Source: Liolophura sinensis
Lineage: Eukaryota > Mollusca > Polyplacophora > Chitonida > Chitonidae
DNA: 64,000 bases
Assembly (NCBI RefSeq): GCF_032854445.1
Contig: NC_088306.1
Coordinates: forward strand, 29,543,764 to 29,607,763
Reading direction: 5' to 3'
Part shown: positions 1 through 64,000 of the stretch, piece by piece
Layout: every line of letters starts with the position of its first letter
Position numbering within the stretch: the first letter of the stretch is position 1
Made by a program: the position numbers and the translations under genes
Notes under the pieces: generated by a model
The model's database searches: none
What the model was told of the DNA's origin: nothing
What the model saw: only the letters and a program-made list of their open reading frames with translations

Positions 1-2724
1 ACATTCAAGGTGCTGAATTTAAGATGGACGTTCTTTCCTATCCTTTTAATATGAAATTTTCTCAAGGGTTCGGCCAGTGAGACTATTTTGCTGCCCGGCC
101 CCGTAGCCGGTGGGGGTTTCTCATCCTTCTTCCTTCGTTTAGGAGGCATGGTGAGGGTAAAGTCAGCAATCACAAATGTGTACGTACCTACAATTATAAA
201 ATGCCAAATTAAGTTTAGATTAAATGCCAAATTAAGTTTAGATCATCAAGAACATAAAAATTGAGATTGACTGTTAATACTTGTTAATAGCACCTTCGGT
301 TGGCCTTTATACAGTAGCAGGTATACACGAGGATGTAAATACATCTTATCACAACTTCTGAAAACCCTAAAAAAATTTTATCCATAAGCCATATGTCATC
401 ATGCAGACTACTATGTTTCTGAATTTAACAGATTAAGCTTTATGAGTGGAATGGAGTGGTCTCCTATGGGCTCGGCTCGATATCCACCACTCTTTATTTC
501 TTAAAAATGTAATTTTTGGAGGGTGAAAAAAACATCTTTAACACACTGTAGACGTAAGACTAGGAAGATTAATTTAAAACCACGTCGACAATGTGCACAA
601 GTTTTACGCCTGCATTAGCTGAAACTTAAGCGTGAAGGAAACCGCAGTCCCCACCCCCTTCAACCCTCGCCACCTAACCACACTTCCCACAAAAAATAAC
701 CCAAGAAACGTCCTGGTTTAAAGTGGCAGCAAAACTAACGAGAGCTGGATTCGAACCTTTTACCTCATTGACCAAGGTCCGAACTGTTGATGCAAAAACC
801 AGCAAGGGCCCTTTAAGTGTATGTCAACGAGGGCAACAAATAAACGTCAGACCATAGCGAAATTTTGCCTGGATTACAACAGGTTTCAGCAATATAGTAA
901 TCATAGTAATATATTTTTACTCCATTGAACCAATAGGGCCGACCTTCCATGGGCCTAGGAAAGAAACTGTTGTACAGTAATTTAAATGTCACAGGCAAAC
1001 CGGCCCAGAAGGTTTAAGAGGTGTGTTACGAGCTACGTTATTCAGTTATCGGAGCAAATGAACCATGCAGGAGAATTATAATGAGTTTCAGCCCAGCGGG
1101 TGACAGGAGGAATTTTCGAAAACAAGCAACTTTGGTTGAACTGTTTACTTTTATGTGCGTTTTGTGTTCTTGTGGTGTGGGCCTGTAAAGTAAGGCGACA
1201 AACGAAATACACGGTTGACAGGTTTGGAGTACGTCACACAAGGCCAGAATGGAGTAAGCGCGCTTCAAGCATGTCTGTCAAAACAGTTTTACTATAGATT
1301 CTTTCCCGTGATACCAGTGTTGGAGGCCCTAGAATTGGCAATAACTCCAGAATCGAGAGCCAGGAGGCATAGACGATTGAGGGAAGTCTTTCTTTGACAT
1401 ACCTTAATGCCTTGTCATAAAAGATTTAATAATAAAATACATGTACTAAAGTAAATCCCGTCGGTGTCTGGAAGCGTGCCCCACGTCAGAATTCGCAGTC
1501 TTCACTCCACCTTTAAGAGATCTCGTTCTTCACTCCACCATTAAGAGATCTAGTCCGGCTTAGACGCAAAGCGTATGCGGTACATGATACGTACTATTAT
1601 ACTGTCGTAGATACGTATGGAAAAGCTGATAGTTCGTACAACTCCAGTTGCCACAGACAAAGCCGCTATCTGCAAAGCGTTCGTGACACGGTATAAAATG
1701 CATGTATGTCTATTGGTCAGGTCACTATTCACATTATAGTTCCTGGATTTGTTTAAGCACAAATAAGGACGCAATCTCGTTATGTATCAAACATGAAGTA
1801 CAGGTACATGTAATTTAAGAAGGCGTCTCTAATGAAAAACCTATACAGTTGTGCATGGAATAAATAGAAAGGCATGACTAAACTACCTAGAGCAATCTAT
1901 GTGATCAATAACTACATAGATTCGCTTGATCAGCATTCCGCAAAGACCGATTTCATCGCGTACAACTTTCAAGGGACATTAAATATACCAGGTCCCCAAT
2001 TTACTAATGTAATTAAACACATATAAAAGAGGTCTTAGGTGCCTGAAGATTTGGCACGGAGATGTTTGTAGTCAAGGAATGGCTTTCGACAGTGACACAA
2101 TTGGTATCATTAAGTTACCGGCATGAAGCTGTCGGCCCAAATTTGGCGATTAAAGAGCAATGGAGATTGAGTGCACTGGAGTCCGGACAATCTACTTCGC
2201 GCTATATTGTTCAGACCGATTCATTTGTTAAGCGATACCATCGGGAATGAGCCCTTGGCGAATAGAAGTGGTCGGAATCTGGCAGAGCTCAGGATGTTTT
2301 CAGTCTGATCGATATTGGTGATTCTGACAAAACCCGGATAAAACACGATCGTAGAAACGCAGGTTTATCGCAGGCAGACACATTTGACATTTCGGCTTGG
2401 ATTTGTCGTAAGCGTGAACTACGACGTGTTGCGAACAAACGAACAAACAAGTCCGACAGCCTGACTGATTCTGGTTTGATCAATTGATAGACTGACTGAT
2501 CTCTTTGTGGACAGATTGGCCGACCATCCGATTGAGACAAAAAAAAAACGCTGCTATTTTCTTTCCGATTTCTCAGTGACAGTGGCGTTCTGCTACACCA
2601 ACAAAATATCGTAATATGAAGCTAAGTTCCATCTCCCGGAAGCTAACTTATTGAAGATATGAAAAGGAATGATCCCTGATATATATTTTTCTACTTATTT
2701 GATGACTGTTCAAACGAACAGAGA
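1..2724. other. Gene-free stretch, no recognised content
   Basis: Short random open frames only. Two small direct duplications occur: a 24-bp unit at about 186-243 and a 27-bp unit containing TTCACTCCACC and AAGAGATCT at about 1496-1553. A B-box-like sequence on the - strand near 740-760 may be a decayed tRNA-type SINE head. Confidence 0.5.
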
Positions 2725-2875
2725 ACAAACGACAATCCGCAGGTTTCTGTAGGACCTTTCCATGAACTGCAGGAGATGAAGCCAAGTATGAGCTCTACGT
2801 GAACTCACAGCGACTGCATTGGTGAGAGGCTCCTGGGTCAATGCGGCACGCTAAACACCTCTGCCACGCTGACCC
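2725..2875 (-). mobile_element. SINE fragment (5' and core part)
   Basis: Contains the reverse complement of the core (ATCCGCAGGTT-like), the B-box (GTGAACTCACAGCGA) and the degraded tRNA head, without the tail. Divergent, so an old copy. Confidence 0.7.
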
Positions 2876-3073
2876 CCCATCCCACCAATCTCATCCAGCA
2901 CCCCTCCCCCCTCTGTTTCTTCATTTACCAAAGGACACCGTTAACAGGTAAATCTTATTTTTATATCACTAATATAAAAGCCTACAGATCACAGACCAAT
3001 TCATTCTTACAGCTTTACTTAAGACAAATCCAAAACCAAAAATGTAGCATTAATGAGGGAAGAGAAACAGGTC

Positions 3074-3150
3074 TACCACCCACACCCCCATCCCATAACC
3101 CCCACCCCACCCATATTCACCCCCACACCCACCCCACCCCCATCCCCGGT
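3074..3150. repeat. C-rich low-complexity tract
   Basis: CCCAC/CCCCA runs, with another C-rich patch at 2872-2915. The - strand is correspondingly G-rich. Confidence 0.8.
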
Positions 3151-3917
3151 CACTAACACATGCAAGTAGATAAGTTAAACTTCCATGAGTACACAGGACA
3201 CGGTTGTTTAAAAATGCTTTACGACATAGTATCAGATTAAACTTTTTAAGTCAAGTCTTCAATTTTGTACCTTTTTACCCCAAAATAATTGTGTAATAGT
3301 ATGTTCAAATATGAACCAAATCTGCCACACTGTGATACACTGACTTAATTCGGACAACTGCATAGGCTTTTGACTAAACACTTAATGGTAAAATATGACT
3401 GAATTCCAGCATTAGCTGATACACTTTCGAGGAACTGGACTAAGTCAATTAATGCTACAACTTCGGTACATTGTCACTTAGCACTTAACTGTACTCTGTT
3501 TGAGCAGTTTCTCCTGTCGCGCAGACCTATAAGAGATTAATGTAAAAGATATATCCAAGTTGCCCTCAGTGCACTGTCTGTATGGCATCCATTTAAAGTT
3601 GACAGCGACACCGAAAAGACTGCCCATTGCTATAGAGTACGATCTACACGTATTCACCTCCTGTCAACTCGCACACGGACGGTCAAGGGCACCACGTGAC
3701 CTCATGAATTATCCAACAGCTTTCGCCGTGTTATGTCCAGCTAGGCGAAGTGGTGTACATTTCAAGCCGTGATAAATCCACCCTTGACAACGGAGATTTG
3801 TGCAATGAGAACACCCACGTGGGGTTAAAGACATTAGCGGTATACCCCACGTGCTTATATGGTAATCTGCCTTGGGCTAGCATGCATGTATGATGATTTG
3901 TCAGATGATTTTGATAA

Positions 3918-4085
3918 CATTTAATTCATTACTTCATTTATTTGATTGGTTTTATACCCCGTACCCAAGGATATGTCACTTATGTGACAACAACTCGGAT
4001 CATGGTGGGATAAAAACGAACAGAACCCTAAATATGCCAATATGCTGCGCTTGCACGCTAGCCACTAGGCCACGGGGACGCTACT
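3918..4085 (-). mobile_element. SINE copy with internal deletion
   Basis: The tail (ATTTATTTGATTGGTTTTAT), the GTGACAACAACTCGG core remnant and the tRNA head (GCTGCGCTTGCACGCTAGCC) are close together, so most of the middle is missing. Confidence 0.65.
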
Positions 4086-4770
4086 CTCTTAGGCCACGGA
4101 CACCAGACATTCAATTTAAACATACATGTTGCCGAAAGGGAAGCCCGAATGGTACGAAACAAATGTTACTCCACTTCACTCACACTAAAACTTGATTTTA
4201 TTATTTTTATTTTTTGTTTCTTTTTTACAATTATTTTTCCAGAACTTGCTTGAATATTTGTTGTAAATCTAGAAACAGTCCTGTGTAAAAATCCCTGGCG
4301 TTATAGGGCTATAGTCTGCTTAAGGAAGATCAAATAATCCGGATAACACATTTTTAAGGTCTTTCGAGTTCAAAAACTGTCTGACTACAAACAAAGACTG
4401 TGATTTATTTAGAAAAGATTTGCTATGAATCCTGATCGATAACATATATATGGCAGTTTCACTGCCAGTTGGCTGTAAATCGCGGATATCGCCACACGAG
4501 ACAAGACATGTTTGCCTCAGCCTACTCCAATACACATAACACTCAAACACACCAATGGCGTGAAACCGATTACATATGATACAACCTTATCACGAAATAA
4601 TCAGCTTACACGCGAAAAAAAAAAAACGGAAACACCCCTCCGTAAGAAGCTTTATGACCAATGCGCTGAAGCAGCCTAAACACGCGACCAAGACGAGATG
4701 CCCCAAGGCAATGAATGCATGTGGGACGTCTTCTATCTAGTGAACGTATAGACCTATATCTGTTACGATG

Positions 4771-4846
4771 TCACCATAATGCTCGCCGCCGTCGTACAAA
4801 TGAAATATTCTTGTGTGCGGTGTAAAACACCAACCATATAAATAAT
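4771..4846 (+). mobile_element. SINE 3' tail fragment
   Basis: CACCATAATGCTCGCCGCCG through GTAAAACACCAACC and an AAAT remnant. The 5' part is absent. Confidence 0.7.
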
Positions 4847-5442
4847 TATTTACATTGAGCATGTCCAAAATTGTGGTCGACATCAATTTACTTGTGTATT
4901 AACACAAAAAGGCCCACAAATGTACATGTATTAGAGTAATATCAGCATACTCATTAACCGGTCTATATGCAAAGGTTACAGTATATTCTTTTTTCTAATG
5001 TACTAGTCGACGAAAAGCTCCGACGGTGCCTAAGACATCTGTTGGTTGCATTAAACATGGTATGAAGTTTATTTTGCAAAATGCCACAAACTTGGCCATA
5101 CTTTCGTTACAAGCTTATAAACCTTATGACTCTGTCTCGTCGGTCTTACGGAAAGTGATAAATACATACACCTGGGATAAGCTCATACATAGGCTATATG
5201 CAGATATCTGTGTTCGTCGTCGCCGTGGCCGTATGGTAAGTTGATAAGGCATATTTGTCAGGGTGGTTGTATGATATACACAGTGGGCGTCTGAAGGTGG
5301 AACGGTGGGTATGTGGGAGAATACATGTATGACCAGTGGTGGGTGGGAGTATATGGTTTATGCATAATAGGTGTACGATTGGTGTACGATACGTGTACCA
5401 TGAGCGTTTATGTGTACGATGTCTATGATTGTGAGTGTATAA

Positions 5443-5768
5443 TAAATCTATGATGGGTGTCTGAGAAGTGTATGATGAGTGTCTGAGAAGTGTTTGATGA
5501 GTGTCTGAGAAGTGTTTGATGGGTGTCTGAGACGTGTATGGTGAGTGTCTGAGAAGTGTGTGGTGAGTGCCTGAGAAGTGTATGATGAGTGTCTGAGAGG
5601 TGTTTGATGGGTGTCTGAGAAGTGTACGGTGGGTGTCTGAGAAGTGTATTGTGGGTGTCTGAGAAGTGTATTGTGAATGTTTTAGAAGTGTTTGATGGGT
5701 GTCTGGGAAGTGTACGGTGGGTGTCTGAGTAGTGTATGTTGAGTGTCTGAGAAGTGTATGGTAAGTAT
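5443..5768. repeat. Minisatellite, 22-bp unit, about 15 copies
   Basis: Unit close to GTGTCTGAGAAGTGTATGAT. Because 22 is not a multiple of 3, the open frame seen on the - strand cycles through all three frames of the unit and is not evidence of a protein. Confidence 0.9.
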
Positions 5769-6753
5769 ACGCACACCGCTTAAGTAACTACATGTATACA
5801 CATTCAGTACCGTAATTGTCATTTCAAAAAGTGAGTTTCAAGAATACTCCTTACGCGAAAAAAAGATTTACCAAGACGCCGCATACTAAAGAAAACATAT
5901 ATGTGTCTATGACACTTTTGTGTATCATATCGATGCCCTCTTGTTGCCAAATGAAGTGTAAAGCACTACCAGTTAGTGAATTAATGTACAAGGTTTACTA
6001 CATGATATTCCTGAATATTACTATGGCTTTATACAACCCAGATAATTCTCAATACCAGTATGTACGTTGGCAAAGACAGGTTGCCTATAGCTCGCTCTTC
6101 ACTTAGAAATACATGTATGCGCTGTGTGCCTGTAGCGAAGTGCAAACTGAAAGACCGAAAGCGAACTGGCAAACAGTCGGCTTTTGAGCAAAGGTTAATG
6201 GTATTTTTATGTTTGATTTTTAGTCGCCTTAAGACTCTGTAAACGCATGGCGTAAATTGGAACAAATACCGTGGCTTAGAGACCAAGTAAAATTGTTAGC
6301 ACATAATGCTGGCACACGTATGGTGTTTTGAGGACTGTATGTTCAGGCCTAATGGAAATACACATTCATAATATGCATGTACCCCTAACATTAGTTTACA
6401 TGAGTTTACCCAACCACAAAGACTATATAAACTGTGACAGATACGAAGAATTTATTATCGTGTATGTTCTTGAGTACCGTGTAAAACAGGAGACAATAAG
6501 TATATAAATAAATAAATTTATTATCACGCAAACTTATATTTTATATTGTTCAGAAAATGTACGTGACATATAGGAGGAAAATACATAGGAGGCCTACATA
6601 GCAGTTAAAACAATGTTTGCATTTGATCGTTCAGAAGCTCCTTGGCATTATTATCCAAGAAACACATAGGCACAGTCTTTGGAATAAAGATTTTCCTGCA
6701 CCAGCACCTAATATAATCAACATACGGTTTTGTTCATCTACATTGCACATTTG

Positions 6754-7019
6754 TACACTCAAAAAATTAATTTGTCATTTTAACAGAAAGTCTCTTGTCT
6801 GGGTGATGCTAGAATGATTGCTGTAAGTATAACATAACAATGAGTCATACTCAACATACTGTCCTGTTTGTTAAATAGAACCTTTATGTTGATTTAGTAA
6901 AAATATACATGTATGTGTTATATTTACAGAATAATATTTTACAATAGCAGAATATATTCTAGCATCACTCAGACCACAGACTTTCTGTTAAAATTAACAA
7001 GATTAATTTTTTGAGTGTA
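6754..7019. mobile_element. Fold-back (MITE-like) element with about 75-bp inverted arms
   Basis: The left arm runs from 6754 to about 6833. The right arm runs from 7019 back to about 6916 and is its reverse complement with an extra internal segment of about 20 bp. Both ends read TACACTCAAAAAATTAAT inward, followed by TTTTAACAGAAAGTCT and TGATGCTAGAAT in the same order. There is no coding capacity, so it would be non-autonomous. The superfamily and target duplication are not clear. Confidence 0.8.
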
Positions 7020-9734
7020 AGTGAGTGAGAGAGTGCTTGGGATTTAGGTCGTACTTAATTTTTCAGTCATGTGACGGCAAAGGATTCTTTCCATTGCATG
7101 TAATGTGCCTCCTCTCTTTTATCTAGCGCTGCTGCACTGAGCCCACTTACCGAAGGCAAGTAAGCTGTCGCGCGCGAGCCATTCTACTGATATGCCTAGC
7201 GGTCAACCAGTCGTTGCACTATACCCTCTATGCGGAAGGCCAAGCTAGGAAGTTATAACTTCCTCTTTCTAGGTCTTAGGTGTGACCCGGCCCAAGATTG
7301 ACCCGACCCAGGACTTTTTTTTAGTGTAAATCAAACGGCATGAATTATCCCTTCTCACTGATATTTCCTTGAGGAATATATGTATACATTATATATAAGG
7401 GGTTTTAAACACATTCAGATCATGTACATGCTGGATCCGACAGCTTTCTGATGCCGGAGAGGTACACCACTAATTGTTTTTCCCATCATGCACTGCCAGT
7501 ATTGTCACGTACATTATTTATTCACACGGTTTATGTTCACAATGGCACATCAGTGCTTGCACTCATCCACTTCGCGACGAAGTCGGTTTCATTCCCAACC
7601 GGCCATACACTGACATAAAAGCACTCGTACGTTGCACGGAAATAATGTCATTTCAGTTTACTGCAATGCAAAACATTTGCCGTAATGTTACGGCTTAATA
7701 TGTATAGACGCCTCTCAAAATAATCATAGCTGTCAGTACTGCTAGTATCCAGTACAATGCGTGGCGCCTCAACCAGATTATCTAAGTTTTAATTGTTTAA
7801 TTATTATACAATTGTGTTGAAACATGGAGACTGATGAGTATCTATATGGTGATATGTGTAGTGGTATACATTCATCGGAATTATTAAGAAGAGCGACTGA
7901 TCTGTTTCAAAGTAAATATGTATATATATATAAAGGTATAATTCGACACAAATATGAAGGGAAAGAATGAAAGTTATACAGGTTCATTGTATAACTATAC
8001 AGACCAGTACAATAAATGTATAAACCAAACACGTATAAACTTAAATTGAATTCTCTGGCACAAATGACTCCATATGTTCGGCTATTTTTACACGTATGAT
8101 AGAATAGTGAAGGCGTTAAACATATAAAGGAAGCCATATGCGTACAGCATGCGAGAGGTACACAATACGTAAGAAAGCTATTTGAGCACGGTACCAGTGG
8201 TCGCAGGCCATGTATACAGGGTTAGCCTAAAGCGCCTGTGTTAGGGTTTTGTAGCATACATATGTAGCAGCGGTCATAATTTCGGAGACACAAGAAAAAA
8301 GCTCCATAGAGAAGTAAGGTGAAAGTTATCTAGAAAATTATTAGATGTAGATTAATTTAAACTAAACTAAATATATTTCATATATAACGGTAAGCAGAAT
8401 TAAGACAACGACTCTAACTTAACGTACCTTCACAGTAATCGGTGGTTATAAGTGGTTAACTTTCCCCCATGTTTTAGTGAGCCTCCGTGGTCGGGTGCTA
8501 AGTGAGGGCCAGGAACAATAGCGGACCTGAGGGAAAGCAGGTCGGTCGTGTTAGAACAAGCCCCGCACTGTCAAATGACCACAACACTTCGGATTTCTCT
8601 TTATGTTTACCTCGTCACGTATTATACGAGCGAAATTGACTCTATTCTCGTCACTTCACAAATCAAACGGTCACCACAAGGGAAATTCGATCCCAGTTTC
8701 GAATATTCAATACAGCGAAGTAATCAATTTACCCGAGCCAAACCAGCCCAGCGTGTCCCGGCTGCCAACGTCTAACGACACTCTTCGTCGTTGTCAACAA
8801 AGATTCACGCTCATTAGTTACCGGTCATAACATCGGGTAAGAGTTATCTCCCTTTTTCAAACAACTTTTCAAGTGCTCGTAAAAACAAAATTGCACTTTG
8901 TGTGGCAAGTGACCAGAAATATAGATCGGTCAGTCATATGTGCCAGGACTACATTAATTTAAAAAATACGCCTATTTTTAAAAGTTATATAAGTGTCCAA
9001 AAATTATCCGTTCAACAGTTACCTCTTCAAAATGCTAATTTTTCCACAGAGATTTGATATTCGGCTTAGCTGTTTGGTAAAGAAAACAATGACATTCGAT
9101 TTAAGCTGTGTTGCAAACTGTCAGGTATATCAGCCTTTAAATTCAGTTCACGATATTGCTATAATCGTGTCTAGATTTTCTCTTACATGAGACCCCAGTC
9201 CCAGCATTATGTTAATGATGACACAGTATTAGGCTTAGACAACAGACTTTCTGTTAAAATTAACAAAGTAAGTGCTGTCCCATGTTTTATATTCGGATGA
9301 ATGAGTGATGAAGTCCTGCATGATCTTACGCCTCCTTGAACATACTGTCGTGTCACTTTATCTTGTCAATCAGCCATACTCTCTCCACAGCGCGATTCAA
9401 AATGATCTATAAAATGGAGAAAACTTCACCGCCTCAAGTTAGTCGTGTTTAAAGAAAAAGGCCTCTAAAAATCGACCTAGCCATCACAAAAATAGACCAC
9501 TTAAAACTGTACATAAATATACTTTCATTTATTTTCTTAGACTTTTGCTCAAACGTTTTAATTCTATGGTGGGCTCATTGGACCACACTATGAGAGGTTA
9601 GGACCTCTCACGTCACCTTTTTTCAACTCTAATAACAACATTGAATGTTGCAGTAACTCTTAAGTGAACTCAAATAACTCAATAAAACCATAAGTGAAAG
9701 ATTACTGAAATGATATTCCCAAAAATTCCTTCCT
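7020..9734. other. Gene-free stretch
   Basis: No gene, tRNA or long repeat recognised apart from the short fragment at 9242. AT-rich with several TACATGTA-like palindromes. Confidence 0.45.
9242..9266. repeat. Arm fragment related to the fold-back element
   Basis: A 25-bp match to the right arm of 6754-7019 (ACTTTCTGTTAAAATTAACA). A solo fragment or a very decayed copy. Confidence 0.6.
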
Positions 9735-9827
9735 TCTGGTGAACATCAGGAAGAAAAGGTGATGTGACGTCAGAGTTCCTGGTGAACATCAGGAAAAAAA
9801 AGGTGATGTGACGTCAGAGTTCCTAGA
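9735..9827. promoter_or_regulatory. Duplicated CRE-like site with flanking hairpin
   Basis: A segment of about 43 bp occurs twice in tandem. Each copy has TTCCTGGTGAACATCAGGAA (inverted TTCCTG/CAGGAA) followed by GGTGATGTGACGTCAGAG, which contains the TGACGTCA core recognised by CREB/ATF factors. Function is inferred from the motif only. Confidence 0.4.
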
Positions 9828-10497
9828 TATCGTCAGCATGTCTGATAAAGCTCACCATAGTTTTCAAATATTGATGCCTTTCAACATTTTCTTTAAAAAA
9901 ATATGAAAAAATGAATGAAAGTACTTTTACACATAGTTTTCAGTTATTTGTATGATGAACCTTACTTCATATTTTAGCTTTCTTTTACTTTAAGCCGATC
10001 GTTCGTTTACCAGGACGACTTGTAGGTAACATATTACCCACTCGTGTGTAATACAACAGAACGGTAGTCAGTCCAACCTGGAGTCGGAATTGTTGGCGGG
10101 AAATTAACGGTTGAACTGTAAAAACAGTGGCGAGAAAATTGTAATGTTGACAAAATCTATTGGTTAAAATGAGTAATCCAATAATTACGTCATCGATGTG
10201 CATAAACTATATAGGTATACATTTAAATTTCGTGATTCAGCACAGTTCTAACGACTTAAATTCTAGTCAAAATCTGTTTAGGGCTTTACATCAAAGGGTA
10301 TCAGTCGGCCATTTCTTCGAATTAATGGTGAGATGCCCGTGAAACAAATGACGGACAGACCAGTAAATGAGAGAGATAGATTTGTATCAAAAGTTATATT
10401 CGGACAAATATCGTCATATGAACAGAAATGGGCATTTAGGTAGAATTCAACAAACTATTCAAAAGTTCCTTTCACGCCAGTTTGAACATATGGATAG

Positions 10498-11030
10498 AAA
10501 AGCACATCACTATGTTGTGAAGCATTATGTTGTGAACCACTGTGATGTGAACCACTGTGTTGTGAACCACCATGGATGATGAACCATATTTTGTGTTGTG
10601 AAACATTATGTTGTGAACCACTGTGGTGTGAACCACTGTGTTGTGAACCACCATGCATGATGAACCATATTTTGTGTTGTGAACCACTGTGATGTGAACC
10701 ACCAAGCATGATGAACCATATTTTGTGTTGTGAAACATTATGATGTGAAGCACTGTGTCGTGGATCACTGTGTTGTGAACCACTGTGATGTGAACCACTG
10801 TGTTGTGAACCACCATGCATGATGAACCATATTTTGTGTTGTGAAGCATTATGTTGTGAACCACTGTGATGTGAACCACTGTGTTGTGAACCACCATGCA
10901 TGATGAACCATATTTTGTGTTGTGAAACATTATGATGTGAAGCACTGTGTCGTGGATCACTGTATTGTGAGCCTCTGTGTCGCGAAGCACTGTACCGTGA
11001 ACCACAGCGTTGTGAAACACGGTTCTTTGA
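10498..11030. repeat. Minisatellite, 15-bp unit with higher-order structure
   Basis: Base unit GTGAACCACTGTGTT. Every few units it is interrupted by a segment with CATGATGAACCATATTTTGT, giving a longer repeating block present about five times. A unit of 15 bp keeps several frames open (GSQHS repeats on the - strand), but there is no start context or splice evidence for a gene. Confidence 0.9.
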
Positions 11031-11261
11031 AGCACTATATTGCCTACCGAAGAGGCCAGTCATACCATGCCAACCTTATAACTTATACACTGGACTGAAA
11101 ACAAGCATTGTTTCCTTTGTGACGCTCTTATTGTAAATTACCTCGCTCTGGGAGCAGCAAGGCACCCCAGAAAGTACCCCCTCAGTTAGCTTTATAACAC
11201 AGCATTATAAGGTGAGATGAAAATAAAACTGCTATGAAATAATTCATCAGAACCTATAAGC

Positions 11262-11385
11262 TGGACTGCGGGAAGCATTATAGTAGGGGAAAACGCGGGA
11301 AAAACCCACGACCATCCGCAGGTTGCTGGAAGACCTTCTCACGTATGCGGCCGGAGAGGAAACAGCAATGAATAGCCTGACTTCA
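11262..11385 (-). mobile_element. SINE core fragment
   Basis: Reverse complement of the core (ACCCACGACCATCCGCAGGT, CGGCCGGAGAGGAA). Head and tail are missing. Confidence 0.7.
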
Positions 11386-11559
11386 AATATAGAACAGATA
11401 TTTGATGTGCATATATAAATAACATTATAACGCATCTTTCAGCTCCAATTCAACTGAAAAAGCACCATATCTGTTCGTGTGTATGCTTAAGTAGAATAAG
11501 GTCAAAAAAAAATCCAGTGGTGTTAGTTGGAATATATTAGACGTGACTGTACACAAAAA

Positions 11560-11910
11560 TACTTCTGTTGAAATCCAGCACAACTTGTGTTGCTTCATTC
11601 AACACAGAAATGTGTTACCCCAACATGTTTGTGTTACAAAATTATATAACACAAACTTGTTTTGTATCAAAAACTTTTGATGTTGTGTATTTTGCAACAA
11701 GTATGGTATATAACATCCAACACATCTTGTGTTTAATTCTTTGAACACAAGACCTTGTCTTAATTCAACACAAGATGCAGGTGTTCAAATATGACAAAAG
11801 ACTTTTGTTAGAAAGAATACAAATTTGTGTTTATACAACACACGTGTTTCTGTGTGTGGTCTACAATTGCTCAAAATGTTCTATTGTGATCACATTTAAT
11901 ATACAAACAC
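11560..11910. repeat. Region dense in TTGTGTT/AACACAA
   Basis: TTGTGTT and its complement AACACAA alternate many times over about 350 bp, with no fixed period. Probably a decayed palindromic element or an irregular satellite. Confidence 0.5.
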
Positions 11911-13218
11911 GTTGTATAACTTTCTGGGTAGATGAAATTATCAGAACTTCGGGGTGATTTAATACCCTTTTACCAAAAATTTGTTAAAAATCAATTTACA
12001 AAAAGGGCCAGTGATTTACTTGTAGCACGATAACGACATGCACTAACTCCTCTGACGCCTTGTAAAATGCTAGTTAGCTATACCTAAAGGAATAGAACTC
12101 TGTCAGATCGCCATATAACACAGTTCAATTCATGCGAAACATGAGAAGGGATCATCAGTCGCCGAGGGACTGATGGCCTCTGCTGGAATTTACCCTTGAC
12201 CAATGCGATCTTAGCTCCCACCGACTCCATCAAGCCTTCCAGACAGGGCGTGTAATGCTCTAAGGATAATTATAGCGTATGTGTGGTACACTGAATATGG
12301 CTATTTTTCTTGCCAAAATAGTATAAGATCTGTAATATAGTCATGGATCTGTGTTGTGATTAAGGCACACAATCCGTATTAAATTGCTATGCAGATTTAT
12401 AGGGTTTAGCGCTTAATATCCACATAACAAATACAGCAATTTATTACCATTCAGTTGCAATGATACAATCCGCTTTGTAAATTTATTATTTAAGCCTTTA
12501 AACTTGTAAGTTGGAAGGAAGATTCCATTGTTTGCGTTTTCAAATCAATCCCATGTAAAAACAACAACAAAAAAAGCATCGAAAAAAAATGATTGTAAAT
12601 TTATCCTATTTATTTAGACCACAAAACTACGACCAAAACATAAAACATTCTTTTAAATTTATCAGAATTATTTATGACAAACTGCGGTCCACCATGCAGC
12701 ATGGGGCGCATGTCAGGGACGCCAGTCGTTTAGTACTAACGTGGAGCCAAGCCTTATCTGCGCTTCTGAAGACGAATAACGATTGTAATGAATTGTCGTT
12801 TCGAATGGTTAGCAGACATCAGCAACCCCTGAGCGAGCCATGGAGATCAGACTAATTGATCAGTGCATCAGTGAATCCGGCAAACACATTGGCTGGGTGG
12901 CAGACAGACAAACGGATGGACTGACACTTAATGTTTATTTGTTTATTTGATCGGCGCTGTGCCAAAAAACTTCATTGATTTCCGACAGCGACCGGGTTCA
13001 TTAATTGTAAAAACAGACACTAGAGTAAATCACTGACCCATGTCAGGTACAAGACAAGCCTCCTTCTATTCTCAAAAGCCTGTGTCAGGCAAAATTTGAA
13101 AAGATTTTCAGGGCTTAAAAGACAAAACAAATTTTAATAATGAAGTCATGACAAAATGTAAAAGGCTTCACAAGCTTTCAATCCACATGCCGGGATATGG
13201 ATTATTATTATTATGAAT
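11911..13218. other. Gene-free stretch
   Basis: No recognisable gene or repeat. An open frame at 12589-12855 has no family signature and no codon pattern that I can defend. Confidence 0.45.
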
Positions 13219-13338
13219 TTGATAATGATAACTAAAACTGTCATTTTGATGATGATAACTAAAACTGTCATTTTGATGATGATAACTAAAACTGTCATTT
13301 TGATGATGATAACTAAAACTGTCATTTTGATAATGATC
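13219..13338. repeat. Minisatellite, 27-bp unit, about 4.5 copies
   Basis: Unit GATAACTAAAACTGTCATTT plus TGATGAT. Nearly identical copies, so a recent expansion. Flanked by an imperfect inverted repeat (GTATATGGATTATTATTA-like ends and the CACATG...CATGTG pair). Confidence 0.9.
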
Positions 13339-13431
13339 CCGACATGTGGATCGAAAGCTTGTGAAACCTTTTACATATACGTGGTGATGCCTCGACTTCA
13401 TTATTATTACTGAACCCACGTGAAGCTATGA

Positions 13432-13728
13432 GGGGGGGCTCAGTGGCTCAGCCGGTTAGCGCGCTAGCGCAGCGTGGTGACCCAGAAGCCTCCCACCAAT
13501 GCTGTTGCTGTGAGTTCAAGTCCAGCTCATACTGACTTCCTCTCGGGCCGCACGTGGGAAGGTCTGCTAGTAACCTGCAGATGGTTGTGGGTTTCCTCCG
13601 GAATCTGTCCGGTTTCCACCCACCATAATACTGGCCGCCGTCGTACAAGTGAAATATTCTTGAGTACGGCGTAAAGCACCAATTAAATAAATAAATAAAC
13701 CACCAATCCAATAAATAAATAAATAAAG
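13432..13728 (+). mobile_element. Full-length tRNA-derived SINE
   Basis: A-box TGGCTCAGCCGGTTAGCGCG, B-box GAGTTCAAGTCCAGC, core with CGTGGGAAGG and CCACCATAATACTGGCCGCC, tail GTAAAGCACCAATTAAATA. The AAAT tail with ACCAAT is duplicated at the 3' end. Confidence 0.88.
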
Positions 13729-13934
13729 CAGTCTTAAGCAGTATATGAAACTTTTGTGTACATCGATCTTAGTATTATAACTTGTTAACTGTGAGACAAT
13801 ACGGCATTTTTAGTAATTCTGGTGACGTCTGATAAATTGCAGTTAACATCACTACATAGTTTTACCTCATTCTGTTTAAGCAATGGTGCCAGAAGTATGT
13901 GTAGGTTGCAACGGTTTAAACATCCATGTGCACA

Positions 13935-14075
13935 GTCGGAATAAAACCCTTCCTGTGGTAAACTGGCACGAGGCCTTACTTCATCGGTTACGTGTAACTA
14001 TTTGCCAGCTACCACACTGTTGTTGCTGCTCTCGTTTTGCCCTCTATGGTGAAAGTGTTTTATTATATAAACAAA
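13935..14075 (+). repeat. Dispersed repeat family B, copy 1
   Basis: About 140 bp matching 31455-31600 and, in part, 53795-53895. Shared blocks are GGAATAAAACCCT, GTAACYATTTGCCARC and CACACTG followed by GCTGC/GCAGC and CGTTTT. The element class is unknown. Confidence 0.65.
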
Positions 14076-14828
14076 AATTACCTTTCCGAAAATTTCTATG
14101 TAATGGCCACAAAGACCATGGAGACAATTTATGACGTGTCAGCTCGTGACGTCACGCGGGGTCGACCCATATTCTGGACGTGGTTCTTCTCGGCCAGATA
14201 TCACATAGCGTCAACTCCCATCAGAACGCTGGCCATATCCTCTATCAGAAATAGCGACATCTGGATTCGAACCTCCGCTCAGGATGCGATTTATTAGACG
14301 GAGCATTTGGTGGGGCTCTGGAGCACAGCTATTTCTGACTTAAGTCAAATAATAAAAATCTGTCAAAGTTCTTAGTTTTTGATGCTGGAAGTTTCAACTG
14401 GTCTTAATGTGACAAAATATTGGCTTTGTGGAATCGGCGCTAGACTCTGAACATATAGCCATCATACAGGCAGCTAACGTTATCGTCTTTACATGCGCTA
14501 TGTAGAGACCAAAGACACTACTGCTACTGTGCTGTTGGGTCGCAAACCGTGTCAAACGGCTGAAGCCATATTTATTATGAAAAAATCAATATTTTATAGG
14601 CGGGTCAAACCGCAGATAATCTGTAGGGAAAATCGAAAAAACGCTCAAGACCAAGCATTAACGCTTTAGTCTGTCGCTGTTAGGTTTGCTATACGTCTGC
14701 TATATGTCTGTTTCTAGACCAATTGTCAGCAGGGAGTTCATTGACCGTTCAGCAGAAGAAGTGAGATCTCAATAATCGTAGCATTTACAACAACAACACT
14801 TCAGAGAGCCTACACTTAAACCCTATCT

Positions 14829-15100
14829 GGGAGGCCTCTGTGGCTCAGTTGGTTAGCGCGCTAGCGCAGCGTAATAACCTAGGAGTCTCTCACCAACGCG
14901 GTCGCTGTGAGTTCAAGCCCAGCTCATGCTGGCTTCCTCTCCGGCCGTATGTGGGAAGGTCTACAGCAACCTGCGGATGGTCGTGGGTTTCCCACGGGCT
15001 GTTCCCGGTTTTCACCCACCATAATGCTGGCCGCCGTCGTATAAGTGAAATATTCTTGAGTACGGCGTAAAACACCAATCAAATAAATAAATAAATAAAC
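14829..15100 (+). mobile_element. Full-length SINE with 11-bp target duplication
   Basis: Head, B-box, core and (AAAT)n tail are all present. It is flanked by AAACCCTATCT at 14818-14828 and 15101-15111, as expected for LINE-mediated insertion. Confidence 0.92.
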
Positions 15101-15379
15101 AAACCCTATCTAGTGGATACATCCCACGGTGTGTTATATACACTTTGTAATCTTTCCTGTTAAAAGTAGTATTTTGCGCATAATCCTACATGTATTAAAT
15201 CGTATGTGGGAAGATGTTCCCGATGGAATCCTGACACTTGTCAATTTACCTCAATTAGGGTTTTATTCTAACTGTTTTTGTATATGCCAAAGAAAAAGCG
15301 TCAGTGCACACGTTTGATATAGCCACATGACTTTACCAGAATTAGATAAAAAATAGTGCAGTGATGGTAATTGCCGATT

Positions 15380-15530
15380 AGACATTACTGATCGTAATTG
15401 TTAAACATTACTGATCCTAATTATTAGACATTACTGATCGTAATCATTAGACATTACTGATCGTAATTGCCGATTAGACATTATTGATCGTAATTATTAA
15501 ACATTACTGATCGTAATTATTAGACAGTAC
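15380..15530. repeat. Minisatellite, about 24-bp unit, six copies
   Basis: Unit ACATTACTGATCGTAATTAT plus TAGA, with some units carrying GCCGAT. A short related motif recurs near 43640-43685 in MAO intron 8 (GATGTTAATTGC...TTAGACGTCACT). Confidence 0.85.
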
Positions 15531-15660
15531 TTGCCTGAAATTACTCAGAATGCTTGGTTGTCATCAGATTTAACACACGTGCACATTAACCAATGCAAAG
15601 GAACCAGGTCTTTGGGATGCTGTCTACCAGCAGAATCCTAGTTTATGCAGGAAGACACTA

Positions 15661-15920
15661 TATTTATTTACTTATTTGATTGATGTTTTAAGCAGTACTC
15701 AAGAATATTTCACTTATACGACGGCGGCCAGCATTATGGTGGGAGGAAACCGGGCAGAGCCCGAGGAAAACCCACAACCATCCACAGGTTGCTGAAAGAC
15801 CTTCCATAGTACGGCCGGAGAGGAAGCCAGCATGAGCTGTTCTTGAAATCACAGCGACCACATTGACCATAAACATTGCGCAGTACTGGTGCTCTAAACA
15901 CCTCGGACATGGAGGCCCCC
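15661..15920 (-). mobile_element. SINE, nearly full length
   Basis: Tail at the left, core CGGCGGCCAGCATTATGG, B-box near 15840-15855 and a diverged tRNA head ending near GGAGGCCCCC. Confidence 0.82.
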
Positions 15921-17571
15921 GCAGCTTTACAAATGAAGCGCAATGCGAATTTAGCGCAAGGCGAAGTTGTCGAATTGCAAAGGTGGCGTAAAGAATAAAC
16001 CCAAGATAAAGTATATAAGTACAAGTGTGTGTAGCACAAGGTAGGCTCACATGCCACCAGTAGGATATGTACAGGAAGTCTGAAAACTGCGGGAAACTGG
16101 TGTTGGTCCAAGGCGGTTACGACATATTATAGTCCGTCTGCATTTCTCGTCGATACAACAGGCACCGGAAAACGAGGAACGAACCCCTGGTAATTTGGAG
16201 GACAATCAATGGATATAGGCCGATGACCGTGTCCAGGTTGACGTACCGACTCCCCACAGCCTGGACAAAGAAAAGCCCTGCCAAAGGCAGAGACGCATTA
16301 TTCAGTTCCGGGCCGAATCGAAAGCGCCAAAGAGCCAAGGGGCATTTGGGATCAACTCGCGATTGATTTCACCCTGCTTCCGGTCATCATCAACGACTTA
16401 GCCAGCAGAAGAAAAAAATTACCGTTTATCGCGGATCCCTTGTCCATCCTAAACAAAGGATCGTCGATGTGTTCAATTCAAAGAATGTCTGTGCTACAAT
16501 TCGCAACCATGTTGTTTTCTCCACGAATCATTATTTACGTACAATACGTAACGTCACGGCTGTGTTGGTTGAATTATCATCAGAAGAAGTAGAATCGTTA
16601 TCGCATAGACATAATTAAAAAATAAACGGAATTATATGCCAAAAAACGGCGTCTTTTTACACCTTGTATACTGCACTCGTAGCAGACAGATCTACGAAGG
16701 GAACCGATTGACTCGCCTCAGTGCGGCTGTTCCCTCCAGATGTGTGTTCCGGATGTAAAATCGATAATTGCGTCATTATTGTCATTTAGCTCCAGTGGTG
16801 TTGTAATCACACCAGGGCACCGATCGGGCATGGCAGGAAACAGGTCGTTAAATGTGTTAATATAGTGAACCTCTGGTTAGATCTCTTTAACAATAGGAAA
16901 AGACTTCGCAATGCCTTATCTGTTCTTAATAATAGATCTATAATATATAGACTGTCTGTATTTAACATGGAACGTACACGTAGAGTGCTTGTGATTATAT
17001 ACAGACCCGGTACATTTACGTGGGGAACGAAAACGAACATTGGCGGAGAAGCTAAACGTGCTTTAAATCTCTATTACACAGGTTCAAGTCGGACCTTGTC
17101 AGACACATCTTCATTTAATCAAGCTAACTATGCCCATTAACATCTACCTTGATTGACTCAACTATATTAACTCTTCAAAGTCCTGAACCTTCCTTCATAA
17201 ATAAGCAGGATTCATGATCCAATTAGATTCCACCTTAGTTATTAACACTGACAGGAGTTCAAAACAACATGGGATGTGGCTGTAGTGAGGAGTATGCGGG
17301 GTGTGAAATAAAGTTATTTCACAGCAGACGTAGAAGAAATAGTTATCTTCACATCGACTTGTCAAAGGTTATCGGAGGGGCGGTAATTTTGAGGCAAAAT
17401 AGATATGATAGAAATAAGTGGCGAAACAACAGCAGTATAGACATCAATGGTTGTTTGATCTCTCGCTATCAGCGGTATTGTGACAGTGACTTTCCGCTGC
17501 CTGTTCGTTTTGACAAATGCACATCACTTTTCATGACTCTGCTTATAGCTGTTGTCTAATGTTTTGTCAAG
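15921..17571. other. Gene-free stretch with an unassigned 96-codon frame
   Basis: The frame 17269-17559 (+) begins MGCGCSEEYAGC. It has no family resemblance, and no splice or promoter support. Nothing else recognised. Confidence 0.35.
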
Positions 17572-17665
17572 GGGTAAAGCAATACTGTCACAAAGAAATA
17601 CTGTCACAATGTAGTACTGTCAAGAAGCAGTAGTGTCACAAAACAATACTGTCACAAAGCAATAA
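17572..17665. repeat. Minisatellite, about 17-bp unit, five copies
   Basis: Unit AATACTGTCACAAAGCA, imperfect. Confidence 0.75.
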
Positions 17666-18940
17666 AAGGTATCATGCTGCCTCACTGAAGTATCATAGGG
17701 AAGACACTATGTAGACATGACACAAGGGTCAACCGATCTCGGCCCTTTCAACGCACTTCTAATCGAAGATTTAACACTTAACAGCCTAACTATACAAGCC
17801 GTTTAGCTGTATATCTTTAGTTGCAAACACCTGTGTTTATTCGCACCGATCAGTGCACCCTAATTCCGAAAGCACGCATAGAAATATTACAGATACGATT
17901 CTGTCTAGGCCTACACACCACTTTCTTGAGACAGCTGTAGCACATGTTTCTGGCAACCAGTACATCTAAATAACCTCACATGTTGCCAAGGCCGATGCCT
18001 CGGCACTTTACAGTCTAGTATAGATACAATTATCTAGACTACCTTTATAATTAACACCTACCTTTGGGCGATACAGCACTCGAGTTCCTTACATCTTGAA
18101 AGTTCCAAGACAATGTTGCACCAACAAACTCTGGCTTGTAAAGTAGCAACGTCGTTAACAACGATGACGTAATAATGAAGTGTTGAGTAATACGTCGTCA
18201 AGACTTGTGGACCACAACGTCATGAAGAGGAAAGGATGTTTGATCTTTCCCGTTGGACGACGTTACAATGGGAACTTGTCAAACTCCCGGCAGCAGGACT
18301 TATATTCCTTTCCCAGCTCATCACGAGGTCGTCACATTGAAGACAGTACGACGTTACAATAGATACTGAAACATTATAACATTGTGGACGCTGATTCCCA
18401 ATCCACTTTTGACATAACAATGGCTCAAGACCCTGCGTCACACTAGCGCCACCTCGCGGGATTAAAAATATGCCGAGTCCTCATTGAGTTCGTGCTCAAG
18501 AGTTCGACGTCACAAGAAATCACACGCCATTGTTTGCGATGTCACAATGCCATCCCACCGTACAGTGAAATCCGGCTTCTTGTGACTTTATATCAGTTAG
18601 GACTTAAAAGACTAATTATAAAAGATATTTAATAATAGCAACTTAAACAACTCTACAGCACCCTTTCTTTCCTAGAAGAATTAGGTAAAATAAAACGTAG
18701 CGATTTAATAGCAAACTTATTAGAGTTTAACCGTCCATATACAATTGCTCAATATGCAGTGTTGTCGTCGCATTTATGAAACATCACCATATGAAAACCG
18801 ATTAAGACGATCTTCGTACCCTCGATAAAACAACACAGCGTAGCGATGGAACTATACCGAGAAGATATGGCTCGATAGTGGGAAGCTATCATAACATTGT
18901 TTCACAGTATCTTGTAATCGCATAGTTGAATAGTGGGACG

Positions 18941-19039
18941 CTATGGAACAAAGCGATGGAATGATACTGCCAAGCGACTAAATGATCCTAGCATCAGCCT
19001 ATGGCTTCGCACTATCTGTCCATCGTTTCGTTCCATTGT
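18941..19039. repeat. Imperfect inverted repeat
   Basis: The left arm at 18941-18977 contains ATGGAACAAAGCGATGGA. The right arm at 19003-19039 is roughly its reverse complement (TCCATCGTTTCGTTCCAT). Related GCGATGGAA and ATAGTGGGA[A/C]GCTAT motifs recur just upstream at 18840-18945. Confidence 0.55.
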
Positions 19040-20381
19040 CGGACGACAGAACGATAGTAAAAGGTACGATTATAATAATGGGACGTCTCTTCGCAAAGAA
19101 ACGTGACTGAAATTTATGTGTAAAAAACATCATCGATAAATGTTTTGTTTAGATTTCGCTACGAAAAATACAGTCCAGTATTTAAGTGGAAAAGGTGGGG
19201 TTTTGGGGACATACTGATAGTGTTACGTTCAATGACGTCGAATATAGACTCTTTTAATGTAATAAATGGAAAAAACGTTTTGTGTTTTACATTCATCAAA
19301 TTGCAATTATTGCATCGCACCATATATTAGAGTTGTTGGTACGCATAAAATGCCCCGTTTGCTCTGGAGTGCTTTTGTTATCTATATCACTACTATTGTT
19401 CGTTAGGGAATGAAACACGTTTTTTGAAGAAAATTACAGTCACATATACTGAAAAGTCTCAAAGACAACCTGTTACAGAGCTGTGGTGAAATTCCATCCA
19501 GGCGATCCATCTGAATTGTGATTGGCTAAGAACCTGGAGGCACATGGTTTAATTACTATAAATCACGAGTTTTAGATAACACAGTTGTCCTAAGCCATAT
19601 TCCGCATGGTCACCGCCCGGGTTTCCTGCACAGATTAGATTTCTGGTAACGTGGTAGTGGTGTACCATCTGGGTAAATATCGATTTATCTATTATACTGG
19701 CCTGCCTGTCCGAGACTCTCTATCACCTAAAGATGCACTCAATGCCCTCGGTTAGCGATAGCAAGATGCGGGTTAAGAAGACCTGGACTCCGTCGGGGAT
19801 AATTGACTCCCTATCATTTGCTCTTGGGATATAATTGCTCTGATAATTATTTATTGCTTTATTAAAGCGAGGAGAAATACAGAAGTGGCAGACACATTTG
19901 GACATATTTTGTCCCCTTTTTATCCTCTTGTTATTTTGTCAATCAATTATAGCACCTGCGTGTGTTACGCATTGTAAAGACTGGCATAAAGACTTTCTTA
20001 CCTCATAAGACCACAGTCACAATTATGCGTACACATACTACGGAGCCGTAAAACTGACAGGGCGGTTTTCTGATTTTTTTTAACTGTGCGTTGTTTATTT
20101 TTTCCACTTTTGCAGTCGGCGTATCTCCATTTTTAGCAACGTTAGAGAAAACAATTATTAAAGATGTATATCGTTATAGGAGATTTTTGGCACAAATATC
20201 CATCAGGGCAAATCCAATCCAAATTTTGCTATTATTTTACAACCACTTTTCACGAGATATCAGCCTCGTATTGTGCACGTGTTTCAAAAAAAGGTAAAGT
20301 TCCTAAAAATATATAAAGAATTATTTTGAGAAAATGTATAGCCCAGACACCCGCGGTTTACCACTAAAGACTCACAAACAG

Positions 20382-21163
20382 TCAGAGCAAGGGAATGTCG
20401 GGGGAATGTCGGGTTTCAATGTGATGTGTCACGAGCAGTCTGAGCAAGGGAATGTCGGGGGAATGTCGGGTTTCAATGTGATGTGTCACGAGCAGTCTGA
20501 GCAAGGGAATGTCGGGTTTCAATGTGATGTGTCACGAGCAGTCTGAGCAAGGGAATGTCGGGGGAATGTCGGGTTTCAATGTGATGTGTCACGAGCAGTC
20601 TGAGCAAGGGAATGTCGGGGGAATGTCGGGTTTCAATGTGATGTGTCACGAGCAGTCTGAGCAAGGGAATGTCGGGGGAATGTCGGGTTTCAACGAGCTG
20701 TGGAATGAGCAATCAGAGCAAGGGAATCTCCGGGGAATTCGGGCTTTGAACGTGCTGTGGGACAAGCAGTCAGAGCAGAGAAATCTCTGGGGAATGCCGG
20801 GTTTGAACGTGCTGTGGCACGAGCAGTCAGAGCAGGGAAATCTCGGGGGAATACCGGGTTTGAACGTGCTGTGGCACGAGCAGTGAGAGAAGGGAAATCT
20901 CTGGGGAATGCCGGGTTTGAGCGTGCTGTGTCACGAGCAGTCTGAGCAAGGGAATGTCCGGGGAATGCCTGGTTTCAACGTGCTGTGGGACAAGCAGTCA
21001 GAGCAGAGAAATCTCTGGGGAATGCCGGGTTTCAAGTGTTGTGTCACGAGCAGTCAGAGCAAGGGAATGTCTGGCGAATCCGGGTTTGAACGTGCTGTGG
21101 ACAGAGCAGTAAGCGCAAGGGAATCTCTGAAGAATGCGGGTTTGACCGCGCTGTGCCATCAAA
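20382..21163. repeat. Minisatellite, 57-bp unit, about 13 copies
   Basis: Unit begins GAGCAGTCTGAGCAAGGGAA and includes GTCGGGGGAATGTCGGGTTT. The left units are nearly identical; the right units drift (GTGCTGTGGGACAAGCAGTC). Since 57 is a multiple of 3, a 19-residue repeat (EQSEQGNVGGMSGFNVMCH) stays open, but stops and one shortened unit break it. Not called as a gene. Confidence 0.9.
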
Positions 21164-21217
21164 GCACCTTGTAGTTTAATTACAAAAAGATTCCAAGAGG
21201 CAGGTTTCTCATTTAAT

Positions 21218-21466
21218 TCATTATTTACTTGATTGGTGTTTTACGCCCTACCCAAGAATATTTCACTTATACGACGGCAGCCAGCATTACGCTGAGAGGA
21301 AACGGGGCAGAGCTCTGCGGAAACTCACGACCATCCGCAGGTTGCCTTCCCACGTACGGCCGAAGGAGAAGCCAGCTGAGCTGAACTTTAGGACGACAGC
21401 ATTGGTGAGAGGATCCTGGGTCATTGCGCCGCGCTGTCGTGCCAACGATCTGGTCCACGGAGGCCC
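21218..21466 (-). mobile_element. Full-length SINE with 17-bp perfect target duplication
   Basis: The tail is at the left and the head CACGGAGGCCC at the right. It is flanked by CAGGTTTCTCATTTAAT at 21201-21217 and 21467-21483, identical over 17 bp. It has diverged from the other copies but the duplication is intact. Confidence 0.93.
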
Positions 21467-21611
21467 CAGGTTTCTCATTTAATAATATAATGATATGAAC
21501 ATATATACATAATATAAGTGTACAAAGGTCTTTGTAGAATATGCTTTGCTCCGAACTATACTATCCGTTTACGTTTTATTTGTGCCACCATAATCCTACC
21601 CGAATGGAATT

Positions 21612-21868
21612 TATTTATTTGATTGGTGCTTACGCCGTACTCTAGAATATTTCACTTATACGACGGCGGCCAGCATTATGGTGGGAGGAAACTGGGCACA
21701 GCCCGGGGGAAACCCACGACAATCCGCAGGTTGCTGTAGACCTTCCCACGTACGGCCGGAGAGGGAGCCAGCATAAACTGGGTTTGAACTCTCAGCGACC
21801 GCATTGGTGGGAGGCCCCTGGGTCATTACGCTGCGCTGGCGCGCTAACTAACTATCCACAGAGGCCCT
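21612..21868 (-). mobile_element. Full-length SINE
   Basis: The tail, core and head (GCGCTGGCGCGCTAACTAAC) are all present. A short TGGAATT occurs on both sides. Confidence 0.9.
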
Positions 21869-21870
21869 CT

Positions 21871-22653
21871 ATTGGAATTAAACGGGCTATACTATAGCGG
21901 TATCTTTAGCATACAGCATCTAATGCATTAGGCTGCCCTACTTCAGAAGAACGCATGCTGTATATTCACAGCTTTGCGTATACGGGTAAGTGGATTGGGT
22001 TTGCAAAAGCAACTCGGAATCAGTCTGACAAGTCTAAACATAAACTTATCTAGATATATACACGCGCTGAGGGTTACAACCTGAGATTATAGACTGTATG
22101 TAACAGTACGCGTTCCAGTTAGACATACAAATCAGTGAATGTATTGCCTGGCCTTCCCCATGTGACCAGGATTTCTCGCTTGACATCATACAGCGCTGCT
22201 CAGCAGGTCCGCTTGCACGGTCGTCTATAGAGAGCCACGGATCACCGTCAAGGCGCAGAGCTGGCGTAGACGGACGGAGCGGCATTTTCATGCAGACATA
22301 CTTTCCACCGTTTTTGCCCAGGGTATCCTTCAATATTCCCTGACCTGACCCTCCGTCTCCAGGGGGACTGATATCGTTGGTTGGGAGAGGTTCGGTTCGG
22401 TTGACAAGAGCTGTATGTTGTACAAGCCCGACCCCCCATACACTATAAGGATTTAATTGTCAATTATCGTGCAGTTTGCAGTTCATTGCTGTAGTCGTGT
22501 AGCGTACAGCTGTACCCTGGGATCAATACAGACACACAGCCTTTACAGCTGGGTGTTTTGTTTGCGACGGGTTAAAGCCAAACGGACGTACCTACTCGCC
22601 AGAAAGGATACACGGTGTACAGGCAGCATCGCGGACCTGTCAGAAGCACGGCA
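21871..22653. other. Upstream region of MAO
   Basis: Holds the promoter and 5' UTR by position. No TATA box or initiator that I can defend. The reverse-strand open frames here lack family signatures. Confidence 0.4.
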
Positions 22654-22708
22654 ATGGACTCAGGAACGAGAACGTGCGATGTGGTTGTTGTGGGTGCCGG
22701 AATAAGCG
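22654..22708 (+). CDS. MAO: MAO exon 1 (start, FAD-binding loop)
   Basis: Begins at an ATG in good context (G at -3, G at +4) and encodes [18 protein letters not shown] plus the first base of the next Gly. This is the beta strand and GxGxxG turn of the dinucleotide-binding fold. The donor is G|GTAAGA (phase 1). The frame stays open upstream for some distance, so a slightly longer N-terminus is possible, but MAO proteins usually start about ten residues before this motif. Intron 1 is about 9.1 kb. Confidence 0.85.
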
Positions 22709-22974
22709 GTAAGAAACTGTGCATGTCTTAATGGAAGACTCCAGTCTTTTCCACCCTGCATGTGTTGTCTGTAAAACCGTTTTCAGTACATACATACAAA
22801 TGGTGGTTGCTTTTATCTACGACGCTGCATCACCGTTTTACAATGATACCTAACCCCCAAATATAACTCGCTCTGCAAATACTACAGTAGTTATACAAAC
22901 GTTTGATGCTGAATTGACACAAATAGCTGTGTTCGAATCGATGTATTAAAATATTAAAATGGTGATGCTTATCG

Positions 22975-23022
<48 letters not shown>

Positions 23023-26000
23023 GCCATAGGATAATACAGGTTATCATGCTATGTGGTTGCTATCTTGTTTCCATATGATTCTGCGTGCAAATTCCACTGG
23101 TAACTACATGTATGTGCTGTAGATGTATAAATAATATATAACATTCTACAATTAAGCATAGATGCAGCATGCCGCATGGATAAAATGCTACAGGCTGTAT
23201 ATATAGTAAGCAGCAGACTCCAGTGACTCCGTGCCAGCCATTAGGCTAGTGACCAGATGCGTGTAGTAAGACTTCCGGTACGAGTCGACCACAGTGTTGC
23301 CAGGCCATGCCGTAAGATGCCGAGGGCTTGCTGATAAGAATGAACGCAGAGGCCCACGTATAGCTGCGTCTGCAACACCGTACTTGAATCCGTGAATCCC
23401 TACAAAAACACTGCTCTGTTGCCGTCTCATTTTAACACGGTAAATCTCGTTAGCTGGTTATCCAAAAACGTGCCCACGTGGAAACCCTGAATCGTGCACA
23501 TGACGTGCTGACATGCCGGGGGGGCTTATTTGCTACAGAAGGCGTCCTTCCGCTACACGCAAGACTGATCAAGTTTACTACGCTTCAAGCTTAACTATAT
23601 ACTGATGAAACACTCATTAATGACATATGTACGGAAGACCAGTCACACTATCTCAGTTTGTGGACATTTCCTAAGCACAGCGTAATTAATCTAAGTCTAT
23701 ACGTCATGCCTATATTGATATTCAGTGTGAGTTCAAGACCAGCTCATGCTGGTTTCATTTCCAGTCGTAGGAAGGTTTGTCAGCAACCAGGGGATACTCG
23801 TGGGTTTCCCATAGGCTCTGCGCGGTTTCTTCTCACCATATTGTTGGTCACCGTCGTATAAGTAAAATGAACAGGAATAAAATAAATAAATAAACATACT
23901 GATATTTAGTTGCTTCTTTTTCTTTAATATTCTCTTTTTTTTCTGGTATTTCTTCTGGCTGTAAATCGTATAGAATCTTTTGACAGCACCTAATTAATTA
24001 TAATGTAATGGGAAAACATATATCCTTAATTACCTAATTACGATAACGGTCGTTGCAGTCTGCACGTAGTCAGCACGTAGTCAGCGCTGTGCGCGCTTTG
24101 TGTAAAAACATCCTGCAGCAGAGCAACTTCGTTTCTAACCAGACATCCGTTAAGCGCTCGTTGACAGGAGCGCTCTTCTTTCTTCGAGATATTACTGCAG
24201 GCTATACAATTACTGTCGACATGCCAACTCTAGGGCCTATTTACCGTATCCTAGTGATACGTTTAACTGTGTTAAGAAGCTCAGTGTTACATCCGTGCCT
24301 GGCCATCCCCGGCTGAACACATCGCGGCCCTAGGAACACATCGCGGCCCTAGGATCAAGAAACCGTCTTAAGACTTAAGTCAAAATTTCCATCATTAAAC
24401 TCGGTATGTTTCTATCTGTTAATTTAGCTGAAAGATGTTTTACAATAACTTACCGGGAATTCACGTTCTCAAGCAATATTTTGACCTTGTCACGTAAGAA
24501 ATAACAGTTTTAAAGTGATCTGGAATTTTGACTTAAGTCTAAGATTCGTGATCTTGGGGCCTAGCTCACAGGCTTGATTTGCTTCCAATCAGTTCACAAA
24601 TTCGTTCTTTAAGCAGTTTAAGTAGTTCTTTGCTGTATTTAGCAAATAATTACAAAAAAAGAAACACCTGTAACTCACTAACTCACACAATGAACGAGTG
24701 AGTGGTTTATTAATTCTCTGACTCAATCAGGAAATCCGTGAGAAATTATTTAATCATGTAAGTGTCAGATTTTTTTAAAATTCGTTTTTGAATAACCATC
24801 TACATCGTTGTGCTGGTCAATCCATTAGCCATCAAATCAGGCAAGGAAAAATCAGCCAACTCGACTGAAAAGATCAGTCGCTCCGCGTGTTCGAATCCAG
24901 CTCTCGCCATTTAGGTTGCGGCTCTAAGTCTGGTAGCTAGTCCAATACCGGTGAAGGTTGGTGGTTACTCCAAGCACTCCGGGACATATAGCCGTAATTT
25001 AAGTAAAATATACTGGAGCGCGGCGTTAAACGACTTTCAATCAATCAGCCAGCCAATCTTTCATTGCTATCTAAAATGCATATCCCCAGTCTTAGAACTA
25101 ATCTTCTACACATGGTTTTGAACTCTATACAATAATAATGCACTGCAGTTTGGTCCGTATTTCTCACTGAAGAATTCGAATCGCACCTCCGGGAACCGGT
25201 TGCACGTCAATCTATGACATGACGACTGAGATAGTAACCCGTTGACAGATGAAAGCTGAATATTGACGAATTAATTAGGCTCTTTCAGCGTGTTTAGTCC
25301 GCCACGCATTAATTGGTTTTAAGCCGACAATTGATATTGATGCACTCATTCGAATAATATCATTTTTATCGATAGAGTTAGTTGCCATAGTTAACACGGC
25401 GATGCAGTAAAAAAATCAGTGATAAATGAGTATTGCGCCTTTTTTGTACATCTGTTCACGGGTTGCTTCGTAGATGATGGAATTTATGAAAAAGGCGTTA
25501 TACCAATAACAGTTGGTAATGAATTTCCTGTTAACGAAGTGTGGTTCATATTGTTATAAAACACTCGGTTCTAAATAAACATTACACGACACACCAACTT
25601 ATTTGCGTTGAAAATGTCTTACAGATACCGAGACCTATAAATGCTATGCAGTATTTTTTCTACCATGGCTGTGAATATTTAATGAATTTCACTTCACATT
25701 TTGGAAAAGAGTGATATTAGGTTTTTGTGTTAAGAGGTATTGTCAGCCTTCATCTCAATCCTTTCCTGAAATATTATGGCAGGTCCCGGTTTCAGGCATA
25801 AATGTAGTGAGGAAAAACTTAAAAAGATGTGTTTATCTTTTCCTGAATTAATTACTGAAATAGCCATGTCTCCCACCATTTTATCGACAATCTTGCTCCT
25901 ACCTCTTAGCAAAACCAACAACGGCCCGGGCTTATAGGCTTTAAGATCTTTATTAGCGGAATTCCATGGCGAATCGTTGAGCATGAGAAGATGTGCCATA

Positions 26001-29000
26001 TGCTAGTTTGCCGGATGTCAGTTATACATGTACATGCACACTGACTGAGTGCTGAGTTGTAGTGTCAGGTGTCTTCGGCACGGCGTTCTAGTGACGCAAC
26101 GCTATAAATATGTCAGCATTTAAGCCCTACTTGATGCAAGCCAATATCGTTGAGTTATAACAGAAGCAATTTATAGAAAGTAATATTAATGCTCGAACAC
26201 GCAGACCAACTAAATAAATACCGTCGGTGATCACCCAGGGGCCTTTGTTGCCTAGTGGTTAGGGTGCTATTGCAGCACAGTGGCACATGAGCTTCTCAAC
26301 AATGCGGACGCTGTGACTTACTGACCAACATACAATTGTGACCAGCACACGATTTTACATATATAAATATTATACAAGAGCACGCCTAAATTTACAGCCT
26401 AAGCCCTTGCTCAGCTCCAGTTTCGACAAGTCTTGATAACGTTAGCACGAGGTAGTTGCGCAAGGTGGTTTAATACGGTGCTGAGTGCACACACCTGATC
26501 TGTTGATCTGTAACGTGCTTGATCAGTACACAATCTAGGCAGACACAACAAGGCACCTCACGTAACTTACCCTACTTAAAAATTAAGTAGTTTAAACAAA
26601 AACGCATGTACGTAACTACTTGCACTGGTGTGAGTTGAAGGTATATGTTTGAACAAGCGTGCCCTGACTTCCTATATATACAGTCAAACAAAAAAGCCTA
26701 AGGCGTCGGTTCCACGGGAAGTTCTTAGGCCTTGCGTGTTCTACGTCTATACGTATATACGTCTACGTCTGTATGGTTGATAATACACTGTAGACTGCAA
26801 TGGACATTGTTTTTCATTTAAATTTCAAATGTGTGTGGTTGATTTATAAAATGTTGTAAACGTAATTAAAAAAAAAGAAACAAGCAAAATCTCCACTAAA
26901 CCAGACACTCTCAGTAAGGTTCTTGTGTCGCCTTACACGCTGGTGCCTCGTTAAGTGAACAGTACAATCATGCAGGTTGTCAAAAATCTGATCAGACTGA
27001 CGGTCGATCGACAAGTAGCTGCTGTGGGGCCTCTGTGGCCGAGGGGGGGGGGGGGGGGGGGGGGGTAGCACGCCAGCGCGGCGAAAAGACCCAGGAGCCT
27101 CTCACCAATGCGGTTGCTGTGAATTCAAGTCCAGCTCATGCTGCTTCCTCTCCGTACGAGGAAAGGTTTGCCAACAGCCTGTGGATGGTTGTGGTTTTCC
27201 CCCGGGCTCTGCCCGATTTCCACCCACCATAATGCTGATCAGACTGATCAGTTAAATATGTTTGACTATACGGTGTAAAACACCGATCAAATTAATCAGT
27301 ATGCTGAGGAACCGCTGTGTGGAAGCCACAAACACTGGCCTGGCATTGTGTCCACAGATATACCACAACCTTGCCTGCTAAACTTAAGATACAGCATACC
27401 AGCTAGTCATTACAGCACCGCCTCTGTGTAATTGTTGAAAATGTCACAATAGGAGATAGTTACCATGGTAACCTAATGAAAGGCGGCAGGGTGTGTAAAT
27501 CTACTCAAAAAGGTATACCTCTTCAACGTACACTGGATGTGAGAGTAAATACGTGAACAGTTACTGTGCAGAAGACAGTACACTAGATGACAGTTACTGT
27601 GCAGACGACAGTACAGTAGACGACAGTTACTGTGCAGACTACAGTTACTGTGCAGAAGACAGTACACTAGACGACAGTTACTGTGCAGACTACAGTTACT
27701 GTGCAGACGACAATACAGTAGACGATAGTTACTGTGCAGACGACAGTACACTAGACGACAGTTACTGTGCAGACTACAGTTACTGTGCAGACGACAGTAC
27801 AGTAGACGACAGTTACTGTGCAGGCGACAGTACAGTAGACGATTTTTTTTCATCTGTTTTTTTTTTTAACACAACTGTTCCAAAAGTAAAGAATGATAGA
27901 AGAGTGAAGTTCGAATGTGATGTTATTTTTCGAGTGAAAGGTGGACGGTAAACGCACAGGAGGGGATTATCCTTCCGCTCTAGAGCGTCCACAGGTTGTC
28001 TTTTCATTTATGGGTTATCCTTCAACTCATTCCACCCGTACGTTATAATTCCACTCATGAACTCACCTTTCATTCGTGGGTTGTCTTTCCACACGTAAAC
28101 TAGACTTCCACTCATAGGTTATCTTTCCACTCAATAACTAGGCTTCCTGGACTGTGTTAACATTCAACACTTGCTTTATTCTATCACTTGAGGGCTATCT
28201 TTCCACGTCTGCATTATCCTTCCACTCATGGGTTATCCAATGTCTGGTTATCTGTTGTTATCCTTCCCCTAGTGACTTATCGTTTCACTTTCGCAGGAAC
28301 TATATTTCCACTAGTATGATATCCTTCCCCTCGTGACTTATCCTTTCACTTTTACAGGAGCTGTACTTCCACTTGTGTGATATCCTTCCCCTCGTGACCT
28401 CTCCTTTCACTTTGGCAGGAACTGTACTTCCACTTGTGTGATATCCTTACCCTAGTGACCTGTCCTTTCACTTTCGCAGGAGCTGTACTTCCACTTGTGT
28501 GATATCCTTCCCCTCGTGACCTATCCTTTCACTTTGGCAGGAACTGTACTTCCACTTGTGTGATATCCTTCTCCTAGTGACCTATCCTTTCACTTTGGCA
28601 GGAACTGTACTTCCACTTGTGTGATATCCTTCCCCTCGTGACCTATCCTTTCACTTTGGCAGGAACTGTACTTCCACTTGTGTGATATCCTTCCCCTAGT
28701 GACCTATCCTTTCACTTTCGCAGGAACTGTACTTCCAGTTGTGTGATATCCTTACCCTAGTGTTCTATCCGTTCACTTTGGCAGGAACTGTACTTCCACT
28801 TGTGTGATATCCTTCCCCTAGTGACTTATCCTTTCACTTTTGCAGGAACTGTACTTCCACCTGTGTGATATCCTTCTCCTAGTGACCTATCCTTTCACTT
28901 TGGCAGGAACTGTACTTCCACTCCTGTGTTATCCTTCCGTACATGAGTTATCCTTCCACTTGCGGTTTGTGACACAGCTCAAATGCCACAGATCGTGCTA

Positions 29001-32000
29001 CACCCATTAAAACGGTGTTTTAAATTTGTGTTCTCTTTGACCTGTTTGGTGTTTGCATTGTGATTCCCTTTTCCTTCCAGACAACATTTTTACAAATGTA
29101 GGAAAGGCAGTTCACGAGTGGATGTGTGATCATCATGCTATCGCCAGGCTCTCGTTACGGTGTTAAAAACCTGTATAACAGCTGCTACCGAATCTTTGAA
29201 TCGTTTAAAGCAATAAGCCGCATTAATATTCCCGACGGCGGGAAAAAAATGGAGGCTTTGAGCGGTGAACATTGTGACCTTTGCCCCGAGCCACACAAGC
29301 GAGGATAAGCCCAAGTCATTTTCTCCAATACTTCCTCGTATTTGATAGGCCGAGGCTAAAAGCAAATGTCCTCGGCTTAAGCCACCAAACCCCCGCCTAA
29401 CGACCTTAGATCCTTATAATTTGCACCAACGCGACACTGCAAACTTTTAGCACTGCAACTCAGTCCCAAATGCTACATGGCCACTAAGCATTGGTCTCTA
29501 TCATGTCCAAACTCGGTGAGAGCACCCGTAAGATCTTGATCAATTCTTGACCTCCCTGAGACAACAGCTGCCATGGTACTTGGCAGTAGGGACGTCACTC
29601 TGAGCCCCATCATTACCTGACGTCTATTGCTCTCGCGCCAAGAATTTTTTACTTTCATAAGTAAAGCTCTGTCTTGTGCAGACGTTGATTAATTTCCATA
29701 GTTTTCATACCAAGCGTGCAACTGTAGGCCCTACACCACAAGGCGAGGGCCGACAGCAAACACAGACTTCATACCGTAACTGAAGTATACAAAAGTGGAT
29801 GGAAAGTAGAAGTGATATTAGAGGCTGTATCCCTGATGCCAATAATGTTTGACTGGCTCATTGTCACAGATCCATTATTATAAATTTCCAGTGATGCTAA
29901 AGTCTGACGCTCTGATTCATGATTGTGTCTAATTAGGCTTAACCCGGCGCTAGGGCCTGAATATTCATCGTGTTGCATTAGATCGCCACGTTGGGTTATA
30001 TGAACCATCAAAGCTCAACTGAAATGCATATTTTGTTATCGACAACTAATATCTAGCATGGTACACGATTTGAATACTGATTTCATTCAGTCGACTAAAA
30101 CATTGCGTTTTTCCAAAATCATTGGAGACTGTTGACTGCTTCTCTTTGTATGATTCCGTCCTATTTTCGTGCTTTATATACTTTCTTAGCTCTTTGCTGG
30201 TGTGTATTAGACGTCGTTTTGGAACTGAACTTGCGATTACTGGCCTGGAACTTCCATCTTGGTTGACAGCTGATATGCAAAAGCCTGTTTTGAAGAATAG
30301 ATTCAACTTACTGAATTTCTAACAACCCACAACCCTCACTAGTTGACGACTGGTATATGAATATCAGTTTCGACACACAGCTCAACCATTTAAAATTAAA
30401 GTGCCATGTGTTATTTCACTGGTCTTAGAAAATGCTTCTAAAAGCTCATCCTGGAAAGCCAATGAATGTGCGTCTTTTTTATATCAAAAGTAAACTTGGT
30501 GAGAAATGTGTTTCACGTTACAGCACTTTAAGGGCATTAGTGGAACTAGGAACTTTAAGGGCATTAGTGGAACTAGGAACTTTAAGGGCATTAGTGGAAC
30601 TAGGAACTTTAAGGGCATTAGTGGAACTAGGAACTTTAAGGGCATTAGTGGAACTAGGCACTTTAAGGCATTAGTGGAACTAAGAACTTTAAGGGCGTCA
30701 GTGGAACTGGGAATTTTAAGGGCATTAGTGGAACTAGGAACTATAAGGGCATTAGTGGAACTAGGAACTTTAAGGCGTCTGTAGAACTAGGAACTTTAAG
30801 GGCATTTGTTGAACGAGGAACTTTAAAGGCATTATTGGAACGAGGACTTTAAGGGCATTAGTGGAACGAGGGAACTTTAAGGGCATTAGTGGAACTAGGA
30901 ACTTTAAGGCCATTAGTGGAACTAGGAACTTTAAGGGCGTCTGTAGAACTATGGAACTTTAAGGGCATTTGTTGAACGAGGAACTTTAAAGGCATTATTG
31001 GAACGAGGAACTTTAAGGGCATTAGTGGAACGAGGAACTTTAAGGGCATTAGTGGAACTAGGAACTTTAAGGCCATTAGTGGAACTAGGAACTTTAAGGG
31101 CGTCAGTGGAACTAGGAACTTTAAGGGCATTAATGGAACGAGGAACTTTGAAGGCATTAGTGGAACGAGGAACTTTAAGAGCATTAGTGGAACGAGGAAC
31201 TTTAAGGGCATTAGTGGAACTAGGAACTCATTCTTTTTTTGTTATTTACATGGATATTATATGGTACTTTAAAAAGTATTACATTCGATCTATACGATGT
31301 TAACTTCCTTTCCCTGGTTAAAAGTGAAGAGACGATCAAAATAATAGTGACAAGAGCATACTGTCTGGGTTGTATTTTTTTTCATAGTTTTGTTTAAGGC
31401 AGGCAGATCTATAGAGGGCGTAAAAAGCTGTCAGTGTTTAAGCATTTTATATGAACAGATGGAATAAAACCCTAACTAAGGTAAATTGACAAGAAGATTT
31501 GATTTCAAAAGTTACGCGTAACCATTTGCCAACCGTCACACTGTCTTCGCAGCTCGCGTTTTACTCTCCATGCTGTAGTCTTTCATATTATTTAAAGTAA
31601 TATAGAATCGTTGATGCTCTGTGAGATATGCAATACTTAACTAAGATAAATTTTAGGTACTGTAGATATATTCCCTGTTACAAAGGTAGAATATTTAATT
31701 CTGAATCTCCTATCTTCTCTGTCAGCATTCAGCATCGTTTCTGTCTTTATTGTCAACCAATCAGCTGGTGAAACTACTGAACTGTTAACATTCTGTTTAA
31801 TTCATGTTTCTGAATATCTGATGGATTAGTAAATGTAATCTTACAGGTTTAGCGGCAGCAAAACTTCTCAAGGAACAAGGATACAATGTGGCTGTACTGG
31901 AGGCACGTGACCGAGTCGGTGGTCGGACTTACCACGATCCAGGTCAGAAATCATTCGACAATCTCCACCAGTTTGCTCGTGCATAATTGTGGCATTTACA

Positions 32001-35000
32001 CTTGAATTTTTATTTTTTTCATACAATCAAACGGTTTTGTTGACAAATTCTGCAGCCGTTCTTAGCCCTATTCTTTAAATGCATGTAAATCTAAGGAAAT
32101 GTTTACATTTCAAATTCTAAGATATTTACCCAGTGTGTAGTTATAAATTTTGGTACCAATGTATTTCTGTACACGTTTGATCACTGTTTGGCATTATTTG
32201 CAACGAAACGATGCTTAGGTTTTCAACTGAAGTTTGATCCCTTGTACTCGAAGTGAAAATATATCTATCTTGAAACGAAGGATGAACTTACGTGGAAGTT
32301 TTGTATTATAACTCCATGGTTGAATTCTTCATTTGCAAATTATGACCAATAAGTCAGTCGAGAAATCAAAGGCAACCTTAATCAGTCAGTCGCGAAATTA
32401 TTTGACCCGTTCATTGCATTTCTCATTGCCAGAATCCAAACGTCAAATATGTAGACCTAGGCGGGGCTTACGTCGGACCCACACAAAACCGAGTCTTCCG
32501 ATTGGCTAGAGAGTTCGGCATACAAACGGCCTTGACCTATGACACTGGGGACACAGCAGCGTATTACAAGGTAAGAGAGAAATTGTGTATGTCTGACATT
32601 TGCACGGATAGCCCAATCTTGACAAACACACAACATTCAGGAATGTATTTGACCCTTACCATAAATCTATGAGTCAAAACAGACATTCCTCTATAGGTCA
32701 ATAAACGCAAGTCCAATTCCAAAACGACGTATAACACAAACCACCAAAGAACTAAGAAGGTATATAAAGTACGAAAATACGACGGAGTCATGTAAAGCAG
32801 TCAACAGTTTTTAGTAATGAATTCCTGGTAAACTCAGGAAGCTTACATGCGTAGCTTAAGCGGTGCCCTGAGCGTCGGCGTCGGCGTCGGCGTCAGTAAC
32901 AGGGTAAGCAATGAGCTGTGGAAATCGTGTTTCGTTTTCGTTACGTCCAGGTACATAGGCAGCCGACCTCCGTTAACAAGTAACGAGGATAAGTAACGTT
33001 TTCATGATGCAGTATATGGATATTATACAAGAGTTTTTGCTTGTTCTACATCTGTTTCAGGGACGGGCATATCGTTTTAACACCCTTTTCCCGCCACTCG
33101 GGGGTCTCCTTGGATACCTGGACATGAACAACCTCTTTAGAGAGTGGACAGAATGTGCCAAGAGGTGAGGTACTTTCATCTGTACATGAACAAAAATCTG
33201 GGGTTGAGTGCTGAACTGTTTGCAAAAGAATACATTTGCAATCTGATGGGGCTTGTACTCGAAGTTGTGGCACAAATGTTTGCTTGTTTGTTTCCTGACA
33301 GAAAATTTAACTTGGACATGATAGTAACTACCTGATTTTACGAGTTCTTGGACCTATGGGATTTGTAGTCCTCAGTTTCACCGTAAAAGTTGACTTGTTC
33401 ATTTTCTTTCAACGAGGGAACTCGTCACGTCTGAAGGATTTCGGACCTAAACTGCCTACACTATTGCTTATTCCTGTTTTTCCAATGACTAGACACGTAT
33501 TAGACATGCATTGAAATGCCAGTCAACATACTATTTTTCAGCTTGAACCGGGGTCCCATTATGTCGAAAAAGTTTCCCTACTGTGTCTATCCTTCCGTGT
33601 TTTGTTTATAGATTCCACACAATAACAACTTGTAGCTTTCACTGACTCACTAAGCTAAGGCGTTGATCTTTCGAGCCGACGGGCCCCTGGCCATTGAGGA
33701 CACAGTCTAGAGTCCAGTCATGACCACTTCCGTTCTGGCATTAAGTCAGGATATTTGTTACGTACCATGGGAAGTGCGGTGATATTCTTTGGTATCTTCA
33801 CTTGTCGACCAGACCGCCTTCGATGAGTGACAAACTCTTAAGGTGATATACACTATAATCATCCAAGGAAATAATATACGCTTATTTAATTTCACATTGT
33901 AACTCCTTACAGATCCCGTTGATGCCCCTTGGAAGGCCCCTCATGCTCTGGAGTGGGATCGCATGACGTTTCAGGACTGGCTAAACAAGACAGCATGGGA
34001 CAAAGTAAGATTTGTGTGTTTTTTAATTGATCTCTGAATATTTCTTAATCTTATATATTTCGTGATCTCACTTAACAATGCTAATAACATCGTATATGCA
34101 TCATGTAAAAAAAAAAAACAGCATAGCGAATTTAGCTGACACAAGAGTTTGTCAATATCAACCTGCGTAAAGTATAGCGCATTGTTAGATTGGGAAAGTA
34201 AGGTCATTTGTATTCATTTGTATGGGTCAAAAACAAATTTGGAGAAAATACATTCTCGACCTTCTGTGAAACTTAATGTTCCACGAATTCTTAAGCTGAC
34301 GCTATTCAGCACAGATGGTATTCTTTTGAACACATATTGCAGTGTCAAGATCTTAGTCAATATTATGTAATTCTTGCTTAAGAATTTCTTGATAAAATTG
34401 TTTTTCTATAAGGTCGATTTGTTTGTTAGAAACAAAGTAGAATTACAGCACAATAATTCACAATTTCAATACATCGGGACGCGCAGAGATCTAGGCGAGT
34501 CTCGACAATAAGAAAGAGATATTATCTTAAAACCAGTAAATGGCACTACTTTGATTTGATTTGATTTGATTGGTGTTTTACGCCGTACTCAAGAATATTT
34601 CACTCATACGACGGTGGCCAGCATTATGGTGGGTGGAAACCGGGCAGAGCCCGGGGGAAACCCACGACCAGGGCAGGTTGCTGGAAGACGCATGGCACAA
34701 CTTTGAAAGTAATAATTTTGTACGAAGCGTATATTAGCATCACTGTGATAAACATCTGATGCTGGCGCTTGTAGCTGTTTATCAGAAATGCGCAGTCGGT
34801 ATAGCTTCTATTTTAAAAATACACCGATTGTGTACCCAGTTATCAGTTACTGGATGTACACGTTGTCAAACTGCTGACGGTGCATTTCGTGACGTCAAAC
34901 CAGTCCAACTTCTCATGCGGACTTAGTGGATGTATTACTTCAAATGCGCCTTTCACACGAGACAAAAGTATGGAATTGTCCATAACTGAATGAGAACTGT

Positions 35001-38000
35001 AAAACGTTAAATATGCCTTTCACACGACACAAGAGTACGGAATTGCACGATAACTGAAAGAGAACTGTAAACAATGCATGGCCTTAAATATGCCTTTCAC
35101 ACGAGATAAGAGTACGGAATTGTACGATAACTGAAAGAGAACTGTAAAACTTGCATGACCTTAATTATGCCTTTCGCACAAGATGAAAGAAAGACGTTAT
35201 GTATGATAGAGGACACAAATACGAACTGAGAGGGTGTAAGGCTTGCAATATATCTTTGAAAAGTAAGGATTCTTAGGTACGGAGTGAGTGAATGTGAAGT
35301 GTGGAGGGACAGGTTTATAAGAACGTTTTCATATATAATAAACGAATTAAAGTTTCGAATAAATTATTGTGAATTATGAAGGTGTTGAATTTCAAGTAAG
35401 CCTTTTTAAACATAAAAACCGCGATTTAATTCTAGCAGTATACAACACACCGATATGTAAAGGCTTAAAGACGCCTACATGCGTCGCACGGGCTCCAGAG
35501 ATCAAGCTGATCTAGAGGTGGCAGTGATGTAAAGCGAACGTAGAGAGCGGCACGAGCGTTGTAAAGAGTTTGACCGATATGTGCATGGTATACATGTATG
35601 AGAGATGAAGAGCCCGTCGCCCGATTATTAGATCTCTGGTGGTTCATATCGTTTCAGGTCAACGCGAGACTTCGCTAAAATGTTCTTGAACGTCAATGTG
35701 ACGTCAGAACCGACGGAAGTTTCGCTCCTCTGGTTTTTGACGTACATCAGGCGCTGCGGCGGACCTGTCCGGATATTTTCCACGACTAACGGTGGTCAGG
35801 TGCGGTGAATATCACCCGTGCATGGAGAATGACGCCTACAACATAGTTCTCGCTCTCTCTATACCTTCTCGCTTTTTGCTTTACAATTTTTCCTAAGTAG
35901 GTGTGGATGCTATGTTTCCAGTGTCGAGTTTTGTTGTGTTTTACCCGTTGCATGTTGCAGGGATATAGAACGTGCATGTGTACTAAAGACGTTTTACACA
36001 TGTGTTATATGTGTGTCATATGTGTATCACACGCGTGTCATATGTCACACACTTGTCATATGCGTGTCACATGTGTGTCATATGTGTTTCATTTGAAATA
36101 TTCTACTGTCAACATCGGCACACGAACAAGAAGTATTTGTCGTTAAAAACATATACCGTAGATTATGATCAGTAAGATTAAATACGTCAACATCTGCATG
36201 AGTTCATAAAACCTACCTTCTTGATCAAATAGCGTAGCAGGTTTGTGAGCAGAAAGTTTGGCTTGTAACCATATATACATGTAGTTTTTTCTCAGCTCGC
36301 TAAACTGCAAAGCAAATACTCGCCGTGGCTAGCCACTCCACACATGTAGCTCCGGTATACATTGCAGAGTCCTTTAGTCGTAAGTACCGTAAACACTGTA
36401 AAAGTAAGGTCAGTTAGAAGCATATACAAACCAAAATTGTTTGGAACTTCGGAAAAATTATTGTTCTCATTTTCATCATCCAGATAAATTATAAGCACAA
36501 ACTTAAACTTTAAGACAGCTTGTACGAACATAATCATAGAGTGACGTTTTCCTCATTTAATATTCAAACAGAATTCCAGCAAAAATGTTCCGTGTGAGCT
36601 GAAAAAAAAACATCAGGAAAAAAGCTGTCAAGATATGGTTCCAGTTTTCCGATCTGACCAACGTAATAAAGCCACAAATACATTTAACAGACTGTCCATG
36701 AGTTATATACTGGATATCCTCATAGATTCTGTTACATCCATGAGAGGTTTTTTGTGCCCACAATTGATGTCACGTAGACACCACTTTTATATTGGTTGTG
36801 TTTATCAGGTCAGGACACTTGTTTAATGTAGTCCACAGGTAAATGTAAACCTGTAGGTGTGTATGGGATTAGAGATAACACTATTGGTTGTCCTACATAC
36901 TTCGCGTCTTGGTACGGGCACATGACTGATGTCACGAAGCCCAACTAGAGTTCAGCTAAAAGCTACCTCATATAAAGTAATATACTCGCGCGAGGACTGT
37001 GGATTATAACGCGCATGTATATTTGTGTTAGGAGGAGTAAAGTGTACACAGCGAGTTTAGTTGAAAGTGGGGATTTTGGTGGGGGGGGGGGGGGGCTTTC
37101 TGAGCGTACAAATTCACGGAATTGTACCGAAAAAAACTTTTCCCACCTTGAATGGGTCGCCGAGAATTTGCGGTTTCTGCAAAGATAATGGTAAAATAGG
37201 ATCTGAAAATAATCTTCAACAGTTTCCTTTATGCTTGCCTTGTTTTAACAACCTGTTATTCAAACCACACCATACTCACCATAACATACTACTCACCATA
37301 ACATACTACTCACCATAACATACTCACCGTAACATACTACTCACCATAACAGACTCACTGAAGTATACTCACCAGCTCACTGCAGGCACATGCTGCTAGG
37401 TACATGACATGTAGTGTGCGCAGACGCTACATTATAATGTCAGTGGCTTTTTTTCTCTGGATCTGCAATGGTAAACCATACACTAAGATGCTTTATCGAC
37501 AGCATAAAATGCATGCCGGAATTTTCCAAATTGATGTCACTTGTTCGACAGAAACAGAGCCCCTTTTTCAACAGTAACAACAAGCAATTGCGTAGGCACT
37601 TTTCATATTACAAAATTAGTGTACATGAGAACAAAGTTGGGTAGTGTACATGAGAACACAATTAGGTAGTGTACATGGGAACACAGTTGGGTAGTGTACA
37701 TGAGAACACAATTAGGTAATGTACATGAGAACACAGTTGGGTAGTGTACGTGGGAACACAATTAGGTAGTGTACATGAGAACACAATTAGGTAGTGTACA
37801 TGGGAACACAGTTGGGTAGTGTACATGAGAACACAATTGGGTAGTGTACATGAGAACACAATTAGGTAATGTACATGAGAACACAGTTGGGTAGTGTACG
37901 TGGGAACACAATTAGGTAGTGTACATGAGAACACAATTAGGTAGTGTACATGGGAACACAGTTGGGTAGTGTACGTGGGAACACAATTAGGTAGTGTACA

Positions 38001-41000
38001 TGAGAACACAATTAAGTAGTGTACATGGGAACACAGTTGGGTAGTGTACATGAGAACACAATCAGGCAGTGTACACGAGAACACAGTTGGGTAGTGTACG
38101 TGGGAACACAATTAGGTAGTGTACATGAGAACACAATTAGTAGTGTACATGGGAACACAGTTGGGTAGTGTTCGTGGGAACACAATTAGGTAGTGTACAT
38201 GAGAACACAATTAGGTAGTGTACATGGGAACACAGTTGGGTAGTGTACATGAGAACACAATTAGGCAGTGTACATGAGAACACAGTTGGGTAGTGTACAT
38301 GAGAACACAGTTGGGTAGTGTACATGAGAACACAACTGGCAGTGTACGTGGGAACACAATTAGGCAGTGTACATGAGAACACAGTTGGGTAGTGTACGTG
38401 AGAACACAGTTGAGTAGTGTACATGAGAACACAGTTGGGTAGTGTACATGAGAACACAGTTGGTTAGTGTACGTGGGAACACAATTAGGCAGTGTACGTG
38501 GGAACACAGTTGGGTAGTGTACGTGGGAACCACAGTTGGGTAGTGTACGTGGGAACACAGTTGGGTAGTGTACATGAGAACACAGTTGGGTAGGTGTACA
38601 TGAGAACACAACTGGCAGTGTACGTGGGAACACAATTAGGCAGTGTACATGAGAACACAGTTGGGTAGTGTACGTGAGAACACAGTTGAGTAGTGTACAT
38701 GAGAACACAGTTGGGTAGTGTACATGAGAACACAGTTGGTTAGTGTACGTGGGAACACAATTAGGCAGTGTACGTGGGAACACAGTTGGGTAGTGTACGT
38801 GGGAACACAGTTGGGTAGTGTACGTGGGAACACAGTTGGGTAGTGTACATGAGAACACAATTTGAGTAGTGTACATGAGAACACAATTAGGCAGTGTACG
38901 TGGGAACACAATTTTTGTAGGTTTAAGGGATGAACAAGTATAATGGTTCACCGATGAAAATTCGGTAGTTCATCCCAATATTGTACGGAATATCTACACT
39001 CCAGAGATAAAGGTAATCTTTTGCTTCCTAAATTTGCAGTAAGTTTAGCTTCGTTAAAGTGCAAACCTTAGCATGTCAATCCTTAAAGACCGATTGAGAA
39101 ATTATCTGAGTCTCGTGCAGTCATAGAATGCAATATTTCCATAGGGTACGAAATTCGCGTTGGAAGAAGAAAAGAAAAGAACTAACACAACGGAAGATGT
39201 GAACGACTCGACAAAACTTTGAACCTCGGTAACGCCGTTTCAGAATCTGAACTTACATTTAAGGACAACAAGCAGCAGTTAAAACATATACTGCACCAGT
39301 ATGATGAGCAGGCTGAGGGTATTGTCGGCTAAACCATATGCTGCACCAGTATGATGAACGGGCAGCAGTGTGGTGGGGCTAAACCATATACTGCACAAGT
39401 ATGATTAGCGGGCAACAGTGTTGTAGGCTAAACCATATACTGCACCAGTATGATGAGCAGGCAGCAGTATTGTCGGCTAAAGCATATGCTGCACCAGTAT
39501 GATGAGCAGGCAGCAGTATTGTCGGCTAAATCATATACTGCACCAGTATGATGAGCAGGCAGCAGTGTGGTGGGCTAAACCATATACTGCACCAGTATGA
39601 TGAGAAGGCAGCAGTATTGTCGGTTAAACCATATACTGCACCAGTTTGATGATCAGGCAGCAGTATTGTCGGCTAAAGCATATGCTGCACCTGTTTGATG
39701 AGCAGGCAGCAGTATTGTCGGTTAGACCATGTACTGCACCAGTATGATGAGAAGGCAGCAGTATTGTCGGTTAAACCATATACTGCACCAGTATGAGAGT
39801 AGGCAGCAGTATTGTCGGTTAGACATATACTGCACCAGTATGATGAGAAGGCAGCAGTATTGTCGGCTAACCATATACTGCACCAGTATGATGAGCAGGC
39901 AGCAGTATTGTCAGCTAAAACAATTATGTTTAGATCTGCGTGAGATCCGTTTCATTCGTCCGAGCTCGGCTTTCAGAAATTTATAAGGTCACCATTAACG
40001 CATACATGTATGTACTTGGCGAATGGACAGCAAGCCGAACATCTTTTTCTCTCCTGTTGACTAACGGTTTTTCTGAACTATTGACACGCTCTATTTTCTC
40101 ATTCGCCATCTTGTAGAGTGGGCCGCTATTTGGGCATGGATACTTTGCAGATTAACGTTTTGCAGCGACCCTCACGAGGTCTCGTTGTTGTGGTTTCTAT
40201 GGTACCTGAAGAGTGCCGGGGGCCCTATCAGGATAAATCTTCTGCATAATGGCGCACAGGTAGATCATCTCGCAAATTCTTGTCCGCCCGAGAAAGTATG
40301 AAATTTTGATTACCCGAACCGACTCCTACTGCCCCTGTAGCTTCTCGGCAGGTTATTTTGCGTGATTTCCATGAACTGACGTGCGAGCAACAATGTAATC
40401 AACGCTGCTTATTGCATTGTAGCCATTCTCACATCCATAACCTGCATTCTTTAACCACTACACCTTGTTACCCCCGAATCCATTCGCCCCTGAAATCCCT
40501 TAACCAGCTCTTATTTACTTGTCAGTTATAACCACTGTTCCTATCAAGTTATACCATACGTGGCGCTTTCTCCAGCTCGTCGCTTACAAACCATATATAA
40601 GGTTTAGTAATTCATACGTAAAATTTGTGTATTTCTTAAAACAAATCCGTTCTGATAAATTCGATTTTTGTCTATACTGTATTTTCTAAATCGGGTGGAA
40701 CGTGGTGTCAAATCGCACACCATAATTTCATGAACGATGAAAGCAGAGGTAGTATTTGAAAGTATTTTATTTATTCATTAGATGGTGTTTTTACGCTGTA
40801 GAATATTTCACATGTGCGACGGCGGCTAGCATTACGGTGGGAGAAAACGGGGCAGAGCCCGGTAGAAAACACAATGACCTTCCGCAGGTTGCCACCATAC
40901 CTTCCCACGTACGTCTGGAGAGGAAGCCAGAATGAGTTCAGACTTGAACTCACAGCAACCGCATTGGTGAGTATTTGAAAGTGGCCAAAATAAAGAATAA

Positions 41001-41483
41001 ACTATAGAATGGGGGACATTTCCTCCTTAAGGTAATTCAGGCCCAAGCTGATTAGTCTCTTGTTCATTCCTGCCTTTTCCTCTGGACAAAATGGTAAACT
41101 TATAACGCATTACTCTGGCATCGCAAGACAATTGCCCACCTAGAACCCGAAGTCACCATGTAATGCGCGAGAAAAGATGCACCATTATATGCGAGCATTA
41201 CTGTATCTGCATGCACAATTTATTTCTTGTTGTTTATAATATACTGTCCCATGTGTTATCACTTGCGTACTTATGTTCGTATTTAGTATTCTTGTGCTCG
41301 GTGTTGTTTCGCAGCAGTGGAGAATCTGTCTCTTGCATAATGACCCTCGGGATTTTAGGAAGGGGCATAGGGTGTGGGGATGGGGGATGAGGGCTGTTTT
41401 TGGTAACAGCACACATCATCGTATGACGGGACTGCCATTAATATATCTCTAGACGTATTTAAAAGAGTTGTACCAGAGAAAAA

Positions 41484-41551
<68 letters not shown>

Positions 41552-44500
41552 ATACGAACCCTTATGAATAAAAAAAGGACATCTGTTATGAATTCTTTGT
41601 ATCATGAACATTTTCTTCTTTTTTGGGTGAACAGGAGAGGAAATTTGTCGGCGGATCCCAGCAACTGAGTTTCAAGTTAGCGGAGCGAATAGGTCCTGGT
41701 AAGGCCATTGCGCACGCGCAGACAACAATAGGAATGGCGTTAAATGCCTTTGTCTTCTTAACTCCTACGGTAGATTCATGAGCAGCTTTTAATCCGATAA
41801 ATTCTCTCCGTTCGAATGTTTTTTTGTTTTCCGTACAGGACACGACTGAATTAATTAGCACTACACTCTTCAGAAAAATGGTTCTCTACGGAACTGTAAA
41901 ATGTTCTTTGGCTTTTATCACCTCAGAACTCCTGTGGTACTATAAAGAACCCTTTAACATGGATAGACATGGTCCATTGACATGGTTCTATAACAAACTC
42001 TTTCTACATCAAGAGGGTTAACTATAGAACCAATTTAACGCAAAGGTTCTATTTATATCCATGTATATTCTTGTTTTCCAAATGCCAGTTAAGTCAGCAG
42101 TGCAAACTAATTTTGTGATTCACACATAATTAGTGCCAGTGAAGCTATTCCGTATGAGTTTTTTTAGACATTCTAAACTGAGGACAGCCTTCAAAATGCT
42201 GTCTAATGTGGGATTTATAATTTACAAAATCACGGCTTCTGTTTTATGAATTCCTCGGTGCCGTTAAACAATGGTCATTAAGCTGTACACATACAAATGA
42301 TGGTCATTAAGCTGTATACATACAAACAATGACCAATGACCATTAAGCTGTATACATACAAATGATGGTCATTAAGCTGTATACATACAAACGATGATCA
42401 TTAAGCTGTATACATACAAACGATGACCATTAAGCTGTATACATACAAACGATGACCATTAAGCTGTATACATACAAACGATGACCATTAAGCTGTATAC
42501 ATACAAACGATGACCATTAAGCTGCATACATACAAACGATTACTATTAAGCTGTATATATACAAACAATGACCAATGACCATTAAGCTGCATGCATACAA
42601 ATGATGACCATTAAGCCGTATACGTACAAACGATGATCATTAAGCTGTATACATACAAACAATGACCAATGACCATTAAGCTGCATGCATACAAATGAAG
42701 ACCATTAAGCTGTATACGTACAAACGATGATCATTAAGCTGTATACATACAAACAATGACCATTAAGCTGTATACATACAAACGATGATCATTAAGCTGT
42801 ATACATACAAACAATGACCATTAGGTTGTATACATACAAACGATGACCATTAAGCTGTATACATACAAACGATGACCATTAAGCTGTATACATACAAACG
42901 ATGACCATTAAGCTGTATACATACAAAGGATGATCGTTAAGCTGCATCATACAAACGATGACCATTAAGCTGTATACATACAAAGGATGATCATTAAGCT
43001 GTATATTTCTATCATGCTGGCTTCCTATCCGGCCGTACATGGGAAGGTCTGTCAGCAATTTGCGGAGGGTCGTGGGTTTCCCCGCGTTCACCCCGGTTTA
43101 CTACTACCAAAATGCTGGCCGCTATCATCTAAGTGAAATATTCTTGAGTACGGCGTAAAACACCAATCAAGTAAATAGAAATAAATAAATAAATAAACAA
43201 ACAAACAAAAACAAATAAATAAATCATTTACTCTGTTTTAGACAATATCCTGTTGAACCGTCCAGTCGTCAAGGTGGAGCAGACGGATAAAGATGTCACC
43301 CTGCAAGACGTCCATGGCAACAAATACGTCGTACGTAGTGATGTTCTTATGTCATTGACATGTGTTTCTCAAAGTGTTCTTTATTCTGCATACCGCCATC
43401 TCTTAATCCGCGTTGAATATGAACAGACCTATAGGAGATAAAGCACAGATATTGAAACCAGACCATTGCCGGCAATGTAATAGATTACAAATGTTAACCC
43501 CTACATGTAACCGACGCTATCCAGCCTCTTGTCAGTTTAGAGTTTTGTTTCAACTGTGTACATAAATACTTAAGTATTTGCAGCTTACGCGTCTCCCAGT
43601 AACATGACCTAAGCAGAATTAGTTAAGAAATAAAATGCAGTGATGTTAATTGCAATTTATTAGACGTCACTAGTCTAGAATTACTCAAAATGCCGTCTCT
43701 TTCGCAGGCCTCACGTGTCATCATAGCCAGTCCACTTCCGCTTCAACAGAAGATGATCTACGAACCCCCACTTCCGGCCCGCCGTAACCAGCTGATATCA
43801 CGTGTACCCATGGGATCAGTCATCAAGACCTTTGTGTACTACAAAACTGCCTTCTGGAGAGAAAAGGGTAGACTTACACGAAATAGTGATGTGAAAGTCA
43901 ATTTATAAAAATCTAAAACCAAAGTTTTGTTATCATCAAGTTTTATTTGGCTGAATCCTTTACCCTATTTAAACGTTTTAATCGGATATCATAGGAAAAA
44001 TATAATGGTAGAATTCGACACATAGCTCTAGTGGCATATAATGACATTACAGTGTGACTGGCCGGGGTGTCATGTCTGGTGTCTTCCTCATGGTTTTCAA
44101 GTGAGGCAGCACTATAAATGTGTCCGCATTAGGACTGGTTTGCTACTTTGGCAAGCTAATTCTGGAAATGAATTCAATATATCTGGAAATAAATTGAAGA
44201 TATCTCTGTCAGGCTCAATCGGCTTACCTTATGCTACAAATCACCGATCATCATGCTATGGCCGAAATATTATTAAAATTTACATGAAAGCGCAAGCACA
44301 TGATAGAAGCAGTTATACTGAATAGGCTTGATTGCAGGCAGAGTTGTTTTATTTTCCAGGATATTCGGGTTTGTCAGCAATAGATGATGAAGACGGTTTA
44401 ATAGGATTCTCGATGGATGACACCAAACCAGACGGTTCACACCCAGCTCTTATCGCGTAAGTCTAAGTATTGCCTGTTGCAGAAATATCAAAATTTTGCT

Positions 44501-47500
44501 TACACATTAAAATATTTCACACTTTCCAATACCACATTTGGTAATACAGGTGGCAGAAGAGGCCAGAACGTATGTCAGCTGCATGTTCTTTATTGGAAAC
44601 ACGTCAAATGCTGAGGGGTCTCCGGGGCTCAGTTGGTTAGCGCTCTAGCGCATCGTAATTACCCAGGAGCCTCTCATCGATGCGGTCGCTGTGAGTTTAT
44701 GTCCAGCTCATTTCAGCTTTATTCTGGCAGACCGAGCCAGAACATATTGTTGATTTTTATTATTGAAAACAAGGTCCAGCTCACGATGGCTTCCTCTCCG
44801 ATCGTACGTGGAAAGGTCCGTCAGCAGCCTGTGGATGGTCGTGGGTTTCCACGGACTTCCTCGGTTTTATCCCACTATAATTCTGGCCACCGCTGTATAA
44901 GTGAAACATTTTTTTATTACGGCATAAAACTCCAATCAAACAAACAAATTATTAAATACCATGTTATATGCTGAGCATTGTGTTTATCTTCTAAACACCT
45001 GCTGGGTATTTGTGTTACTCAGATGATCGTACTGGGTTTTGTCTACATTTCAGCTTTATCCTGGCAGACCGAGCAAGGACGTATTGTCAGCTTACCAGAG
45101 AGGAACGTAAGAAAAGGATATCAGCGGTGTATGCCAAAGTATTCAAGTCTCCAGAAGGGTTAAATGTGAGTAAAACGATCAGTAAAAAACCTACAGTAGT
45201 CATCAGATTGATCACTGAAAACTGTATAACACAAACCACCAAAGAACTGTAAAGAAGTATATAAAGTATGAAAACAGGACGGAATCATGCAAAGAGAAGC
45301 AGTCAACGGTTTTCATTGATGTTGGAAAGACGCAAGGTATGTTCTGGGCGAGTGAGTAAAACCAGTATTCAAATCCTGTACCATGCTAAAATATCAGTTG
45401 TCGATAACAACACATATATCTCAGTTTGCGCTTTAATTGCAACAATTCATATATCCAATGTGTCGATCTAATTCAACACGATGACTAAACAGCTCCTAAC
45501 CCCGTGTTAAGCGGTACTGGATAACATTTTTAGATAATTTTTTTGGATAAATGTGTCCTCTTTTGTTTTTCTCACTTATTCTTTACTACTTTTCCAAGTA
45601 CTCATTCCATAAAGTAATTCTGAGTTAAGTCTAAAATGAAAAAGGGGCCTCCGGGGCTCAGTTGGTTAGTGCGCTAGCGCAGCGTAAGGACCCGTGAGTC
45701 TCTCACGAATGCGGTCGCTGTGAGTTCCAGTCCACCTTAATGCTGGCTTCCTCTCCAGCCGCACGCGGGAAGGTTTGTCAGCAACCTGCGGATGGCCGTG
45801 GGATTTTTCCAGGCTCTGCCCGGTTTCCTCCCATCATAATGCTGGCCGCCGTCGTATAAGTGAAATATTCTCGAGTACAGCGTAAAACACCAATCAAATA
45901 AATAAATAAATAAAACAAAAAAATGAAAAACTTGATGAAAAGTTCTGCCTAGGCCTAAATTGCCGTGATATTGTGGTTACCATGTATTAATTCTCCCAGG
46001 CCTAAATTGTCGTGATAATTTGGTTACTATGTATTAATTTTCCCAGATTACGCTGTTGGATGGTTACATTTCCCATCCTGGGTCCAACCAATAGCACTTA
46101 AATCACGTTTTAAATTTCAAGAATTATCAAAAATTTGACCTGAAGCTAATATGTTTACACTTGGCTGAAATGATATGAGCACAGCAGAAAATCATCGGTC
46201 AATTTTCTTATCGATTTCCATGGTGCATATGTAAATTTTAGAGCTTTATTTTAGTTACAATTTTAGGCTAAACAGGAAAGCCCTTCGTGAAACGGATCCC
46301 AAGTCATGTACTTTGAACTTAATCAAAGGGAGATCACTGTGATATATTTTAAGGCAACGAAAACACTAGCATCAAGTACATGTCATATGAAAGACCAATA
46401 AACACTGCCAATGAAAATAGCTCGATTAATTTTTTCAGGCCAGAAAAATCTTTTGATTCTATGATGACCTTTTCTGGTCATATTTGTACCAGTGACGTCA
46501 CATCCGGGTTTTGTCACTTTACACACATGGACGGCTGCATTTACATATAGATCTATGCATGTATTCGCCGAATGATCCTTGAAACGAATTATTTGGAGCC
46601 AAATACATGTTTGTCACCTAACTAATACCCTCTTAGTCACTACAGACCACCATAGAATTTCATGTATAAAAACATTTTACTACTGTAGGTTGGATATATT
46701 CTAAAACGATTAAGGTAAACTACATGTATTTTCCTGCACAGTTTCTAATGTTCTTTCATCTGATGTGATTCTTTGTCTTTAACAAGTCTTACGTAGGCCA
46801 GATTTCCCCAGTTATGTGTGACCATTTGCCATCCTAGGCCAGATTTCCCCAGTTATGTGTGACCATTTGCCATCCTAGGCCAGATTTCCCCAGTTATGTG
46901 TGATGATTTGCCATCCTAGGCCAGATTTCCCCAGTTATGTGTGACGATTTGCCATCCTAGGCCAGATTTCCCCAGTTATGTGTGATGATTTGCCATCCTA
47001 GGCCAGATTTCCCCAGTTATGTGTGACCATTTGCCATCCTAGGCCAGATTCCCCCAGTTATGTGTGATGATTTGCCATCCTAGGCCAGATTTCCCCAGTT
47101 ATGTGTGACCATTTGCCATCCTAGGCCAGATTCCCCCAGTTATGTGTGACCATTTGCCATCCTAGGCCAGATTCCCCCAGTTATGTGTGATGATTTGCCA
47201 TCCTAGGCCAGATTTCCCCAGTTATGTGTGACCATTTGCCATCCTAGACCAGATTCCCCCAGTTATGTGTGATGATTTGCCATCCTAGGCCAGATTTCCC
47301 CAGTTATGTGTGACCATTTGCCATCCTAGGCCAGATTTCCCCAGTTATGTGTGACCATTGCCATCGTAGGCCAGATTTCCCCAGTTGTGTGTGACCATAT
47401 GCCATCCTAGGCTAGATTCCCCCAGTTATGTGTGATGATTTGCCATCCTAGGCCAGATTTCCCCAGTTATGTGTGACCATTTGCCATCCTAGTCCAGATT

Positions 47501-50500
47501 TCCCCAGTTATGTGTGACCATTACCATCGTAGGCCAGATTTCCCCAGTTGTGTGTGACCATATGCCATCCTAGGCCAGATTCCCCCAGTTATGTGTGACG
47601 ATTTGCTATCCTAGACCAGATTTCCCCAGTTATGTGTGACCATTTGCCATCCTAGGCCAGATTCCCCCAGTTATGTGTGACCATTTGCCATCGTAGGCCA
47701 GATTTCCCCAGTTATGTGTGACCATTTGCCATCCTAGGCTAGATTCCCCCAGTTATGTGTGACCATTTGCCATCCTAGGCCAGATTCCCCCAGTTATGTG
47801 TGACCATTTGCCATCCTAGGCTAGATTCCCCCAGTTATGTGTGACGATTTGCAATCCTAGACCAGATTTCCCCAGTTATGTGTGACCATTTGCCATCCTA
47901 GGTCAGATTCCCCCAGTTATGTGTGATGATTTGCCATCCTAGGCCAGATTTCCCCAGTTATGTGTGACCATTTGCCATCCTAGGCCAGATTTCCCCAGTT
48001 ATGTGTGACCATTGCCATCGTAGGCCAGATTTCCCCAGTTGTGTGTGACCATATGCCATCCTAGGCTAGATTCCCCCAGTTATGTGTGACCATTTGCCAT
48101 CCTAGGCTAGATTCCCCCAGTTATGTGTGATGATTTGCCATCCTAGGCCAGATTTCCCCAGTTATGTGTGACCATTTGCCATCCTAGGCCAGATTTCCCC
48201 AGTTATGTGTGACCATTTGCCATCCTAGGTCAGATTCCCCCAGTTATGTGTGACGATTTGCCATCCTAGGCCAGATTTCCCCAGTTATGTGTGATGATTT
48301 GCCATCCTAGGCCAGATTCCCCCAGTTATGTGTGACCATTTGCCATCCTAGGCCAGATTCCCCCAGTTATGTGTGACCATTTGCCATCCTAGGTCAGATT
48401 CCCCCAGTTATGTGTGATGATTTGCCATCCTAGGCCAGATTTCCCCAGTTATGTGTGACCATTTGCCATCCTAGGCCAGATTTCCCCAGTTATGTGTGAC
48501 CATTGCCATCGTAGGCCAGATTTCCCCAGTTGTGTGTGACCATATGCCATCCTAGGCTAGATTCCCCCAGTTATGTGTGACCATTTGCCATCCTAGACCA
48601 GATTCCCCCAGTTATGTGTGATGATTTGCCATCCTAGGCCAGATTTCCCCAGTTATGTGTGACCATTTGCCATCCTAGGCCAGATTTCCCCAGTTATGTG
48701 TGACCATTTGCCATCCTAGGTCAGATTCCCCCAGTTATGTGTGACGATTTGCCATTGTAGGCCAGATTTCCCCAGTTATGTGTGATGATTTGCCATCGTA
48801 GGCCAGATTTCCCCAGTTATGTGTGACCATTTGCCATCCTAGGCCAGATTTCCCCAGTTATGTGTGATGATTTGCCATCCTAGTCCAGATTCCCCCAGTT
48901 ATGTGTGATGATTTGCCATCCTAGGCCAGATTTCCCCAGTTATGTGTGACCATTTGCCATCCTAGGCCAGATTTCCCCAGTTATGTGTGACCATTGCCAT
49001 CGTAGGCCAGATTTCCCCAGTTGTGTGTGACCATATGCCATCCTAGGCTAGATTCCCCCAGTTATGTGTGATGATTTGCCATCCTAGACCAGATTCCCCC
49101 AGTTATGTCTGACGATTTGCCATCCTAGGCCAGATTCCCCCAGTTATGTGTGACCATTTGCCATCCTAGGTCAGATTCCCCCAGTTATGTGTGATGATTT
49201 GCCATCCTAGGCCAGATTCCCCCAGTTATGTGTGACCATTTGCCATCCTAGACCAGATTCCCCCAGTTATGTGTGATGATTTGCCATCCTAGGTCAGATT
49301 CCCCCAGTTATGTGTGACCATTTGCCATCCTAGGCCAGATTCCCCCAGTTATGTGTGACCATTTGCCATCCTAGGCTAGATTCCCCCAGTTATGTATGAC
49401 CATTTGCCATCCTAGGCTAGATTCCCCCAGTTATGTGTGACCATTTGCCATCCTAGGCCAGATTCCCCCAGTTATGTGTGATGATTTGCCATCCTAGGCC
49501 AGATTCCCCTTATGTGTGACCATTTGCCATCCTAGGCCAGATTTCCCCAGTTATGTGTGACGATTTGCCATCTGTTCCATAGTCGTAGCTCTTGAGGTTT
49601 TATTCTACATAATGCTGAAAGATTTCCTGAAGGACATGCTAGACAGCATGATCATAGACATGGTTGCTACTAAAACAGAATCGACGGGAGTATTTCATGA
49701 CATCATCATTTTAAAAATAAAACAGGTTAAAGGTGTTTCGTCAGTGAAAAAAAAAGTGCGCGAGAATATGAATTTAACCGGTAATTATTAATCAAACCGG
49801 TAATTATTAATCAAACCGGTAATTGCTAAAAGGTTTACTCAACAGACTAATCGGAAATATAGATTAAAATAATGACCCCATAATAAAACTGATATCAAGG
49901 TTGTGGGAAAAATTCATCATTGATACTGCCATTGAATAAACCTTTTGGGGAATCCCAAACAAAATCTATCACAAAATGTCAATTTAAATGGAAAATATCA
50001 ATTAAAATCAATAAGTAAATCAGTGGATCAATGATTTCAGCCTGTCCACTACGAGGAGAAGGATTGGGGAGAGGAGCAGTGGTCTGGAGGTTGTTACACC
50101 ATTATGATGCCCCCAGGCTTCTTAACAGTATTTGGACCGTAAGTTCACATGTACTCACCTGTATACCGGAAACTTGCATGTTCATGAGCTAATGTGTTGC
50201 ACGTGCTGAAGACCAAGCGTGTGATCCTTTCCCAGCTAGGTCGCGTGTTCAAATCCAGCTGTCGCTGCTTGGCCTCCGCGTATGCCTTTTTCAGTGTTTT
50301 CAAGTAGCTGTCAAGGTGTTACCAGACAGCTTTCATATATGGGTAATTTTAATGAGAATTGAAAAGTTAATTAATCAGCAATTAATCAAAAAAAGAAATC
50401 ATTGAAATTTTGTTCTTCCAAATTAGTGTCAGAGTAAAATTTTATGGAACTAATAACACAAACCCTAATGGAATATTGGCATATCATCGAGTATTACAAC

Positions 50501-52919
50501 GATCTTTTGAAGAAAGGTCATAGGCCCTTCTTACAGTACTATTCTGTGTAGAATAACGGAACACAACCTGCAGGGCCGAATCTACAACACTTGACTGAAG
50601 CCAGTGTTTGGAACTTCAGCGAAATTCGTATTTTATGATGAACAAAGGTTTAAATTATAACGGATTTGTATTAACACTGGCCCCCTAATCCTTGTTTAAC
50701 CTAAGGTAATATTGATGCCTTAGGTTAAAAAATCAGTCTTAGGACAAAACTGTGGAATCGATCTATATCTGTTCCTTGGAAAAATGTTAGATACAGTTTC
50801 CACACAACTTAATAGGCCCTACACTTATATTCACTCTGAAAAGAATAGATAGTACCCATAGCCTAATACATATGTAAATAGGCCTTAGCTTATTGGTGGT
50901 GTACGCCTACCAGTCTCAAAAGAAGTTAGGCCTATGGACTCTGCCATCAAGATTCTACATTATCGAAGTGCTGTTAGCCAGATATGAATGATAAACACAA
51001 TTCCGCTATTTAAAAATTAATATAAGTAAATTTATTATGTAGAAAAGCCATAGGTAAAATGGCTTTTCCTGATTCCCACTGATCTTGACCTATCCTGTCA
51101 AGAATGATTGAACATCCAGTTGAGGGCCTCCGTGGCTTAGTTGGTTAGCGCGCTAGCGCAGCGTAATGACCCAAGAGTCTCTCACCAATGCGGTCGCTTG
51201 TGAGTTCAAGTCCATGCTCTTGCTGGCTTCTCTCTCGGCCGTATGTGGAAGGTTTTCCAGCAACCTGCGGATGGTCGTGGGTTTCCCCCTGGTCTCTGCC
51301 CGGTTTCCTCCCACCATAATGCTGGCCGCCGTCGTATAAGTGAAATATTCTTGAGTACGGCGTAAAACACCAATCAAATAAAAAAATAAATAGAACATCC
51401 AGTTGATTGCAGTTATAAACTCATACCTTGGCCTCTATGGAGTAGAAGGAGTGTAAGTCTATATAAAATAGGCCTAGTTGAATGAAGAATGCTGTATCAT
51501 TTCTAAGATCATATTCAAATTGTGTTCTCGACTTGCAGTGAAATAAGAAAAAACCGATAGGACGTTTGTACTTTGCCGGCACAGAGACGGCCACGCAATG
51601 GTCAGGATACATGGAGGGAGCTATCGAGGCTGGAGAGCGCGCAGCAAGGGAGGTAATCCAGTTATGTTTTAGAAATCATAATCATGCTGTTTTTCACCAG
51701 TTTATTCGCTTGTTACTCCATCCTTCACTGTTATAGCATCTGTAAAATGAAAAGTATTTAATTAATGAAATCAACAGTTGTTTGCAACCAAAAGTTTGCA
51801 ATTTTGTTTTATTTTTTCGTTTCGGTTTAGTGAAATTCAATCTGTAGATACAAGATCTCAGACTTGGCAAGCGATAGGGCCTAGGACGTATATGCCTAAC
51901 ATGTTCAAAGTAAGACTTTTAAGCACATGAAAATATGTATAAACGTATGGTGAAATTGTAAAATCTTCACTTGTTTCTCAGATAATGTTTGCCGAAGGAC
52001 GAATCAGCGAAAATGAAATTTGGCAAGAGGAACCAGAAGATGCGGTAAAGTTTATTGATTTGCTTTCCATCATATTGATTTGCTGTCAATCATATCGATT
52101 TGTGTTCTGTCATGTTGATTTGCTTTCCGTCATATCGATTTGCTTTCCGTCATATCGATTTGCTTTCCATCATATTGATTTTATTCGATTTGATTGTTGG
52201 TTATCGCCGAAGTGAAAACTTTGCCATATAGGGGCCTACTCGATGGCACAGTTGTTAGCTGCTTGGGCAGCACAATGACAACAGCCTCTCACGAGTGGGG
52301 TCACTGCAAGTTCAAGCCCAGCTCATCCTCTTTGGTCGCTCGTGGGCAGCGTCAACCAGCAACTTGCAACGGGTCCTGAGCTTTCCTCGGGTTCTGCCCG
52401 CTTTCCACCGATCATAATGCTTGTTGTATTAGCAAAATGTTCTTGAATACGGCGTAAAGCATCAATCAAATAAATCAATAGATACATAAATATAACTAAC
52501 TTAGCTTCATATCTTGCAAAGGAGAAAGTTTGAAGGTGTTAGTTGGACATTTTGTATCATTGCGAATTTTTTCAACTATCGAGAAAAGCTTGTGCCTCAT
52601 CAGAATGTTTATTTCCTGGCTTAATGTAGGCCTACAGTTAATTATCGTAGATAGACAGAACAACAGTCAAGCCACTTATGTACTATGAACTAGTCATAAA
52701 GCTACACTGTTTTTGGTTTTGATAATTTCCCACAACTTATTCTCTCTCTCTGTTTTTGTTTTGTTTTAACAGGATGTGAAGCCCCGGCCAATAGAGACAA
52801 CGTTCTGGGAACGTAACCTGCCTTCCGTACCAGGTTTGCTTAAGTTTACCTTTGGTGTGACTGCCTTGGGAGGGGCCGGTCTGGGCTATCTTGGATACCT
52901 GAAATTCTCGAGACTTTGA
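22654..52919 (+). CDS. MAO: Monoamine oxidase (flavin amine oxidase), 15 coding exons
   Basis: MAO oxidatively deaminates biogenic amines with covalently bound FAD on the mitochondrial outer membrane. Exons: 22654-22708, 31847-31942, 32433-32570, 33061-33164, 33913-34004, 40119-40259, 41635-41698, 43242-43330, 43708-43867, 44360-44456, 45054-45165, 50041-50138, 51539-51652, 51982-52044, 52773-52919. All introns are GT-AG. With the frame kept as in the family, the product is 522 residues (human MAO-A 527, MAO-B 520). It has [10 protein letters not shown] at about 10-19, the [12 protein letters not shown] motif at 36-47, Lys300, SGGCY with flavin-linking Cys401 and Tyr402, WSGYMEG with Tyr439, and a membrane helix at about 496-517. 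Lys300, Cys401/Tyr402 and Tyr439 all sit 4 residues beyond their MAO-B equivalents. The odd part is four indels that break the joined frame: exon 2 (+1), exon 4 (-1), exon 5 (-1) and exon 13 (+2). The exon total is 1570 nt against the expected 1569. The family is certain. Whether the locus is intact is not. Confidence 0.9.
22980..23019. repeat. (AT)n microsatellite in MAO intron 1
   Basis: About 20 perfect AT dinucleotides. Confidence 0.95.
23728..23897 (+). mobile_element. 5'-truncated SINE in MAO intron 1
   Basis: Starts at the B-box (GTGAGTTCAAGACCAGCTCA), passes through the core, and ends in an AAATAAATAAATAAA tail. Confidence 0.82.
24865..25060 (+). mobile_element. SINE of a second family
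   Basis: B-box-like GTGTTCGAATCCAGC near 24888, a different body (GGCTCTAAGTCTGG, GGTTGGTGGTTACTCC), and the tail GCGGCGTTAAACGACTTTCA with AATC repeats. It resembles other invertebrate tRNA-SINEs but is not the main family of this window. Confidence 0.6.
26236..26325 (+). mobile_element. SINE 5' fragment
   Basis: tRNA-like head GGGGCCTTTGTTGCCTAGTG through CAACAATGCGGACGCTGTGA. The core and tail are missing. Confidence 0.55.
27024..27296 (+). mobile_element. SINE with a 23-G run replacing its A-box
   Basis: GTGGGGCCTCTGTGGCC is followed by 23 G (27043-27065) where CTCAGTTGGTTAGC is expected. The rest (B-box, core, ACGGTGTAAAACACCGATCA tail) is present. Confidence 0.82.
27555..27842. repeat. 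Minisatellite of 15-bp modules, self-complementary
   Basis: Modules GACAGTTACTGTGCA and GACGACAGTACAGTA alternate. ACAGTTACTGT is a palindrome, so each strand can fold on itself many times. Both strands show open frames because of the 15-bp period. Confidence 0.9.
28255..28935. repeat. Minisatellite, 61-bp unit, about 11 copies (MAO intron 1)
   Basis: Unit includes TGATATCCTTCCCCTAGTGA, CCTATCCTTTCACTTTGGCA and GGAACTGTACTTCCACTTGT. Single-base variants (CTAG/CTCG, TTGGC/TTCGC) are interspersed. More loosely related units extend left to about 28005. It reads as pyrimidine-rich on the transcribed strand. Confidence 0.92.
29410..29782 (+). repeat. Dispersed repeat family A, copy 1 (MAO intron 1)
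   Basis: About 370 bp matching 54770-55138 in the same orientation. Shared blocks: CAGTCCCAAA, GGGACGTCACTC, CATACCAAG/GATACCAAG and GACAGCAAA/GGCAGCAAA. The class is unknown; no terminal repeats seen. Confidence 0.65.
30003..30243 (-). repeat. Dispersed repeat family C, copy 1 (MAO intron 1)
   Basis: Reverse complement of the element at 45215-45440, nearly end to end, and of the fragment at 32695-32818. Shared blocks: AAGTATATAAAG, GGACGGAATCAT, AGAGAAGCAGTCAAC, CAGTATTCAAATC and AGTTGTCGATAACA. Confidence 0.75.
30524..31228. repeat. Minisatellite, 27-bp unit, about 26 copies (MAO intron 1)
   Basis: Unit ACTTTAAGGGCATTAGTGGA plus ACTAGGA. Variants with CGAGGA and GCGTCWGTRGAACT form sub-blocks repeated as groups. 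27 bp gives a 9-residue open repeat (LRALVELGT) with no sign of being coding. The array ends about 620 bp before exon 2. Confidence 0.93.
31455..31600 (+). repeat. Dispersed repeat family B, copy 2 (MAO intron 1)
   Basis: Matches 13935-14075: GGAATAAAACCCT near the start, GTAACCATTTGCCAACCGTC and CTCCATG later. Confidence 0.65.
31847..31942 (+). CDS. MAO: MAO exon 2 (ADP-binding Glu), 1 nt too long
   Basis: Completes the Gly of GISG and continues [11 protein letters not shown], then [17 protein letters not shown]. The Glu at about 37 should bind the FAD ribose. The acceptor is TTACAG. The only sensible donor is CCAG|GTCAGA, which leaves 96 nt, whereas exon 3 needs a phase-0 junction and the vertebrate exon is 95 nt as I recall it. 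One extra base, for instance the doubled C before AG, would turn a perfect CAG|GT donor into the sequence seen. Confidence 0.85.
32433..32570 (+). CDS. MAO: MAO exon 3
   Basis: Encodes 46 whole codons, phase 0 at both ends, including [15 protein letters not shown] and FRLAREFGI. This region contacts FAD and lines the entrance cavity in the family. It is the same length as the vertebrate exon as I recall it. The donor is AAG|GTAAGA. Confidence 0.88.
32695..32818 (+). repeat. Dispersed repeat family C, truncated copy (MAO intron 3)
   Basis: Covers the first half of the element. GTATAACACAAACCACCAAA is identical to 45227-45246. Confidence 0.75.
33061..33164 (+). CDS. MAO: MAO exon 4, 1 nt short
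   Basis: Reads [12 protein letters not shown] and then [12 protein letters not shown], aligning without gaps to the MAO segment that ends before the IP-DAPW motif. Acceptor TTTCAG, donor AG|GTGAGG. The exon is 104 nt, so it ends after two bases of a codon, while the family has a phase-0 boundary here. A base is probably missing close to the donor. Confidence 0.8.
33913..34004 (+). CDS. MAO: MAO exon 5 (DAPW motif), 1 nt short
   Basis: Encodes [20 protein letters not shown] and then LNKTAWDK, matching the IPxDAPW..W..MT....W.K region of MAO. The first codons read ATC CCG then TT GAT, so one base is missing between the expected Pro and the hydrophobic residue before Asp. Acceptor TTACAG, donor AAA|GTAAGA (phase 0). 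The 6.1-kb intron that follows contains the 25-bp and 49-bp arrays. Confidence 0.82.
34555..34691 (-). mobile_element. 5'-truncated SINE with 15-bp target duplication (MAO intron 5)
   Basis: Tail TTGATTTGATTGGTGTTTTA and core up to CAGGTTGCTGGAAGACG. Flanks ATGGCACTACTTTGA (34540-34554) and ATGGCACAACTTTGA (34692-34706) differ at one base. The head was never copied. Confidence 0.88.
34943..35185. repeat. Tandem repeat, about 70-80-bp unit, three copies
   Basis: Each unit has TGCCTTTCACACGA, GTACGGAATTG, GATAACTGAAAGAGAACTGT and a CATGACCTTAA-like end. The last unit is partial. Confidence 0.8.
36000..36095. repeat. Short tandem GTGTCATAT-type repeat
   Basis: TGTGTCATATGTGT and GCGTGTCACATG variants, imperfect, in MAO intron 5. 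Confidence 0.7.
37081..37095. repeat. Poly-G run
   Basis: Fifteen consecutive G after TTTTGGT. Confidence 0.9.
37262..37372. repeat. Tandem repeat, about 17-bp unit
   Basis: Unit ACTCACCATAACATACT, six imperfect copies. Confidence 0.8.
37618..38912. repeat. Minisatellite, 25-bp unit, about 52 copies (MAO intron 5)
   Basis: Unit GTGTACATGAGAACACAGTT plus GGGTA, with AATTAGGTA and GTACGTGGGAAC variants. Since 3 units are 75 bp, long - strand frames stay open by chance. A block of about 276 bp is itself duplicated (starting at 38331 and 38607) with the same order of variants. Confidence 0.95.
39283..39915. repeat. Minisatellite, 49-bp unit, about 13 copies (MAO intron 5)
   Basis: Unit includes CTAAACCATATACTGCACCA, GTATGATGAGCAGGCAGCAG and TATTGTCGG. 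It ends about 200 bp before exon 6. Confidence 0.92.
40119..40259 (+). CDS. MAO: MAO exon 6 (PHEVS..WFLWY), divergent N-terminal part
   Basis: The second half, [20 protein letters not shown], is a clear match to the MAO substrate-domain helix. The first 16 codons ([10 protein letters not shown]...) align without gaps to the usual TAR.FA.LFVN segment, but only in hydrophobic pattern. The acceptor TTGTAGAG at 40118 follows a good pyrimidine tract and restores phase 0 with exon 5. An alternative acceptor at 40150 would leave about 10 residues unaccounted for. The donor is CAG|GTAGAT and the length is 47 codons. Confidence 0.8.
40765..40969 (-). mobile_element. 5'-truncated SINE with 13-bp target duplication (MAO intron 6)
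   Basis: Flanked by AGTATTTGAAAGT at 40752-40764 and 40970-40982. Contains tail, core and B-box, but the A-box part is missing. Confidence 0.9.
41487..41549. repeat. (TA)n microsatellite in MAO intron 6
   Basis: About 31 TA dinucleotides, 85 bp before exon 7. Confidence 0.95.
41635..41698 (+). CDS. MAO: MAO exon 7
   Basis: Encodes [20 protein letters not shown], the conserved GGSxQ segment that holds the FAD. The donor chosen is CCTG|GTAAGG. An earlier weak site, ATAG|GTCCTG, keeps the same phase and would drop two residues. Together with exon 8 it corresponds to one exon in vertebrate MAO genes as I recall them, so there is an extra intron here. Confidence 0.85.
41855..42060. repeat. GGTTCT/AGAACC-rich segment
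   Basis: GGTTCTCTACGGAAC, AAAGAACCCTTTAACATG, GACATGGTTCTATAAC, TATAGAACC and AAAGGTTCTATTT alternate over 200 bp. Looks like an internally palindromic non-autonomous element. Confidence 0.45.
42270..43008. repeat. Minisatellite, 29-bp unit, about 25 copies (MAO intron 7)
   Basis: Unit GATGACCATTAAGCTGTATA plus CATACAAAC. Some units carry an inserted AATGACC or a 1-bp loss. Confidence 0.93.
43011..43222 (+). mobile_element. 5'-truncated SINE just upstream of MAO exon 8
   Basis: Starts at CATGCTGGCTTCCTATCCGG and runs through the tail to AAATAAATAAATAAACAAAC. The poly(A)-like tail ends about 20 bp before the exon 8 acceptor, directly after the 29-bp array. Confidence 0.88.
43242..43330 (+). 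CDS. MAO: MAO exon 8
   Basis: Completes an Asp and continues [18 protein letters not shown] and then [10 protein letters not shown]. This is the beta strand pair before the second FAD-contact segment. Acceptor TTTTAG, donor GTC|GTACGT, phase 1 in and phase 0 out. A SINE tail ends about 20 bp upstream of the acceptor. Confidence 0.85.
43708..43867 (+). CDS. MAO: MAO exon 9 (active-site Lys)
   Basis: 160 nt, the same length as the vertebrate exon as I recall it. It encodes [14 protein letters not shown] and then [19 protein letters not shown] and [13 protein letters not shown]. The Lys of GSVIK (about 300) corresponds to the Lys that hydrogen-bonds the flavin N5 water in MAO. Acceptor TTCGCAG, donor AAGG|GTAGAC. 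Confidence 0.9.
44360..44456 (+). CDS. MAO: MAO exon 10 (DDTKPDGS)
   Basis: 97 nt. It encodes [20 protein letters not shown] and then the hallmark [13 protein letters not shown]. The donor ATCGC|GTAAGT leaves two bases of an Ala codon. The next acceptor is 597 nt away, and the intron contains a SINE with a second, partial copy of exon 11. Confidence 0.9.
44614..44946 (+). mobile_element. SINE carrying a fragment of MAO exon 11
   Basis: Full SINE (A-box GGCTCAGTTGGTTAGC, tail CATAAAACTCCAATCAAACA) interrupted after the B-box by about 64 bp. The insert lies between two copies of GTCCAGCTCA (44701-44710 and 44774-44783) and begins with a near-copy of the exon 11 acceptor and its first 36 nt. 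ATGCTGAG flanks the whole element. Confidence 0.85.
44709..44750 (+). other. Duplicate of MAO exon 11 acceptor and first 12 codons
   Basis: 42 bp aligned to 45046-45087 with four differences, all at third codon positions and all synonymous (Ile, Ala, Arg, Thr codons), within [11 protein letters not shown]. The intronic TTTCAG is kept. The frame meets TGA at 44751. Confidence 0.9.
45054..45165 (+). CDS. MAO: MAO exon 11
   Basis: 112 nt. It encodes [20 protein letters not shown] and then [17 protein letters not shown], equivalent to the FILA.KA..L....R.....ELYAKV stretch. It covers what I recall as two vertebrate exons (54 + 58 nt). Acceptor ATTTCAG, donor AAT|GTGAGT, phase 0. Confidence 0.9.
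45215..45440 (+). repeat. Dispersed repeat family C, near-complete copy (MAO intron 11)
   Basis: Starts about 50 bp after the exon 11 donor. Matches 30003-30243 in inverse orientation and 32695-32818 directly. Confidence 0.75.
45644..45920 (+). mobile_element. Full-length SINE (MAO intron 11)
   Basis: Complete head (GGGCTCAGTTGGTTAGTGCG), core and AAATAAATAAATAAA tail. AAAATGAAAAA-like sequence on both sides suggests a target duplication. Confidence 0.92.
45953..46046. repeat. Tandem duplication, about 50-bp unit
   Basis: GGCCTAAATTGCCGTGATAT and TACCATGTATTAATTCTCCC occur twice with minor changes. Confidence 0.8.
46793..49572. repeat. Minisatellite, 41-bp unit, about 68 copies (MAO intron 11)
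   Basis: Unit TAGGCCAGATTTCCCCAGTT, ATGTGTGACCATTTGCCATC, then C. Two variable sites, TTTCCCC/TTCCCCC and GACCA/GATGA/GACGA, mix along the array. A shorter unit (ACCATTGCCATCG, 40 bp) recurs several times in the same neighbourhood of variants, indicating block duplications. It has no open frame, because 41 is not a multiple of 3 and the unit contains stops. Confidence 0.96.
49781..49826. repeat. 19-bp unit, 2.5 copies
   Basis: Unit ACCGGTAATTATTAATCAA. Confidence 0.85.
50041..50138 (+). CDS. MAO: MAO exon 12 (flavin-linking Cys)
   Basis: 98 nt. It encodes [20 protein letters not shown] and then [12 protein letters not shown]. The Cys of SGGCY is the residue that forms the thioether bond to the FAD 8-alpha carbon in MAO, and the next Tyr is one wall of the aromatic cage. 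Trp stands where EEQYSGG is usual. Acceptor TTTCAG, donor CC|GTAAGT. Confidence 0.92.
50195..50300 (+). mobile_element. Possible second-family SINE fragment
   Basis: GCGTGTTCAAATCCAGCTGT resembles the B-box region of 24865-25060. The remainder is too diverged to be sure. Confidence 0.35.
51124..51392 (+). mobile_element. Full-length SINE with 14-bp target duplication (MAO intron 12)
   Basis: Complete head, core and tail. Flanked by GAACATCCAGTTGA at 51110-51123 and 51393-51406. Confidence 0.94.
51539..51652 (+). CDS. MAO: MAO exon 13 (GTETA, WSGYMEG), 2 nt too long
   Basis: Encodes EIRK, then [20 protein letters not shown] and [13 protein letters not shown]. The Tyr of SGYMEG is the second aromatic-cage residue. 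The exon has 114 nt where 112 are needed. The excess lies in a run of six A between the EIR and PIGR codons (four A give the frame), so as given the frame runs into a TAG soon after the acceptor. Acceptor CTTGCAG, donor GAG|GTAATC. Confidence 0.87.
51982..52044 (+). CDS. MAO: MAO exon 14
   Basis: 21 whole codons: [20 protein letters not shown] and A. Equivalent to the VLNG.GK....DIW.QEPES exon in length and in the IWxxEPE signature. Acceptor TTCTCAG, donor GCG|GTAAAG. A short 20-bp tandem repeat starts ten bases into the intron. Confidence 0.88.
52054..52187. repeat. 20-bp tandem repeat, about 7 copies (MAO intron 14)
   Basis: Unit GATTTGCTTTCCRTCATATC/T, starting 10 bp after the exon 14 donor. 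Confidence 0.88.
52230..52490 (+). mobile_element. Full-length but divergent SINE (MAO intron 14)
   Basis: Head GGCCTACTCGATGGCACAGT, B-box GCAAGTTCAAGCCCAGC, tail GAATACGGCGTAAAGCATCA. Confidence 0.85.
52773..52919 (+). CDS. MAO: MAO exon 15 (membrane anchor, stop)
   Basis: Encodes [20 protein letters not shown] and then a hydrophobic helix [20 protein letters not shown] ending in YLKFSRL and [16 protein letters not shown] is a signature of MAO C-termini. The helix plus basic tail fits a mitochondrial outer-membrane tail anchor. Possible poly(A) signals downstream are ATTAAA at 53183 and AATAAA at 54122; neither can be confirmed from sequence alone. Confidence 0.92.
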   Translation, partial: DVKPRPIETTFWERNLPSVPGLLKFTFGVTALGGAGLGYLGYLKFSRL

Positions 52920-53794
52920 AAAAAAAAAAGATCGGAAAATAGACAAAAAATGTTGCTAGGTCAGTGAACCTGTCTGGTGCTATACCTTATCTCAGGTCCT
53001 CCCTGGACAACGAACAAACAGTCACGTGGATAAGTCATGTGATTTTACCGAGACTTAGCATCGAGGTCAGCCGAATACGTCAGTTGTAATCGAAAGCCTA
53101 AAAGGAGGTGTAGGATTTTCTCGTACTGTAAACCGTTACTAGGTTCCACAAAGTGATCTTAAACCTAAACATGTATTCAGAAATTAAAAACTGTCGTAAG
53201 TTATATGACTGATTCGAGATCGTTCACCTGATAATTCCTGGACACTGGACCCAAGACGTGATGCTGGTGTAGAATGTACCAGGGTCCCGTGGGTTGGCGG
53301 GGGGTGAACGACGGGGTATATCAAGGGACAGGATTTGTTTATTCTAACTGTACATAAAATTTAAAGAGAAGCAGAACGTTGGCTGGCTAGCAGAGACAAT
53401 TTAGAGCACCAATGATTTAGTCTGGCTTTGTCTATCCCTATATCCCATCACCTTATCAGTGTTGATACGTCGGCGTGAAATAACATTTGGATTACACATT
53501 CTGCATGCTTTCATTTAAAGGCAACAGACATGTGATGTGTTGTTGTCACGTCAGGTCACTCGCCAACGTGGTTTATGTCCAATGATATATCATGGTTTAA
53601 AACTCTTTCTTCTTGTCCTTTCTTCCTAGTACTGTTGTTTAGCTTGTTAAATAGTAACGTGATCAAATGAAAGTATGTTCTGTATGGTATTCCAAGCAAC
53701 GAGCTTACAGCATGATGACGTCACTCCACACGCGCATGCTCTGTATGACATGGGGTGATTAAGAGCAAATGCGACAGATGAGGCTCGAGAATTC

Positions 53795-53895
53795 AGCTTA
53801 TTTAAGTGAATTAAAGGCCATGTTTCACCGCTTACATGTGACCATTTAGCAACTTTCACACTGTCGTGGCTGCTTTGGTTTTAGACTTTTATATA
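53795..53895 (+). repeat. Dispersed repeat family B, partial copy 3
   Basis: GTGACCATTTAGCAACTTTC followed by ACACTGTCGTGGCTGCTTTG, in line with the other two copies. It lies in the MAO 3' flank or 3' UTR. Confidence 0.55.
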
Positions 53896-54221
53896 GTATT
53901 GCTCTTGGTAGATAAGGCCCTTCTCTAATGCTCATGCCCCACTATAGGACAATCCCGAGATGCACTGCTCATATAGGCAAGCTGACGCCACGGTGCTGTT
54001 GGCCTGTTCATGGAATTCCACACGTGACAATACGTTAAAACACTGTATGCAGAGAATACACCTTATTAACATTTTATATTACATCCGTGTTGTGCGTGCA
54101 TGCGTACGAAGACGTTATGGTAATAAATGCTATCTAATTGGCGGCTAATTTGAATTGTTGACCTTTTGTTTTATGTTACGCTTTCGTGATATGATTTCAT
54201 TAACTTATTTCAAAACGCGGA

Positions 54222-54345
54222 AAGAATATTTCACTTATACGACGACAGCGGCCAGCATTATGGTGGGAGGAATCCGGGCAGAGTTTGGGCTGAAACCCAC
54301 GACCATCGGCAGGTGATGCAAGACCTTCCCACGCACGACCGGAGC
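54222..54345 (-). mobile_element. SINE core fragment
   Basis: AAGAATATTTCACTTATACG to CCCACGCACGACCGGAGC. CGTGATATGA occurs on both sides (near 54186 and 54348), probably a target duplication. Confidence 0.78.
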
Positions 54346-54662
54346 CCGTGATATGAACAGTTGTCAGATGCAAGCTTAGGGAAAACTGGCGTTTTGATCA
54401 TATGAAACGATGCGGTGGGGTTTTAACAGCTGAAAATAATTCCAGCACAGTTGTAATGAAACGGTTGCATCAAGGTCTCAGCCAGAACATACGAATTCCC
54501 ACCAATTATCCATAAAAGAAAAGAATCCTCGTTAAAGACATTGAATGCTCCTTCAATAGTCTACACCAGTTAACAATTACCTTACGGCGGCATTCAGCAA
54601 AGCGCACTACACCAGATTATCTCTCGAGCCAACAAAACCCCCTCCGTGCTCTCTCACAAACC

Positions 54663-54765
54663 ACACTATCACCAATGTGGTCGATGTGAGATCGTCCAGC
54701 TCATGCAGGCTTCCTCTCCACTCGTACGTTGTAAAGTCTGTCAGCAACCTGCGGATACTGGCCAC
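54663..54765 (+). mobile_element. SINE middle fragment
   Basis: CACCAATGTGGTCGATGTGA through GTCAGCAACCTGCGGAT. Head and tail are lost. Confidence 0.65.
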
Positions 54766-54769
54766 AGAC

Positions 54770-55138
54770 CCCCATTAGTTTTTCACAAGCGACAATGTTA
54801 ACGTTTAGCGCTGTAGCTCAGTCCCAAACATTCCGTGGCCAATAAGCTTTGGTGCACACCTGGCCCAGCCTGTGAGAAAGAAGCCATAAAAATGTTGACA
54901 TAGGTTGACCGTCAAAATCTGGACCTTTCATGCCGGCAGCTGGGAGGGGTGCCTAGCAACGTCTAGGGGACGTCACTCGCAGTCTCATCACCACCTGTCT
55001 CCTCTCACCCAGAATTTCAAACTTTCATCATTAAAACTCATACCTCCCCAAAGCTTAGACAATTCCCATCATTTTGATACCAAGAACCTGTACACCAAAA
55101 ACAGCAGGCAGGCAGCAAAAAAAGACTTTACACCCTAA
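54770..55138 (+). repeat. Dispersed repeat family A, copy 2
   Basis: Matches 29410-29782: GTAGCTCAGTCCCAAACATT, GGGACGTCACTCGCAGTCTC, CACCCAGAATTTC. Confidence 0.65.
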
Positions 55139-55169
55139 AATACACAGAATTACATTCGTAACACTGTGT

Positions 55170-55262
55170 CCTACTTCTGGGTGTTCCCATGGGCTCCCAC
55201 CACATTGCAGGCCGTCCTGGAGTATACGGCGTGACACACAAATAAATCAAATAAATAAATAC
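55170..55262 (+). mobile_element. SINE tail fragment, degraded
   Basis: GGAGTATACGGCGTGACACA and an AAATAAATAAAT tail. Confidence 0.5.
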
Positions 55263-55719
55263 ATAAACAATAACTTGATGCTTTTAAAGACTACAGCGCC
55301 GCAGGACGTTTTTATAAAAATTCAGTCATAGGTTGGGGGAGCTCGGCAACTTTGTTCGATGTGTTATTTCCTTTTGTTGCACTTTCCGATGATTTTGTCT
55401 TTCATACCTTCCCGTCAACGGGTCAGCACTTCCCTTAGATCTGCTGATTAACTTCGCATGGTAAAGTACGCAGGTCATTCCGAGGCTTAAAATGCATCGT
55501 TGGCAAACATCAGTATTTTGACCTTTATTTGGTCATCATCAAGATTATTTACAAGGCAAACAGCTGTTTGTTGAGAGCTTATCTATACGTGTACATGTCT
55601 ATCACTATAAAGCGTTTGGCTATTAGGATAATGGGCTTTCTACGAGATACCTGCCATCTTGTACCATAACTTTTATTCCGTACTTTCAACCGATCATGCA
55701 AGATTACTGATTCTGACAT

Positions 55720-55805
55720 CTATATCTATACGACCGCGTTCAGCATTATGGTGGGAGGAAACCGGGCTGATTTTGGGCGGAAACTCACGACGATCCGAAG
55801 AATGG
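55720..55805 (-). mobile_element. SINE core fragment
   Basis: TACGACCGCGTTCAGCATTA, then GGTGGGAGGAAACCGGGC. Confidence 0.65.
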
Positions 55806-57187
55806 TAACATTATTATATATAGGTAAAGAATAAACAAACATGGTTTATCTGCCGACTGCAAAGTTTTTGACAACACCTATACAGCACTACATAAATGAA
55901 GACAGCACTTACAACACAAAATGTTTAATGAGTCAGTGACGCAAATATCAAACATATCACATTCAAAAACAATAAGTTGCAAACAGATAACAATCAAACA
56001 CGAATATGTTATTAAAGAGGCTACACCGGAGATTTTCGGCAAAAAGTCCATATTCGTTAATCAAATAAAGGTTTCTGTATTTATCAAGAATAGTTCAAGT
56101 TTTCGTCTTTCATCAGCTAGGCTCGTACCTGTACTATTTACAGTGTTAAAACGATTATAAGTTTGCAAAAGTTACAATGCGAACCATTTATTTATTACCG
56201 ATTTTCAGCGCCAACACCACGATGCTGATATTTTTCGAAAGACAATTGTTTGGTACTACTTACAATAACAGCCAAAATTGAATATGCGCTGGCTAAAAAA
56301 GCTGTTGTATATTACATCGCACTTCGTCTTCGTAAGGGTAGAGGCCAGAGGGTGTGTGTGTGTGTGTGGGGGGGGGGGGGGTATTATTTATGAGGTAGGT
56401 AAGATTTCTTTTTGCGTATACTCAAATGGCCAAACGTGATAAATAGAACCTATTTTCAACACTTTTTTTAATTCTTCATTATTTTCCTTATTTGTCACAG
56501 TGTCAAATAACCCCTGATGCACGAGGGGCTGAGTTGTATGGAAGAGCCAGTACAGTTTCAAACCTTTACTATAGGGCCTGAAGCTATTAACAACATAAAC
56601 AAAAACAACAAGAATTATCACAAACTGATACCCTATATCATTGACACTTATTTACATGTAGGTGGATTAGATTGGATTAAAAATATACCTCAGATGAAGA
56701 CAGCTAATACATAAAAACTCTTCGGAAGCAACAATGTTAGAACTGCCTTGTCGATACATTTTCTCAGTGTGACTGGAAGGTTCCACCAAAGTAAATGTGA
56801 ACAATCTAACATTTGCAAATTTGACAAATTAAAATATACTTGTATAAAGTCTGAATAAAACAACATGCATCAACACCCAACCGTCATATTCAAACAAACT
56901 TCCCAAGAAACTGATTCCCAAGGGATTGTATGTATTTTAATTTCAGGGTACGAAAAAACGTTAACAATAAATTTAAATATAAAGATTGACAGAAGTAACA
57001 CAACATCAGTTTAAACCTGAAAGACATTGTCATAAATATATTTATGATGTCTGGAAGCAAAATCTGTGGTGCAATACAAAACACGATATTACACAATGGA
57101 GTTGTAAAAGCGTACCTATGTGACTGTACCTCCATGAAGGCAATCACATGTAATCTCACTTGATGAGCGACATTCATCTAAGCTATT
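55806..57187. other. Gene-free stretch
   Basis: AT-rich, no gene recognised. Contains a (GT)8 run followed by 14 G at 56352-56381. Confidence 0.5.
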
Positions 57188-59213
57188 GAACACTTTTACA
57201 TTGTTGCCAACCATTTCACGAGTGAACACTTTCACTTTGCTGCTAACCACTTCACATCTGAACATTTACACACTGCTGCTAACCATTTCACATCTGAGCA
57301 CTTTCAATTTGTTGTTACCCATTTTACATCTAAACACTACCACATTGCTGCTAACCATTTCACGTATGAACACTTACACATTGCTGCTAACCATTCCACA
57401 TAAAAACACTTACACATTGCGGCTAACCATTTCACATCTAAGCACTACCACATTGCTGCTAACCATTTCACGTATGAACACTTACACATTGCTGCTAACC
57501 ATTCCACATATAAACACTTACACATTGCTGCTAACCATTTCACAACAGAGCACTAACACATGGCTGCTAACCATTTCACATCTGAACACTTACATTTGCT
57601 GCTAACCATTCCACATCTGAACACTTACACACTGCTGCTAACCATTTCACATCTGAACACTTACACACTGCTGCTAACCGTTTCACATCTGAACGCTTAC
57701 ATTTGCTGCTAACCATTCCACATCTGAACACTTACACACTGCTGCTAACCATTTCACATCTGAACACTTACACAATGCTGCTAACCATTTCACATCTGAA
57801 CACTTACACATTGCTGCTAACCACTTCACATCAGAACATTTACACATTGCTGCTAACCATTTCACATCTGAACACTTACACATTGCTGCTAACCATTTCA
57901 CATCTGAGCACTTACACATTGCTGCTAACCATTTCACATCTGAGTACTTACACATTGCTGCTAACCATTTCACATCTGAACGCTTACACATTGCTGCTAA
58001 CCACTTCACATCAGAACATTTACACATAGCTACTAACCATTTCACATCTGAACACTTACACATTGCTGCTAACCATTCCACATCTGAACACTTACACATT
58101 GCTGCTAACCACTTCACATCTGAGCACTTACACATTGCTGCTAACCATTTCACATCTGAACGCTTACACACTGCTGCTAACCATTCCACAACTGAACACT
58201 TACACATTGCTGCTAACCATTTCACATCTGAACACTTACACATTGCTGCTAACCACTTCACATCAGAACATTTACACATTGCTGCTAACCATTTCACATC
58301 TGAACACTTACACATTGCTGATAACCATTCCACATATGAACACTTACACATTGCTGCTAACCGTTTCACATCTGAGCACTTACACATTGCTGCTAACCAT
58401 TTCACATCTGAACACTTACACATTGCTGATAACCATTCCACATATGAACACTTACACATTGCTGCTAACCGTTTCACATCTGAGCACTTACACATTGCTG
58501 CTAACCATTCCACATATGAACACTTACACATTACTGCTAACCATTCCACATCCGAGCACTTACACACTGCTGCTAACCATTTCACATCTGAACGCTTACA
58601 CATTGCGGCTAACCATTTCACATATGAACACTTACACACTGCTGCTAACCATTTCATATCTGAACACTAACACATTGCTGCTAACCATTCCACAACTGAA
58701 CACTTACACACTGCTGCTAACCATTCCATATATGAATACTAACACATTGCTGCTAACCATTCCACACATCAACACTAACACATTGCTGTTAACCATTCCA
58801 TATCTAGACACTAACACATTGCTGTTAACCATTCCATATCTAAACACTAACACATTACTGCTAACCATTCCATATATGAACACTTATACATGGCTGCTAA
58901 CCATTTCACATCTGAGCACTTACACATTGCTGCTAACCATTTCACATCTTAGCACTTACACATTGCTGTTAACCATTTCAAACCTGACAGTTTCGCATTG
59001 TTACTAACCATTTCACATCTGAACGTTTACATACTACTGCTAACCATTTCACATCTGAGCACTTACACATCGCTGCTAACCGTTTCACATCTGAGCACTA
59101 ACACATTGCTGCTAACCATTTCATATCTGAGCACTTACACATTGCTGCTAACCATTTCACACCTGAGCAATTACACATTGCTGCTAACCACTTTACATCT
59201 GAACACTTACACA
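57188..59213. repeat. Minisatellite, 36-bp unit, about 56 copies
   Basis: Unit CATTGCTGCTAACCATTTCA plus CATCTGAACACTTACA. 36 bp gives open 12-residue repeats on both strands for over 300 codons (TISHLNTYTLLL and its antisense). Variants are shared by non-adjacent units, and some blocks of three to five units are duplicated. Confidence 0.95.
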
Positions 59214-59426
59214 TCATGTTACAGTAATTACAGAAATCTCTATAGATGTTTCTCAGGAAGTTCACTTTTCGTCCAGTTTAATTTTTGCTCCATTATATAT
59301 TATTGGGAAGTTATGTCGGCTCTCTCTCTCATCTGTACATTTACAGGACGATTGCGAACGGTTAAGAAAATCTTAACTGTCTAAAGATTGGACGAGCAGC
59401 ACAAGAGCAAAGCTATGCAGCTTGCA

Positions 59427-59668
59427 GGTGCATGCAGGCCAGAGGGTGTATGCAGGCCAGAGGGTGTATGCAGGCCAGAGGGGTGCATGCAGGCCAGATG
59501 GGTGCATGCAGGCCAGAGGGTGTATGCAGGCCAGAGGGGTGCATGCAGGCCAGAGGGTGCATGCAGGCCAGAGGGATGCATGCAGGCCAGAGGGGTGCAT
59601 GCAGGCCAGAGGGGGGCATGCAGGCCAGAGGGGTGCATGCAGGCCAGAGGGGTGGATGCAGGCCAGAT
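59427..59668. repeat. G-rich minisatellite, 18/19-bp unit, about 13 copies
   Basis: Unit TGCAGGCCAGAGGGGTGCA, switching between 18 and 19 bp by one G. Both strands have open frames (CRPEG and its antisense). Confidence 0.93.
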
Positions 59669-59699
59669 GTCCGAGACAGCCGAAAAGGCTGGAACTTTA

Positions 59700-61619
59700 C
59701 CGATCCCCAAAAGTACAGGAGGTTTAAAGCCTGAAATCACAGAACAGTCAAATAATTATAATGACAAAATATTTTGTGCACCGATAGAGTTAAATAATAT
59801 GCCTATACACGTTACAATTTAATTTCAAAAACAACACACATCAACTATAATCCACACAGAAACTACGTTCAGACATCAAAACTAAATCAAAACTTTAGAA
59901 TGTATATATCAATGTATCAAAAGTATGACGTATGTATGCTAGGGGTTTAACGTCCTACTTATGAGAAGATGAAGCCATGATCGTGTTGGAGTTGCATAAC
60001 AGGCAGGTCATGCTTGGTGTATAAAAATATAAAGTATAAAAGGGCAAGTGATGTGGAATGAACGAAATGAATTCGGAGGACATGTTGAACGAACTCCTTC
60101 ATCTGTTGCGCCGGAGACAATCCAAATGTGTCTCAAATTAACAACTGCTAACGATGGCTTTATAGCAGCTTTCTTCCGTGGCCTTCACAGTGTGATCGTC
60201 AATGCATCATTGTACAAGCACTTAATACCATTCTGACCAAATCTGGGTGTACAAATACAGATTTTAAACACAGACTGCCATCTTTCACAATTTGCTACAC
60301 ACATATACATCCATAAAGCTCAAAACATATGACAATTTACATATTACATAATTTATCATTTGCACTAAATGTCTACATGTCAGCAACAGGAAGCCTTAGT
60401 GCATTACGCCCATGGCACCATGGCACATGAACAAGACGTTCATCCACTGGTACTTGATTGTCACCCGCATGTAGCTCAAACAGAGGCATCACATTTGTGA
60501 GCGTTACAGTGGAAGCATCAACTGATATACAGCTTAAAAAAACTTATATTTGTATATAGCATGTTTTCCATATCTAAAAATAATCTCTCATAGAAACTGC
60601 GTACAAAACATACGCATGATAAATACCACAGGCACAAATTAAGTGTAACGAATTTGCACAGGAACGGTCATGTTTACCTTCAGTACCTACACATTTCATG
60701 TGTACCAAATTGTGTACATGTGATACACATCTTCTTCACTTCGCGGGCTACACAAAAAGGTGTGTGCAAAATGGTACACATTTGATTTTGAGAGTACAAG
60801 TCAATATTATAACACTATACATGTGTAAGAATACCTGGCAAAACACCAGTCATGGCAAAGTACCAGTCAAACTGACGCAAACCTTGGGGCTCTTCTTAAG
60901 CTAAACTTAGCATTTAAAATGATGTATGCAACCGTTAAAAGATAGATTGCAATACTGAGGACCAAGGGATCAGTGAGGGTATAGCTTTGCGCAGAGTACC
61001 TAGACATCAGAGCGCGTGCCGTTCAGAATTTAACAAATCTGCCATACATTTGGCCAACTACAGCGCAAAAAGATATGAAACGAGCAAAGACCTTTGAAAA
61101 AGGTAAAAAAATATCATTCAATATCATTACTAAAAGTTGACTGATCTGACTTGATATTCTTTGACCAGTCAAGGTCACAGGGAAAAGACTTGACTTTTGG
61201 TGCATAGAATTTGAAGTATCCCGTCTATATAACTCATACACTAGTATGTACAGACGGACAGATTTGTCTGGTCACTGGGAGTCAACGTGCACTTGCTCAC
61301 CATCCCACTTGAAAAACACAATAAACCGATCCATTATTTGTTGAATAAATAAACCTTCGCAGTGAACATAAAACTGAACAGTCAATGTATATCTCCCTTC
61401 CAAACATGCCAAAATGTATCAGAATTTATTTGATATCGCACATTTCACGATAGGGCACACATTCTCTAGTGCTGAATACTGACTGAGGCAAACTTGTTTC
61501 TTGGACTATGTGTCGATGTCAATCAGGCAACACTGAGATAAACAATCTGTATAGTTCCTTCCTTTGCTTCTCTAAGCAAAAAGTGACTTGTTGAATATTT
61601 TAGAAACCATCGTGCCCGA
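59700..61619. other. Gene-free stretch downstream of the ASB-like gene
   Basis: Probably includes its 3' UTR on the right side. No other feature recognised. Confidence 0.45.
61425..61430 (-). other. Candidate poly(A) signal of the ASB-like gene
   Basis: AATAAA on the - strand, about 190 nt after the stop codon. It is the nearest one downstream. No transcript evidence is available here. Confidence 0.3.
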
Positions 61620-62419
61620 TCATCGAAGGAAGTCTTTGAGGGTCTGTGGCAATAGGAATTCCTCTGCAATGATACGAAGCTTTGGTCCGAATCGACTTCT
61701 GAAGAAGAATCTACAAAGACACAGTAGACTTGGCATTTCCTTCACCGCATCTTGGAGTTCGCGAAATATCTCCATACTACCATCCTTGTCAAAACCTTCG
61801 GTATTGCCTTCTACAAGCCAATGCTCCTGCCATATATTGTAGCCAGCTTTTAGCAACATTTTCACGACCTGTGGGCAGCTCCTCTCTACTGCAACCCATA
61901 AAACTGATTTCTCACTCGGGTAAATCTTCCCTATGTATTCACTCCCTGGTTCATCGCCGGAACTGCTTGTTTCCATGGTAACCTTTTGCTCGAGCAACGT
62001 CTGCACGATACATCCCCGTTGCATGGCAACTGCATACCAGAGTGGTGATGCCCTGATGCAGTTGAAGACTTCTGGATTGGCGTTGAACTTTAAAAGTTCA
62101 AGAACACCAGCAACGTTACCGCTGTACGTGGCAAAATGAATAGGCGTGCTTTGACGGATGTCCCGGGCGTGCGGATCAGCTCCGTGCTTCAATAACAGGT
62201 GTATTGACTCTTCGCTGCCCCCGTAGAACGCTGCAAGGTGGAGGGCAGTGACCCCGTCTTCTCTGCGAGCGTTTACGTCAGCACCGTGCTTTATTAGAGC
62301 ATCAACACATTTAGAGTCGCGGTCGCAGATCGCCATTATAAGAGGGTGAGGAGATCCGCTTGGTACAAAGTTTGGATCGGCTCCATTCTGCAGAAGAAGT
62401 TCGGCTATTTTGGAAAATC
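61620..62419 (-). CDS. ASB-like gene, last exon with SOCS box
   Basis: The acceptor is TTGTTTAG. It encodes FSKIAELLLQNGADPNFVPS, four or five further ankyrin units, a linker with TSSSGDEPGSEYIG, and the SOCS-box-like end, followed by TGA. The frame is open throughout. The Met at 62336 is internal, because the frame continues upstream to the splice site. Confidence 0.9.
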
Positions 62420-63984
62420 CTAAACAAAATCAACAAAACAACAGCCTTTGAGTCATACAAACTATATGGATCAATCTTTTTCATGTTAGTAAAATCAATA
62501 TTTATTGACATTTCTCCAACACCACTTCACCTAGTGTTTTATTTATTTATTTATTTGATTGGTCTTTTACGCCATACTCATGAATATTTCACTTATACGA
62601 CAGTGGTCAGCATTATGGTGAGAGGAAAGCTGGCAGAGCCCAGAAGGGAAACCCACAACCATCCGCAGGTTGCTAGCAGACCTTCCCATGTACAGCATCA
62701 TGAGCTGGACTTGAACTCACAGTGAACGCACTGGTGGGAGTCTCCTGGGTTATTGCATGACCATGAAGGCCCCCTCCTGGTGTTTTAATCTTGGCAGAGT
62801 ACTGTCCTTGTGTCAAGATGGGGCTTGTGTTTTACATTTAGAACAGATTCTTCAATACTTTAGCAGCACAATTTATTTTATGTAAGACATTTTCAGCAGT
62901 ACTTATTTCTGGGGGCTTTCTACTATACTTCACTTTTTGTTTTCTTCCCCTTTCATATGTATAAACATATATATCTGCATATATACATAATTACCATCCT
63001 CAACTGCAGCCTGGAGAAGTGTCACTTTATTACAAACTGCGTAGTTGACGTCTGCTCCGGCTTCAATTAACGCTGAAGAAATGGCATAATTTCCACGATC
63101 AACAGCTCTGAACAGGGGACAGAAGCCTGCATCGCACAACAAATTGGGATCAGCATTTGCATCCAACAACACTTCCACCTCTTCCACCATTTCACTCTCA
63201 ACGGCTGACATCAAAACTGTCTCACCGTTGCAATCTCTATGGTCCACATCCCAAATACCTGATCTGACAAGGAGCTTGAATGTAAGACTTTGTTGCATGC
63301 GTTTCTCATCTAATGGCAGAGCATCCAGCGCAATCAATGACAGAGCATGGTGCAAGAGGTTGTTTTTGTCATCTTGTGTCCTGCCACATTCGTCTGGTGT
63401 CGGTAAGTCCTCTTTGAAAATCGTTGCTCCTCTAGCTAGCAACTGCTGTACTATATCCGGGTACCCTACACGGGCTGCGATATACAGTGGTCTTAACTTG
63501 TTCAGGGGTGTGGTGGGGTTCGGATGGCACCCATGATCTAGGAGAAACTCCACAAGCCACGCCTCCCGTAACCTGACTGCCAGATGAATCAATCTCACCC
63601 CCACCCATATCTCCTTGCCAAATGAGCGAGAAGACAACCTACTGTTCTGCTTACATGAGCAGTTCCCTTGGCGAATACATTCTACAAAAGCTGCCGTATG
63701 GCAAGAGGAAAATTTGGCATCAACACAGCCAAGTTCGTGAGTTGGGTAGAACTCAAACTTCGGGCCTGCTTGGCACCAGCTCTGGCTACTATCACACCCT
63801 GAAAAAGATAAATATACATGTAGGTACATATTTACAAATGAACATGTTTTAAATTAATAAAATTAACACATAAAATTAACACCCATGAAAGAAGGGAGTA
63901 TGCATGAATATCTGTAGTATGCCAGTACAACCCCACCAATGTTCAACCTTGTTTTGTTCTTTTACCAGAAAAGCTACTTTGCAT
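61620..63984 (-). CDS. Ankyrin-repeat protein with SOCS-box-like C-terminus (ASB type)
   Basis: Three exons read leftward: 63984-63966 (tentative), 63798-62995, 62419-61620. All junctions are phase 1 and the total is 1623 nt, giving 540 residues. From about residue 75 there are many ankyrin units (LIHLAVRLREAWLVEFLLDH, GADVNARREDGVTALHLAAF, STPIHFATYSGNVAGVLELL). The last 38 residues, beginning MPSLLCLCRFFFRSRFGP and ending LLPQTLKDFLR, resemble an ASB SOCS box: a BC-box-like SLxxxC and a Cullin-box-like LPxxLxxFL. ASB proteins recruit substrates by ankyrin repeats to Elongin B/C-Cullin-5 ubiquitin ligases. The 5' end may lie outside the window. I cannot say which ASB subfamily it belongs to. 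There are no frame breaks, unlike MAO. Confidence 0.85.
62536..62776 (-). mobile_element. SINE in the intron of the ASB-like gene
   Basis: Tail TTTATTTATTTGATTGGTCT, core CAGCATTATGGTGAGAGG, B-box and a decayed head (CATGAAGGCCCCC). The gene and the SINE have the same orientation. A GTGTTTTA sequence borders both ends. Confidence 0.88.
62995..63798 (-). CDS. ASB-like gene, large internal exon
   Basis: 804 nt. The acceptor is CTTTTTCAG and the donor G|GTAATT, phase 1 on both sides. It starts GCDSSQSWCQAGPKFEF, has a Cys-rich stretch before the repeats, and holds about five ankyrin units including GCHPNPTTPLNKLRPLYIAA and GADVNYAVCNKVTLLQAAVE. The split Gly at the end joins FSKIAELLLQNGADPN of the next exon in register. 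Confidence 0.88.
63966..63984 (-). CDS. Possible first coding exon of the ASB-like gene
   Basis: ATG followed by QSSFS and one base, ending at a donor TTCTG|GTAAAA, phase 1 as the next exon requires. The frame stays open to the window edge (CKIFS before the Met), so this may instead be the end of a longer internal exon. Only splice phase and the donor consensus support it. Confidence 0.4.
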
Positions 63985-64000
63985 CGAGAAAATTTTGCAA

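Follow-up and report, generated by a model that had tools for sequence, protein, structure and literature searches.

The intron that separates exons 10 and 11 of a monoamine oxidase (MAO) gene in the chiton Liolophura sinensis contains a copy of coding sequence, the beginning of exon 11, together with its splice acceptor, and this copy is sited inside a SINE. We consider it likely that the insert is neighbouring DNA that was pasted in during the repair of a chromosome break. The evidence comes from a window of 64,000 nucleotides (contig NC_088306.1, positions 29,543,764 to 29,607,763 of the forward strand; positions given below are those of the window), from searches of the whole genome (609,464,459 bases in 632 contigs) and from relatives of the host SINE.

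The copied fragment and its host SINE

By homology the gene is a monoamine oxidase: exons 10 and 11 jointly match the solved structures of MAO-A and MAO-B (best E 3e-14), three exons are assigned to the Pfam family Amino_oxidase (1.1e-17), and further MAO exons can be read in the window, the C-terminal one included. The exon numbers are those of an earlier, sequence-only reading of the same DNA, and the gene model used here is partial. Exon 10 (44360-44456, plus strand), which lies upstream of the intron, was delimited by its translation, an TTTTCCAG acceptor and a GTAAGT donor; its first codon is split, and it reads as (G), 31 further residues and a final GC. Upstream of the first MAO exon found, a long repetitive stretch with several open frames (ISGTRNFKG and ELGTLRALV repeats) occupies 30429-31300.

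The donor segment (45046-45087, plus strand) consists of CA, the acceptor TTTCAG (45048-45053) and the first 34 nt of exon 11, itself 112 nt long (45054-45165). It matches 44709-44750 at 38 of 42 positions without a gap, and this match, on which the sequence-only reading was built, is genuine. The acceptor is indeed part of it; the exonic portion, described there as the first 12 codons, comprises the last base of a split codon and 11 whole codons. The four differences (ATC/ATT, GCA/GCC, AGG/AGA and ACG/ACA, exon 11 given before the insert) all fall at third positions and are all synonymous, as had been claimed, and the leading CA belongs to the flanking repeat and lies outside the insert proper. 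A chance origin of the match is ruled out: a 27-nt pattern spanning most of it, with up to three mismatches allowed, occurs at two sites only in the window and in 0 of 100 shuffles. Used as a DNA query against the 609-Mb genome, the insert found itself and exon 11 only (E 8.7e-8), and the query with exon 11 agreed, returning the same two places; such DNA searches are blind to strongly decayed copies, and the exon 11 query did not list the one at 44551-44601 that is described below. When ten stretches of MAO exon were scanned against the window, exon 11 alone had a clear second copy (score 66, the insert itself), the best scores of the other nine, obtained without shuffle controls, being 33-46.

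The host SINE (44615-44940, plus strand), delimited by alignment with 20 genomic copies and by blastn with their consensus, belongs to a family named from no library; annotated SINE copies in this genome number 85,584 (PMC11068029). Repeat finding placed a 16-nt target-site duplication around it (44600-44615, plus strand, and 44960-44975, 81% identical), the left copy of which shares two bases with the end of the decayed exon-11-like sequence. The SINE departs from the consensus of its relatives at 37 of 250 positions (14.8%), the 18 relatives themselves departing by 1.2-7.1%; that consensus was built from these 18, with L026, L028 and the second copy in the window left out, and is biased because the relatives were picked as the best matches to the host.

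Within the SINE, the 63-bp insert (44711-44773, plus strand) begins with TTTCAG and the 34 nt of exon 11 (44711-44750) and continues into a 23-nt tail (44751-44773) that may be filler or may come from a second donor. The insert is framed, as the sequence-only reading had noticed, by two SINE-derived copies of the 10-bp sequence GTCCAGCTCA, one on the left (44701-44710) and one on the right (44774-44783), both on the plus strand and with 63 bp between them. These are copies of a duplicated target: each of the 20 SINE relatives that were fetched, which stood in for the empty site of a related species, carries GTCCAGCTCA exactly once and lacks the insert (L026 is without its 5' part and L028 is short at the 3' end). 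In blastn with the consensus, the two halves of the host SINE overlap by 11 consensus positions at the break. Among the 35 SINE copies found by blastn, 23 in the window and 12 in eight amine-oxidase stretches of the genome, the host is the only one interrupted by 15-700 bp. The insert lies 272 bp from its donor; its left junction shows a CA microhomology, which with 2 nt alone could be chance; TTTCAG stands at its start and TTGAAAACAAG at its 3' end, and neither end carries a poly(A) or poly(T) run of at least 5.

Two other explanations of this architecture were rejected. A mobile 63-bp family finds no further copies in the genome and no inverted repeats listed within the insert. For a break hot spot at GTCCAGCTCA, two copies of that sequence spaced by 45-75 nt gave 53 matches in the genome against 4 for a control pattern, and among the matches listed the others were classed by eye as tandem arrays or internal SINE duplications, apart from one (C1:87.47 Mb) that was placed in neither class. 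A GTCCAGCTCA-framed 50-nt insert in L033, which was tested by script, is a tandem repeat. A tandem array of 59-bp period occupies C9:17607051-17607886; by eye, its unit seems to come from the same SINE, and the array looks like a satellite born of a SINE piece.

A third, decayed exon-11-like sequence

Just upstream of the SINE, and outside it, lies a third exon-11-like sequence (U, 44551-44601, plus strand), which is more diverged than the insert and is absent from the sequence-only reading. From TGGCAGA to TGTCAGCT it is like exon 11, after which comes a tail like that of the insert, and its resemblance to the insert extends from TGGCAGA to AAACA. We take U as real, though not as certain. Dinucleotide shuffling of the SINE-free intron (240 nt) reached the score of U against the insert 2 times in 20,000; against exon 11, the corresponding counts were 2 of 20,000 for the piece 45048-45102 and 241 of 20,000 for the shorter piece 45048-45087. 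With looser gap costs, the score with U was reached in 0 of 1000 shuffles for the insert and in 177 of 1000 for exon 11. Repeat finding groups U, the insert and exon 11 as a family of three copies. In a window scan whose query (44712-44774) was shifted by one base from the insert, U was the best further match (43 against 36); the like scan with exon 11 placed U scarcely above chance (34 against 33), and a genome search with 44500-44614 returned nothing but that segment itself. U has an open frame of 11 residues. As a live alternative exon it was rejected: inspected by eye, it has no acceptor in the phase required by exon 10.

The tail of the insert agrees with that of U at 15 of 19 positions, a level equalled by 6 of 7,046 A+T-matched windows and by 25 of 9,093 windows overall, the tail window having been chosen after the alignment had been seen. 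Within about 5 kb on either side, one place on the minus strand ties with U's tail, and for the tail alone, anywhere in the intron, the figure is a weak 747 of 20,000. Since the two tails are alike, the patch may be a chimera. CAGC is present in U and in exon 11 and missing from the insert, so that a simple two-template copy cannot account for every letter; the tail may be of either origin, filler or U, all the same. A further reading, which we hold to be unlikely, is that the intron upstream of exon 11 was seeded with the start of that exon on more than one occasion and that U and the SINE insert go back to a single extra exon-like unit, the exon start and the non-exonic tail that they share then pointing to that common unit. 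If this were true, the unit would be a lost alternative exon or a repair hot spot, kept long enough to leave both an old and a younger copy.

The synonymous differences and the search for another donor

In the sequence-only reading, the restriction of the differences to synonymous positions was taken to suggest a donor that had diverged under selection, such as a paralogous MAO gene. The pattern is indeed improbable (P 0.0035) if the insert was neutral and took all of the changes, the case on which that argument depends; the argument loses strength when the exon is constrained and the insert neutral, for which, with no polarity assumed, P is 0.024-0.046 (all such probabilities assume a transition weight of 2). 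At the four codons in turn, the third bases of exon 11, the insert and L003, an amine-oxidase stretch at C12:23.26 Mb, are C/T/C, A/C/C, G/A/A and G/A/A, and U, which cannot be aligned at the first site, reads GCC AGA ACG at the other three, with third bases C, A and G. Since U and L003 side with the insert at the second and third of these codons (GCC and AGA in U, third-position C and then AGA in L003), these two changes probably took place in exon 11, whose GCA and AGG would be the derived codons. For ATC/ATT, L003 points to a change in the insert; for ACG/ACA the outgroups conflict, U pointing to the insert and L003 to the exon. This polarity evidence is thin, the silent sites of L003 being probably saturated and U decayed. 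Changes in exon 11 are confined to synonymous ones because the protein is kept; for two changes in the insert, the probability that both are synonymous by chance is 0.06-0.09. As the exon itself can supply synonymous changes, an all-synonymous set is not in itself proof of a paralogous donor.

A donor elsewhere was sought with the DNA of the insert, the DNA and protein of the exon and the Pfam family, and tblastn was run against eight amine-oxidase stretches (L002-L009, of which L006 and L007 overlap) that were taken, with the window, from 46 listed family matches. L003 is the only one of the eight to match exons 9, 10, 11 and 14; in the remaining seven, exon 14 is matched with E 4e-6 to 0.001, and no exon 11 match is better than E 0.76. 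The exon 11 counterpart in L003 is 61% identical over 18 amino acids, and of 33 coding bases it shares 21 with the insert and 19 with exon 11, whereas the insert and exon 11 share 29; in the comparison with MAO paralogues that the sequence-only reading had proposed, exon 11 itself was nearer to the insert than any of the eight stretches. At 3585-3708 of L003, the counterparts of exons 10 and 11 run on free of an intron, offset by a one-base frame shift, the mark of either a pseudogene or a sequence error; having no intron here, L003 has no TTTCAG acceptor to donate. The exon 11 protein found only itself in the whole genome, a search that is weak as a negative because it missed the counterpart in L003.

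Capture from a diverged MAO paralogue, as had been proposed, and possibly from one since lost from the genome, is a reading that we regard as quite improbable: the DNA searches of the genome turned up no other match, and L003, the sole MAO-like paralogue examined, is intronless here and matches the insert at 21 of 33 bases only. A coding donor would predict the all-synonymous differences, which otherwise have P of about 0.02-0.05; L003 has the third base of the insert at three of the four sites; and a tail common to the insert and U, and not found in exon 11, would suit a shared donor with another 3' end. Such a donor must, however, have had the same intron and acceptor and yet be missing from the assembly, or too diverged in it.

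Origin and fate of the insert

Repair of a chromosome break is the origin that we favour. A break staggered by about 10 nt would have opened the SINE at GTCCAGCTCA; repair synthesis, primed by the 2-nt CA match and templated on the start of exon 11 downstream, would have copied 40 nt, through the acceptor and into the exon, and would then have added 23 nt as filler or by a template jump to U's tail, about 170 bp upstream; rejoining of the filled-in end would have left the 10-bp duplication. The patch would be inert intronic scrap, and since the insertion the synonymous changes would have come to two or three in exon 11 and to one or two in the scrap. In accordance with such a repair, the insert is a non-repeat sequence of 63 bp, above a minimum of 50 bp, within a transposon; in the DNA searches, which do not reach decayed copies such as U, it matches a single other genomic site; its donor lies more than 50 bp and less than 5 kb away, and breakpoint signs of the repair type are present on both sides, the CA microhomology on the left and the 23-nt tail on the right. 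The available text of Pace et al. 2009 (PMC2671141) describes proximal duplications into transposons with microhomology of 2-9 nt, filler of 1-68 nt and target duplications of 4-21 nt, the last a minority outcome present in 6 of 39 inspected proximal cases; it reports 20 two-donor chimeras and, among 824 cases, 4 partial exon/intron donors. Against repair, a target duplication is typical of retrotransposition, the all-synonymous differences have only P 0.024-0.046 under the repair model, U and L003 conflict at the fourth site, the lack of CAGC does not follow from a simple two-template copy, and L003 agrees with the insert at most of the four sites and is slightly nearer to it than to exon 11. 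This leaning of L003 would also be expected of a coding donor, though the silent sites of L003 are probably saturated.

The target duplication brings in the possibility that a fragment of unspliced transcript was retrotransposed by a LINE enzyme, in the manner of class 1 templated insertions, which carry duplications of at least 5 bp according to the available text of PMC5110952. We judge this very improbable, as the insert ends in TTGAAAACAAG with no poly(A) and its donor is close by; moreover, poly(A/T) was found in none of the 39 proximal duplications inspected in the portions available of Pace et al. 2009 (PMC2671141), where they were interpreted as products of repair. Two events rather than one are invoked if the insert is an older intronic duplicate that began as a copy of U, tail included, and whose 5' 42 nt were later overwritten by exon 11 through gene conversion. 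The likeness of the insert to U, which starts at TGGCAGA and runs through the whole tail, at the shuffle frequency given above, would suit this sequence of events; so would the 5' part of the insert, which fits exon 11 (38/42) far more closely than it fits U (78% identity across 23 nt). Filler or a chance tail, however, needs a single event, and counts this low do not oblige us to assume a second; this reading seems to us improbable.

A functional poison exon at 44717-44773, predicted from the sequence, is extremely improbable in our estimation. The arithmetic of the proposal stands: the span is 57 nt, and the TGA at 44751-44753 shares the frame of exon 10. TTTCAG is intact, and the pyrimidines upstream of it (11 of 16), against expectation, are no fewer than those of exon 11 (10 of 16). 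The candidate donor, AAG|GTCCAG, nevertheless appears to fit the consensus at GT alone, where the neighbouring exons use GTAAGT and GTGAGT, an extra AG stands 10 nt upstream of the copied acceptor, and the segment shows no sign of constraint. Judged in this way, by simple inspection of the splice sites and not by a trained splice model, a splicing function of the insert is unlikely.

Exon duplication can yield mutually exclusive or poison exons. The present case is like it in placing an extra exon start and acceptor in the adjoining intron, and differs from it in that 34 of the 112 nt of the exon were copied, with a very poor donor site and a frame closed by TGA. The closest likeness, on the repair reading, is to repair-mediated duplication as set out in the available text of Pace et al. 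2009 (PMC2671141): unique DNA in a transposon copy, one proximal donor within 5 kb, microhomology, filler, a short target duplication and no poly(A), with partial exon donors and two-donor chimeras also reported there. The insert is nonetheless small, with 63 bp, 40 of them matching the donor, against a proximal median there of 147 bp; it has the target duplication that most proximal cases in that text lack; and it comes from a mollusc, whereas vertebrates were surveyed there. Templated sequence insertion polymorphisms (PMC5110952) are likewise templated patches, with a target duplication in class 1 and junction microhomology in class 2, yet in the available text their donors are distant, class 1 has poly(A) and class 2 lacks target duplication, whereas the present insert combines a nearby donor with a target duplication and lacks poly(A). 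Neither this locus nor events of the kind in chitons were found among the matches listed in the literature on templated insertions and repair-mediated duplication, short lists that leave room for prior print.

The insert is most likely an accident of a known kind, now in a mollusc. It offers a small, clean case in which a splice acceptor and some coding sequence were apparently copied into an intron by break repair, outside the vertebrates surveyed by Pace et al., and it indicates that wholly synonymous differences between an exon and such a scrap can arise partly from change in the exon.
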